From the NCBI GenBank assembly GCA_947179485.1, contig OX359245.1, positions 1,903,001-1,967,000 on the forward strand: a stretch of 64,000 nt of DNA, in the 5' to 3' direction. The stretch comes from Allacma fusca. Lineage: Eukaryota; Arthropoda; Collembola; Symphypleona; Sminthuridae. Of this stretch, positions 1 through 64,000 are shown in pieces. Made by a program: the position numbers and the translations under genes. A model generated the notes under the pieces. The model made no database searches. It saw nothing but the letters and a program-made list of their open reading frames with translations, and had not been told where the DNA came from. The first letter of the stretch is position 1. Every line of letters starts with the position of its first letter.

Positions 1-100
1 TTGCTTTGGTAATAATTATCTTAAATACTATTTACAATTTTGAGATTATGCGAAAACAAGATATTGAATTAGTTTAAGTATATACATGTATATATACATA

Positions 101-273
101 CAGTGAATTTCCTATAAAGCGGTTTCCTCGTGGACAGCATTCCCTGTATATTGACATTTTTCCCTTGTATTACATTTTCATTATGTATAATTAGTAGTAA
201 CATTCAGTGGCATGCCCATATATGGGCATTTATTTTGTTATCCCTTGGGAATTACTATGTAGGAAATTCCCTG
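101..273. mobile_element. Small pogo-like MITE
   Basis: The left end reads CAGTGAATTTCCTATAAAGC and the right end is its imperfect inverted copy, finishing GGAAATTCCCTG. A TA dinucleotide lies immediately outside each end (99-100 and 274-275), the target duplication expected for Tc1/mariner/pogo elements. At 173 bp it has no coding capacity. The same terminal motif bounds the larger elements at 25944-26747 and 30078-31755, so this is the shortest member of that group here. Confidence 0.7.
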
Positions 274-559
274 TACATCTGTGTATATATGTATGTTCGG
301 GTATATGTATGTTCGGGTCAATTCATGGTCAAGCCACGTGCAGTTTTGGTTGTACATGATCATGTTTAAGTGACGTAAAAAGTACTTGATTACTTCACCA
401 TGAAATTTCAAGTAATTACCTGAACATGAGTCGCCATGGTTCAAGATCGTATCAAAAGAATACTTGACTCTCATGGTCAAGTCAAGTTCATGGTCAAGTC
501 TGAAATTTACTTGACTTGTGCGCAGCAATGACACGAATTAATCTTTTCGCAGTCACTGA

Positions 560-1130
560 ATTTAAATTACGAGCAATGCAGTTGAATAGCATTTATACAT
601 TGTATTGGAATTTCGTAAACCTTTGAATGGAAGGCTTGTCGAATGAATGGCTTGAATTCAACAACGACTCCATCTTCTGTTGCGATTACTTAACACTTGA
701 AAAAACTTTCTTCCTGTAACACTACCGTTTGATTTCAATGGTTTCAGGTCTATTTCAACGTCTCAATAAACATCTAGCGCGGAGCGCCTCTATCAAAATA
801 TTTGGTACGTCCCAATTTTATAACCGGATCAAACTTTAATGCTAGATGTGGTCGTTCACTCCTTAAAAATGGTATTCTTCGAATTCACCTAGAATATAAC
901 GCTCTGAGGTTTGTTCGTCAAAGAATCGCCAAGCAATCGAAAATTGTGATCCTGAATAGTAAAATACGGGTTACTCTTTAAGAGACCCGGAATGGAAGTA
1001 ATCATTCTGATTACGTCTACCACAAACCAGAAAGCCACATTATTTGTATAATTTGAGAATGTGAGTTCGTAGCTCTTCTTCACATCAATTTGCCAGTTTA
1101 GAAATTCCACAATAGAAACTAACCCCAAGT
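560..1130 (-). pseudogene. Broken copy of an unknown minus-strand gene family
   Basis: Three blocks match, in the right order and strand, the better preserved gene at 15906-17618. Bases 590-650 match its C-terminus around the RRDMPYNQGIPKF segment. Bases 780-890 match its middle and the start of its last exon (KFDPVIKLGRTKYFD versus MVDPDIKLGRAKYFD). Bases 889-1128 match the upstream exon, keeping KKSYELTF where the 17.5 kb copy has a stop. Most of the last exon between the first two blocks is deleted and the frames are not continuous, so it is a pseudogene. The family's function is not recognised. Confidence 0.65.
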
Positions 1131-2575
1131 CTAAATTTTGGAATGAATTTACAATTTTAGAGTTTTTGCATGATTTGAAACATGATTTTATTTAAAATTT
1201 GTGAACTATGATAATGTATCTAAATTTCTCAAAACTCTAGATTTGTACTTAATCTTTGGCTTCAAGTTCCAAGTTCATTTAAATTCGGCTGTGAAGATTG
1301 TGGAAATATTGTTAGGTATAGATACATGTCCCTATACGTGTCCTGTGTGAAAAATCCCTGACGAGGGACTTCCCGCTTTCCTGTTACTAGATGCAAATAA
1401 GTTCAAAGTGTTAAGTTCATACAGTGATGTGTAGATGAAAGTGATTTTGGTTCTTTTTGATCTTAATTTCAGCTTCCTTTCAATGCAATAAATAACTAGC
1501 TTTCGGGTTATTTCTTTGCAAGTGTGTGTTGGCGATTAATTGGTTATTGTGTCCTTCTCGCATTGATTACACTTCTATCATTTTATTGAAAAGCTAGTCT
1601 TTGGTTCATGAAAAGTACAAGTTTAAGCACGATAATAATAATATTTCTAGCCAGTGTTTTTCTTATTCAAAAAAGAATGTTTGAAAAATATTCAAACTAA
1701 ACTTTCCTCTTTTCTCCAGATAAGTATTAAAGCGAGTTAAAAATCACATTTAAAATATACAGAAATTATATATACACAAATTAGCGGATACTAAAATATT
1801 GATCATTACATCTGCCACTCCGGTGTAGACGTTTGTGAGTGCATCCTTTTGTCCCTAAATGGGGAAATACCAGATCACATATTTTCTGCTTTAAAATAAT
1901 TCCAAAATCTCCACTTTAAAAGGTTAGCACACTTCCAGCGACGGTTGCTCAAATAGCCATTGCTGGCACCGCATTATCGAATTAGCAAAGTCATATCCGT
2001 ACTCGTTATTCACATAAATTACATAACTGATTATTTTGTCTGGCGTTAAGACCTTAAAAATGCTACATTCCTTAACGTTAACGAAATTACCGGCGTAAGT
2101 CACAAATAGTAAAAAATTACTACTCTTTGAAAACAATGATCAAATTTTCAATATGCCGTTGATATGTCAAAAAATAAATTTTATTTTATTTGGAATAATT
2201 AACAGAAAGTCGAATTTTCAGTTCCCTCCAACTAATTGCAATGAAATACTTTCTGCCACTTAATATTTATTACTCGAACCATTCTATTCTTCTCACGTCA
2301 TGAGAACGAAGTTCCCTTCACATCTCTCCTTCCATTGCGTACACATTTTCAATTCTCTGAATATTTCCACTTGCCAATCTTCCCCACGACCACTGCAAAA
2401 CCTCAATGTTAAATCCCAACTAAAGAAGTGAGTGAATTATTGAGCAATTTAACGTCTATAAAACCCATGTTAAATAAACATTCAATTTCATTTTCTCTCA
2501 CTACATGCTAATTACACTCATAAATGTGTACTTTTTATTTATTTAATTATTTCCTCAAAACCCAAAGCCATGGAC
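1131..2575. other. No gene seen
   Basis: AT-rich sequence with short frames only. I saw no splice-consistent exon, RNA gene or clear repeat boundary here. Confidence 0.5.
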
Positions 2576-3541
2576 TAGGGAAGCTCATGGGGACAGGACC
2601 AACCCGGGTATTTGGGTACAGGAACAGGTCCAAAATGGGTACAGTTTAAAAGTTCCCAATTGTAACAGGAACGAAACAGGTACTTTTATTTTGTACCCAC
2701 AAACCTGTGACCACAATCACAAACAGGTACAGGAACGAAAGTCGTTCCTGTTTGTGTGTTCCCAATAGGAACAGGTCCATACTGTGGAATGACCCATATT
2801 TAAACGTGTGGACCCGGGTACTTTGACGTTTTTGAACTTCGATCATTTCCAAAGCACCAATGAACGCTCGAAATGAATTTTGAGCATGGACTTGTAAAAT
2901 TGTACATGCATGGGTATGAATGTCATTTACCATGCTCGTTAGTTGCTTTAAAACAAATTACTTCATTGGACTTATTTTGCATTAAAGTAATTACTTCAGT
3001 TTAGACGTGGATTCCGCAAACTGATGGATTGATAGTGACCACAATAGTGATACAGAAGAAAATGTGAACTCAAAACAAAGGTCTGACGTGTACAGTCATT
3101 ATAAATATGACAAGAAAAATCTAAAATTCCAGTGCAATTACTGCAGGTAGGTTTTATTGTAATTTAAAAGTAGTAATAAAATTTAATTATTTATTTCCAC
3201 TGGAAACATTCGGAAGCATTTACGAAGATAAACTTAGCAGCAAAAAAGCTTAAAAGTAAAGTTGCTTTTCCGCCCTTAAAAGTAATAAACAAGTTATGGT
3301 ACAATAATTTTTTTATAGTACAAAAATATGCAGGAACAATGATATTATTTATTGAAAAAGCAAAAACAAATAGTAAACAACGTTTAGCTTAAATTCATAT
3401 GTTTAAACTAAAGTACCCGGGGACGAACCCGGGTACTTGCATAACTTTTGGGAATGGGTACACGTTTTGGGTACTTTTCAGGAACGGGTACAATTTTAGG
3501 AACAGGTACAAGATTTTGGATGTGTGTGGCAAAAATCCCTA
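2576..3541 (+). mobile_element. hAT-like deletion derivative, copy 1
   Basis: It begins TAGGGAAGCTCATGGGGAC. The next ~950 bp (to 3526) is an almost exact inverted copy of 6057-7007. The homology stops at 3526 and this copy then ends on a short AAAAATCCCTA, so it has lost the segment present at 5919-6056 in the other copy. It contains a remnant BED zinc-finger exon (3025-3146). I could not find an 8-bp target duplication at its outer ends, unlike copy 2. The predicted 95-aa frame inside it (2646-2933, minus) recurs identically in copy 2 and is part of the element, not a host gene. Confidence 0.7.
3025..3146 (+). pseudogene. Remnant BED-type zinc finger exon of a hAT transposase
   Basis: One frame reads an acidic stretch (SDHNSDTEENVNSKQRSD) followed by VYSHYKYDKKNLKFQCNYCR. 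This has the spacing of the start of a BED zinc finger (aromatic residues, then CxxC), as found at the N-terminus of hAT transposases. The frame runs directly into GTAGGT, a good splice donor, so the His half would lie in a following exon that is now missing. No in-frame start codon was found. It is the only coding trace left in this element. Confidence 0.6.
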
Positions 3542-4527
3542 GAAACAAATTAAAAAAGTTATTTCTGGTGATAAAATACAAATTTCACTGGATAAAATGT
3601 GAATATTTAATTGTACTCCATGGTTTTCTGGACCATGGTCCGGACCATGGTCTTTGGTCTGGTATGTTCTGAGCTTTGGACCAGACCAGTTTCATAAAAT
3701 CTGGATCAGACCAGACTAGTGGCATCACTACACTGCAGTAAGTATTTTTGAGCTTCAATACTAAATTCCAAAATTGAAAATAAATATTTTTGTTTTCAGA
3801 CTCATTGTTTTGAAATGCATCTCTAAATTTTAGTGGTAAAATAGTACATGGGCCGGAATAATTTTGAAGCAAATGAAAATTGCTTAGCATTTACGCCACA
3901 CATAGGAGTAAGTGTAAACCCTTCGAATTGAGCGTGACGTTATAAGTGGCTCCATGGCCTCACATTGACCACAGTGAATCTCTAGGAGTTCCATGGTGTT
4001 TTAAGGAAACCTCTCTTTTCCTACTTGAATTAAAACTAATAAGAATTGGATGGAAATTTCGTGGTTACATAATTTTTCTCAAACTATTCCCTAAAGCAGT
4101 GTAAAACAAAAAACAAAATCTTAATTAAGTCAATGGAGTGATTAGTTATTTGCTGTAGGTCCACAATGATAATGAAATTTGTTTTCTGAATATTTGCTAA
4201 TATTCTTAACCAACAACATTTTCATATTGAATTACAATTTTTTATTAAAGTTTTTCATAATAATGTTCTTAGATTGATTTCTTAAGGTTTCACAAATCCG
4301 GCCATTAGGATTCCCAACGATTATTAAAATGACAACAGTAAAAATTATTGCAAATTCAACTAATTCTTCCTTGGACACGACATTTTGCTAAAAATGTTCA
4401 GTCCGTAAGAAAAGCACTGGAGTAGCGGGTCACACACACAACATTATAAGTTCACATACGTCCATGTAATTAACACACGGGAAAAAGGAAAGAATGAAAA
4501 CCCAATTATTTATGACTTGTTCTCGAG
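3483..4527. repeat. Left copy of a 1,045-bp direct repeat bordering the assembly gap
   Basis: This stretch is repeated in the same direction at 4728-5771, directly across the N run. The only difference I found is one G in a G run near 4479. It begins inside hAT copy 1 and runs to the last base before the Ns. The likely explanation is two overlapping contig ends that were not merged. It contains a strong local palindrome around 3625-3650 (GGACCATGGTCC, occurring twice). Confidence 0.85.
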
Positions 4528-4727
4528 NNNNNNNNNNNNNNNNNNNNNNNNNNNNNNNNNNNNNNNNNNNNNNNNNNNNNNNNNNNNNNNNNNNNNNNNN
4601 NNNNNNNNNNNNNNNNNNNNNNNNNNNNNNNNNNNNNNNNNNNNNNNNNNNNNNNNNNNNNNNNNNNNNNNNNNNNNNNNNNNNNNNNNNNNNNNNNNNN
4701 NNNNNNNNNNNNNNNNNNNNNNNNNNN
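4528..4727. other. Assembly gap (200 Ns)
   Basis: Exactly 200 N characters, a conventional placeholder size. The sequence on the left reappears on the right, so the true gap is probably negative. Confidence 0.97.
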
Positions 4728-5771
4728 AACGGGTACAATTTTAGGAACAGGTACAAGATTTTGGATGTGTGTGGCAAAAATCCCTAGAAACAAATTAAAA
4801 AAGTTATTTCTGGTGATAAAATACAAATTTCACTGGATAAAATGTGAATATTTAATTGTACTCCATGGTTTTCTGGACCATGGTCCGGACCATGGTCTTT
4901 GGTCTGGTATGTTCTGAGCTTTGGACCAGACCAGTTTCATAAAATCTGGATCAGACCAGACTAGTGGCATCACTACACTGCAGTAAGTATTTTTGAGCTT
5001 CAATACTAAATTCCAAAATTGAAAATAAATATTTTTGTTTTCAGACTCATTGTTTTGAAATGCATCTCTAAATTTTAGTGGTAAAATAGTACATGGGCCG
5101 GAATAATTTTGAAGCAAATGAAAATTGCTTAGCATTTACGCCACACATAGGAGTAAGTGTAAACCCTTCGAATTGAGCGTGACGTTATAAGTGGCTCCAT
5201 GGCCTCACATTGACCACAGTGAATCTCTAGGAGTTCCATGGTGTTTTAAGGAAACCTCTCTTTTCCTACTTGAATTAAAACTAATAAGAATTGGATGGAA
5301 ATTTCGTGGTTACATAATTTTTCTCAAACTATTCCCTAAAGCAGTGTAAAACAAAAAACAAAATCTTAATTAAGTCAATGGAGTGATTAGTTATTTGCTG
5401 TAGGTCCACAATGATAATGAAATTTGTTTTCTGAATATTTGCTAATATTCTTAACCAACAACATTTTCATATTGAATTACAATTTTTTATTAAAGTTTTT
5501 CATAATAATGTTCTTAGATTGATTTCTTAAGGTTTCACAAATCCGGCCATTAGGATTCCCAACGATTATTAAAATGACAACAGTAAAAATTATTGCAAAT
5601 TCAACTAATTCTTCCTTGGACACGACATTTTGCTAAAAATGTTCAGTCCGTAAGAAAAGCACTGGAGTAGCGGGTCACACACACAACATTATAAGTTCAC
5701 ATACGTCCATGTAATTAACACACGGAAAAAGGAAAGAATGAAAACCCAATTATTTATGACTTGTTCTCGAG
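4728..5771. repeat. Right copy of the gap-flanking direct repeat
   Basis: It is the counterpart of 3483-4527. Unique sequence resumes at 5772. The predicted 101-aa minus-strand frame at 4830-5135 is the same as the one at 3585-3890 and should not be counted as two genes. Confidence 0.85.
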
Positions 5772-5918
5772 TGGAAACAACATTTGAGGCTTAGAAGGAA
5801 AGCAAAATTTGACGAAAACTGAGGGAACAAATTATTTTCTGGTTAAACATTTTTCTTCTCATAATAGTCTCATTTCCTCATAAAGCTATTTTGCTTATGA
5901 AAGGGAAAAACACTGATG

Positions 5919-7007
5919 TAGGGAAGCGCAAAGGTACAAAAACTTGGTGCCTGTTCCTGTTCCTGAACACGTACCTATAAATACAGGTACAAAATTTATG
6001 TTCCTGTACCTATGCTAAAACTTTGCAGGTACGAATTTTCCGTTCATGTACCTGTTCACACATCCAAAATCTTGTACCTGTTCCTAAAATTGTACCCGTT
6101 CCTGAAAAGTACCCAAAACGTGTACCCATTCCCAAAAGTTATGCAAGTACCCGGGTTCGTCCCCGGGTACTTTAGTTTAAACATATGAATTTAAGCTAAA
6201 CGTTGTTTACTATTTGTTTTTGCTTTTTCAATAAATAATATCATTGTTCCTGCATATTTTTGTACTATAAAAAAATTATTGTACCATAACTTGTTTATTA
6301 CTTTTAAGGGCGGAAAAGCAACTTTACTTTTAAGCTTTTTTGCTGCTAAGTTTATCTTCGTAAATGCTTCCGAATGTTTCCAGTGGAAATAAATAATTAA
6401 ATTTTATTACTACTTTTAAATTACAATAAAACCTACCTGCAGTAATTGCACTGGAATTTTAGATTTTTCTTGTCATATTTATAATGACTGTACACGTCAG
6501 ACCTTTGTTTTGAGTTCACATTTTCTTCTGTATCACTATTGTGGTCACTATCAATCCATCAGTTTGCGGAATCCACGTCTAAACTGAAGTAATTACTTTA
6601 ATGCAAAATAAGTCCAATGAAGTAATTTGTTTTAAAGCAACTAACGAGCATGGTAAATGACATTCATACCCATGCATGTACAATTTTACAAGTCCATGCT
6701 CAAAATTCATTTCGAGCGTTCATTGGTGCTTTGGAAATGATCGAAGTTCAAAAACGTCAAAGTACCCGGGTCCACACGTTTAAATATGGGTCATTCCACA
6801 GTATGGACCTGTTCCTATTGGGAACACACAAACAGGAACGACTTTCGTTCCTGTACCTGTTTGTGATTGTGGTCACAGGTTTGTGGGTACAAAATAAAAG
6901 TACCTGTTTCGTTCCTGTTACAATTGGGAACTTTTAAACTGTACCCATTTTGGACCTGTTCCTGTACCCAAATACCCGGGTTGGTCCTGTTCCCATGAGC
7001 TTCCCTA
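5919..7007 (-). mobile_element. hAT-like element, copy 2, with 8-bp target duplication
   Basis: The ends are TAGGGAAGCGCAAAGG on the left and the inverted CATGAGCTTCCCTA on the right. The octamer CACTGATG flanks it perfectly (5911-5918 and 7008-7015), as expected for hAT insertion. Length is 1,089 bp. Bases 6057-7007 are the inverted copy of copy 1, including the BED zinc-finger exon remnant mirrored at 6437-6558. The sequence is full of GGTACAGGAACAGG-type subterminal repeats. No transposase core is present, so it is non-autonomous. Confidence 0.85.
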
Positions 7008-7015
7008 CACTGATG

Positions 7016-7605
7016 TTCTATGCAAATATTATTTATTGCTCCTTTAGCATTTAAATTCATTTGGAATTTTGTACTTTTTGCATCTTAACTCTAGCGGTAA
7101 TTTAAATTATTTTTAAGTTTGAATTATTTTAGACCCTTGAAGTTTCTATCCCCTTTTAATCCCGTAAATTTAGCACTCACTTTACCTTGATGACTTTGAA
7201 ATGTGTGACCATTTTACTATTTTCCGCTCATGTTTTTTAGCTCAATTTGAACCTTAACCAATGACATATTTTCGTTGTTTCGTACATTGACTACCTAAGG
7301 TTGTTATGATTTGACCCCTTTTGTATCTAACAACTCAGAGTGAGTCATAATTTACGTAAAATTCTATGTTCGTACTTTACAAGGAATTCAGACAGCAAAG
7401 TCTCGTCAGAAAGATATTTGGGAGGATTCTTTCGGAGGGCTGAATTTTATTGGAATGACCGAAGCAAAAATAAGAGATCAAAAATAGAACCAATAAACAC
7501 ACGACTTATTCCGTGCAATTGTACGTATTTATTTCTGTACAATTCTATTAAATACAAAAATCCGTGCACTGCACTGATTAGAGCAAACTTCGTTTGCATG
7601 TGCAG
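7016..7605. other. No gene seen
   Basis: AT-rich unique-looking sequence between the hAT-like element and the next repeat candidate. No coding signal was found. Confidence 0.45.
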
Positions 7606-7938
7606 GAAAGTGAAACTTGTATAATAAGATTTATAGTAAGGCAGGAAAATAGATTTGGATTGCTATCGTTAAAGGTATTATGTCAATCCGGTAGAAATAT
7701 ATAGCAAATGCAAGAATGTTTTGATAATAGTATCCAGAAAATAATTTTTTGATGTCAAACGTTTGACCCCAGGTCGCTGAATTTATCAAAAGGCACAACT
7801 AGATTGTATGGTCGATATTTTGGTAAAGGTCACATGTCCCTACGTCATTCCGTTGTAAAGATATGGCTACCACAAGATTTTGTAGTGACGGACGGACGGA
7901 CGGACGGAATACACTCGTGCATAAGAAAGTTTCACTTT
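7606..7938. repeat. Possible small inverted-repeat element with a GACG microsatellite
   Basis: GAAAGTGAAACTT at the left is mirrored by AAGTTTCACTTTC at the right. Inside is a pure (GACG)n run at 7887-7908. No target duplication was identified, so this is only a candidate. Confidence 0.3.
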
Positions 7939-7974
7939 CTAAAAATGCATGCTAATCAATCTAGGAATTACTTG

Positions 7975-8258
7975 TGTTATGGCATAGAATTATATTTGTG
8001 GTGTTGCTGTAGTGTTCTGCTATTTATAAGTTTGGAAAATTGTTTGTTAGAAAATGTTAACGGATATTACTATAATAGATGCAGAATTATTGATGAGGAT
8101 GCATTCACTGTTTAGCGACGGCGAGGGAAAGGCGAGGGAAAGATATTGAGTAAAGAATTGGAAAAACGGAAGAGAAAATAAAGCTTAAAGTTGCACATGA
8201 AGTGCTGGTCTTTCAGCGAAGTATTATTTCGGCAAAAATAATAAGTAAAACCATAACA
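7975..8258 (+). repeat. BEL/Pao 5' LTR
   Basis: Bounded by TG...CA with a matching 3' copy at 13812-14095. The first ATG of the gag frame starts on the last base of this LTR (A at 8258). The primer binding site that should begin at 8259 (TGGCCCTTCAAGCC) therefore overlaps the first codons. I could not assign the tRNA primer. Confidence 0.92.
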
Positions 8259-9222
8259 TGGCCCTTCAAGCCGAAATAACCAGTTCTACGGATGAAAGTT
8301 CATACGAAGATGAAGTTCCATTTGCAACCGGTGGGGAAGCTACCATCCGGAGAAGCCGAAGGTTACTGGGAAACGCTCCTGCCCATTCAGGCGTACAGAC
8401 TCCAGCGAGGAGAAAGCCGAAAGGGGAAAGAAACGTAGGAAAACCTGACGGAAATGCAGATGATAATTTCAATGACAAAGCTTCCATACGATCAACGTTT
8501 TCCAAGGCAAGTTCTAGGTCTTTAGCTAGCAGTAACAGTAGCGAAGTGGTACGCAGAAAACTGCAAGCGGAACTCCAGGCCAAGAAGGATTTAAGCAAGA
8601 TCGAGGAAGACAAGGAGGTTTTCCTGCAAAAGTTGCTACAGAAACGAGCCGATCGTGAGGCGGATATTGTTCAAACAAACGTGCAGTTAGAGAAGGCGTA
8701 GATAGATGAGGAATTGGGAGAAAACGACAATAATTCTCAAATTCTTGAAGATCTGCCGAGAGTGCAAAGTTGTACGAACAGGAATGTTGACGCTTGGCTG
8801 AATGAGAAGAAAAATGATGATCAACCAGCGGTGTCAACAGGGATTAACCAGTCAACTCTACAACCCAGTGGTCAATCTGAAATCCAAAATTCCAGGAAAG
8901 TTTTGGAAAATAAAATGGAACAATTCTTAGCAAGGCAGACCCCAAGGATCTCCCATTATTCAGCGGAGATGTCACTGAATGGCCGATGTTCGTGACACAA
9001 TTTGAAAGGACGACTTTATTGATGGGCCTTTCAGAGGATGAGAATCTGTCACGGCTACAAAGATGTCTTAAAGGCAAGGCGCGCGAAGCTGTACTTCCTA
9101 TTCTGTTACTTCCTGAGAATGTCCCGAACGTTATTAAAACTTTGGAGCGGATGTTCGGCAGGACTGATTTGATAATTGAATCAATGGTTGAAAAAATCAG
9201 ATGGTGCCCAAATCCAAAGTAG
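8258..9222 (+). pseudogene. BEL/Pao gag (N-terminal and DUF1759-type region), broken
   Basis: The first 147 codons are basic and coiled-coil-like (KLQAELQAKKDLSKIEEDKE region), ending at a TAG (8699). The same frame reopens and continues to about 8940. One base is then lost, and the frame shifts into the typical BEL gag core (LPLFSGDVTEWPMF, then RLQRCLKGKAREAV at about 9050). A second TAG follows at 9220. These breaks are in conserved protein, so I treat them as mutations and not recoding signals. Confidence 0.85.
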
Positions 9223-9237
9223 AGTAAGCCAGAAACC

Positions 9238-10578
9238 TTGATTTCCTTTGCAAATTTAATTGCCAATTTGGTTTCCACTATGAAAGCTCTGGGGAAACGA
9301 GGCCATATGAGTAATCCTCAGCTGCTTAAGGAACTTCTTGTCAAGTTACCATTTCAGCTTCAGTTTGCATGGTGTGAAAAGGCAAAAGCGATGTCAGATG
9401 ACCAGACTCTGGTGAACTTCTCAAGTTGGATGATTGATGTTGCCATGACAGCTAGTTTGTTGCCAATTCATAACATCACCGACATTGGCAAGTCAAATAA
9501 TTCAGAAAATAGTAATAAAAATGATAAGAATAAAAAGCACATTTTGAATATTTCTGAAAAAAGTGACAATAGTTGTCCAAAATGCCACAGCAATGAACAT
9601 AGTTTGAGTAACTGTTATAAGTTTCAAGCTGATGGTAGTAAATTCCGATGGGATTTTGTAATGAAACAAAAGCTATGTGTTTGTTGTTTGAAGTATGGGC
9701 ATATAGGTACAAAATGTCCAGAAAAAAAGGTATGTGGTATCGATGATTGCAATAAGTATCATAATCAGCAGTTGCACAGAAAGTCAAATACGTCAGTAGC
9801 AACTGTCAAAGGGGAAGAGACTCCCGGAGGTAATTATTGTGGTCATGTTGGAAATGGAATGAAGGAGACATTGCTGAGAATACTACCGGTCATACTTTCT
9901 GGTCCGAAAGGAAAATTATGTACATACGTCATTCTTGATGATGGGTCAACGCTTACTTTGGTCGATGCTGGAGTTGCAAGTCAACTTGGACTGGAGGGGA
10001 AAGAAGATCCATTATGTATTCATTGGACCAATAACGTTTCCAGAGAAGAAGAGCATTCACGGAGAGTTTCGTTGAAGATATGCGGTAGGAAAATGGAGAA
10101 CAAAACTTTCACTTTGACTGACGTAAGAACAGTAAACAATTTGTCATTGCCTACTCATACCGTCAATATGGAGGATTTAAAGAAACAGTATAGCTATCTA
10201 ATGGATGTACCGTATGAGTCCGTAAAAAATGTGAGACCAATGCCTTTGTTGGGGCAAGATAACATTATCTTATCAGCAGCAAGGAAATTCATCAGTGGAG
10301 TGTGGGGAAGTCCAGTTGCCAGTTTGACTCCATTAGGCTGGGTTGTCCATGGGAACATACCAATGAAGAGTAGGACTGATCGAGTTTTGATGCTGCATAG
10401 TTTGGATGGGGATCAAGAACTAATTCAGCTGGTAAAAGAGTCTTACTCTACAAAATGTTTCGGAGTAAAAGTTTCTGAGTTATGTTCAAGGTCTAAGGAT
10501 GACGATGCTGCAATGAAGATTATGGAAGCTACAACTAGACGAGTTGGGGATAGGTTCCAGACGGGCCTACTTTGGTGA
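9238..10578 (+). pseudogene. BEL/Pao gag C-terminus and aspartic protease
   Basis: It opens with ETLISFANLIANL, the continuation of the gag core after the TAG at 9220. Next come zinc-finger-like clusters (CPKCHSNEHSLSNC, CVCCLKYGHIGTKC) at about 9570-9730. The retroviral-type aspartic protease follows, with ILDDGSTLTLVD as active site at about 9930-9965. This is the usual BEL/Pao variant (DDGS in place of D-S/T-G). The later part is the linker to reverse transcriptase. A TGA at 10576-10578, right after GLLW, ends the frame, and the same frame reopens immediately into RT. Confidence 0.88.
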
Positions 10579-10587
10579 CAAAAGGAT

Positions 10588-12111
10588 ATGGTATTTCCGT
10601 CAAGTAAGAATACAGCACTAAGAAGATTGCAATGTGTGGAACGGAGAATGGACAAAGATCCCGTTTTTGCAAACACCTACTGTATGAAGGTACAAGAGTT
10701 CTTGGACAAAGGTTATGCTGAACTGATGACGAGTGATAGCGCTGATGTGATTGGTCCAAGAACGTGGTACATACCTCACTTTGGAGTTACCAACCCCAAT
10801 AAGCCTGGGAAAGTACGATTAGTTTTTGATGCTGCGGCGACAACGGACGGTGTAAGTCTCAATAGTTGTCTGTATAAAGGTCCGGACTTATTAAACCCTC
10901 TTCCCGCAGTACTATGGCGATTCCGTCGTCACTCTATAGCGGCTGTCGGTGATATAAAGGAAATGTTTCCTCAAATAATTATCTGTCCTGAAGACCAAGA
11001 CTCACAGAGGTTTCTATGGCGGGGTATGGAGAGGAATGAGCCACCAAAAACTTACAAAATGGTGCGAATGATTTTTGGGGCAGCATCATCACCCTCCTCA
11101 GCTAATTATGTGAAGAATGTAAATGCTGCAGAATTTCAAGACCAGTATCCACGAGTATACAAAGCAATTAAAGAAGATACATATATGGATGATCATCTTG
11201 ACGGGGGAAGCAGCGAAGATGATCTTCGCAGTCATATTCAAAATATCATTCATGTTTATAAACAGGCTGGTTTTATAATATGCAATTGGTCATGTAGTTC
11301 CCGAGAAGTGCTGGAATCAATTCCAGACGAGCTACGAGCAGTTGGTAATGTAGAGCTCAACAAAGGGCAGGTTTTGCCGACTGAAAGAGTTTTAGGACTT
11401 TATTGGAATGCTGAATCTGATGAGTTCTGTTTTAATTTCAAATGTCACAAGGTGTCTGCGGATGAAGTAAATGGAACTAAGGTCCCTACGAAGCGTGAAG
11501 TATTGAAATTACTCATGTCTCTTTTTGATCCTTTGGGATTTCTGGCCCATTATCTAATAAAGGGGAAGATTTTGTTCCACCAAATCTGGAGGACTGGACT
11601 TGGCTGGGATGATTTTTTGTCTGAAACGTTGATGCAGAGCTGGGAATTATGGCTGGCAGTATTGGCACAATCTAGTTCTATGAAGATACCACGTTGTTAC
11701 CACCCAAAATTGTCAGAAGCTTCGGAGGTTCAGTTGCATATTTTCGTTGATGCTAGTGAGGAGGCCTTTGCTGCGGTATGTTACCTGAGAATTGAAGTGG
11801 AAGATGTAGTTGAAGTAAGTTTTGTTGCAGCTAAAACGAAGGTGGCGCCACTAAAACCGTTATCTATTCCACGAATGGAGCTACAAGCTGCTGTATTGGG
11901 AGTAAGATTGGCTAAGAAGGTCAAGGAGGAGTTGCAGTGGAAGCTCAGAGAGATTGTTTACTGGCCAGATTCTCGAACAGTACTATGCTGGATTAAATGT
12001 GACTCACGAAAGTATAAACAATTCGTAGCTCATCGAGTTGGAGAGATATTGGAATCTTCCGATGAAAACGACTGGTGGTGGGTTCCGACAGAGGATAATG
12101 TTAACGGATAA
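10588..12111 (+). pseudogene. BEL/Pao reverse transcriptase and RNase H
   Basis: The RT palm is clear: VRLVFDAAA at about 10810, GDIKEMFPQI at about 10950, and the catalytic YMDDHLDG with YMDD at 11182-11193. The Pao-type segment (FDPLGFLAHYLIKGK) follows at about 11525. RNase H starts at HIFVDASEEAFAAV (about 11740), with the further conserved block SIPRMELQAA. The frame ends at a TAA (12109) inside the region that in BEL elements reads NVADDATR. Here it is degraded by several stops, and the integrase continues in another frame. Confidence 0.92.
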
Positions 12112-12157
12112 CGGATTAGAGGATAGTGTTTAACGTTCTCAGCCATGTTGTACAGTA

Positions 12158-13777
12158 GTGGAAGGTTGTAGATGGTTACATGGGCCTAACTTTCTTAAGT
12201 CAAATCCAGCAGAATGGCCAAAAGAAGCTATAGTATTAACAGAAGATACACAGGAAGAAAAGAAGCGTGAGTTTATGTTTTTAGTCGGCACTATTGGTAC
12301 AGTTACTGAATTCGATTTACTACCTGACATATCACACTTTTCAAAATGGTTACGAGTGGTGAGATCAACTGCGTGGGTAAAAGTTCTGGGACGGTATTGG
12401 CTTGACTGTCGTATTTCAAATCAAATTAGTAGTGAAAATATGATTTGGGCTGAGAAAATTTGGTGGCGTAAAGTCCAGCAAGATAGCTACTGGGATGAAG
12501 TGCAGACGTTGCAACATGGGTTGATGGTGGAAAGAAGTAGTAAACTTTGGAAGCTAGACATTTTTCTGGATGATGACGGTATCATGCGGATGAAAGGACG
12601 TACCATTGAAGCTTCGTCAGAAGTAGCTGAAGCAGTTAATCCAGTTGTACTGGATCGTAAGCATCCTTACACGATATTAATGATGATGCATTATCATTGT
12701 ATAGCTGGACATCAGGGTCGGGAGACTGTTGCAAATAATTTGCGACAAAAGTTCTATATCCCTGCAGCACGTTCCGCTGTGAGAAAAATATTTGCTTCCT
12801 GTTTGTGGTGCCGTATAAGGAAAGTAACACCTGTGATTCCAAAAATGGCGGATTTACCACCTGAGCGAGTTACTTCGTATGGTCGACCGTTTATGAAGAC
12901 GGGTATGGATTTTTTTGGTCCGGTATATGTCAAAGTTGGCCGAAAGAAAGAGAAAAGGTATGGCGTACTATTTACTTGTCTGGCTGTTCGAGCTGTACAC
13001 TTGGAGGTGGCAGCAAAATTGACAACAGATTCTGCAATCAACGCGATTAGACGTTTTATCGATAGACGTGGAACACCAGATGATTTGTACACTGACAATG
13101 GGAGGAATATGCTAGGTGCTGAAAAAGAGCTGCGAGAAGCAATGAAACAAATGGAGAAGTGTAAAATGTTGGATTTTGCTGCTGGTAAACATTTCAAATG
13201 ACATTTCATTCCACCCGTGACTCCACATATGGGGGGAAGTTGGGAACGAATGGTTCGATCTGTTAAATCGGCGTTATATTCAACCTTGACGGGAGCTGTA
13301 ATTGAAGAAGTTCTGGCAACACTATTCACCGAAGCGGAAGCAGTGGTTAACAGTCGGCCTTTAACACATGTTCCTGTGGATGGCGCTGATGGAGATTGCC
13401 TGACACCCAATCATTTCTTGATTGGGCCCAGTAATATTATTCTTCCTGCAGGTGAATTTTCTGACGAAAGCAAACGTTTGAGGATTCAGTGGAAGACTTG
13501 TCAGAAATGGGCTGATAATTTCTGGAAAAAATGGTTGCATGATTATTTACCAACGTTAGCTCAGCGTACGAAGCGGCATAAAGAGGCGTCTCCTTTGAAA
13601 GTTGGAAATCTGGTAGTTATTGTTGATAGTGCTCAACCTAGGATGACGTGGACGAGAGGAATCATTGTTCGGGTCTTCCCTGGTAGAGATGGACAAGTTC
13701 GGGTAGCAGACGTGCGGACCTCTAGGGGCACTTACAGGAGACCAGTTAATAAGTTGTGTTTATTAGAAGTAAATTAA
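12158..13777 (+). pseudogene. BEL/Pao integrase with DUF5641-type C-terminus
   Basis: It contains the integrase zinc-binding region (HYHCIAGHQGRETV through CLWCRIRK, about 12690-12815). The catalytic core has its first Asp in GMDFFGP (about 12905), its second in YTDNGRN (about 13095) and the Glu in GGSWERMVRS (about 13235). A TGA at 13199-13201 interrupts it exactly where the conserved sequence has Trp (FK-stop-HFIPP), so TGG to TGA is the likely change. The C-terminal portion (WTRGIIVRVFPGRDG) is the DUF5641-type tail. The frame ends 34 bp before the 3' LTR. Confidence 0.9.
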
Positions 13778-13811
13778 AATCATTAAAATCACTTTTAATG
13801 AAGGGGAAGAA

Positions 13812-14095
13812 TGTTATGGCACAGAATTATATTTGTGGTGTTGCTGTAGTGTTCTGCTATTTATAAGTTTGGAAAATTGTTTGTTAGAAAATGTTAACGG
13901 ATATTACTATAATAGATGCAGAATTATTGATGAGGATGCATTCACTGTTTAGCGACGGTGAGGGAAAGGTGCGGGAAAGATATTGAGTAAAGAATTGGAA
14001 AAACGGAAGAGAAAATATAGCTTAAAGTTGCACATGAAGTGCTGGTCCTTCAGCGAAGTATTATTTCGGCAAAAATAATAAGTAAAACCATAACA
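13812..14095 (+). repeat. BEL/Pao 3' LTR
   Basis: It matches the 5' LTR over its full 284 bp with six substitutions by eye. It is followed by the ACTTG target duplication. Confidence 0.92.
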
Positions 14096-14151
14096 ACTTG
14101 TATTAAAGCTACATAGAAAGAACTGAGTATTTGCAAAGTAAATAATACAAG

Positions 14152-14871
14152 TTAAACGTTGTGGAATCTTCCGTAGTAAGTAAAACTTTCAGCCTGATCA
14201 AAAATATGATAATAAATAAATTGAGGTCTAGTGGTGTAGTCATTTTCATAAATAAAATGAAGTTCCACCAAGAATTGAATAAAATAATTAGAGTCAAAAG
14301 GGGGAAATATTCCTCTCCAATCCCCGACTTTGGATTGACTGATTGGGAAAATATTGAATGATTGATTTCCAGATTCATTGAGTTCTAAAGGAATGGCGTA
14401 ACATGGGAAGTCTCCCTTTCTCTTGTCAAGAGATTTGTAAAAATCTGTTTCTTCCATGTTGAAGATTTTCGGAGCTGGGCTTCGTTGTTCAACATGAGTG
14501 CCAATATATGAAGTCCTATTGTTAGGTCCTAAACCGTAATCTATATCAGGGTGATAGGGCAATGGGATGGGAAAGTCAACAAAGCCACCAAATTGAACTA
14601 AATCAGGGAAGTACGAACTTGAATCTCGATCCTTAGCAACAAATTCATTTGTTACATCAAAAGTTGCGTTAAAGAATTCGGCTGCAAGACAAGGCCCCAG
14701 TGATTTAACTTCATCCAAGATTGTGTCGATTTGTCGATGTGAATTGTCACTCCGTCCATAAATTGCCATTGACAAACCTCTGCAATTCCAATCTGAACAA
14801 TCTCATACAAGCACCAAACGTTTCTGCTGATTTTACTGTTATTCTCGGTTCGGAATCTACATCAACACATC
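14152..14871 (-). pseudogene. Last exon of an unknown-family gene, frameshifted
   Basis: A minus-strand exon starts at 14871, after TATTTGCAG. It reads CVDVDSEPRITVKSAETF and GACMRLF, then loses frame near 14795 and resumes as WNCRGLSMAIYGRSDNSHR, running to a stop at 14152. It aligns with the last exon of the neighbour at 15906-16716 (TFGKCVRLFEKRDCRGWSL; final YYGRFHNV versus KYGRILNG). The family is not one I recognise. The RLFxxxDCRGWSLAIYPGS part is loosely like a beta/gamma-crystallin Greek key, a weak hint only. No upstream exons were found before the next gene, so this is probably a partial, decayed duplicate. Confidence 0.6.
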
Positions 14872-15905
14872 CTGCAAATAAATCTTCGGAATGATATTCC
14901 ACAGAACTTCCTGCAATTGCATGTTAAAAAATTCCTGCAAATTGTATTTAGTAGTTTCACGAATAAAGAAATAAAATCAAATTTTCTGAATTTCGCGCAG
15001 TCGTATTTTTTTGTTGCTGTTGCTAGAGCACTAAGCTGTTTTTGAACTGTCATGACATGTGATTTGAGTCATCGCGCATTTTTGTATGAAAATAATAATG
15101 TTAAAGCTGTGCAACATACGATATTCGGCTCAATATCTTATAATTCGTTATTTTCGGGTGAAAATGTTTTGTGTCCGATAAGCTACCCGTTTTAGAAGCA
15201 GGAAGGAATTTGGCAATCACTCACCAGTCAAGTTGCCGCCAGTGAATAGTAGAACCATCGGATTGTTAACCATCTCTGAAATAATTGTTTGCGTACATCA
15301 CAAATCAAGACAACCCACAACAACATTTCTAAATCAAAATTAAATTAGGTGTGAATGCAAGAGTCAAAACAAGATTGACAACGGAAGATTTCTTAGCTGT
15401 GTACCAAGAATTAGGGCGTGTAGCAGAAAAGCCTGTGTTTCGGTTTCCTTGAAATCTTTGTCATTTCTGAATTTGTTTTGTTTACACCTCTGCCATTTGG
15501 TCACGGGACTATCTGTCATTCTTTTCAGAGGCAGAAGGGAAATGTTGAAGAAGGAATCCGTTAAATTCCCACGGTTGCTCTCAAGAACTTGAGATAAGTT
15601 GATTTTCTGAGTTCCTGTAACATCCCAAAAATTGCAGAAACAATTAGTACTTTTAAGTATGGGATTTTGTTGATTTTTAGAGCATTTACGATTCCATTAG
15701 AAGCAAAATGGACTATGGGCATTATATGTTTTACAATGCAGGTAGTTCATTTTAACTGTGTATGTAAAATATCATGCCGACCATTTCACTTATAACTAAT
15801 TGAGCCGTTTTGCCGCTTTAACAATGGACTGGTACGTACGGGCATTGACTCAACGTGCAAAACTTTGTAAATACCAACTTATTAGAATAATTGCGACAGA
15901 TTCAT
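14872..15905. other. No gene seen
   Basis: Spacer between two members of the minus-strand family. I looked for the two short upstream exons seen in the neighbour (16902-16952 and 17369-17618) and did not find them here. Confidence 0.5.
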
Positions 15906-17618
15906 TTAATATGTGATTTTCGTATAAAATGTTAGCTTAGTGTCTATACCTTTGTATTGGAATTTTGGAATCCCTTGATTGTAAGGCATGTCGCGTCTCA
16001 GGTTTGTCTGATTTCCGTTGAGAATTCGGCCGTACTTCTTTTCACCATTTGAGTTTACCCAATAGTAAACGAAAAGCGGGCTAGTTTTGTTTCCGTCCTC
16101 GTATTCAAAGTGCAAAAATACTTCAAATTCTGCTGCTCTAATCTGTGAGTAGGGGAACAAAACTTCCTGCCATCCTTCTGATGCAAAACAATAAGGGGTG
16201 AAAATTTCAAAAGAAATTGGTTCAAATGTCGTTGGATAATAATCCTTTGGCACTCTGAGACGACCACCATTGCCTCCATATTGTTTGATATCACTGACTT
16301 TCGTTCTACTTCCATCCCTGAATAAACATTTAACGAGGACTTCATCGAAATACTTGGCACGTCCCAATTTAATATCGGGATCAACCATCCAAGCTAGATC
16401 TGGCTGAAAGCTCCTCATGTCTGGGTTTTTAACCACAAAACCAAGCATTGATTGATTCCAAAAACCTCCCGAGAACTCATTTTCCAGATATGGTCCAATC
16501 GCTTTTAATGTCACATGACGAGGAAGTTCCAGCCGATGAGAATTCGAACTTCCTGGATAAATTGCCAAAGACCAGCCTCTGCAATCGCGCTTTTCAAACA
16601 ATCGGACGCATTTTCCAAAAGTGATGACGGATTTGACTCTTCCTTCTAATTGGTTTAGACGAGTGCATATTCCAATAGCTGAACTCCAGAAAAAACGGTA
16701 GTCTTCGAATTCCCCTACAAATAAATTTCCAGGGTTTTAAGGCTCAAATAATCTCATCAGAATCCTCTCACTAGGGATGTTTTCCCCTAAACACGACACT
16801 TCTCGGTCGAAGTAAAATTCGTGACTTGAGGTAAACTTGATTAAAATCAAATGTGAATTCAAATTGAGTGTGCACAGCAATGCATTTGAATTAAAATAAT
16901 TACCCCAATGGTCTGGAAATTGGAAAAGCCTCGCTCTGGGGTTGACCCACATTTCTGCAAAAAAAAGTAATTTTTAGCTTGACAGTTTTATAAAAGTTGA
17001 AAATATTTCATTTTTACTCAAGTTTCAAGGAATTCGTGTATATTTTACTTAGCTAGAATTCAGATTGAAAAACATGTGGAACTCGAATTGTTTGTGGGAC
17101 GATTAGGAATTTATGTCCAAGAACATATTTTGAAATAACGATTGCACAGGCCAACAAATAAGTGTGAAATGGAGGTCCTAAATCACAATATGCAGCGATT
17201 ATGCCAGAATTTTCCCATAAATGGGATATTATAAGCAATTAAAGGAGATAGAGAATACTTATAAAGCCCTTGTGGATATTAGAGCAAAAAGCCTCATTTT
17301 ACAACACTTGGGGTTCCCTTATAACCAGAAGTAATTTTGTCGTTAAGAAACAAGAAAGGGAACCAAACCTTGAATTGTGGAATTTAATGCAGACTCATCG
17401 CCAAATGTGTCGATTAATCGTCTGTTTTGATCGAAACTGAGGAACGACACATTTCCACATGTGCTTTTTGCTTCCCGAGGAACATTGTGATTTTGAACAG
17501 TCAAATTGTTTGTGTATTTCAAAAACTGATGTGCGAATGCGAGTTCCTAACTTTTCTCCAGATCGACTAACCAGTGGTGAGAAATTCCTACGGAAAAAAT
17601 GTCCCACGTAAAGTAACA
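15906..17618 (-). pseudogene. Unknown-family gene, three phase-matched exons with one in-frame stop
   Basis: Exon A runs 17618 to 17369 (after TTTTCAG, ending CAAG/GT). Exon B runs about 16952 to 16902 (after TTGCAG, ending TTGGG/GTAATT). Exon C runs 16716 to 15906 (after TTTGTAG). All junction phases agree, giving EMWVNPRARLFQFPDHW across B and EFEDYRFFWSSAIGICTRL at the start of C. Exon C continues through TFGKCVRLFEKRDCRGWSL to a stop after FYTKITY. Cys, Trp and NxS/T sites suggest an extracellular protein. Exon A contains TAG in LEKS-stop-ELAFAHQ, where the relic at 0.9-1.1 kb has KKSYELTF, so Tyr was probably lost. No start codon or signal peptide exon was located, so the gene is 5' incomplete as well. 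Confidence 0.65.
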
Positions 17619-17619
17619 C

Positions 17620-20519
17620 TGAAAACCATTTTATATTTGAAGTTTTTTTGCAATAAAATTTGCGCTATATTTAAATTGTCGTGACGAATAAAAACATATT
17701 TGATTTACTCAAAACCCTGGATTTGTTCTCAATCGTCGGTATCAAATTTTGCACATCCTCCACCCCAACAGCACAATTGTTATTGAAGAGGCAGAAGACG
17801 GCCCAATGCAAAATTACAACCGTCTTCCTTTTTGCACTGATTTACACTATGTTTTTTTACGGATGTTCTCTTTAATAGCGAATCCAAATACGCTATGAAT
17901 GTAAATCCTCGCAACTAAAGCTCGACTGGAACTTTGAATGTTTTCCTCATTCGCAGGAAGCTCCAAAAGGAAAGGTTGAGCACCTGAATTTATGAGGAAT
18001 TTATTTTCAGTCATTACTTATTTTAGGGTTTCGCAGCTAATTACGAAGAGAGAGGGAAATCTTGAGGAACAAAGTTAATGAGGACAGGCTCTCAGATAGT
18101 GCTGGGAAGGGTCTCGCCAATTACTACATTTTTGTAATGAATTTATCCCAACCTTTCCAATATTGGAAGACAGTGTGTTTTCGCTATATTCGAGTCATGT
18201 CACATTTATTCCCCAGAAATCTGCAGTGCATCCCTCACGTCCTATTAGTTTCTGTATATGAAGTCCCTTTGACCAAGCGAATATAAAAATATGCATTAAG
18301 AGTGTACAGTTACAAATATGTGTTTCTGGAAGGAAATGTAAATGGAAGGAAATTCGCCGTATTCTATTATCTATCATTTACAGTGTAAGCACATTAGTTT
18401 GAAGCTTGCAAACCCATGCTGTGTGTACGGTCAAAACAAGGAAGTACACAGAAGTAAAGATGGAATTTCCTTTCCTAAAGTTAAGCCAACATCCAGCAAG
18501 CACTGAAAGTCATAATGATATTGTAATAAATTAATGCTTGAATTTCATAGTCAGTTCATGTCCTTTTCATGCGAAGTTTATGGCCTCCAATAGGCATCAT
18601 TATAATGAACAACTTTCTTCTTTTCTTTGCTGATTTTGAGCAACGGTTTTATACTTACGGATAAGCATTACGAATGACAAAGAAACGTCAAAATAGCTTA
18701 AACATTTAGGTAACTTAAACGTTGAATACGCGTCGTATCGGAAGGGACTTAAGGAGATTTCCTGAAATATTTTACCCATTTAATTTATTCCGTAATCTCT
18801 ACTCGTTGAGGAGTCCATATTTGTATCATATATGTAATTTTCCTGGGCGTACAGGATGTTTGAGCATTACTTAATAATTTAATTGATAAATTCGTAATCT
18901 CAAGGAATTCTTTCATGGCCCCAAGAAAGTTGTCAACTTTTCTTTAAAATTGTGTTTTAAAAGTCTGAAAATTATTATTTTGAACTGCGAGACAACTTTA
19001 GAGATGAAAACATTAGAACCAAAATTTGGGTGTCTAAATTCCTGCTTATTGTGAATGTGTGAGGGAAGTTCAAAATTTTAGAAGTTCTTCAACGCCACCT
19101 ATGTATTTGGGGATAGTCTAAATACATAACGCAGCTGATTTGTAAAAAACCATCGTAAACAATCCGAATAGCCAGAGTTAAAAATCCAATATAATTTCGA
19201 TAAAATAGATTTAAAAATAAATTATAAAAAGCGAAAATGTACGATTTACTCATGGTATTTTCGATTTGGGAAAATAATACAATTTGTCACCACATGGGCA
19301 GGTTTTCATTTTGCAAATGAAAATTCAAAGTTGTGCAAAAAAAATTTAATTGCGTTCCTTAATGACTTCACCATCCGTTTCCCACTATACTGTATGTTTT
19401 TATTGGACAAAATTCAACAATTTATTTTTTTATACCTTTGCAGCAACTTTTATCAACACAAACATGTTTCATATATCAAAAATGGATTAAATTATTTTTC
19501 TTCATGATTTTATTTTCTCCGCGGAATTGTTAAGAGTTGTCTTAATTTCTTAATATTTTCATTTAACAGGTACAGTAATCATTTTCCAGTAAAAATAATA
19601 TTTCTCACGAAAAGGTCATTGCAGATTAAGAACACTAACTTAATTAGAGTATGTAAAGTTTTAAACAAATTTTACATTTACGCTTAAATTTTGAAGTTTC
19701 CTACACAATAGCGTCAAAACAATTAGCCAAAATAATGTTCTGAATAATTAAAAAAACAAATTCGACCCTTCCATAAAATTCTGCTTTGCTTGACCCTGTG
19801 ATCTCAAATAATGACCCGGATAAATTAGTTCAACAATTTGTTACAAACTTGGGAATTCAATATTTTATGAGTCACTACCTCCTGTGGGCTGTTTATGGTC
19901 ACTCTGTACAATTTAATGTAATGCTAAAATATGTTTGAAAAATATACGAGTTGGCTTGTAAACTCATAATAATTATATTTTATAAACGGAAGTTTATGAC
20001 GCATTTTATAATAATAAGGCATTTTAAAATACGAATCTTTCACAACACTTTAAATAATTTTAATGGGGATCATGTGTGCCCTCCTTAAGTTTCTACAAGG
20101 ACTTGGAATTGATGCACCTGCCATTAAATATTTAGGAAGTTGCAATGTGTTGCTATTACAATTGTAATACCAACGAAAATATTCAATGCTCAAAAATGTT
20201 GTCACTGTGGATGAATTGGGAAAATAAAGATATTTTAATAAAAACTCATTTGTGTATGAAATATGGTATTCATACACTTAACTTGGCAACAGATTCCCAA
20301 ACCCATTGAAAAACCGACGCTACAAACCAGTAGGAAATAAATAAGCTGAAACTAATTAAAATTGAATATAACGTTGAATATTTCAATCGTAATTAATTAA
20401 AATGCTAAAATGTAGTTCCCTGTTATACCCTTGAGATGTAATAATTAATTTAACGTCATCACTCAGAATTCTCACAATACTTTTCCTAGTGCCAGGGGTA
20501 CTTTCATTCAGCATTAAAA
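17620..20519. other. No gene seen
   Basis: About 2.9 kb of AT-rich sequence with only short, low-complexity frames. No repeat boundary with a target duplication was recognised. Confidence 0.5.
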
Positions 20520-22000
20520 TTTAAAAAATCTTCCGTGCTTAAAAATGTAAGAAGTTGGATTAAAGATTGGAGTTAACTTCAGAATAATTTCAATTTTAAT
20601 CAAAAATTACCTGTCCAAACACAATTAAGGAAGCTTCGTGTGTGCAGAGTGGTTTTTCTTATCAATTGCAAGTTAACCGTAATTACTAATTGGACTTGCA
20701 AGCCCGGTGCAATTACGGTAATTTTACACCAGGGAATTGCAATTGTCGGTGCAAGTCCAATTTCTGTGTACTTAAATTGCAATTACACAAGCATTAAATA
20801 CTCGCAATTACCGGTTAAGCTCAACTGAAATGGATACAAATTCAATTGCAATTATAAGTTCTTGCACTGCAAAAAGTTGCAATTTAAAAAAATACTTTTC
20901 AATTTAATTGCAACTGGCAACAGTTTCGATTTTTAGCGCAAAATTCTACAAAATGCCTCAATAAGTCATTCCGCTCTAATAACTAACGTATACATAGTAA
21001 TCACGAGTTGTCTCAACGAGTGTAGTTACTGTACAATTTCGACGGTGAGGAGGCAAAATTATCTAAGTGAATTTTCGATTAGTATCAAAATATGCCCATT
21101 TCCACAAAATTATTTAAAAAAATAGGCCAAATATTTTGAGGGCTTCTTGTAAAGATATGTTGAAGGATGAAATTTTACAATATTTTAGCCTTGGAAGGCT
21201 AAAAGGAATTTATATCTAATTAATTATCTAATTTGTTTCTATTTCATTTGTGCATCTCTGTTTCATTATGCATTGCATCCAGATAATTTTATTTAATACA
21301 CTTTGTTCAATTTGGTGAAACAGCATGTACATATAATTATTATTTTGCTACTAATCAAAAATGCAATTCATTTTGCCTCATACGACGATTTATACAGTAT
21401 ATCACTTAACCTGCAATTACAAATTGCAATTGCACTTGCAATTGTGCTTATCGGTGCAATTATATCCAAACATTTTTGCAATTACCTTATCAACTGCAAG
21501 TAACTCATGAAGTAATTGCAAGTTCAACTTTGGTTATTTGCATAATCTAATTGACACATTTTAGCAAGTACCAGTTACGATATTACTGGTACTTGCATCA
21601 TCAATTATAATTGCAATTGCAAGTTCGGTTATTCGAAATCTTTGCACCGAACCGACAGAAACACTAGTGCAGAGCATAAAGTGTGCTGTGAATATTTCTA
21701 GTTTTCACGCCACTTCAAACTATATTCACCCATTCCGGAGTACAGGTGGAAGTTACCTTGGTCTTCGTGTGGAGTGAGTCAATATATACGTATGGAGCAT
21801 GAAACAATGTTATAAAGTTCCAAAAACGTTGCTACAAGTTTGGATAGAAAATCCTTTGGAAAAAATTATTCTGAATTCGGCAACATTGAGTATGCAGTTG
21901 AAGTAGTTTGGGTTTTGTCTGTTGCTTGGACAGTTATCTGATTTCCGTAGGTTCAAACATCGAAAAGTGTATTTGTTCTTCACAACAAAAGTTAGAAATT
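20520..22000. repeat. Dispersed repeat family, copy A (split by a hAT-like insertion)
   Basis: The parts outside 20650-21674 form one repeat when rejoined. It reads AATTACCTGTCCAAACACAA, then GTGCAGAGCATAAAGTGTG, then TTTTCACGCC and a segment with GCAGTTGAAGTAGT. Related copies lie at 34280-34640, 38950-39130 and 39140-39490. No coding potential is visible. Confidence 0.6.
20650..21666. mobile_element. Non-autonomous hAT-like element, 8-bp target duplication
   Basis: The octamer GTGCAGAG occurs on both sides (20642-20649 and 21667-21674). The other repeat copies (34.4 and 39.3 kb) carry the site uninterrupted, which gives the empty-site state. The left end is TGGTTTTTCTTATC and the inverted right end is TAGTGTTTCTGTCGG, an imperfect match. 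The interior is unusual: dozens of TTGCAATTAC / GTAATTGCAA motifs on both strands, clustered at 20650-20900 and 21400-21640. No transposase was seen. Confidence 0.7.
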
Positions 22001-22776
22001 CTCAAATCAAAAACTGCCAGTATAACTGTCTAAATACATTTTGGAATTGAAAATATTCGACACATTTTTTGTTCAAGGGGACCTCATCAAAAATTTGAAA
22101 ATTGGTCAAATTACTTCGGGGACAATTTTGTTCATTAAAATTTTTATATTTTTATTGAATGAACTTGCTTTTTAGTGCCTAAGGATGACAGTCTGTTAGA
22201 TGTCGAAATCTTGCATATAATTTAGCTTGTTCAATAAAGATTAACCACGTAAACCAAAGGTATGGATTCAATTTCATTTTTTACTGAAAAACTATGAATA
22301 CTAAAAAATTAATATTTTCTGTTACAACTCCCAATAAACACCGCAATTCCGTAACACGTCAAAACATGGTAAAAAATTGGTAGCACTAGTAACGTGTAAA
22401 ATATTGCGGTTAATTGACGTGAATTTAGAGAAAAATATTTTTCCAAAAAACGACGTTTCATAATTCACGTCAATTATACGTTCAACATTAACGCAGAAGT
22501 TGCGCTCTTTATTTACTGAACGAGACCATGCGCAATTCGATTGTAAACTGGCGGTATTTATTATTTCATTAAAAATGCACCAACCATTGTCTCCCATGTC
22601 TGAACGTACAGCATGCAATTTGTTCACGACAATTCCATCAACTCAACTCATCATTACTACTATTGAAGTTCATCTAAACCAGGATTTGTTCCAACATTGA
22701 ATTTGCAGGTAAATTAATTAAGTTTTTACCGAGCTAATAAAAAAATATTTCTAATATTCCGTGATCTGAAATTCCC

Positions 22777-24736
22777 ATGCCAAAATACTGCAAGCGCCAT
22801 TTGAGGCGAATTGCTGCAATATATGCATTAGATTTTAAACAATCTGTGCAATCGACACGTGAACCTAAAAATGGTGAAGTGACAGTTAATCAAAACTTAA
22901 CTTCAAGTTCTGAAACAATTAATTATTTTGATGGTGATTTTACGACTACCGAAAAACAGGATCCAATTTCAAACGTTCAAAACTGTAATCATCAGCAGAG
23001 CCACGAAGCTAAAGCCAGGAGATACCAAGAGCAGGTATTTGTTGAGAAATTACGAATATGGTCAATTGAAGAAAATATTACCCATTCGTCTCTCAGAAAA
23101 CTTTTGAACAATTTGACAAACGATCTACAATTGAAATCTTTGCCAGCCGATCCCAGAACATTTCTTCGCACTCCAAGACATTCTAAGAAGATAAGCGTTG
23201 AACCTGGAAGTTATGTACATATTGGATTAACAGACGGAATACTAAATCGAGCATTACAATTTAAAAATCAGAACGAAATTTTAATTGATATTAATGTAGA
23301 TGGATTACCGCTTTCAAAAAGCTCCAATAGTCAAGTTTGGCCTATACTCCGAAGAATATTTAACGCCGCAGAAAATTATAAACCTTTTATAATTGGGATT
23401 TATCACGGGAACAGCAAGCCAAAGAATTCCTCTGATTTTCTTCGAGATTTTGTTGAAGAAGCAAAAGAATTATTGCAAGCCGGAATTAAAATTAATAATA
23501 TTCAAATTCCGGTTCGTATACGTGCAATAATAGCTGACGCTCCTGCTCGAGCATTTATTACTAAAATAGTAAATCATACAGGCTACAACGCTTGCGGTAA
23601 ATGTCAGCAAAAAGGTGTGTACTTTAAGAATCGAGTAGTATTTGAAAAATCAAGGGCACAACCAAGAACCAATTCATCCATCAAAAATCAAAACGATCCA
23701 AGATTTCACCATGGCGATTCTATTCTGCACGAAATAAATATCGGATTTGTTTCGCAAATCCCCTATGAGTATCTTCACTTAGTACTCCTGGGAGTAACGA
23801 AGAAACTGCTTAATTTGTGGTGTCATGGCAGAAATATTTTGAACGGAAGAATCAGTCGACGAAAAATTATAACACTTTCCCAAACAATTGTGAAGCAGCA
23901 CAAATACGTGACCAATGATTTTAATAGAAAGCTAAGACTGCTAAGTGAACTTGCCCGCTGGAAGTGTACGGAGATTAGACTATTCTTACTCTACATATCT
24001 CCTGTTGTATTAAAGGGAATTTTATTGCCGGAATATGTTGACCATTACATGTGTTTTTATGTAGCAATATTGATTCTTTGTCACAAAAATCTAGTTAAAT
24101 TGTATCGTAATTATGCATCGACACTACTGGATTTTTTCGTCCAGAAGTTTCAGAAACTATATGGTTTTGAACATTTATCATTTAATGTTCACGGATTATT
24201 GCATCTGACAGAAGAAGTTGAATTACACGGTGATCTTGACTCTTTTAGTGCTTTCCCCTTTGAGAATCATCTCCAAGCTATCAAGAGATCAGTTCGTGGC
24301 AATAAGAATCCTCTTGAACAGATTGTTCGTCGACTGGCCGAATCGGAAAAGGCCAACCTGCAATCTACACCATGCGTTACGAGTTTGCCACCTTTTTTAG
24401 CAAATGAAAAAAACGTTGTAGTTTTTCCAGGCTTTACCTTGTCAACAAAAACTCCAAATAATATTTGTGAACTCAGAAGTGGTGAAATAGTAAAAATCAG
24501 TAGATTCTTAATTGAAAAATGGGAATATATTAGTACACGGGAAAATATTTAGAGAATGCGAAGATTTCTTTTTGAAACCCTGCAAATCCACAGATTTGGG
24601 AATAGTTGAAATAAATTTAACGGATAATGTTCTAATGGAACCAAAAAGTTACACGGAAATTAAATGCAAGCGCATGATGATGCATTTTAAACGAAATACT
24701 TTTGTATGTTTTCCAGTTTTGCATTCAGAGCGCTAA
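22777..24736 (+). pseudogene. Tnp2-like transposase, late frameshift
   Basis: This protein would cut and move the element in the nucleus. The N-terminus is basic (MPKYCKRHLRRIAAIY). The core shows INVDGLPLSKSSNSQVWPIL, IIGIYHGNSKPKN, IRAIIADAPARAFI and GYNACGKCQQKGVYF. The last three blocks match the layout of Transposase_21/Tnp2 and of large uncharacterised arthropod transposase families. A downstream YEYLHLVLLGVTKKLL block is also typical. The 591-codon frame stops at 24552. The family's C-terminus continues in the +1 frame (IFRECEDFFLKPCKSTDLG to a TAA at 24734), so a one-base change just before 24552 has broken it. The second gene starts two bases after this stop. Confidence 0.8.
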
Positions 24737-24738
24737 AG

Positions 24739-27299
24739 ATGGAATACTTTGCTGTTGTGATTAAAGATTTGGAGGGCTTAAAGTTTACAGAAGCGGTTCC
24801 AAAAACGTGGTTAAACCCAGCCAAAAGCGCTTGCTCATGGCCGGATCGAGCTAGTTCGAAGGCAGTGACTAAACTGATTAATAATTTTAAGGACCCTGAA
24901 GACGGTTGGAAAACTTTTGCTGTAACCAAGTGCCGTGGTCCTTATTGTGAGTTAATCAAGGTTTTGTAATTGAATACATTGATTGTATTGAATTTTATTA
25001 TCATTACCCGTAGTTATTATCTACATAATGTCACAATTTCTGGTTGAAATGAATTTTTTAATATAATTCTTATTATGTAGTGGTTACAAATTGCATTGCT
25101 GATTTACTACGCTGTAAATACAACTCTACTAAATTATTATTCTCATATTTATATATTCAGGTAAAGTTATCGAGGCAAGGCAAAAAGCTTCCAGAATGGT
25201 GGACTCCGAGGCCGATATTACAACTGATGCAAAAGGACTTCGCAAGAGGCGTCCACCAGCCAATGAGAAGGATTTTCAAGTCAAGCGGAAGAGGATTGTC
25301 ACAACTAAGCATTTTGCAGCCAAAACAACAAGTGAAATCCTGTATCCACCACCACTGCAAACTGGTTCAAATCAAGGCAGCAGTCGCAGCTGCAATTCAC
25401 AGCCACATGCTCTACCCACAGCAAATGTTGCTGCCAACGTTGAATTAACATCAACGACGACCACTCCGTCAAGTACAGAAGCTAGCGCCAATGAAAGCGA
25501 TTTAGGTGGTTTTGGTCAAACTTAAGCAATTATACATTTTGTATGTAGAATAATACAAGTAATTTAATAACTTATAACATAAAATCATTTGATGCTTCTG
25601 TAGAGTTTCAGAAAGTGGTGCTGTCATCACTTTCCGCCATTAAATTAAGATTACAGCATGTTGAGGAAATGCAAGAAATCATTCTTGATGTAGTTAGAAA
25701 ACCCCGGTCAATAAATGGATTGTCTCATTCTTTAAAACTTCCCTTGACGAACATGGTTGATTTTGATCAGGTGGAGCAAAAAGTTTGTTCAGATGAGAAT
25801 TTTTATCAAGAGATCGTAAGATTTTAAAACTATTATTTATTCTGGTGTCTATTTTCGTTCAGAACTATTCGTATCCATGTATTTTTACTGCTTGCAGGCA
25901 AATCGTCTTGATTGGATTGGTGGGACTGATGTTAAAAAGTGTACAGTAAAACTTGTCTATAGTGGCCGGCTATATAGTGGTTTCCTCCTCATAGTAGCCC
26001 ATATCACGTTTCCCCGTCATAAGTCCTACCTTTTAACATTACGTAAACCCTGCATATATAGTGGTCTCCCTTCAATTATGGTCTGGGATTTTTGACCATT
26101 CGTATAGAAATGCATGCTTTCAACTCTGCTTACAGTGGTCCGAATAAACATCAGTGTAAATTTAAATCGCGCGTAGTTTGTTAACTTGAAAAAACGTCAT
26201 GCAGATTCCATACCATGTTGTGGCTTATGTATGTATGCTCGGTATGATTGGTTTTCGAAGCTATTTTAAAGAGAACTATGGCGTTTTGGGGAAAATACAG
26301 ACAATCTCTTCCAATGTCAATAACATTAGTATTAGAGTTATTATAAAAGGGTTCCTCACATAAGAAAGTTGCAGAACATCTTAAACTGCCAAAATCATCG
26401 GTATAAAAAATATATTCATATAAAATACTTTCGTGTGGACAATGGACAACGCTCTTAGGATAAAAAACCAGAACGTTAAATGTGTTCATTTTCCTTTAAG
26501 AATTTCTCGCACGGAACAATTAAAAGTCTAAAGCATTCAAAAATTAGTAATTTTACTTAATACAATGTAATTGTTAATAAAATATTGCATACCAAGCAAC
26601 CATTAATGCATTAATCGTGAGTGAAAATTATTTAATTTTACGTAATGTATATAGTGGTTAGGACCACTATATCCGGCACAATGGTCCCTGTTAATAGTGG
26701 TCAAATTTTCTTGCGCCTAGAGAAACCACTATAGACAAGTTTTACTGTACTTACAAAACATTGAGAAAGTTGATGACTGATGAGGTAGCATCAGAGTTTA
26801 ACTGGGCTGGGCATAATGGCAAGATATCCTTTCGAAACTACGAACTTTGCACAATTATAACAAGTAATAGTCTTTGTAATCCTTATAAGTATCTATTTAT
26901 GAATGACTTAGATATGCCTGAAATTAAAGTTTTTATTTTGTTTTACAGATGCAGTGCATTTTCATTTTGGGAAAAGCAAGGGAACTGTCCATGCAATTCA
27001 AGATTCAATTAAACTCTGGCTGAAAGCAGCGCCTCAGCGTTTGAAAAGGTATATCAGAATAGATCGAAGTTATTTTGAAATCCCATATCAAGTTTATATG
27101 GGAAAGTTGCAATTCATTATTCAGTTAAATATTCAGTCGTAATTCAACTTGTAATTCAACAATTTACAGAGGTCGGTCCAAAGAAGTAAACCATCAAGAC
27201 TTGTCTTTGGGAATGAATTCACCGGACAATTTAAATGATTCCCTTGAGAGCGAAGACGGATTTCGCGACGGAAATTCCTCTCTAGACTCTGACAATTAA
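24739..27299 (+). CDS. DUF4806-type second gene of the transposon, six exons, split by an insertion
   Basis: The exons are 24739-24946, 25161-25505, 25604-25815, 25898-25943 joined to 26750-26863, 26949-27048 and 27170-27299. All have GT..AG borders and matching phases. The exon lengths sum to 1,155 bases, i.e. 384 codons plus stop, once the pogo-like insertion and one copy of its TA duplication are ignored. The N-terminal module is MEYFAVVIKDLEGLKF...VPKTWL...WPDR. A basic linker follows (KRRPPANEKDF, KRKR, a likely nuclear signal), then a helical segment and a DUF4806 block (TLRKLMTDEVASEFNWAG, GKISFRNYEL). The tail is acidic. The domain's role is unknown. As the only other gene of the element it may act like the DNA-binding accessory protein of CACTA elements. 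The insertion should abolish this copy. Confidence 0.75.
25944..26747 (+). mobile_element. Pogo-like element inserted in exon 4 of the DUF4806 gene
   Basis: The inverted ends are CAGTAAAACTTGTCTATAGT and its mirror ACTATAGACAAGTTTTACTG, with the TA target duplicated at 25942-25943 and 26748-26749. Removing 25944-26749 restores an uninterrupted exon. It holds a decayed helix-turn-helix remnant and no complete transposase. Confidence 0.9.
26278..26412 (+). pseudogene. Decayed pogo/Tigger transposase N-terminus
   Basis: The frame starts MAFWGKYRQSLPMSITLV, reaches a stop, then reads KGSSHKKVAEHLKLPKSSV and another stop. The last piece fits the recognition helix region of the CENP-B/pogo type helix-turn-helix (KKVAEHFxLPKSTV-like). 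It shows that the 804-bp element is a derivative of a pogo/Tigger transposon. Confidence 0.6.
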
Positions 27300-27774
27300 T
27301 ATATTTCATATTACTATGATGATTTATCACTTCCATTTTGGCCAATTTATTCATGTTTTATATTATTACTACCTATGGACAACATTACCAGTTTTTGGCT
27401 CTCCATTTATCTTCATGTCATTGAAAGAATTTCAAGATAAAATTTACTATTAAATTCAAGTATTAATATTTTTTGTATTTCGAATTGCCCTATTTTATCA
27501 CTATAATTTACAAAATTCTTAGATACTTCGAACAATACAGTTATAGCATATTATTATTGAGCAAAATATACTTAATATTGACGTTAAATAATCGGCAAGT
27601 TTTATACGTCAAATTTACGTGCTTCGTGTAACGTTATGCTGCCCGGACATTATCACCATTTTATGACATTATATTTACCAAAAATCCGCTATTTAAAAGC
27701 GTCTAAGTAACGCATGTACGTGTACAGTTTTTACGTTAATTTGACGTAAAATCAACGTGGCTGTGTTTATTGGG

Positions 27775-28730
27775 CTGCTGCTTTTTGGACCCACGCTTCA
27801 CGTAACTTGTCACTCCACTACCACTATAAGTTTGTAATATTTTGTGAAAATCAACTTTCTAAAATCACCCCTTCAAATTTCTTCCAAATTTCAAAACACA
27901 ATTAGTTTCCTAAAATTAAGCTAACCATGCCACATGATAATTTTTATTAGGGTGACGTCAACCTCCTCATGAGATATCCGTGTCCTTCATATCTCAATAA
28001 CAACTATACCGATTTAAATGCAATTTTTGCAGGTCCTTGCAGGTACCTTTAATAATAGTAGGGATGAGTTACTGAGCATCAGTGAAAACCTGTTATTTCA
28101 CTGTAGGCGTATTTAATACTGAAAGTATACTTGTCGACAAATATTTTCTATTGGCCGGAGGGAAGTAAATATTGAATGAGTTTTTGAAGACTCCTCAAAT
28201 ATGGATTACAGGGTGGTGCTGGCAATACTCATAATGGTTAATAGTCCCTCTTCTGTACATCGAAATTTAAACACATGAATTAACAAAAATATGAGCTACC
28301 AATTGAAATGTCACGGAAATCAAATAAAATGAATTATGAACTTTTTTTATTTTTAATTGAACATCACTGTTAGAATTCGATACTGGAGCCTAATCTTTAT
28401 TTTAAAATCCATTTAAAATTAGAAGCGACAAGGGATGTCTGGAAAATTACTGAGCGAATGAAGCGCACTTTTTAAAAATAATAATTGTTAAACACAAATG
28501 CGTGCAAGCGCAAATGTTTCCTAAAAGCTGCATGTTGAATGTATTTTCTTGACACATGCGCAGCCCTTGTTAAGAATTATTAACTTAACAAATCTGCAAT
28601 ATGTATAATTACCTATTGTATACTTGTGTATGAGCCTATCAAAAACACAATAAACATACATACATACATTATTAACGGAACAAAGTGTAGAAACATATCG
28701 CGAATCCAAAGTAGCAATGCTTGAAAACAT
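27775..28730. other. No gene seen
   Basis: AT-rich spacer between the two Tnp2-like copies. No coding signal was found. Confidence 0.5.
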
Positions 28731-30077
28731 CCCAATAAACACCGCAATTCCATACCACGTCAAAACATGGTAAAAAATTGGTAGCACTGGTAACTTGTAA
28801 AATGTTGCGATTAATTTACGTGAATTTAGCGTAAAATAATTTCCCACAAAATAACGCTTTATAGTTCACGTCAATTATACGGTCAAAATTAACGTAAAAG
28901 TTGAGCTCCTTATTTACTGAAGGAGAACATGCGCAGCTCTGTTATAACCTGGGCGGCATAAAATGTTCCTTTAAAAATGTTCCGACTACTGTCTCCCATG
29001 CCTACAAGAACAGCATGAATTTTGTTCAAGAAGGTAGAATTTCATCAACTCATCAACACTCCAACCGAAGTTCACCTAAACCGGGGTTTGTTACATTCTA
29101 TTTGCAGGTAAATGTATTAAGTTTTTACTTAGTTTATCGAAAAATCTTTCTAATATTCCATAACCTGCAATCCCCATGCCAAAGTACTATAAGCACCATT
29201 CGAGATTAATTGCTGCAGAATATGCATTGCACTTTTCTAAACAATTGATAATGTTTTAAATTAACTTGTGATTTTTATAGAGGCAGTGCGTATCCATTTT
29301 GTAGAGAAATAGGTAACTTTCCATGCACTTCAAGATTCCATTAAACCCTAGCAGAAAGCAGCTCCTCAGCATTTGAAAAGGTATTACAGCAAGATCAAAA
29401 TTATTTTGAGTTGTCGTATCAAATGTATGCTTGAAAGTTACTGCAAGATTTATTAGCGGGCCGTATTTAAGGGTAATTTAATTAATAATTCAATAATTTA
29501 GAGATTGCAGTCCAAAGGAATAAAACGTCAAAACATCCGTGGAGGAGAATTCTTCCCTTGAGTATAAGGACGAAGTTCATGTCGAAAATTCCTCTTTAAA
29601 TCCTGGCAATTAAAACTGAATGAATTTCATTTTATTCTGACGATTCATTTATTCCGGAACAGTTTATTGTTTTTTTATTCCATTTTTCATATTAATATTA
29701 TATATTACAATGCTACCACTGGTAACTTATCAGGTCTTGTCCTTCCACTTATTTTCATGCTTTAATCGATTAAATTGAAGAATGCATTTATTTGTTTCGT
29801 TTTGACTTATTTTATCAAAATTATTTAATTACCACATACGAGTCATGCATAGATACATATATACGTACATAAAATCTACTCAATAGCGACGTAAAAGAAT
29901 CGTCAAGTTATCTACGTCAAATTAGCGTGCTACGTGTAACGTTATGCTGCCCGGACATTATCACCATTTTGTGACATTATATATCCCAAACCTCCACCAC
30001 TTAAAAGCGTCAAAGTAACGCATTCACGTGTACTGTTTTTACGTAAATTTGACGCGAAATCAACGTGACTGTGTTTA

Positions 30078-31755
30078 CAGTGAATTTCCCATATAGTGGT
30101 TTCCTCTTAGATGGCATTTCCTCTTTAGTGGCATCAAAAAACCCTCCCTAGAGGTTTGCAATGTTAAAGGTATACTATATAGTGGCACCCGCTATAATGG
30201 TATTCCCTCTATAATGGCACCATTATGTGTTACGGTGGCTCGGCCATGCAAAATTATAATGGCAGTTGGCATAAAATTAGCTAGTTAATGGTATAACACG
30301 GTGTTATAAAACGTGCGGGAGGTAAATAATGTTTGTGTCGATTGGTTCAATTTTAATTCTAAATGTTACTGCATACCATGAAATTCTTATTGTGGTATAC
30401 TGAAGCTCTAGTATGATTAGCTGAAGTTAGCCATTGACTTAAAAGGTAAAACGAACAGTTACACAACAAAGCATTGGTATTTTTACCTTGGCCCACTTCT
30501 TATAAGTTTCAATTCGTTATTTATTTTTTAACTTAATTTAAACGTTTTCCATAATCTGAAGCCAAAATTCGGTTTCGGGATGGACGCCGTATTATTTTGA
30601 TGATGTTTTGGAAAGTGTACATGCCATAAAAATAAGGATTTCTTCACAATTAGCTCCGACCAATCGGTCTGGAATGGTGACCTTGCAGTTGAAAAGTTTG
30701 CTACTACTTACAATATTACCAGTGTGAGGGTATTTATATTTACTAGGCATTGGCATGTCGTTAAATCTCGTTAATATCGTTATCGTTCATCCTAAAAATG
30801 ATGATAACGATATCGATGGACGATATAACGATATTTGTTTCAAGTTGAAAGGCATCGGTTAATAACATAAAATATAAAAATAATCGACCAAAGTATTGAT
30901 GGTTAATTAAATACTCACCTTATTACAGTATACTACTGTTTATAACAAAAGGTTCCACAAAAATGTATTGCTCTGAAAATTATCAGAGCTTTTCTATTTA
31001 CTGATCCCATTCGGAACACCGATACTATAGTTGGTATTAATTGAATAAGAACTGGTACTGACAATGAGGATTTACGTAAGGCAAACCAAGTTTATTTTAA
31101 CCCCACTGACAGCATAATTGGTATTAATTTTTCTGGAACTCTGGTGAGAACAATAAGGAATCACGCAGGTTCGACCAAGTGTATTTTGATTCCAGCAGAA
31201 ACAAACTTGGTATTAATTACAGAAAAACTAGTTCTGACAATGAGCAAATAAAGAAGTTACACTTATGTTTAACGTATGTTTTTACACACGTATGTTTTGA
31301 GAAAACCAGGAATTTACATGGTGTTATTATGAGCTGACTGACATGATGTTTTGAATTAGTTAAAATGCATTAGAATGTTGGGGGGTGAATCATTATTTGG
31401 GGAATTGAACCACGTATTTACGATATGGAAACTGACCGATATATCGTTCAAAGGTTACGCGAATTATCGTTCAATTATCGTTTCGAAAAATGTACGATAT
31501 GGACGATAATATCGTATGGCTATATCGGTATGCCAATGCCTAATATTTACTGAATATTTTAAACTTACTGACCTTTGCATACCTCATAGTTTTACGCATT
31601 CTGTACGAATAAATTATTTTATAAATATATTTAGCCAGTTATTAGTTATAAACATTAATAGTATAGAGTTAGCCATTAATACCATATAGTGGCATCTCTA
31701 TATAGTGGCAGGAATTTGCCACTCCCTTGGAAACCACTATATAGGGAATTCACTG
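30078..31755. mobile_element. Pogo-like element nested in the Tnp2-like derivative
   Basis: The ends are CAGTGAATTTCCCATATAGT and the mirror ACTATATAGGGAATTCACTG, with TA duplicated at 30076-30077 and 31756-31757. It is itself interrupted by a hAT-like element at 30744-31542. No transposase frame was recognised. Confidence 0.85.
30744..31542. mobile_element. hAT-like MITE, innermost of three nested elements
   Basis: The termini TAGGCATTGGCATG and TATGCCAATGCCTA are inverted. The octamer ATATTTAC flanks both sides (30736-30743, 31543-31550). The ends carry repeated TATCGTT / CGATAT motifs. It is 799 bp with no coding sequence. Confidence 0.88.
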
Positions 31756-32149
31756 TATTGAGCAGCTTGAAAACAGCTTGAAACAGGAAAAACATATAAT
31801 CGCGGCATTGTATCCTGGCAAATGTCGTCGTTATACAAATAATTGAAAGTGCTGAGCTTACAGAAAATTGGATTTTAAATGAATACCAACAGTTGAAGTT
31901 ACACATTTTGATTGCAAAGTTAAAAATTGTGTGGCGAGGAGTCAATATATTACATTTTTAAGACAATCTTAAGGAAATTTCTTGTTCATATGCTAATCTG
32001 CTATTGTCTGTTGTATATGAGGAAATTTAAATCCTATATTCAAAATTAATTCCCATTAAGGTTACGCGACTGACAAAACATTCAGTTTTTGAAATTTCAA
32101 GCCACTGTAAATATTTTTTATCTCTACAACCAGGTTATAAAATTCTATG

Positions 32150-32460
32150 TTCTTAGCTACTGGAAACTATGTAGCAACATGTACGAGCAACGGTGGTATT
32201 ACAGAGTGCATACGACATTAATACCATAATAGCCTTGATTCTGGTAATATTTGATGCATAAAAAATAACTTACTTTTCATTTTCCCATTTTAAGGTTCCT
32301 TTTTGTTTGGACAGTTGAAAATTTGTTTTTACGTTTCTAGCGGCTTCAGTACAATTCCAAAATAAATTAGCGTAGTTTAGAAAACAGTTTATTTGGTTTT
32401 TAATTCAGCCCGAAAGCGAATGCCGATTAAAATTGAAACGTTAATATTTGTAAATTTGTC
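32150..32460. repeat. Diverged copy of the sequence at 60655-60990
   Basis: The two segments share order and wording over ~300 bp: GCATACGACATTA, TACCATAATAG, TTTAAGGTTC, and the final AAACTGAAGCG-like stretch. The copy at 60.7 kb lies between the Ty3/gypsy element and the receptor gene. A segmental duplication or an old repeat would both explain it. Confidence 0.55.
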
Positions 32461-34279
32461 CGCACCAACTCCACAAAAGCTATTGTTTCAGGATGGAACC
32501 CCCCCCCCACCAACCATAGTAATTTATGGGAAATCTTTTAGTTGCTCGTCATCCTGTATATAAAGTTTTACGCAATTGAGTTCCACGATTATTCGAGAAA
32601 TCCAGGTTTAATGCTCGCTTAATGTGAGTTTCAGCTCAATAGACATTTATTGTTAAGTGAAAGTTTCGTGAAAACAATTTCAGATCTGTTGTCGCTCGTG
32701 GCACATATGTTACTGCAGAAATCGCCTAAAATCATTGATATTTAAAAAATCGGTGCAATACTTTCTTACACAATGAGAACTGAATGGTTTATGATTTTCA
32801 TCCTTAAATTATTTACAACGAAGATGTGATAGTGTCATGCCAAACTGTTTATTTTCCGTATTTTAATTCGGGTGTTTTACCGTAATTTAGGTTTGAGGCA
32901 GTGTGCGACTCATCAAATATTTAATTCTTGAAATATATTTGAAGGAAAGAAACAATAAATGTGTTTATTTAGTAGTTTCTAGAATAATTAGCGTTTAGCC
33001 AACATTAGGAATGCAAATTATGCATTACCCTTTCACATAACTATTTCTTTTTGCAGATTCAGAGCACATTTTCTGCTGTATATTGAACGTTCCCGCTCCT
33101 CCCATATAAAAGAGTTCTCTGGGGGTATAGTTATTTTGTTGCATTTTGGTTGTGGTGCGAGCATTATGGCACTTAAGAATTTTCGTATAGAGGCATTATA
33201 ATTAGGAATTAGCATTGTGACAACACCCTGACCATTGGGTAGTTTTAATATGAGCTGATTAATTTCATAAGTGTTTTCACGACCTTTCGTGGAAAAACTG
33301 ACGGTAATTACAATCGTATTTTTTTACTTTAATCTCTTCAAGGAATACTCTTCCTCACTTCCTGAAATTATATGAAAACGAGTAGGAACAAAACTATCAG
33401 GGTTATTCAATATTACATATGCTCAAAGAGCTCAAAAAAAATTTATACAAATTTAGTTCAGATATCTTACTTAGATATCGACGTTTTTTCACCGGGGAAT
33501 TTTGAGTTCATTGGGGACCTTGCTACATGGATACATCGATGAGCGTTGAATTAAGGAGTTTGTAGAATGTAACCAAACAGCTTCTTAAATTTTGAGCTTT
33601 CACGCCGCTTAATATAATTGCTCTTCAGTGTCTGGTTTTACAGGAAAGACATATCAAAAGATGATTGACCGATTCCAACACTTATGTTTTCATTCAATTC
33701 AACTTCACAATCTAAATTTAGAACACTTTTTTGTATTCGGAAAACTACACGACATTCATACTAATTTCCAGTAACTTTGGAACAAGCCGAGTGATGTCAG
33801 TGATATGTTTTCCATTGTGCCTTCACACGCTGTATAAAGTTGCGAAAAGCTACAAAAGTAAATTCAAAAACATAAATTATTTTAAATTCTACTAAATGTA
33901 ACTGTTTTTATGTGCTAGCGCAATTGAAAATACCTCGACAATTTTAAATTATGATTGTCTAGATGTCCATCGTACTTGGATATTTTGGACATTTTTATCC
34001 TTGAGAAAATACAAATTTGCCCCACTCTAGACTTCATAATGGAAAATTTACATCATTGATCTGGGAAAATGTGAAAACAGCAACTAGAAACATCAAGCAA
34101 CCTCGGGGTTTTTTGATTTTTCAGCAAATGCCTTGCAAGCATTTTGTAGGAAATTCCTATTTGAAACGGTTGCTATTTTTCAATAGCATGTAAATCAAAA
34201 TGCAAGAATTTAACAATGAATTAAAAACGTCTTGACAAGTGTTTAATATCTTGACCAAATCATAAAATAATTTGGGAAT
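32461..34279. other. No gene seen
   Basis: AT-rich sequence with a C run at 32502-32511 and no convincing exon. A TTTCACGCCGCTT stretch near 33600 is a trace of the dispersed repeat family. Confidence 0.5.
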
Positions 34280-34800
34280 TTTTGAGGAACCTGTGATCCA
34301 AACATTGAATTAGTGGTTGGAATTACCTTCAGAATAATTAAAGTGTTAATAAAGAATTACCTGTCCAAATACAATTAAGGAAGGCTCATGTGCAGAGCAT
34401 AAAGTATGTTTTGAAAATTTCTTTCTTTTACGCCGCTTCAAATTATATTATTGGTCCCATTCCACAATACAATTGAACGATCTTCTAGATTTACTTTTCA
34501 ATGAGACATGAAACGGTTTGAAAATATGTTAAATAGTTAGTAAACTTTGCTGCAAGATTGGATAAAACATTATTCGAAAACAATTACTGCGAATTCGGCT
34601 GTTACGTATGCAGTTGAAGTAGTCTGGATTTTTTCTTTTTATTATTCTTATTATTTTCGAATGTTCTCATAGAGAAAAAGTACACTGCACACTTGAACTG
34701 CATTATTGCAAGGCTAATTGTCGATACGTCTTGACAAATTTGAATTGGGAAATGGATAAATACAAAACATTGTATAATTTTGTACCTGCTTGTCAGCAAG
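34280..34800. repeat. Dispersed repeat family, copy B
   Basis: It contains AATTACCTGTCCAAATACAA, an undisturbed GTGCAGAGCATAAAGTATG, TTTACGCCGCTTCAAATTAT and GCAGTTGAAGTAGT in the same order as copy A. This is the empty-site version that defines the insertion at 20650-21666. Confidence 0.6.
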
Positions 34801-35504
34801 ATAATTGTTCCAAATGTCTCAGACCCTGATAAAAATCAAACTGTTAACAATTACTATTAGGTTTTGCCAAATTTTCGTTAACATTTTTACGACGGCAACT
34901 ATCAATAAATCAGTTTTACGTCCGGATTTTTTACGGGAAATGTTTTGTTGGAAAAATTTCTAAAGGATTTTTAATTATTTCTTTGCAACAGTATCTTAAT
35001 GAAATTTCCATTTGGGTCGGAGCTGAAATTATTTTCCAAAGAATTTAGGAAGAAAATAATATTAAAAAATGTTTTTACAATGTATTCAAATTTTAAAACA
35101 ATTTTAAGGGAATTTCCGATTATAACTATTTATGTTTTGTTTTTGAATTTAGTTTTGGTGTATTTACAAAACTCAGATTCATAATTTGAAAAAGTGCGAG
35201 ACGACAACTTTTACCAGGATTTCGATTTGTGTTAAACTATCTTGAATACTGTTTTTACATTTGCCTGTTGATTTTAATTTTTTGATGTTGAAGGGACGTT
35301 GTAACCGATTTCAAAAATACCTGGTGACGGAAATGACAAATTTTTGAAATCCATGTTCGCCAACAAATTTACAAGAACTACTATAAAAGGTCAACAAATT
35401 CGAAAATCCCTTTTTCCAAAAATTTAGTTTTAATTTCCCCTGCAAAGAATCTCCGAATTTCCACAACAATTCGACCCGTGTACTGTGTGATAAATGTTAC
35501 TTAC

Positions 35505-35800
35505 TGTAGGTCCCAACCAGTCGAATTCGAAGTACTCTTTGGTAACGACTTGGGATTTGCTAGCAATCTGAACAATAATCCAGGTCCAGCAGTATCAGGG
35601 AAAAGACAGTTACTGAGATATTGACTTAACCATTTAATTGGCACCACCGAAGCTGTATTGTCTTTGTCAAAAATTACCACTGCAAAGTTTCTGCCTTCAA
35701 TTTTAAAACACTTGTCACCAGTCATGCTGGCAATCCGTTTCCGCATTTTGCTGACATTCACTTGCTGAAGTGATGCACTTGCAGTGTGCGAATGGAGCAT
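35505..35800 (-). CDS. Isolated exon resembling the first exon of the transposon DUF4806 gene
   Basis: The minus frame begins MLHSHTASASLQQVNVSKMR and continues FAVVIFDKDNTASVVPIKWL, with Cys-x-x-Pro-Asp and a final GWDLQ. It runs into CTACA/GTAAGT, a strong donor at 35505. The pattern (FAVVI, Val-Pro-x-x-Trp-Leu, C/W-x-P-D, Gly-Trp) follows that of the transposon exon at 24739-24946 (FAVVI...VPKTWL...WPDR...GW). No downstream exon was identified on the minus strand. It could be a host gene exon sharing this module, or a relic of another element. Confidence 0.45.
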
Positions 35801-36336
35801 GTTAAGGCAGTATTGTTGTACAGTCGTTTTTAAGTACGCTGGTCACGACTTTCGCTTATAATCATTTAGATGCTGTTGTATAACCATATTTAAGCATGCA
35901 TTTGAACAACATTATAGTATACACGTTTTTCCAAAGCAAAGTTGACATTGCCGGGCATATATGCCAAGAACCTCAGAAACGAAGAGTGCTCCATACAGTT
36001 TGGGCTAATCGATGGCTAACGGCGAACACTAAAACGACGAGCGCTTCAAATCCAACACTTGGGCGCTCGTCATTTTCCGGCTGGGACACCATCTTCCTTT
36101 CTGAAGGCGCTTGTCCTTTTCACTCAGGTTGTTCACTAAACACTAAAGCGACGACAAAACAAAATCCAATCTCAATGCTTGAAAATACCATCACCCATCA
36201 AGGAATTATGAAAGTCAGGAAAAATTTCAGATATTGGAGGTTGGAACGTTTCCGAGCTGTGATGTCCAGAAATCGAGATTCTTGGTATTTCAGTGTATTT
36301 TTGTCCTGGGAATTCAGAAGTAAAAACGGTTATTAA

Positions 36337-38479
36337 AATTTCCTTTTTATCTTGGTTTGAGACGAAAACGGGGTTTTGAGGGAAGCTAAACTTATGTTGC
36401 TATCAACCACAATGTAAATTTTTGACCTCATAAAACAACAAGTTTATTTTATTAAAAATTTATAAGTTGTTTACAGTAATTATAATTTAAAGTCCAGTTT
36501 TTGGAAAGTTCAAGTTCTGTGACCTCAACGCAAAATCAATAAAAATTAAAGAATCCTTAGGTTGAAAATCCGTAAATCTTTTCCTTCTCTGTACCTGTAT
36601 CTTCTCTGTATCACAAACATAATGACGTAAAAGAAATTACATATGAAAAGATATTAAATCAGTGAAAATTGAATGGTTACAAAAATGAAAAAAATCCCAT
36701 TTAAAAATACACGGACAACTGAGATCCGTAATGGCAGAAGGAATCCGGCTAATTGTAAGAAGCTTTGTTCTTATAAGGGCATTCGTAATAGGGAGTATCA
36801 AATTCAAATACTTTTATTACAGGAAAACTGATAATTTTTTAAATTATTTCCTTATTTACTTTTAGTTTGTTAAATGTTGCCAAGTTTTGGAATTTCCAGG
36901 CGAAGGTAATAAGCTAAATGTATTTTTTACACAGTATGTTATTGTTGTCAGAAACAAATTAAGGTAAGGTTATCCAGTCAAAGTGATTCCCGAATTTTGA
37001 CAATGTCAAATACATATATATGATGTACGGTTTTGTGATCGATCATAATTGCACAATCAGATATAAATATGCACAAATATAATTTAAATTCATCTGACAA
37101 ACCAAGAGTCATTGTTGATGGATCATATTGATTGAAGTGTGATTGTAGTTTAATAATTCACTATCCCATAAACTGGTTTTTATTGATTATTAGTATTCCA
37201 GCTGTGTTGGCATTCCTGGAGATAATTGATGCACTGAAAAGTGAATGCTGCGTCACACTTTTTTACTTGTGGCAGGAAAAATAATAACACGAATAATATT
37301 ATTATTAAAAATGGGAAGCTAAAACAAAAATTATTCATTTTCCAAGGTTTTTCTTTGCAGGTCAGGTGAGTTAATAAAAAATCATCCAATTGGTTGATAG
37401 AATTGCAAAAAAACTTATTTTTATTGTTGAATTTCTGATTTGGTTCATTCCGCAGTCTTGGAAACTTTTGGATACAGCGGTCGCAAAAATAGCAGTTTTC
37501 CTGGAAAGGCTGAAATTTGGACATATTTAAATGAATAGCTGAATCTTTTTTTTCAAAATCTGCTTTCTGAAAAAATTCATTGGTAAAACAACAATTTGAT
37601 ATGGAAATTTCAACATTCGGTTTACATCTTTTTCTAGTGCTTATTAGCGGCTACCGACCGGGTTCAAATTTCGCTACTTGGGTTACAATTAGTTTTAATA
37701 TTTCGTTTAACCATAAAATTGGTAAATTATAAATTCCTTTTCCTAATTTTTGGACTCACTGAAATTTTTAAATGAGAAATTAGTTTCAAATTTAAGAACA
37801 AAAAATGTTAATCCCTTACTTGCTCTTACAGAATTGGGTGAGATGTGAACCAATGTCTGAACTAGAGTCCAAATGAGCGTAATACCTTTTTTTATTTAGT
37901 GTTTGTTCGATAATTTATGCTTTATTTCAATTTAACTTCATTTCATTCTAAGTGACAATTTCAAGAAGTAAATACCTTTGGGAAATACCAAAGGGAAGTT
38001 AATACTTCTAAAGTATTTATCATCAACTTTGAAACCGGTTATTCTCGTTTTTATTAGCATGGTCAACGTTTCGATGTATTAGTAATTACGGAAATGTAGA
38101 AGACAATTTTGTGCAATTTAAAAATAAAAATCTATTTGATTCCCGTTTCTGGCATGGAAAATGCTAATATTATAACATGAACTGGTTATCTACTGTTGTT
38201 ACATTTTAATTTTAAATATTTATGAGGAGCGTTTAATGTCTATTATAACTAGAAGCTGTCTTAAATTTGGACGATAATAGAAATACTCTTTGCTTGATGC
38301 ATATACGCTTTTTCAAAGAAGCCTACACATGTAGTTTCTACTGTGGGGATTGCAAAATTGAAAACTTCCTTAAACTAATTCCACAATCTAGCTGGGCATT
38401 ACCAATTTATTATTATTTTAAATTTGAGACGTAAGTTAATTAGGAAAGCTCTGGGTATGTCAAATTGATATCAGAATGA
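36337..38479. other. No gene seen
   Basis: Gene-free as far as I can tell. A minus frame at 37180-37524 is Cys-rich with one hydrophobic segment, but it lacks splice or homology support and I do not call it. Confidence 0.45.
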
Positions 38480-38920
38480 AATTTTCTGACAGTCAAACCC
38501 TCCGTAAAAGTCGTCCAGGTTCGACAGGGTTCTGGCCGTTAGGGGTCTCTGGAGCAGATCACAGATGATTCCTTCCAACCGAGAAAAATTTCGTGACAAA
38601 AACAGATCAAATTAACGTTTTTTTCAAAAACTTCAGGTCAAAATTTGTAAGGTTCTTAAATGAAGGCAATGATCTTAGTTGGGGCTACTAACGCCATTCG
38701 AACTAGGTATCCACGTGGTTCTACGGTAAATACGTCAGAAAATCACGGAGGTGATTCGACATAATAGCCCAAAATTACGGATTTTTCAAACTTTTAAGGT
38801 GTAAATTTTAAAGACCCGTGAAACAAAATTAAAACTTGATTCCGGGTTAGCACAACGGTTCGAACAAGGTATTGCGCATCGGTCTCATTCCTGCGTATTT
38901 TCCTGTTTGAGTATTTACAT
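38480..38920. repeat. Two degenerate tandem units of about 150 bp
   Basis: The block from about 38620 (TTTTTTCAAAAACTTCAGGT ... GCTACTAACGCCATTCGAAC) is echoed from about 38780 (TTTTTCAAACTTTTAAGGTG ... GTTAGCACAACGGTTCGAAC). The spacing is similar and the identity moderate. Function unknown. Confidence 0.45.
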
Positions 38921-38949
38921 TTTGAGGAACCATTTTGTGACTTTGGACT

Positions 38950-39490
38950 AAAAATCAAAGTTAACTTCTGGATCATTACAATTTTAATCGAAAATCACAT
39001 GTCTAATATTCTTTAACCTTCAATTTACCTTTAAACTCCGATAGAAAAAAATTAGGGAAACCTAATGGGAAAATTTGCCCAGAGCAGAAGTGTGATTTGA
39101 AAATTCCTGGCTTTCACACTGTATGTTTCATCCATTTAGCAATAAAATTTAAAAAATCTGTGCTAAAAATGTACCAAGTTGGAGTAAAGATTGGACCTAA
39201 CTTCAGAATACTGAAAACATTAATAAACAATTGCAACTCCAGAATCATTTAATGAAGCATCATTTGTGTAGAGAATAAAGTGTTTTTGGAAATGTTTAGC
39301 TTTCACGCCGCTTCAAATTATATTCGTTCTATTCCAAGTTTAATTGCTCGAATACTGTATTGTTCAACCTTTGTGAGTCACGAATCGATTGGATACAATG
39401 TTACCGATGTGGCAAGTTCCTCAGAAAAAATTATAACGAGAGATATATGTTGAGGACTTAATTGAAGTAGTATGGGTTTTGTTTGTTACA
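38950..39490. repeat. Dispersed repeat family, two further copies
   Basis: One poor copy lies at 38950-39130 and a better one at 39140-39490. They share AAGATTGGACCTAACTTCAG, TTTCACGCCGCTTCAAATTA and TTGAAGTAGTATGGGTTTTG with copies A and B. Homology with B extends further right, to about 40020 (CTTGACAAATTTGAACTGGG). Confidence 0.55.
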
Positions 39491-40020
39491 TGAATAGTTA
39501 TCTGACATTCGTAGTTAAAAGCATTGAAAAGTGTATTTTTTCTTCATAGCAAAAATTATAAATTCTCAAAATTTAAAACAACTAGTGTAACGTCGTAAAT
39601 ACATCTGGATTTTTTATTATTGAAGTTCATTTTAGATTCTGTAATATTTAATATTAAAAAGAATGAAACAAGTTTCCCACTGTCGATTAATCATGCACAA
39701 TGACTGTGTTTAAAGTTAATTATGTGTGGTCAAAATATGTAGATACTAAATTGAATGAATGCCATAAGTTGAAGTTAAACATTTTCTTGCAAATTTGAAA
39801 ATTGTGTGGCAAGGTGTCCGCAAGAACAAACGAATATTTCTAAGGACATCATTTTTAAATATTAAATAACACCTTCATGCCTGGGTCTTCAAAAGTGTTC
39901 TCATTTCGTTGCAAACGTTAATTTTTTAATGTCCTCTCAGAGGTAAAGCACACGTAAACTACACTATTGCAAGGTTAAATGCCAAAACATCTTGACAAAT
40001 TTGAACTGGGAAGTGCGTAG

Positions 40021-41099
40021 ATTTTGCACGTTTTTGTTACGATCGTGTCAAATATCTCAGTCCCAAACATTAATAGAAACTCCTCGGTACTTCTATCGAT
40101 TTTTTATCTTTTCTGTAGCTTATTTTGTAAAATTACATAATATTGTATTTCAATTGAAATAATTAAAAATTTCTTTTATTGGTTTGTGATAAAATGATAT
40201 TAAAATAATCTTTTATTTCTATATTCTTTAATACAACAAAATTATAAGGGATGTAACAAGGCATTTCATAGCGCCACATCAGAAGAAGCAGTCAGTGCTT
40301 CTTGACTCTGGTCGCGTCCCACGCTTAGGCTTGCAACATTCATGCACACACTACAGAACTAGTATTAGCAGTGCCAAAAATACTGCAATTGCACAGGTCC
40401 TATTATAAACAACTTTTAAGAGTTTGCACACTAATCAAACCAGAATTATTAATATTATATGCGTTCAAATTACTTATCCTCACCACCAACTAGGCCAATA
40501 GTTTGCATTCTCAATAGATTTCGCATAGTTTTTATTAATAAATTAGTGTTGAAAATAGTTCTTGTTGTATTTGATTTGATTTATTTAGTTTGAATTGTCA
40601 GAAGTATTCATCGAACTGAATCAATGGTTTACAATAATGGACAAAAGATCAAATAAAACTAATTTAACATTATAAGTGTGATATAAACGTCATACATATA
40701 AACGTATAAAGTCAAGTACTAGCATATAACAATTATTTCCTGTTTAGAAATATCCACTCAATTAAGTTTTTGGAGACGTTTACATTGTCGAGGTCTCGGA
40801 GTGTTGGTGAAAGTTTGTTCCACAACATAATCATTCTATATTTAACACTTCTTTCAAAAGTAGTGGAGTGATGCACCATAGGCTTGAGTTTATTTTTGTG
40901 TAGTAGATTCATGGCACTAAATTCGTAGCTAAAGGTTTCATTATAGGTGCTGGAGCAGCTACCTAATATAAGAGCAACAAATGAGAATTATACGATACTC
41001 ATTTATTACTTGATAAGATATCCAACGGTTTGAGAACGTGCTTAATACACACCAGAAAAGTACTCAGAGTCCATAAGTCTTAAATACAAATAAATTGAA
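40021..41099. other. No gene seen
   Basis: AT-rich sequence without a recognisable exon, RNA gene or repeat boundary. Confidence 0.45.
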
Positions 41100-41328
41100 T
41101 TATGTTGAATTATAAAATATATTACTAGTTACAGTGGGTTGTCGAGAGATCAAAGCCCAGATCAAGTTTAACCACGCTCCCTGTTGATCATTTTCAACTT
41201 GTAAGAACTCATGCGACCATTGCTTCAAATTGCTGGTTACCATGGGAAATAAATCATACAAATGCATGCACAAAAAATTCTGTGGGAATTTATACACGAG
41301 TATGGCAATGTCTCCAATTTTTCCTGTT
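41100..41328 (-). CDS. Possible terminal exon, function unknown
   Basis: After CATTTCCTTAG (minus strand) a frame of 75 codons reads TGKIGDIAILVYKFPQNFLC, then MHLYDLFPMVTSNLKQWSHE, and ends in a TAA at 41100. Its composition is balanced and protein-like, and the acceptor is good, but no homologue comes to mind. It could belong with the exon at 42272-42541 on the same strand. The foldback element between them would then lie in an intron. Confidence 0.3.
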
Positions 41329-41393
41329 CTAAGGAAATGAACTTAACCCATCTAATATTACATATTTGAGCTCCACGGATTTCGATCCTAGTT

Positions 41394-42166
41394 AAGCAAG
41401 GAGGGCGCAAGTTAAGTTCATATATGGCCTCCCTGTTTTAGTTCCATATGTGTGCTCCGTTTTAATTCCATAAGTTTCCTCCCTGTTTTAGTTCCATAGG
41501 TGACCTCCGTTTTAATTCCATAAGTTTCCTCCCTGTTTTAGTTCCATAGGTGGCCTCCGTTTTAATTCCATAAGTGACATCCCTGTAGTTAATTCCATAA
41601 GTGGCACCCCTTTAGTAAATTCCATAAATGGCATCCCTGTAGTTACTTACATAAGTGGCATCGCAGTAGTTAATTCCATACGTGGCTTCCCTGCAGTTAA
41701 TTCCATAAGTGGCCTTGGTGTAGTTATTTCCGTAAGTGGCATCCCTGCAGTTAATTCCATAAGTGGCCTTGATGTAGAAAAATCCTTAAGTGAACTCCTC
41801 TGTGTAGCAAATTCTATAGGAGGCCTCCCCGATAGTGAACGTCTTTAGTAGATTCCAATGTTCCCTTTCAATATAAAGTTCGTAGGCTACGTCCTTGCAT
41901 TAAATTTATTTTGCTTGAAATGTAAACTCTTTTGTAGTCAGTTGGTTACACACATCCTTATCAACTGCAGAAATATTTTGTATCCCTTATGGTCTTTTAT
42001 GGAATTTTCTACACGGAGGCCACTTATAGAATTAAGTACAGGGAGGCCACTGATGGAATTAATTACAGGGAGGCCACTGATGAAACTAACTAGAGGGGGG
42101 CCACTTATGGGGTTGTACTTAAAACAGGCAGGCCACATATGAACCTAACTTGCGCCCTCCTTGCTT
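41394..42166. mobile_element. Foldback-type element made of ~27-bp repeats
   Basis: The left end AAGCAAGGAGGGCGCAAG is exactly inverted at the right end. Inside, about 16 units of 24-31 bp (type ATTCCATAAGTGGCATCCCT plus GTAGTTA) run rightward from 41415 to about 41830. About five inverted units (CAGGGAGGCCACTGATGGAA type) run from about 42008 to 42145. The first six left units alternate 26 and 24 bp, forming a 50-bp higher-order period. Between the arms is ~170 bp of unique sequence. This is the architecture of foldback elements. No target duplication was found. Confidence 0.75.
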
Positions 42167-42271
42167 GAATCCAACCCAGGGCGATCCAGACTTGAGTTCA
42201 ACTCTGGACTAAAATTTGAGAAGACCTTTAATAAACACGATTCGCTCTCACCAATGAGTTCCTTTTGATTT

Positions 42272-42541
42272 CTACAATGTTTTTAGCGTATGGGAAAGTT
42301 GAACTGTGGCAGACTCTACTTCCCGGGGAAATTTGCTTTTGCTCTTTCTAGCTTCTAACGGTATCAATAAATCGTGGTGGATGTTTATGGCAAATGCATT
42401 AACACTTTGTGCAAATGGTTCCTCCGGCGAGCGATAGCAAAAATAATTGTTTCCGGCGTGTAAGAAATATGGACCACCCTCATCCCTGAAGCTTATATAC
42501 GCTCCTCGAAGATCCTGGAACATTCGGAATCTTCTCTCCAG
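42272..42541 (-). CDS. Possible exon of an extracellular-type protein
   Basis: After AACTTTAG the minus frame reads RRFRMFQDLRGAYISFRDEG, then GPYFLHAGNNYFCYRSPEE, and a stop follows ATVQLSHTLKTL. The segment RMFQDLRGAYISFRDEGG resembles a beta/gamma-crystallin Greek-key strand pattern. It recalls RLFEKRDCRGWSLAIYPG of the family at 15906-17618, but the match is too short to be sure. No partner exon in phase was confirmed. Confidence 0.35.
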   Translation of the reverse strand: MERRFRMFQDLRGAYISFRDEGGPYFLHAGNNYFCYRSPEEPFAQSVNAFAINIHHDLLIPLEARKSKSKFPREVESATVQLSHTLKTL

Positions 42542-45500
42542 CTAAAGTTACTAGACTCGACTGTAATTAAAAGATGATTATATGTAAGGAGCTGATTATC
42601 AGCTATAATGAGTTACATTATTATAGGATTTTGGTTATAAAAACCACCAACTTTTTGTTGAATACATCCGTTACATACTATGTTTGTCCAGAATAACTCC
42701 TTTGTCTTGTGTAAATTATTCTCTCACGGCTGCACAGCTGAAGCTTGTCCAAATCTTCCGAGTTTTGGGGTGAAATGCTAAAATTGTATAATCTTGAAGA
42801 GCCATCATACTTATTTTTCCAAAAAATGGTTGGGAAACATTTTCACATTTATTTAAATGAGATTATTTAAAATAATTGTCATATTAACTAATAAATACCT
42901 AAACGTGAAGATCAGTAGACCGTCGTAGCACCTGGTCCCGCAGTAGGAAATGGATTTCTTCACTTGCTCTTGCAAACTAAAACGCGTATCTACCTGAATT
43001 AGAACGATTGATACCACTGCGGTCATTTATACTTAATGACTGACCATGGTAAATATTTGTGCCTACAGAATTGAGTATGCAAATGCAGTGGAGTCAATGT
43101 ATTCACTTTTAATAACAACCTCTACATCATATATGATTCGGTGTACTGGAATTCCGTTTTACTTTCCCTTTTGGCCCCATAACAGAAAGTTATAAATAGG
43201 TTTAAAAAAGTAATCATAATTTGTGTAAATATAGCCAAACTCACTCCGCCCCGCAGACGCAGCTCATTCTGAAGGCGTCTGTTTATCGTACACGAAAACC
43301 TATTTGCGGACTATTATTTATAGGGTGTGATGATTTTATTCCAAAAACTTGTAGGCAAAATATGTATGGTGCAAGAATCCTCGCCTTTATATTCAAATCC
43401 AGGCCGTGTTGTCTTCGTCTGTACGTACTTTGTAATTTTATAATTCAAACTACGTGGCACAGCTCAGGACGGAGAGTTTATGCGCTACTACTCTATTGGG
43501 ATTTCAATCCATATACATACATACTTCTCAATTTCCCCAATGCAATCTCCTCTAATAATTCCAAACCGACGTGGACATGTCTCTCTGTGCATTCATATTC
43601 GGATTTACTACAAATGCTTAACTCTGTGCTAAAGCATCTCGGGCGGTTAAAATTACCGGGTAAGCCCGTAAACAACCTGACCCGCATGGGCTGTGGGTGG
43701 TATGGGTAAACATTATTATGCTTGAAGTGTAAAGAGCGGGCGAGTGGCAACAGTCTTTTCAACGCGGTTAAAAAAACCGGGAAAGCCCGGGAAAAATTCC
43801 ATGATTGGTGCAGCATCCGTGGTTGTGGATATGCTTAGACTTAAATAGATTGGACGAATATCAAACGTTTGGAATTTTGCCATTAAAACAAGGCAGGACG
43901 TAGTATGCGGGATTTCTTGGAATTTTTGGTTTATTACATACCTGCCTTGTAAATCACTAGTACTAGTTTCATTTCGTTATTCATTGCTGAGGGAAATTCC
44001 ATTTTGAGTAAATTTGAATCCTGCTAATCATTCGTGTATTGGTAAAACAAAATATATAATTTATCAATCCTATAAATTCAGGAAAATTTCTAGAAGTGTT
44101 TACCAAAGCGGAAAATTAAATCGTTAGTTAACATTCGAAGTCAATGAATTATATTACATGAAATAGCCGGAAAATCGCAAGTTGGAACAACATTTAAACA
44201 GATACAGACTAACTAGGTTTGCACGAATTATGCGAAGTGCAATGAGTGCAGGTATATAATTAGCTGGCAATCAGGCCAAGAAGGTATATATCAACTCTGA
44301 CCAAACATAATTGTAAGAATTCTGCGGTGGAAGCAACCCAAGTTATTACAGATTTCTTTCTCTATGCATTACAACTGCAATCTATTACTTATTATCACAA
44401 AAAGCGTAAAGACTTCGACTGTTCACATACCCAGTCTTTCAAGCTATACTATCTATATATGTATGCTTTCTATTCAGTAAACAGCGTTCACGAATTTTAC
44501 CACAAGTGGAACACGGCAAGATTTGTTATTTGTGAATAATTTACTGGAATGTAATCCTCTTATACTAGATTGAACTGCCCTGCGAAGCGGGCTACATTTC
44601 TAGTACCTGATTCTGGAAACATACCTGGAACTGTTCATTTTTCTGCCCTTATTTTTTGTTTTTCTTATGTCTTATATTTTATTCCTACCTATATTGATAT
44701 TTTTTTCCTGCCGATTTGGAGTTTTCCCCTACATTGAGCACATGATATTTCCAGCTAGGGGTAACATTTTGGAAAAAATTCTTGTAACTTGCCCAATCAA
44801 AGGACTTTAGTTGGTCACATTTTGGTTTATCGTCTTAACCCTAATGTAACAAATGGTCGACAGGAAAAGGTCTACATACAGGCCTATTTGTGAGGTATTT
44901 AAAGGGTCAATGAATTATTTGAAGAGGTTTGTAGGCAGACATAATAGGTTTTAGGAATCTACACTGAGGTCTAACCTATAATAAGGTAGGCTCTGCCGTC
45001 GAGGATATATGTATAGTAGGATATTTGTTGGCTACCGACGTTCATTTGAAGGCACTAAAAAGTGCAGGCAAGGAATGAAGTTCAAGGCAGTAAAATTAGA
45101 ACTAAAGAGCAATATTCGACTGGTATTTCCAGACTGTATGTGCTAAAGTGCTGAGTTCTAATTATTCGCTCAAGTTAAATCTCAATCTTTTGGCGCGAAA
45201 TTAGAGTTTGAACACAATTAAAATTTGAAACGAGAATTTACAAACAACGGTGAATACATTATGTTGTCAGCCAGTTAAGATATTCACAAATTTCTTGTTT
45301 AGCTGACTAAAAATTCTTTGCTACTGTATTTATATTGTGAATTCTTAAGTGATACATGTCTTGTGACAAACGTTGTAAAACTTAGACACGATTTCTGAAA
45401 CAACTGTTCTGCTCTTAGGGCGGTCTGGCGAATGAAATTAAAAGGTCTTATTGTGAGTGTAACGAAAGGCATATGAGATGAAAAATGGTGACAAGGGTAG

Positions 45501-45839
45501 AATAAATTGAACTAGTTTGTAAACAAATGTAGGCTTATGCGTAAGCTAGGCCCTCGCTTTATATGTAAGTAGGATAAAAGTAGCGTATTTGTAGGTTGTG
45601 TTGTTAAAATAGTCGCTCACAATTCTGAAACACGATGTATGACCAACAGATGAACAAAATGGTATCTTAAACCGTTTTGTTAGCTATAAAAATAAATGTA
45701 CTTCACCAATTGTAGATAATCAACAAATGGTTTCCGTTTTTGTGCTGACAAGAAAAAATGAAAAATGTAGTTAGGAATTCGCGGGAATATATTACGAATA
45801 TAATACAAACAACTTTAACGTTAAGACATTACTAAAGTA
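42542..45839. other. No gene seen; scattered repeat traces
   Basis: The stretch 43620-43800 has GGGTAAGCCCG / GGGAAAGCCCGGG motifs on both strands, like worn ends of a hAT-type element. The segment 44240-44340 resembles 46390-46940 in part (GGCAATCAGG, TTGTAAGAATT). I could not define any gene. Confidence 0.45.
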
Positions 45840-46090
45840 GAACAAAATGGAGCCAAACCTTAAATTCTGGAATTTATTGCAGACACATAACCAAATGTAC
45901 ATATTGATGAATCTTCTGGGCTGGTCTAAGCTAAGGAACGACACGTTTCCACATATGTATGCTACTGACATTATGAGGAACATTAAGATTTTGAACCAAA
46001 ATTGATTGTTTGTGTACTTCCAAAACCGGAACTGATGTGCAAATGCGATTTAGTAACTTTTCTCCGGGTCGATTAGCGAGAGGTGAGAAA
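45840..46090 (-). pseudogene. Exon-A fragment of the unknown family
   Basis: The minus strand reads SHLSLIDPEKSY, a stop, then IAFAHQFRFWKYTNNQF, and after a gap CGNVSFLSLDQPRRFI. This matches exon A of 15906-17618 (SHHWLVDLEKS, ELAFAHQFLKYTNN, CGNVSFLSFDQNRRLI). Even the donor-side flank resembles the other copy. No other exons of the family were found nearby, so it is a stranded duplicate. Confidence 0.65.
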
Positions 46091-47655
46091 AACTTAAATA
46101 CAAAAATTATTCCCTCATATTAATTTTTGAAAGACGTAAATTTTTGAAGTTTTTCAAAGCCTAAAAACAAACTCCAAATTACCCTTCCAATGCAAATCCA
46201 ATCAATTGAAACGCCACTAAAGCTTGAATAATAATTTATTATTAATTCTTCACTGTAAAAATAAAAAGGAAATATGACGTAATCACGGAAGTGTATTTGA
46301 AGACCCTGCTCTTGTAACTAACCGCAATTTAGCTCAAACAAATTGTCGAAATTAGAGGAACCAAGGTCCTTATAATTACAGAAATAATGAGTTCAGGAAT
46401 GTTTGTAACAGGCAATCAGGGCAAGGAGGGACATCATTTCTGGCCAAATATGGTTGTTCAGTGCTATTTGTGCCATTCTCATTATGTAAATGCAAAATTT
46501 GACTATTCTTAGAGTTAGGCTTATTGAGTATGATAGAATGCTTTGAGCGTCCACTTTTTGTCCGTACCTTTGTAATGTATGTTATTTATCAGTGTTTCTG
46601 TCCTTGTCTAAAATTTTCCAATGTAAATTTGGTCAGTGCTCCGCACTATCTTTGTCAATTATTTGCCTCGCTTGCCTCCTGCATTATTATGCCGCGGTAA
46701 AATGTCCTTATTGTTTTCTGAGGATTGGAAAAAAAATGATACTCGGCTAGTACATTTTGTCCAGAGAACATCACCTTGAACTCTCACATTTGGCCTGTCA
46801 TTTCACTCGTCAGTCATACTACTCTCACATTCCCCAGTCTCATTTTCTCAACTGAATTTTCATTGAATCAGGCATTTCACCAACAAGTACCTACAGCGTA
46901 CAATGGTTGTAAGAATTGCGCAGTGGAATCAACTATTACCAATTTCATTTAAAAAAGTTGCAAGGGCAAAATTGAATGAGCAAATTGTTCTGGGTTTAGC
47001 TACAGATTTATAAGCTGAACTGGCATTTACGGACGGCTACGGGCTTTTTTAAATTTAGCTGGCCAGGTCAGACATTTCCGCTGAACTTCAATTTCGGGGC
47101 AGCCGTGCACGGGTAAATATTTACGGGTCACGGGTATCCACGGGCCTAAAATGTCACACTGGGTGATACTCTAATACCAACCATAAAGGCTGTGTTAAGC
47201 CTCTAAATGACTTACTAGTAAATAATTTACAGCACTACTATCAACCTTTACCTTGGTAGAAACTCTCGACGGACCAGCGCCGCTACCAGCTCAAGTTTCA
47301 GACTTTCCCTTGGATTTCTTCTATGCTCAGCAGCCCTTTATCAGTGGCACCCCTTGGTATCAAGTATGAAGAAAAATAATGGAACTTGAAGGGAGAAAAT
47401 ACAGAGAAAACTTCTTTGCTTTTTATTTCACAAAACGGTAGTAGCTCCTTCACCCACAACCTTCCTGTTGTGCTCGTTTTCCTTCTTTTGAATACATATG
47501 ATAACATTACTTAACATCAACCCACACATTCATCCAATCATACCTACAAATAGCACAAAATCAACAATATGTACTCCCAGGTTGAGTAGTAAATGGTTGA
47601 GAGAAGAGACGAGCCGCGCTCGTCTACGTTCCTCACCACTCATGTATGAAGTTCA
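46091..47655. other. No gene seen
   Basis: Includes a patch at 47030-47160 with CGGGTAAATATTTACGGGTC and ACGGGTATCCACGGGCC. These look like subterminal repeats of a hAT-type element, but I could not set boundaries. Confidence 0.4.
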
Positions 47656-47940
47656 TACTCTAAAATCAAAAAAAATTGGTGACAGCTTGTTAGTGATTGA
47701 TTGATTACCCAGTGCTCCTCCCGTAAAAAATTGACCCATCTATACGCGCGAAAATCGTATCGCAATGTTTTTCCATTGCGATAGAAATCTATTGATCTAG
47801 AAATCCTTTGCTCTCGCAATGAAAAAACATTGCGATACGATTTTCGCGCGTATGGATGGGTCAATTTTTTACGGGGGGAGCCGTGGGTAATCAATCAATC
47901 ACTAACAAGCTGTCACCAATTTTTTTTTGATTTTAGAGTA
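47656..47940. repeat. 285-bp near-perfect hairpin (foldback MITE)
   Basis: The left arm starts TACTCTAAAATC and the right arm is its inverse, ending GATTTTAGAGTA. The arms are about 110-120 bp and stay paired through GATTGATTGATTACCC, the TTGACCCATC segment and the CGCGCGAAAATCGTATCGCA segment. The apex is about 50 bp. No coding capacity. A clear target duplication was not found. Confidence 0.75.
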
Positions 47941-49287
47941 CATTCATTGCTGTGCTCTTCCGCGAACCTCATGCACTTGCGTTTGTTCACTCTGACTCTC
48001 GTTTTCCACTTCCACAGGCTGGGTAGCCTTACAAATAAATGTCATGAAGATGAGAAGGTCATATATGAGGTGACGTCAAGCCGACTCTTGCAATTCACTC
48101 CCTAAATGTGAACATGCACGTTCAAATAATTAAAACGAGCCAAAGTGAAGGAATGACAAACAAGAACATTTGGGGCTTATTCTAGAGTGAGAACAATAGT
48201 TGAGCGTCAGCAAGGAAATAAAAATTGTCAAAATTCTAAAGGATAAGAAGTCTCCCCTGGTAAAAATACGGATTTTCCTACTCAAATTTCGTTTGTCACC
48301 GGAATTTTGAAATGAAGAATTTCTGTACAGACAATTATTAATAATACATAATTTGAAGTTAGAATACTGCAAGTACTCGATTTGTCCCCGAATCTTCGCA
48401 TCAGTTGGTCAATTTCAAATAGATTTCCAAATCAAGTTTACAATCAAATGAATTCCCAGGGTTGCACGATTGAAAATGCCCTGGGTGTTTGATTATTTTG
48501 GGAATTGTTTGCCCAATTCGAGCACTTTGGGCATATTCAACATTATAAAGGCATTTTCTCCCTGATTTTTTCAATATGAGTTTTAACTATCTACTAATTT
48601 TGCAAACTAAATCACAAAGCAGTCTGTTTAAATAGACAGTTTTATGAAACAGTTCAGTATTTATTATATATTATTGAAAGATACCGTTCGCATGCATGAT
48701 GACGTACAGTTACAGATGTTATATTACTTCGAGAGCAAACATGATTGTAAAGCTTGATTGCTCCACCACTTGTCTAAAAACTATGGTCTAAACAACAATA
48801 AAAAAGATACAGGAATCCGTGAGGTGGAGCAAAGTCATGGATTTTGTTTTAGAATTTTTTCTTACGAAATGTAAAATTTTGCGCAGAGATTACAATTTAA
48901 CTTACATTTTAAATCTTCACTCATGTTTATGATATGATTCCTTTATGTTCTACTCAACTAAAATCTTACAATTCCATTTAAATTTCCAAATTGTATTTTC
49001 AAAGCGAGAGAATTTAATAATTTTTTAGCATGGTACTCTTGTCCTGGGTTATAGGAAAACAACGGTTTTAAGGAACCACGTATACTGACAAGGTCCCATT
49101 TTTCAGGTCAATTCCCAAGGATTGTCTTTACGTGCAACGTCTTTTATTTAATTGTGCTTGTCGGTACGTCAGCACAATTTTTCTTCAACTAATATTTATG
49201 AATCTTTCCCTAATTTTAATGGGATTCTGAGATAACGTTTTAAAGTGAAAAATAAATTAAAAGCCTAAAAGTTTTAAATCGACCCAT
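47941..49287. other. No gene seen
   Basis: AT-rich sequence up to the Ty3/gypsy LTR. No exon or element boundary was recognised. Confidence 0.45.
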
Positions 49288-49802
49288 TGAAAGGTTAGTG
49301 TTTTAGGTAAATGTTTATGAGTCAAATTATGAGAAAAACCTTTAACACCTATTATCCTGAACCTTTGTTGGGATGTAATTCAGAGATACAGAGAGCCCTT
49401 TCACAAACTCTCTAATTATGAGCACTATAAATGAGGGGTACTGCCTAAGTGGCACGAGTGTATGTTACGTATAATAAGATGGGGTAATCTTTAAGTAATG
49501 TTCGATTAAATAACTATTTTATATTTATTCTTGAAAATATATTTCACGAAGACCTTTCCCTTAGGAATATTACAAGTAAGGATCAGTCTCTAAAATTAAC
49601 ACACTGAAATATTTCTAACCAGAGAGGCTAGTTCCTATCCCTTGCCCTATTCAATCCAGAATGTCCTCTCTACACACATCCATCCTCTCATCTCTCATCT
49701 ATTTACATCTTCCAGAATTAAAGATATTCAAATGTGGATGTGGAGAGTTCTTCCTAAGGAAAACGTCTCTTAAGATTAACATACTATTTTAACATCCTTA
49801 CA
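49288..49802 (-). repeat. Ty3/gypsy 3' LTR
   Basis: In element sense it begins TGTAAGGATG and ends CCTTTCA. A purine-rich run (GTAGGGGATG in sense) lies just upstream as the plus-strand primer. It contains two of the element's palindromes (cores 49559-49565 and 49753-49759). Confidence 0.93.
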
Positions 49803-50074
49803 CATCCCCTACGTACGGAAAATTTCGACCTCGAAATTTAAAACAATTAGATTCCATAAGGGATATGAAGGGAATTATAGATTTGAAATTAATACAAACA
49901 TAAGTATTAAAACATGTAAACTATTGTTCTGGTCTCAATTTGAAACAAAATTGAGTACCAGGAAAAACAAACAAAAACAAAAAAAACAAAAATATTCTTA
50001 CATTCTCTCAAAAAAAAAATATAATAAGGTAATTCATTTGAGCAAATACAATTTGTAATGTATTCTAAGGAAAA

Positions 50075-50992
50075 TCAATAATGTCCGAAAATGATACGGA
50101 CGGGACACTCCATATACTTATGTCCAGGTTTGTAGCAAGCCTTGCATTGATAGTTGTATCTTGAACAATTGAACATTGAATGTCCTGTTTGCCTGCATTG
50201 AGCGCAAAGTTTTGGCAGATGCGTAATAACATCCGGATCCATATCAAATATGAAAGGATAATCGTCTGGATACGGTATTGGAATGGTTTCCTTAAGGAAT
50301 CTGTTTTTCATCTCCCAAATACAAGGTGGAAATAGAGCCAGAAGATCTTTTTGGAAGTTCCAAATGTGATGTGGGGTACCTGAAATATGTACTAAACGTT
50401 CTCTCATATTAAACTGCCACAAGTCCACAGAACATTCAGCTAAAAACTTTCCCAATTCCTTTTTGGTAGTTCCCTGAGGTCCCATGACAATGCCAATGCA
50501 TTCCACCGGAACCCTTATGGTGGTAGAAACTTGATCCTCTTCTTGCATCACTGTCGGCTTCATATAATAAGTAGCGTCCGACGGGAATCTTATATACGGA
50601 GCGGTTTCCACTCTGTGTGAATCCATGTGATGACTAAGGAATTGTAAGGTTGGAGTAGGTAGGTTACACACATGACATCTGGCCTGATCATTCACACTGT
50701 GAATAGAGAGTGGCATCTCCGGTCTCCAAGGATGAAGTTTGAGATCTTGTGGAATTTCCGGGGAAACCTTGACGGTCATAGGCGGTGTGTTCGAAGAAGT
50801 GCGCGACGTACCTGGTTCTTCCTTTATTTCCGGAGGGAATTTCATGTTTTTGTATCGCTGGAGAGTATCTATAACTCGATCCAGTTCCAGGGCATCTTCT
50901 TCTTGTTTTGTAAACAAATACTCCATGGATTTTGTTGCTTGAACCGCTTCGAGTCTAGCATTGAAAAGGTCTACCGTGTATTTAACATCCAT
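50075..50992 (-). CDS. KH-domain plus CCHC zinc-knuckle protein in the env position of the element
   Basis: It is predicted to bind RNA or DNA. The chosen start is MDVKYTVDLF (50992), just after a good acceptor (GATATTCCTTAG, exon from 50999). The open frame reaches a further ATG at 51070 with a hydrophobic lead that may be noncoding. From that choice (~305 aa): an acidic helical N-terminus, then a C2H2-like finger (CHVC ... HHMDSH) around residue 110. A type I KH domain follows around 160-225, with IRVPVECIGIVMGPQGTTKK containing the GxxG loop as GPQG, then VHISGTPHHIWNF. Two CCHC knuckles (CAQCRQTGHSMFNC, CKACYKPGHKYMEC) end it. The KH is closest in style to MEX-3 KH2, and KH plus CCHC recalls SF1/BBP. 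It probably needs a spliced subgenomic RNA. It is intact. Confidence 0.85.
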   Translation of the reverse strand: MDVKYTVDLFNARLEAVQATKSMEYLFTKQEEDALELDRVIDTLQRYKNMKFPPEIKEEPGTSRTSSNTPPMTVKVSPEIPQDLKLHPWRPEMPLSIHSVNDQARCHVCNLPTPTLQFLSHHMDSHRVETAPYIRFPSDATYYMKPTVMQEEDQVSTTIRVPVECIGIVMGPQGTTKKELGKFLAECSVDLWQFNMRERLVHISGTPHHIWNFQKDLLALFPPCIWEMKNRFLKETIPIPYPDDYPFIFDMDPDVITHLPKLCAQCRQTGHSMFNCSRYNYQCKACYKPGHKYMECPVRIIFGHY

Positions 50993-51092
50993 TCCGATAC
51001 TAAGGAATATCAATAGAAAGACATGATTAACAAACATGATCCTCGTATTTACTTTTCCAATGGTACACATGTATAGTTACTTGAACATATGT

Positions 51093-51574
51093 ATACATAT
51101 GTAATCAGATATGTATTCATAAGAAGTTATTTTTATTTTCTTGGCACAATGTAATAAACGCACTCGGTAGAGTTTGAGTCAATTTATATTCAGGGTACTA
51201 AAACCGGGCACATCGTCGAATTCGACGGTTGTATTTGTAGTGTTAGTGTTACTTACGAAGAGATCATTTTCTCAAATATTTTTGAGTTTGTTGGAAATCC
51301 ACGATATGCCAGATTACAGTCACCCAATGACATAAAAGTCTGTAATAAAAGAAAAATAATTTGGGTATTAATATATATATTCACATATATAGATCTGGCA
51401 CTGTACATTCGATTTATCATACCAGAAGTTCACTGATAAGTTATTCCTAAGGAATAATGTTAATAATTTGTATGAAAATTAAATAAGGCAATCACTGTAA
51501 TACACAAATGAAGTAAAGATCGGCGTGGGTCACTAAAAAAAATTATGGCGAAGACCACGCTGAACTTTTGTATT
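51093..51574. other. Spacer between pol and the KH-CCHC gene
   Basis: AT-rich, noncoding on the element strand. It contains the 17-base perfect palindrome TTATTCCTAAGGAATAA at 51441-51457, the longest of the element's recurrent motif. Confidence 0.6.
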
Positions 51575-54500
51575 TTAATCTTTATATGAGAAGGACGGAG
51601 GCTTTCTGGCAACAAGTCTTTTTGGACGAGATTGTACCTGGGAGGGGTCAAACCTCGTGGCTTGTTTAAATAATTCCTGAGATACTGAAGACGCTGAAAG
51701 ACGTCGCTTGTTTCCTGAGGAAACATTATCAACTGGAAATGCCTCAAGTGAATCTACAAATACCTCCTCAGATAATTGGACGGGGGCAATTACTGGAGGA
51801 TTTGTACGTCCTGGTATATCAAATGGGAAATTATCGGGAACACTTTGAGTTCGAATACTTTTGGGCTTTATAAGTTTCCGTATTTTGGAAGCCGGAGGAT
51901 GTGAGTCCTCTATATTATTAGTTTTTCCCTGAGGGATTTTAACAGCTTCCAAAGAAAAAATTTCAATGTTAGTTTTGGTCTTACCCTTAAAAGTCCGAAA
52001 ATTCGTAGGATTAACTATCTTATTACGAATGGAGTCCTGAATTTGAGAAATATTTATGTGAGAACTTGAAGTCACTGTAGGAAAAACTTTATGAATGACC
52101 TTTTTACACTTAAGTTTTTGAACTCTTGGAGATTTATCTCTGACAAAAGGAATTTCCTTCTGTAACGCACTGATACGTGATGATTTCCGAAGCTTCACAG
52201 GAGTGTCTTGTCGTACTGGTATACAAGGAAGTACTGACGGAGATACTTGTGTGTGTGCACTTGGTCCGTGTATATTGATGAGAGAGTGAGTGAGTGAGTG
52301 AGAGACGGCCTCTGGGACACGCCCTGTTGCCAACTCATTACTCTCCTCCCGCACGTCTGTATGTTCAGAGATACACGCCGTGTGCGTCTGTGACGTGGCA
52401 ACACGGTGTGGATCGACGACGGGTCGTTTCCTCTCTCTCCTTATACACTTAAAGAATTTATTCTCCCACTTAGGAAAATAAATGAGTGTCTGTACACTCT
52501 CAAACTTTTCCTTATAAGCACACAAGATAGCGATTTCTGCCTGTTCTTTTCGCTCAATATTTTCCTTGAAGAGTTTAATTATTTTAGGTATGATCATGTC
52601 GTTAAACACATTATAAAATTCACACAATGTATAATTCAACTGTTCCTGAGGAACCGATTGTGTATCACTGACATTATTGAGTTCAATCTTTACAGGATTT
52701 AAAGTGTCGTCTGTTGCTACTAATAGTGATAAGGAACTTATAATATCCTCATGATTTTGTTCCAGAATATCATTTTGAATGTCTATAGGAATAGTATTAG
52801 TAGTTATTGAGAGGGTTTCATTTCGCCCCTGTAATGTGTTTAGATGGGGAGAAAATAATAATTCATGTGATGAATGTGATTTTGCGGAGGGAGTCGTGAC
52901 GCAACTATGGAAAGATTCATGAAGTGAATTAGAAATACTCAATCTACCTAGACTAGTTTGATGAAGATATTCATTGAGATAATTGTTCATGGGATTGTCC
53001 TCCTCAAAAACGTCAGAGTCACTAAGAACATTCTCAAAACGTGAAGAGTCTGGATTTTGTATCGCGGTTATATCACTGTCTACAGATTTAATAGACGGTG
53101 ATTTGGTATTTGGAGAATCAGAGGATTTAGTACTTTGATTTCTATAGTCTGTGCCAAAAAATAATTCTCCTGGAATAAAAGTTTCAAGTTGTCGGATTTC
53201 AGTAGAAACGGGCTGAAAATTTCCGAACATGTCGGTTGTAGCATGGTTATTATTAGTCACTACATTCGTAAAGTTTGCCATCTGAAACGTAGGACTATAT
53301 TCCAGATGCATATGTGAGTCATTATTGGGAATGTCATTGTCAACAATATTAGTTTCACTTTGAGTATCAACATTTAAATTGTCATTTTCCTGAGGGAAAG
53401 TATTTTCATTATTGACATAATATTCATTCATAATGTTAGAGTTCGGATTTAGATTCAAAGTTACATTTATTATTGGACTTATATTATTTATTTCTTCTTG
53501 CACTGGTTCAGCAGAACTTATTATTTCATGCGATGAGACCGTGTCAAGAGGATTAAGAACTCTTCTGGTTCTTTTTGTAGCGGGTAACAAATTAAATTCT
53601 GTAATTGTCCGCTTACTACGTGTATTACGGAACGGGCCTGAATTTATTCTCGGAACCGATTCCGGTTGATGAGTAGCACTTTGCGCATAAGAGTTACTCT
53701 GAAATTCCATCGTGGGAATTATATTTGGAGGAGTTAAATGCTCCTCTGGAATAATACTTAAGTTATTTTCCTGAGTATAATGTCTTTGATTTGAACGATT
53801 ATTATAAGTATTTGAATTAGACACAATTCTGGAAGAAGAAGGTCTATGTCGGATGTTATTTAGATTGTACTGGCGAGAAGTACTAGGCTCACCAAGTGTA
53901 CTCATGTTAGAAGAATAATAAGAATTAGAATTCATACTTCTGGTGCGCATACTGTGTGAACGGTACCTTTCATTATCAGTATGGCTGTGATGTGTAGAGT
54001 TAGTGGGATGCGATGTTGGATTTGGAAGGAAAGAGTTGATCAGGCTATTTCCTCGTGTGCCATCAAAGTAACTACCACTACTACTATCGGAATTCAATGA
54101 TTCACTATATGTAAAATTCCTGTTGGAATTATTATAAGTTCTGGGTTGGTAAAACGGAGTTTGAAACACTGAGCCTTGGCAATTCCACATACTGTCATTT
54201 TCACTAAAGTCAATTTCTGAGGGAAAAGTTAAAGGTTGATATGACACGCACCAAGGTTCGGGACTAATGTAAGGTTTCATATTTTCGACATGAACATGCC
54301 GATTGCTTTGTCCTTGAGATGTAATTAGCGGTTTTACTTCGAAAGAAGAATTACCCAAGATTTTAACTATTTCATATGGAGATGACCATTTTGGCCCAAG
54401 TTTTGGTCCATCTTGTATTTTCAACACAATTAAATCACCAACTTTATAATTATGCGCGGTCTTATTAGCATTGTAAAGCTTATCACGATTATCTTGTTGG

Positions 54501-56750
54501 GTCTTGGCGAATTCAACAGCTTTATCCGTCGCCAGCGACAGATCTTGTTGAATTTCCTCTGGAGATTTAGTGTTGTCTGGACATAATACTGGAGTCAATA
54601 AGTCAAATTTCGTGATTGGATCACGACCATGGAATAAATAATATGGAGAGTAATTCGTGCCTTGTTTAACGTGGAAGTTATGGCTACGCACAGCTAAGGG
54701 TAATAATATGTCCCATTTTGAAAAGTCTTTTTCTATATATTTCCTGAGGAAACTTTTCAGAGTACGATTTTGACGTTCCACTAACCCGTTAGATTGCGGG
54801 CTATTTGGCATAACAACGATGTGTTTTATTCCATTAGATTTCAAATAGTCAGTAAAGTCTTTACCCGTAAAATGAGTACCACCGTCCGTGACAATTTCAC
54901 GCGGACAATGATGCACTGACACTATTGCATTATTTAAGAGTCTAACTGAGTCATTAGCTGTAGCGGTTCTGCTGGGTAAAGCAAATACATAACGTGTGGT
55001 ATAGTCTATCATAACAAGTGCATACTTGTTACCTCGGCTTGTCGTATCAAGAGGGCCGATATAGTCCAAAGCTACTCTTGAAAGTGCTTGGGACGGCGGA
55101 GGCAAAGTCTTACGTTGCCCCACGGCAGTCGCATTACGTGGATTATGAATTTGACAGAGTTCACAAGACATTAGAAACTTTTGAACATCACGGAACATAT
55201 TCTTCCAATAATACCGCATATGTAAAACTGAATAAGTCTTATAAATCGAAGCGTGACCTGTTGTAGGGTCTTCATGTACAAGTTTTAATATTGTCGCACG
55301 CATGTCTTTAGGAATAACTAATTTCCACGGATTAGGAGTATTACCTTTATCCAGTCTATAAAGTAATCCATGTATTAAAGCATAATTAGTTCCAAAAATA
55401 TGTGGCGGGTCACTAATATGATCACCACTCTTATTTAAAGTCATAATAATGTTCCTGAGGAACTCATCTTCATATTGCTTAGTCTTGAATAAATGAATAT
55501 TACCACCAACTGTAGCATTTATGATCATGTCTTCGGCACCTATTTCCTCTTCAGTCGAGTCGACTAAAGTTGTCCGAAGTCTGCGGATGACGGCTCGAGA
55601 TAGGCAGTCCACATGTGCCATTTTTGAACCTTTGACATGTTCAATGGTATGTGGCTGGGCTGCTAAAATCATGGCCCATCTTGCAATGCGGTTATGAGGA
55701 TCCTTGATGCTCTGGAGGTACTGCAGGCTGTGATGGTCCGTTCGTATATGTATATGGCGGCCATACACATATTGCCTAAACTTCTCCAGGCCCCAAACAA
55801 TTGCAAGAGCTTCTCGTTCTCGGGCGTCCCACTTCTTCTCAGCTTCCGTGAGGTTTCTGGAAGCATAATGGATGGGATGAAGCTTCTTTCCATCTAAGGA
55901 TTGGTGTAAAATAGCACCTATGGCATAAGAGCTTGCATCTGTATAAAGATATAAATCAGCCTCAGTATTGAAAAATTTCAATACTGGTGCAGTCATTAAT
56001 GCCTGTTTCAACTGCCGAAAGGCAGTATCGCATTCTTCAGACCATTTAAATGGTACTCCCTTCTTGCGGAGATCATTTAAAGGCCGTGCGATTGATGCGT
56101 AGTCCTTGATAAAATGACGGTACCATTCCGTCTTGCCTAGGAATCTTCTGAGGGAAGCCAAGTCCGTGCAGGGTTCCATATTAATGATGGGTTCCAGTTT
56201 GAGGGGGATCGGTGCCTTGCCATCGGCACTGATCCGGAGTCCCAAAAACTCTATTTCCTGGAAGCCGAACTTGCACTTCTTCAGTTTGAACATAAGTCCA
56301 AACTGTTTTGCCCGCTGGAGAACCAATACAAAGCGCCTCAGAAATTCTTCAAAGGTTCCCGCATACACCAGTACATCATCGATGTACACCAGTACTATGG
56401 TGTACCGGAGAACTCCAAGAATATCATCCATCATATTCTGGAATTCTCCCGGGGAATTGATGAATCCGAATGGAAGTCGGTTCATACAGAACTTTCCATC
56501 CGGTGTGGTGAAAGCCATCTTCAGCCTGGATTTGGCGTCCAACATCCGCTGAAGAAATCCCTGAATGGCATCTAGAGAGATGAACCATTTCGCCCCATGA
56601 AGCCGGTCAAATTGATCCTGGGGGATGGGAAGAGGATACGTATTCTTGACAACGTGCTTGTTGAAACGTCTCAAGTCAAGCACATACCTCTTGGTCCCAT
56701 CAGCCTTCATCACTAAAAGAACTGGATTGTTCCATGGGGAATCGCAAGGG
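51575..56750 (-). pseudogene. Ty3/gypsy RT, RNase H and integrase with a ~890-residue tail
   Basis: RT starts at DSPWNNPVLLVMKADGTKRY. The catalytic YIDD is at 56375-56386. RNase H is marked by LYLYTDASSYAIGAIL and IHIRTDHHSLQYL. The integrase has an HHCC module (HEDPTTGHASIYKTY ... CELCQ). Its catalytic residues lie in VALDYIGPL, IVTDGGTHF and NGLVERQNRT. A GPY/F-like block (GPKWSSPYEIVKIL) follows. After that the same frame runs for ~890 more residues, rich in Asn and Ser, with short basic patches (VKLRKSSRI, SRPKRLVARKP) and no domain I know. The frame is offset from protease by one base in a C run (56748-56751), so this copy cannot make a full Pol. The first ~36 codons of the open frame above 56750 are out of register and not part of RT. 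Confidence 0.9.
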
Positions 56751-58097
56751 GACAATGCCTTGCTTGATGTGGAGTTGGACCAACTCCCGTAACTCCTGCT
56801 GCTCGGTGAAAGAGAGCCTGTATTGTGGAGTGTACACCGGTTTGGAGTCCCCTGTGTCAATGGTCACATACTTGTAGTTGACACAGCCAAACTCGGTGTC
56901 ATCCTTGGCGAAACAACTCCTGTAGTTGTTGATGATGTTCAACAATTCGGTCTTCTGGTCCTCCCTTAACGTTGGACCGAAATTGCAATCCTTCGATTGC
57001 AATGGGTCAAGAGTCTTTGTAGGTGATTGCCGTGTCTCCGGACAATCACCCGCTCCGACCTCGACACCATTGAATTGGTCGAAGGTAGCAAACCGGCGGA
57101 GGGTTTGAAGCCTTGTTGGTCTTCTGGATGGATTCCAGACCAACGTGTAGGAATCTCCATCTTCCATTGGACAGACAATGTCCCCAAAAAGAAGATCCTT
57201 CCTCAGAGTCCGATTTGGGGAAATGAGGACATTCCCCGTGAAGCTGTCGGTTGACTTCACATCAACACGCGTCCATGATCTCGGTAGAAGCTCATATGGA
57301 CGGGTGGTTCGGACCGTATTCATCCTTCGGATTTTGGGATGATTGGAAGTTGAAGAACTTGATGTAGAATGTGTAGAATTGTTGGAAGGTAAGTTGGAGT
57401 TTCCTGAGGAAATTGTTGAATTGTTGTCATCATTGTTGAGATTGTTGTCAATATTGATTTCTGCAAACATTGTTGCTGTAAGTGTGCCATGATTAATAAT
57501 GGCTCGATGCTTGCGTAAGAAATCACCACCAAGTAATAGTAAAGTATTTGACTTGGGGATAACTGCGAATTGATGCGAATGTAAAATGTCATTAATGTAA
57601 TAATGTATGGTAGCAGTCTTATTGTAGATAATTGTAGAGTCAGATACTGTTTGTGTTATGGATTTGTCATGATGTAAATGGAGTTTAATCCCTTGCGGAT
57701 TATTCTGTTGAATATTGTAGACGCATGACGGAGAAATTGTGGAAATACCAGCTCCATCATCGCACAATGCCTCAACTGTGAAGTTATTTCCAAAAATTTT
57801 CAAATGGAAACGGACGTCTGTGTCTGGGAATTGTTCACGTTGAGTAGTAATGAAGTCATTATTCAGAACAGAGGAAGTGTCTGATAATACCACTGAATCA
57901 GGGGTAACTTGAGAAAGAACATCTTCTTGATGCTGAGTCTTCATAACTTTGATTTTATTCATTCCTTTGGAATGTTGAGGTAAAGTTGTATTAATTGTTG
58001 TAGAATGTGTAAATTGTGAATTGCCATTAGTAGAATTATTTACAGTTGTTAAACCATCAGTCAGATTTCCCCGCGGAATCTGACTAATTAGTTTAAA
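56700..58097 (-). CDS. Ty3/gypsy protease and pol N-terminus, entered by -1 frameshift
   Basis: The frame is open from the slippery site at the end of gag down to a stop at 56700. It contains a retroviral-type aspartic protease: EALCDDGAGISTISP as active site (about 57740-57780; the usual D-T/S-G is D-D-G here), then LLLLGGDFLRKHRAI as the flap/ALIG-like end. A linker leads to the first RT residues (ELVQLHIKQGIVP). It then diverges out of frame because of the extra base at 56748-56751. There is an ATG at 57962, but the coding frame extends upstream of it to 58097 without a stop, as expected for Gag-Pol fusion. Confidence 0.85.
   Translation of the reverse strand, partial: FKLISQIPRGNLTDGLTTVNNSTNGNSQFTHSTTINTTLPQHSKGMNKIKVMKTQHQEDVLSQVTPDSVVLSDTSSVLNNDFITTQREQFPDTDVRFHLKIFGNNFTVEALCDDGAGISTISPSCVYNIQQNNPQGIKLHLHHDKSITQTVSDSTIIYNKTATIHYYINDILHSHQFAVIPKSNTLLLLGGDFLRKHRAIINHGTLTATMFAEINIDNNLNNDDNNSTISSGNSNLPSNNSTHSTSSSSTSNHPKIRRMNTVRTTRPYELLPRSWTRVDVKSTDSFTGNVLISPNRTLRKDLLFGDIVCPMEDGDSYTLVWNPSRRPTRLQTLRRFATFDQFNGVEVGAGDCPETRQSPTKTLDPLQSKDCNFGPTLREDQKTELLNIINNYRSCFAKDDTEFGCVNYKYVTIDTGDSKPVYTPQYRLSFTEQQELRELVQLHIKQGIVPLRFPMEQSSSFSDEG
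58060..58097 (-). promoter_or_regulatory. -1 programmed ribosomal frameshift signal at the gag/pol junction
   Basis: On the minus strand the gag frame ends AAT TTA AAC TAA. T TTA AAC (58091-58097) is a classic X XXY YYZ slippery heptamer. A six-base spacer follows (58085-58090), containing the gag stop. Then comes a stem-loop (58060-58084): GTCAGATT pairs with AATCTGAC, and CC with GG across one bulged A, closed by a GCGG loop. Slipping by -1 reads TTT AAA CTA ATT and enters the protease frame with no stop. Confidence 0.85.
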
Positions 58098-59704
58098 TTA
58101 TCTTGATTGTTGATTTGAGGTTGTGTTTGTCCTGTGGGACGTTGATTAGTAGAATTGGATACTAATTGTAAGAAATTGTTTAATAAATTTCCATTGTTGG
58201 GTCCATTGTTGGGTTGTCCATTGTTGCGGTAGCTACTGTTATAGTAGGTACCATTGTTGTTGTAATTGTTATAATTATCGTTGCCTCGATAATTATGGCC
58301 ACGGAAATTTCCTCTGGAATTTCCTCGAAATCCTGAATTATGAAATGTTTTTCCATAATTGGCATTGTTGCTATGATAATTGCCTCTTCCATTGTTGGGA
58401 TTATTGGGATGTCCCCTATTGCCCCTATTGGATTGTTGTCCACGACCAGAATTGTTGCCAGTATTGTTGTTGTCTTGTTTGTAACGACTGTAACATTTTG
58501 ACGCAATATGCCCCGGTTTGGAACATATTTGGCAACTCTGAGTCGATTGTTTGAAGTTTTTAACTTTAGTAGAAGTATTGTCATCTTTTGTGCTTTCAGC
58601 AGTTTTTGCCAAAAGATCTCCCTTAGGGAGTACGGGTGCAATAGTAGGAGTAATTGTAGCAGAGGTTGATGAAGGTTGTGAAATCAAAGTCTTTTCACCT
58701 TCAAGAATAGTTTCAAGTCGTGCCGAAAAAATCGAAAAATTAGCTTTATGTGGTTCTTGTATGAATCGGCTAATTGAGTACGGCAACTTGCGGATCATTC
58801 GGTTAACTTTAGTCTTTATAGTCATTTTACCATCAATTTGTGACAGTAAGGAATTCAATTTGGAAATGAATTTAGAGACAGGCTTATTAGAGTCAAATTT
58901 GTAAAGTTCAAGTTTAGCCTCAGCTCTATCAGCTTTATGTTCATTTTTGAAATGTTCAATAAATTCATGAAAGAATTCATCCAAAATTGTGTAAGGTCTT
59001 TTTCGAGAATTACGCCATTCCCTTAGGGAAAATTCAACACTTTCAAACCATGAAACTACCTCGAGAGATTTTGAATGTTTAAAGAACTGATGTAATAATG
59101 GTATGAGGTAACTAGGCTCTAGACCTAATTCTTGAGCTTCCGCATTGAATGTATCAGCGTATAGTTCGGCATCAGATGAGATTTCATAAATAATAATGCG
59201 ATCTTTAAATACCTTAAATAGTCGCTTTTGTCGATCCAAGTGTGCCAGGGAAGTCTGTTGATCCTGGTCCTTGGGTTCATCCTCCTCGTCAGAAGATGAG
59301 GCATGAATGCGCCGATATGCTCGGGATGTGGAACATTTCCGACCAGTTTGGAAATTTTTGAAAGCCTCCTCTAAAGTCTGGATTTTCTTTTTCCAAGCCT
59401 CCAATGTTTCCTGAGTCTCCTTAGGAATTATGGGTTGATGATTGAGACAGGAATAGTCCATAGTAGATGTTCGTGAAAAACCCGGAAAAGCTGCTCCGGA
59501 TCCGAGTCCTGTATTCTGAGTGGATGGTTGTTTAGGAATAAACGTATCATGAATTGTGGCAAAACTGTATGTACCACCAGCTAATTTATAATTATTAATT
59601 TGTTCCTCAATTTCAAGTCTTTTCTTTTCCAAAGTAACTTCACAAGATTGTGTCTGTTGCACATCCTGAGGGGAATTTTCAGTGTCATTATCTGAGTCAC
59701 CCAT
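58088..59704 (-). CDS. gag: Ty3/gypsy Gag
   Basis: This is a 538-aa particle protein that would package the element RNA in the cytoplasm. It starts MGDSDNDTENS with an acidic, disordered N-terminus. A capsid-like helical region lies at about residues 170-330 (SLEVVSWFESVEFSLREW; DEFFHEFIEHFKNEHKADRA; KLPYSISRFIQEP), of the retrotransposon gag type. One CCHC knuckle, CQICSKPGHIASKC, lies near residue 395. The C-terminus is Asn/Gly/Arg-rich (GNNSGRGQQSNRGNRG; NNYNNYNNNGTYYN) and may bind RNA. The frame is intact, ends in TAA at 58088 and overlaps the frameshift signal. The leader to the LTR is ~390 bases. Confidence 0.9.
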   Translation of the reverse strand: MGDSDNDTENSPQDVQQTQSCEVTLEKKRLEIEEQINNYKLAGGTYSFATIHDTFIPKQPSTQNTGLGSGAAFPGFSRTSTMDYSCLNHQPIIPKETQETLEAWKKKIQTLEEAFKNFQTGRKCSTSRAYRRIHASSSDEEDEPKDQDQQTSLAHLDRQKRLFKVFKDRIIIYEISSDAELYADTFNAEAQELGLEPSYLIPLLHQFFKHSKSLEVVSWFESVEFSLREWRNSRKRPYTILDEFFHEFIEHFKNEHKADRAEAKLELYKFDSNKPVSKFISKLNSLLSQIDGKMTIKTKVNRMIRKLPYSISRFIQEPHKANFSIFSARLETILEGEKTLISQPSSTSATITPTIAPVLPKGDLLAKTAESTKDDNTSTKVKNFKQSTQSCQICSKPGHIASKCYSRYKQDNNNTGNNSGRGQQSNRGNRGHPNNPNNGRGNYHSNNANYGKTFHNSGFRGNSRGNFRGHNYRGNDNYNNYNNNGTYYNSSYRNNGQPNNGPNNGNLLNNFLQLVSNSTNQRPTGQTQPQINNQDNLN

Positions 59705-60077
59705 GGTTCACAGCACTAGTCACTATAGGAAATCAATGTATGTTAAATGAAAGTTACTGGAACACTGCCAAATTAAGAATGTCTATCAGTGTGTTAAGTG
59801 CACTTTTATCAGCACAGGGAAGATGAGTATTCTGGATGAGGGAATTTAAGAGTACTGAATACGCGTTTGCGCACTAGAGAAAACTCGTGAGATGTCCACG
59901 CCGAAGATGAGATTAGGGAAGATGCGGCATGACAGATCCAAGATGGATGCTCTCACTATGTACACTATTGTCTTTGTATATAAATGTTAGATTTCCTATG
60001 GAAACGTATCTGGAAATCACTATAATTGTTGTAAAAAAAAAATTCACGCAACAATAAACACTCGGAGATCTTCAGAA

Positions 60078-60090
60078 GCACGCTCCACCA
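60078..60090 (-). other. Primer binding site of the Ty3/gypsy element
   Basis: One base after the 5' LTR the minus strand reads TGGTGGAGCGTGC, complementary to a tRNA 3' end finishing CCA. I could not name the tRNA. Confidence 0.65.
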
Positions 60091-60091
60091 G

Positions 60092-60598
60092 TGAAAGGTT
60101 AGTGTTTTAGGTAAATGTTTATGAGTCAAATTATGAGAAAAACCTTTAACACCTATTATCCTGAACCTTTGTTGGGATGTAATTCAGAGATACAGAGAGC
60201 CCTTTCACAAACTCTCTAATTATGAGCACTATAAATAGCACTAAGTGGCACGAGTGTATGTTACGTATAATAAGATGGGGTAATCTTTAAGTAATGTTCG
60301 ATTAAATAACTATTTTATATTTATTCTTGAAAATATATTTCACGAAGACCTTTCCCTTAGGAATATTACAAGTAAGGATCAGTCTCTAAAATTAACACAC
60401 TGAAATATTTCTAACCAGAGAGGCTAGTTCCTATCCCTTGCCCTATTCAATCCAGAATGTCCTCTCTACACACATCCATCCTCTCATCTCTCATCTATTT
60501 ACATCTTCCAGAATTAAAGATATTCAAATGTGGATGTGGAGAGTTCTTCCTAAGGAAAACGTCTCTTAAGATTAACATACTATTTTAACATCCTTACA
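60092..60598 (-). repeat. Ty3/gypsy 5' LTR
   Basis: It starts TGTAAGGATG and ends CCTTTCA in sense. It matches the other LTR except for an 8-base shorter stretch near 60230. It carries palindrome cores at 60355-60361 and 60549-60555. Confidence 0.93.
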
Positions 60599-60654
60599 CC
60601 ATGAAAATGAACGTGCTAATTGTCCTGCTAAAATAAATTCGTGGGAATTATATG

Positions 60655-60990
60655 ATTAGCCACTGGAAAATATAAACCAATATGCACCAGCTAAATATGA
60701 AGTACAGCGAGCATACGACATTATTACCATAATGGCGTGGATTCTGAAAAAGTTCATGTATAAAGAATAAATTACTACACATTCGATTTTACCAATTTAA
60801 GGTTCTTGTTTGTTTTGACAGGGGAAAATTTGCAATTACGTTCCTATCGGATTCATTACAGGTCGGGAGTAAATTAGTATGTTCCAGCAAAGTATCGAAA
60901 ACAATTTAATCTGGTCTTTTAATTCATACCAAAATCGAATGTTGATTTAAACTGAAGCGTCAACATTTTAAAATATATGATTTATAAATC
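60655..60990. repeat. Counterpart of the segment at 32150-32460
   Basis: It shares a diverged ~300-bp stretch with 32150-32460. It lies downstream of the receptor gene (minus strand), so the other copy may mark an old duplication of this neighbourhood. Confidence 0.5.
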
Positions 60991-61059
60991 AACAAGCTGC
61001 TCTAGGATTTTGTGGGCAAAATTAGTATGCTAACCATTTGCAGAAACAATTGAAGCGAA

Positions 61060-62000
61060 TATATTTAAAATGCCTATCATATAATAAATATGCCGAAAAT
61101 GACAAAAGCCTCATGGTTGCCAAAAATGCTATGACATTTCCAATTTTTTGACCCTGTAGAAGAAACTTTCAAAAGAAATAGACATTAAAATAAAACTCAC
61201 AAAAAATATTTAATATGAAAACCAATTTAATACAATAATTTAGATGAGAGTCACTGCAAATATATTATCAGTAAAATTCTAGAATTTATTTTAAAAATTG
61301 GAGGACGAATACACATATTGTCACGTGTTGGGGAAAAACTGGGTTTGGATATATCTATATGAACATACTAAATTAAGCATCAATTGCGACATTTTATGAC
61401 AATGTTGATTATTCGTAATGTTCAGAAAAAACACTGGTGCTGAACACAGTGCAGACATTAACCGTGCTATGACCAATATTACTCCTGTGACGAACGCTTG
61501 ACGCGAAAAACGTGATACGAATATGTCAAAAATGGTTGCCATTAGCTAAATATGCCGCAAATGCCAATCGTGTGCCATAGAAGACGAAAATGTCATGACA
61601 AACAACATGTACAATTTTCCAAGACACTTCCAAAAAGAATACCCATATCAGAATAAAAACTCAGACAGCAAATATTTAATAGGATAATCATTTTAGTAGT
61701 CTCATTGTGATAAAGTGCCACTACAAATATATTATCCGTTAAATTCTAGAAATTGTGGAGAACAACTAAAGATGGAGGACATACGTAGAATGTTTCTATC
61801 AACAAACAATTTTAATTGTATATACCTATACTAACATATTTTAAGCACAACCCAAGTTAGTTTTTGTCAATGGTGATTATTCTTAATGAACATAAAAATC
61901 ACTGTTACTGAGCTGCTTGTGCATTAACGGTACGTAATAAGCAAAGTTGCAATTGTCTTTATAACAAAGTCAAAAAAAAATGGAATGGACTCCCTTTCCA
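61060..62000. repeat. Degenerate tandem duplication covering the 3' end of the receptor gene
   Basis: Two units of ~480 bp: 61060-61545 and 61550-62000. Landmarks recur in order: AAATATGCCG, TTTCCAA, an AAAAAATATTTAAT-like stretch, CTGCAAATATATTATC, TAAAATTCTAGAA, and ACAATG/CAATGGTGATTATTC. The inner unit includes the last codons of the receptor. The outer unit carries a worn copy of them at 61321-61545 on the minus strand. Confidence 0.65.
61321..61551 (-). pseudogene. Worn duplicate of the receptor C-terminus
   Basis: The minus frame MATIFDIFVSRFSRQAFVTG followed by VILVIARLMSAL parallels IPFFFDFVIKTIATLLITY of the receptor's last exon. It lies in the tandem duplicate, without the rest of the gene. 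Confidence 0.45.
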
Positions 62001-63625
62001 TTCTATGAAATATCCCAACTTTGATACCCACATTTCCAACTGATGCCACTTGTCTTTGCATATACTTAACATCCACACGCTTAATTTTTACGAGCTTAGC
62101 CGCTCTTTCTAGCTCCATTTTGAAGGTGTCCATGCTTTTTTGAACGTAAAAGGCTCTACCAAACGTTGCAACATAATAAATGAACGCGTACAAACAAATT
62201 ACCAGTGAAAGTACTGCGAGGCCAATACCAAAACTTGAGACATAACGAATACCCAAATATCCGCAAAATATGGCCCCATTTATATCCATCATTTTAAATA
62301 GATGAATTACAGGGGCATAACCAATGTTGAAAATGAGGATAAGAAGTTGCGTCTCCCTGCAGACTTTGAAAAGCCTTCTGTAACATAATTCATTTCCGGA
62401 CTGGAAACTGTTGAAGAAATGAAATGTTTTTAACACTTCAAATTTAAATATGTACAATACAAAAAATTGCAGAATTGGCTTCAAGTAATTAAATTTAAAC
62501 ATGACGATCCAACGCATGTTTATTACTTGCCCGACAAAAGCGCATAATTATTTACTGTAGCTTACCGCAACGATGCAGTTTGCAATTCCAACCTCTCAGT
62601 AATGCGCTCAAAGAACATTAGAAATTGACACATTGTGATAAAATAGCAAACAACTCTTGACTGCATGAATATCTGTTCGTGAATCCAGAGGAGGAAGAAC
62701 GTCAGTGGGTTTTGGAGACATTTTGGGAGATGATGGTAAATATGGACTTTGCTGCATAGTACCCCCAATGCAAGAGTCCATAAACAAGCAAGTGGTAATG
62801 CAGTTGGTGTTAAGAACACCGTAATAATTTCCCGTAGTGTCAACCTCATCAAAGGATGTTTGGATGTGTCAGTTGATATTTCTGAAAGTTGAATGAAATT
62901 ATGTCCTTACATATCCAAGTCATAAAATTGTACTATTACCAGCTTATGTTAGAAAAATTATTTAAATATTTCCGTCCTAGGTTAGGACTTATGGATAAAT
63001 AGGCGCCTTTCGCGATTCCCCATTTTAATGTTTGGTCTCACTGCAAAATTCATTATTACTTTTTGAAATTTTAAAATCTGGAAAATATTCTGTAATTTAT
63101 TGTTGTTTCATTTGTTTGCGGGCATTGGTAAATGTCTACAATTATTTTTAATCTACTAAAATTTTCACAAAAGGGGCTTCCTGAAGACACCAGTAATGAA
63201 GAATTATTTGACCTTGTATATGGATATTCAATTCATTCACAAACTTGGACTCAGACTATGGACTCACCCGAAATCATGGAATTAAATATAGCGATAGTAA
63301 CATCAGGCGTTTTTATGAAGCAATAAAATTCTAATTGCAGCTCAAAAAGAAAGAAAGCTGAATGGAAAAATTGAAGAAAAATTTCAGAAAGAGGAAATTG
63401 ACCCAAATTGAAAAGCGTCATGACGATGACAAAATAAAAACTGTGCAGTGCTCTAAAAACACTGTAAATATATAAAAGTAGCCAAATAACTCTTGTTTTG
63501 GTTTTTCCCTTCACCAAAGTCGGTAGACCATTTGTTTCGAATTGTAGATCGAATGGAAATAAGTTCCATTTAGAGACGAAATGTAAATACTTGAAATAAA
63601 AATAAAGATCAGCCACGTTAAGCAT
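61924..63625 (-). CDS. Gustatory receptor-like seven-transmembrane protein, probably decaying
   Basis: It would be a chemosensory plasma-membrane channel of the insect Gr/Or type. Exon 1 is 63625-63268 (start MLNVADLYFY, donor GG/GTGAGT). Exon 2 is 62881-62566 (after CAACTTTCAG, donor GCG/GTAAGC), and its phase matches exon 1. Exon 3 is about 62540-61924, reading LCAFVGQVINMRWIVMFKFN. Hydrophobic segments: about three in exon 1, two in exon 2, three or four in exon 3. The C-terminal region GIKVGIFHRMERESIPFFFD, then LLITY, fits this superfamily. Total is about 420 aa, normal for a Gr. I could not join exons 2 and 3 in frame: the gap is ~40 bases and stops lie on both sides. A final TYhhhhhQF-type end is missing, so it may be a pseudogene. 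Confidence 0.7.
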
Positions 63626-64000
63626 ATTGGATTTTTAATACCAAAGCCTCAAAAATTATTGGTGCAGTCAAAGCTGAAAAAAAATCGGAAAGAATGTTTT
63701 TTGTAAGATTGTTCTAAACTTCCTCCCAAACGTGTTCCAACAATTGAACGCAGGAAATTTTAATTTAATGCTTTATAGGTTGGGTAGTAAACGCTGAAGA
63801 ATGTTATAATTTACTGGAGCTTAGTGTTTCGACTGACCTATGATTTTAAAGTCACCGTTAAATGCATAGAAATTTTCGATCATTACATTAATCGGTTATT
63901 TTAGATCGTTGTATTTTGAACCTTCTATGCATATTTGATAGGTACGAGCATGAAAAGTTCGCAAATTTTGTTTGCACATCTATGGAAGTCCTTCCGTATC
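63626..64000. other. Upstream flank of the receptor gene
   Basis: AT-rich sequence. No promoter motif or further gene could be supported. Confidence 0.4.

What the first reader, a model, noticed from the sequence alone, without database searches (positions are those of the whole stretch)
49288..60598. A short palindrome (TTCCTNAGGAA type) is scattered through the whole Ty3/gypsy element
By eye I find 17 CCTNAGG cores inside this 11.3-kb element. They start at 49559, 49753, 50473, 51446, 51714, 51928, 52645, 53389, 54743, 55454, 57403, 58621, 59021, 59419, 59665, 60355 and 60549. I noticed only two in the rest of the window (about 7294 and 36556). At 35% GC about one would be expected in this length (rough estimate). 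Most have paired flanks: GTTTCC..GGAAAC, GTTCC..GGAAC, CTCCC..GGGAG, TTCCC..GGGAA, so pairing is kept while bases change. They fall in all three coding frames (FLR at 54741, PQE at 52643, SSG at 57401) and in LTRs and spacers, so protein selection cannot explain them. In RNA each can form a small hairpin with a 3-base loop. The tip of the frameshift stem (TTCC-GCGG-GGAA) is of the same kind. They could be repeated RNA packaging or protein-binding sites, or DNA sites for a host factor.
Basis: partly seen in the sequence, partly recalled or inferred. Interest (0 to 1): 0.88.

Follow-up and report, generated by a model that had tools for sequence, protein, structure and literature searches.

The report
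Repeated RNA hairpins in springtail retrotransposons
A family of virus-like jumping genes in what is probably a springtail genome carries the same tiny RNA hairpin about a dozen times along its length, kept by evolution but at shifting positions, which looks like a repeated tag by which the element's RNA is recognised.

Summary
CCTNAGG occurs 17 times in the element (15 without the second LTR copy; 1.5 expected, 0 of 1000 shuffles reach it) and 3 times in the other 52.7 kb. A scan of 5376 inverted word pairs ranks TTCC-N3-GGAA first. Codon-preserving shuffles do not explain it (12 versus 2.07, 0 of 1000). Elsewhere in the host genome, copies with only 72-73% RT-integrase identity keep the enrichment (four copies read: 7, 12, 11 and 14 cores in 7.5-9 kb, 0.75-1.5 expected), mostly at other positions. 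Two outgroup copies (53-54%) and one family inside the clade lack it. The simplest history is one gain, upkeep of number with turnover of sites, and one loss. The central base on the coding strand is A34 C20 G9 T3 over five families, which a symmetric DNA site would not give. Best reading: dispersed RNA hairpins recognised in the element's RNA, most likely by Gag for packaging; that last step is inferred. The element's KH/zinc-knuckle ORF is not the required reader: none is seen in one hairpin-rich copy, and the hairpin-poor family has it.

The parts
49288..60598 (-). Ty3/gypsy element, coded on the minus strand, with target-site duplication CCAT at 49284-49287 and 60599-60602
   Evidence: LTR repeats, flanks read directly, Pfam RT/RNase H/integrase
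60092..60598 (-). 5' LTR (507 bp, TG..CA); TATAAA candidate at 60319; hairpin sites 60549 and 60355 lie upstream of it, in probable U3
   Evidence: U3 assignment inferred
49288..49802 (-). 3' LTR (near-identical copy, 8 bp longer by the repeat spacings)
60081..60090 (-). probable primer binding site TGGTGGAGCG
   Evidence: sequence; tRNA identity not tested
58088..59704 (-). gag ORF, 538 aa, one CCHC knuckle
58050..58097 (-). probable -1 frameshift signal: UUUAAAC (58091-58097) directly before the gag stop, with a strong predicted stem whose tip is TTCC-GCGG-GGAA
56700..57962 (-). protease and start of RT ORF
51575..56860 (-). RT-RNase H-integrase ORF with a long Ser/Asn-rich tail; in another frame than the protease ORF in this copy
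50075..51070 (-). accessory ORF: C2H2-like finger (by eye), KH domain, two CCHC knuckles (one weak Pfam match, both by eye); not required for the hairpins
60547..60557 (-). hairpin TTCC-TTA-GGAA (5' LTR; core 60549)
60352..60363 (-). TTCC-TAAG-GGAA (5' LTR; core 60355)
59665..59671 (-). core CCTCAGG, flanks poorly paired
59419..59425 (-). core CCTAAGG, flanks partly paired
59018..59030 (-). hairpin TTCCC-TAA-GGGAA (core 59021)
58618..58630 (-). hairpin CTCCC-TAA-GGGAG (core 58621; gag residue 360; same place in families E and F as CTTCC-TAA-GGAAG, in D as an unpaired core)
57400..57412 (-). hairpin TTTCC-TCA-GGAAA (core 57403)
55451..55463 (-). hairpin GTTCC-TCA-GGAAC (core 55454)
54740..54752 (-). 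hairpin TTTCC-TCA-GGAAA (core 54743; pol residue 704; kept in both family B copies)
53386..53399 (-). TTTCC-CTCA-GGAAA (core 53389; pol residue 1156; core also in L079 and L083)
52642..52654 (-). hairpin GTTCC-TCA-GGAAC (core 52645)
51926..51936 (-). hairpin TCCC-TCA-GGGA (core 51928)
51709..51725 (-). hairpin TGTTTCC-TCA-GGAAACA (core 51714)
51441..51457 (-). hairpin TTATTCC-TTA-GGAATAA (core 51446)
50473..50479 (-). core CCTCAGG with unpaired flanks in the KH GPQG codons; probably coincidental
49751..49761 (-). hairpin TTCC-TTA-GGAA (3' LTR copy; core 49753)
49559..49565 (-). core CCTAAGG (3' LTR copy)
59993..60003 (-). related hairpin TTCC-ATA-GGAA
58309..58319 (-). related hairpin TTCC-AGA-GGAA
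57962..57972 (-). related hairpin TTCC-AAA-GGAA
54117..54128 (-). related hairpin TTCC-AACA-GGAA, 6-bp stem

Best explanation
The palindromes are small RNA hairpins (YYCC, a 3- or 4-base loop usually U-N-A, GGRR; middle base mostly A or C, in two families A or G) repeated about 7 to 15 times along the genomic RNA of one Ty3/gypsy clade. They act as dispersed cis-acting recognition sites. Most likely the element's own Gag (nucleocapsid) binds them cooperatively, so that full-length RNA is selected and condensed into virus-like particles. Shown: enrichment, upkeep of number with turnover of position, strand asymmetry, and confinement to one clade on a protein tree.
For: 15 sites versus 1.5 expected. 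TTCC-N3-GGAA ranks first of 5376 inverted pairs, p 1.7e-10. Distances 3 and 4 only. Codon shuffles: 12 versus 2.07 in the window ORFs; 10 versus 2.13, 1.51 and 1.78 in the pol ORFs of L085, L087 and L083, 0 of 1000 each. CCTNAGG is the top gapped 7-mer in the window family and family F and in L085 and L087, and third in families B and E. Sense-strand centre A34 C20 G9 T3 of 66 cores in families A, B, E, F and L085: A versus T p 3.5e-6, A+C p 4.4e-6 against fixed background shares of 0.57 and 0.55 (the tally is carried in by hand and includes two LTR duplicates). Changes on both sides that keep pairs: GTTCC..GGAAC versus ATTCC..GGAAT at one place in L071-L074 and at one in L075/L076; CTCCC..GGGAG versus CTTCC..GGAAG at gag 360. 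Sites mostly lie at different places in different families. The hairpin-bearing families fall in one clade (100/100) that excludes two outgroup elements. In the window family 16 perfect triloop stems with CC-GG inner pairs have mean predicted pairing 0.63 on the sense and 0.45 on the antisense strand, against 0.22 for 57 other 4-bp triloop stems. A near-identical copy on contig C8 keeps 16 of the 17 cores, the 17th lying in a deleted part.
Against: No binding data. The loop-flip test on the 16 perfect window triloops shows no strand asymmetry (3828 of 20000 flips reach the value, about 0.19). G-U variants are not commoner than A-C variants. Over all cores of a family, predicted folding differs little between strands (A 0.50/0.41, B 0.50/0.44, E 0.53/0.39, F 0.25/0.19), and is low in F. 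Flank pairing beyond composition is significant in families A (0.0024) and E (0.014) but not in B (0.68) or F (0.25); the pooled value, 5e-5, mixes families. Codon-shuffle excess is weak in the ORFs of L079 and absent in those of L082. Families F and L085 prefer G over C at the centre, the reverse of the window family. Family D (L081; gag, pol and KH ORF present) has 4 versus 1.4 expected, hardly any paired, so the sites are not indispensable. The second B copy, L080, has only 4 versus 1.08. Outgroup L086 has 6 four-base-loop CC-GG stems without the core.
Confidence: 0.45

Rival explanations
1. RNA hairpins read by a host RNA-binding protein that helps export, stabilise, translate or localise the element's RNA.
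For: The same strand and hairpin evidence. The element-coded KH protein is not required: no ORF over 90 residues lies in the 1.5 kb read after pol in L087, which has 14 cores, and no KH match is listed there. Two sites per LTR lie upstream of the TATA candidate and would reach the RNA only at its 3' end (inferred).
Against: No host protein with this specificity was identified. Roquin-type decay hairpins need a Y-R-N loop, which the U-C-A loops of the window family do not meet (rule, loops).
Confidence: 0.22
2. The repeated self-complementary hairpins act through RNA-RNA contacts (kissing or duplex exchange) that condense or dimerise the genomic RNA, with no sequence-specific protein.
For: A short palindrome is proposed to initiate dimerisation of yeast Ty3 RNA (passages of PMC11381356). 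Each site can pair with its copy on a second RNA.
Against: The constant core and biased central base are not needed for pairing, and no other palindrome family is comparably enriched. Known dimer sites are few and near the 5' end (recalled; Ty3 passages agree).
Confidence: 0.12
3. Double-stranded DNA sites for a dimeric host or element DNA-binding protein (enhancer, insulator or silencing target).
For: In 10 of the 16 perfect window triloops the outer loop bases are also complementary (loops), as a longer DNA palindrome would have; two sites lie in probable U3; G-U variants are not enriched; the loop-flip test is not significant.
Against: Central base A:T 34:3 on the coding strand. Spread through coding regions. 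None of the 15 window sites has G-C as first flanking pair, unlike the AP-2 consensus as I recall it.
Confidence: 0.1
4. Chance, codon usage or amino-acid repeats.
For: A few sites fall on conserved peptides (gag LPK, KH GPQG).
Against: Dinucleotide, second-order Markov and synonymous-codon controls in several families. Thirty-eight distant Ty3-type contigs hold 0 to 4 cores each.
Confidence: 0.02

Closest known systems
Dispersed RNA packaging signals of RNA viruses and hepatitis B virus (MS2, satellite tobacco necrosis virus, parechovirus)
   Same: Many sites scattered through the genome RNA, described as stem-loops with a shared recognition motif for the hepatitis B case (abstract starts in the listing; abstract and outline of PMC5431903).
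Packaging and dimerisation signals of yeast Ty1 and Ty3
   Same: Same superfamily as Ty3; Ty3 packaging depends on UTR or POL sequences and the sequences are said not to be precisely defined (passages of PMC4974528, and PMC11381356).
   Different: The passages describe single 5' structures and one candidate dimer palindrome, not a hairpin repeated through the whole RNA.
Roquin constitutive decay elements
   Same: Triloop hairpins; in the TNF case pyrimidine-purine upper stem pairs (passages of PMC6294493).
   Different: Loop rule Y-R-N with U preferred at position 3 is not met by U-C-A; those elements sit in 3' UTRs and lower expression.

Membership tests
Ty3/gypsy LTR retrotransposon | LTRs, primer site, RT-RNase H before integrase | tested here: met
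   (primer site read by eye)
Dispersed RNA packaging signals | many copies of one stem-loop motif across the genome RNA, above chance | tested here: met
Dispersed RNA packaging signals | motif number kept in relatives although sites move | tested here: met
   exceptions family D and, partly, copy L080
Dispersed RNA packaging signals | sequence-specific binding by the element's capsid/Gag protein | not testable with these tools
   no binding data
Dispersed RNA packaging signals | loss of sites impairs assembly | not testable with these tools
   needs an experiment
Roquin constitutive decay element | Y-R-N triloop | tested here: not met
   9 of 15 window cores have U-C-A; rule from passages of PMC6294493. 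U-A-A and U-G-A loops of other families would fit
Decoy 3' splice sites | C or U before the AG | tested here: not met
   A is commonest at that place and U rarest: A34 C20 G9 T3; splice rule recalled
AP-2-type DNA site GCCN3GGC | G-C as first flanking pair | tested here: not met
   0 of 15 window sites; consensus recalled, the term seen only as a count in the listing
Known Rfam RNA families | match to a covariance model | tested here: not met
   no match up to E 1

The most novel reading that the evidence does not exclude
An LTR retrotransposon clade marks its genomic RNA with a multi-copy hairpin code read by its Gag: a packaging-signal-mediated assembly system in Ty3/gypsy elements, with natural gain and loss among sister families in one genome.
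Probability: 0.35. Interest if true: 0.85.

Novelty: new variant of a known kind. Interest (0 to 1): 0.75.

Why it matters
How LTR retrotransposons select their own RNA is poorly defined even in yeast (passages). Here one genome offers sister families with and without a repeated RNA hairpin whose sequence is simple enough to test by binding. The titles and abstract starts listed by my searches (one search listed 12 of 24 papers) show no report of such a repeated hairpin in a retrotransposon; only the open-access library held here was searched.

Tried and rejected
Element-coded KH/zinc-knuckle protein as the dedicated reader: rejected as a requirement, because L087 (14 cores) has no ORF over 90 residues in the 1.5 kb read after pol, no KH match is listed near it, and family D has the KH ORF but few cores. 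A structure prediction of that protein failed (mean pLDDT 31.5).

Roquin decay element, decoy splice site and AP-2 site: rejected. Reverse-orientation palindromes GGAA-N1-TTCC (4 versus 0.24) looked enriched but were not among the 20 best pairs printed from the scan, so they were dropped. A tblastn run gave no RT hit in L081, yet its ORF aligns over the whole RT-integrase, so that miss is a search artefact. Viral contigs gave no close relative (the one distant element, L003, has 3 cores in 4.5 kb at 47% GC and no TTCC-N0..7-GGAA). A protein search with Gag gave none.
Full report
What was checked. The window holds one full Ty3/gypsy element at 49288-60598 on the minus strand, bounded by a 4-bp duplication CCAT, with near-identical LTRs, so a young insertion. 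Its proteins are Gag, protease, RT-RNase H-integrase with a long Ser/Asn-rich tail, and a 331-residue accessory protein with a KH domain just above Pfam's cut-off and, by eye, two CCHC knuckles. The accessory protein's only database match is an Allacma fusca (springtail) protein, 43% identical, so the host is probably a springtail; the species is not known to me. All 17 cores exist at the given places.

Is it more than chance? With one LTR counted, 15 cores against 1.5 expected in 1000 dinucleotide shuffles, none reaching 15; with two paired flanking bases on either side, 10 against 0.10. To meet the objection that the motif was picked by eye, I scanned every 4-letter word against its reverse complement at 21 distances (5376 tests). 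TTCC-N3-GGAA came first (11 against 0.67, p 1.7e-10), then TCCT-N1-AGGA, which is the same motif, then TTCC-N4-GGAA (7 against 0.67, p 6.9e-6, borderline after correction). In a gapped 7-mer scan CCT.AGG came first as well. Distances other than 3 and 4 show at most 2 matches each. Shuffling synonymous codons within each ORF gives 2.07 on average where 12 are seen, none of 1000 reaching it. The rest of the window has 3 cores; in its first 49.3 kb TTCC-N3-GGAA occurs 5 times against 1.56 expected (6 of 200 random sequences reach it), two of those five being the arms of one inverted repeat.

Relatives. The host genome became searchable late. The accessory ORF has 80 matches and the RT-integrase 68 listed matches, 65 candidates scored of 3286. 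I read about 9 kb each of two family B copies (L079 and L080; RT-integrase 85% and 87% identical), of E (L082, 72%) and D (L081, 73%), 8 kb of F (L083, 73%), and 7.0-8.2 kb of L085 (72%), L087 (73%, close to F), L084 (54%) and L086 (53%) (identities). Cores observed/expected: L079 7/1.03, E 7/1.5, F 12/1.46, L085 11/0.75, L087 14/1.07, D 4/1.43, L084 1/0.89, L086 0/1.46; L080 4/1.08. Three further D loci of 3.9 kb around the KH ORF hold 0 or 1 core each, as do the single loci L064 and L067. A near-identical copy of the window element on contig C8 keeps 16 of 17 cores and has two more. Thirty-eight distant Ty3-type contigs, which I take to be stray eukaryotic contigs in prokaryote assemblies, have 0 to 4 cores each. 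On a protein tree the hairpin-bearing families and D form one clade (100/100) to the exclusion of L084 and L086. D sits next to E and F with modest support (80/80); on that tree loss in D is the shortest history, but if D branched earlier two separate gains would cost the same.

Sites move. Of the window's coding sites mapped onto the other families, few are at the same place: pol 704 is shared with family B, pol 1156 with L079 and L083, gag 360 with E and F (and, unpaired, D); most others are absent there or unalignable. E and F share sites at KH 107, KH 268 and pol 458. Where a site is shared, stems can change on both sides: ATTCC..GGAAT in L071/L073 against GTTCC..GGAAC in L072/L074, and again in L076 against L075; CTCCC..GGGAG against CTTCC..GGAAG at gag 360 (there the peptide LPK is also conserved). 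Enrichment with turnover is what selection on the number of sites would give.

RNA or DNA? A protein that binds a symmetric double-stranded palindrome cannot tell which strand carries the central base. On the coding strand the centre is C9 A4 T2 in the window; over families A, B, E, F and L085 it is A34 C20 G9 T3 of 66 (carrying forward counts; two LTR duplicates are in these counts). Families differ: mostly C in A, A or C in B and E, A or G in F and L085; U is rare in all five. Distances of 3 and 4 fit the two smallest usual RNA loops. These favour RNA. Against: the loop-flip test on perfect window triloops alone is not significant, G-U variants are no commoner than A-C variants, flank pairing beyond composition is significant only in A and E, and predicted folding of all cores differs little between strands and is low in F. 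I put RNA recognition at about 0.8 and DNA at about 0.1.

How it most likely works. The sites run through the whole RNA, coding and not, and are kept in number. That is the anatomy of multi-site recognition of full-length RNA: cooperative binding of many protein copies. Gag is the obvious many-copy RNA binder of such an element, and a CCHC knuckle is present in the Gag of the window, B, D, E and F. So I commit to Gag-read packaging hairpins at 0.45, with a host RNA-binding protein next (0.22). The accessory KH protein was attractive but is not needed. That D has a Gag of the same kind but few hairpins is not explained.

Known work. Dispersed packaging sites are described for several viruses (abstract starts listed; PMC5431903 abstract and outline). 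For Ty1 and Ty3 the packaging sequences are said not to be precisely defined (PMC4974528 passages; PMC11381356 passages). Searches for a repeated hairpin or a KH ORF in LTR elements returned nothing of the kind in the titles and abstract starts shown. Rfam has no match.

Noticed in passing
window 50075-51070 (-): Accessory ORF with C2H2-like finger, KH domain and two CCHC knuckles downstream of pol; other families of the genome have relatives at 33-54% identity, best outside hit Allacma fusca.
   Followed up: partly
G000, one search list (e.g. C8:40295701, C1:48104852): Ten matches to the accessory ORF end at residue 89, as if one deletion or an exon boundary recurs there; two of these copies at least have pol frames without stops.
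   Followed up: no
window 56700-56863: In this copy protease and RT lie in different frames, while several other copies have single open frames of about 2137-2190 residues.
   Followed up: partly
window 58050-58097 (-): Typical -1 frameshift signal: UUUAAAC directly before the gag stop and a predicted 20-pair stem with two single-base bulges that overlaps it, -21.7 kcal/mol.
   Followed up: partly
window 2576-3526 and 6057-7007: 951-bp inverted repeat, 100% complementary, 2530 bp apart; possibly terminal repeats of a DNA transposon.
   Followed up: no
window 9238-13777: Bel/Pao-like element in pieces, judged by eye from its ORFs.
   Followed up: no
G000 C5:33830895-33860441 and C8:49967187-49976729: 73% and 72% family copies spaced 7.5 to 9.8 kb apart in the same orientation, perhaps tandem elements sharing LTRs.
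   Followed up: no
L086 (C12:45036500-45044700): Outgroup element with 6 CC-N4-GG stems but no CCTNAGG core; perhaps a precursor state, perhaps chance.
   Followed up: no
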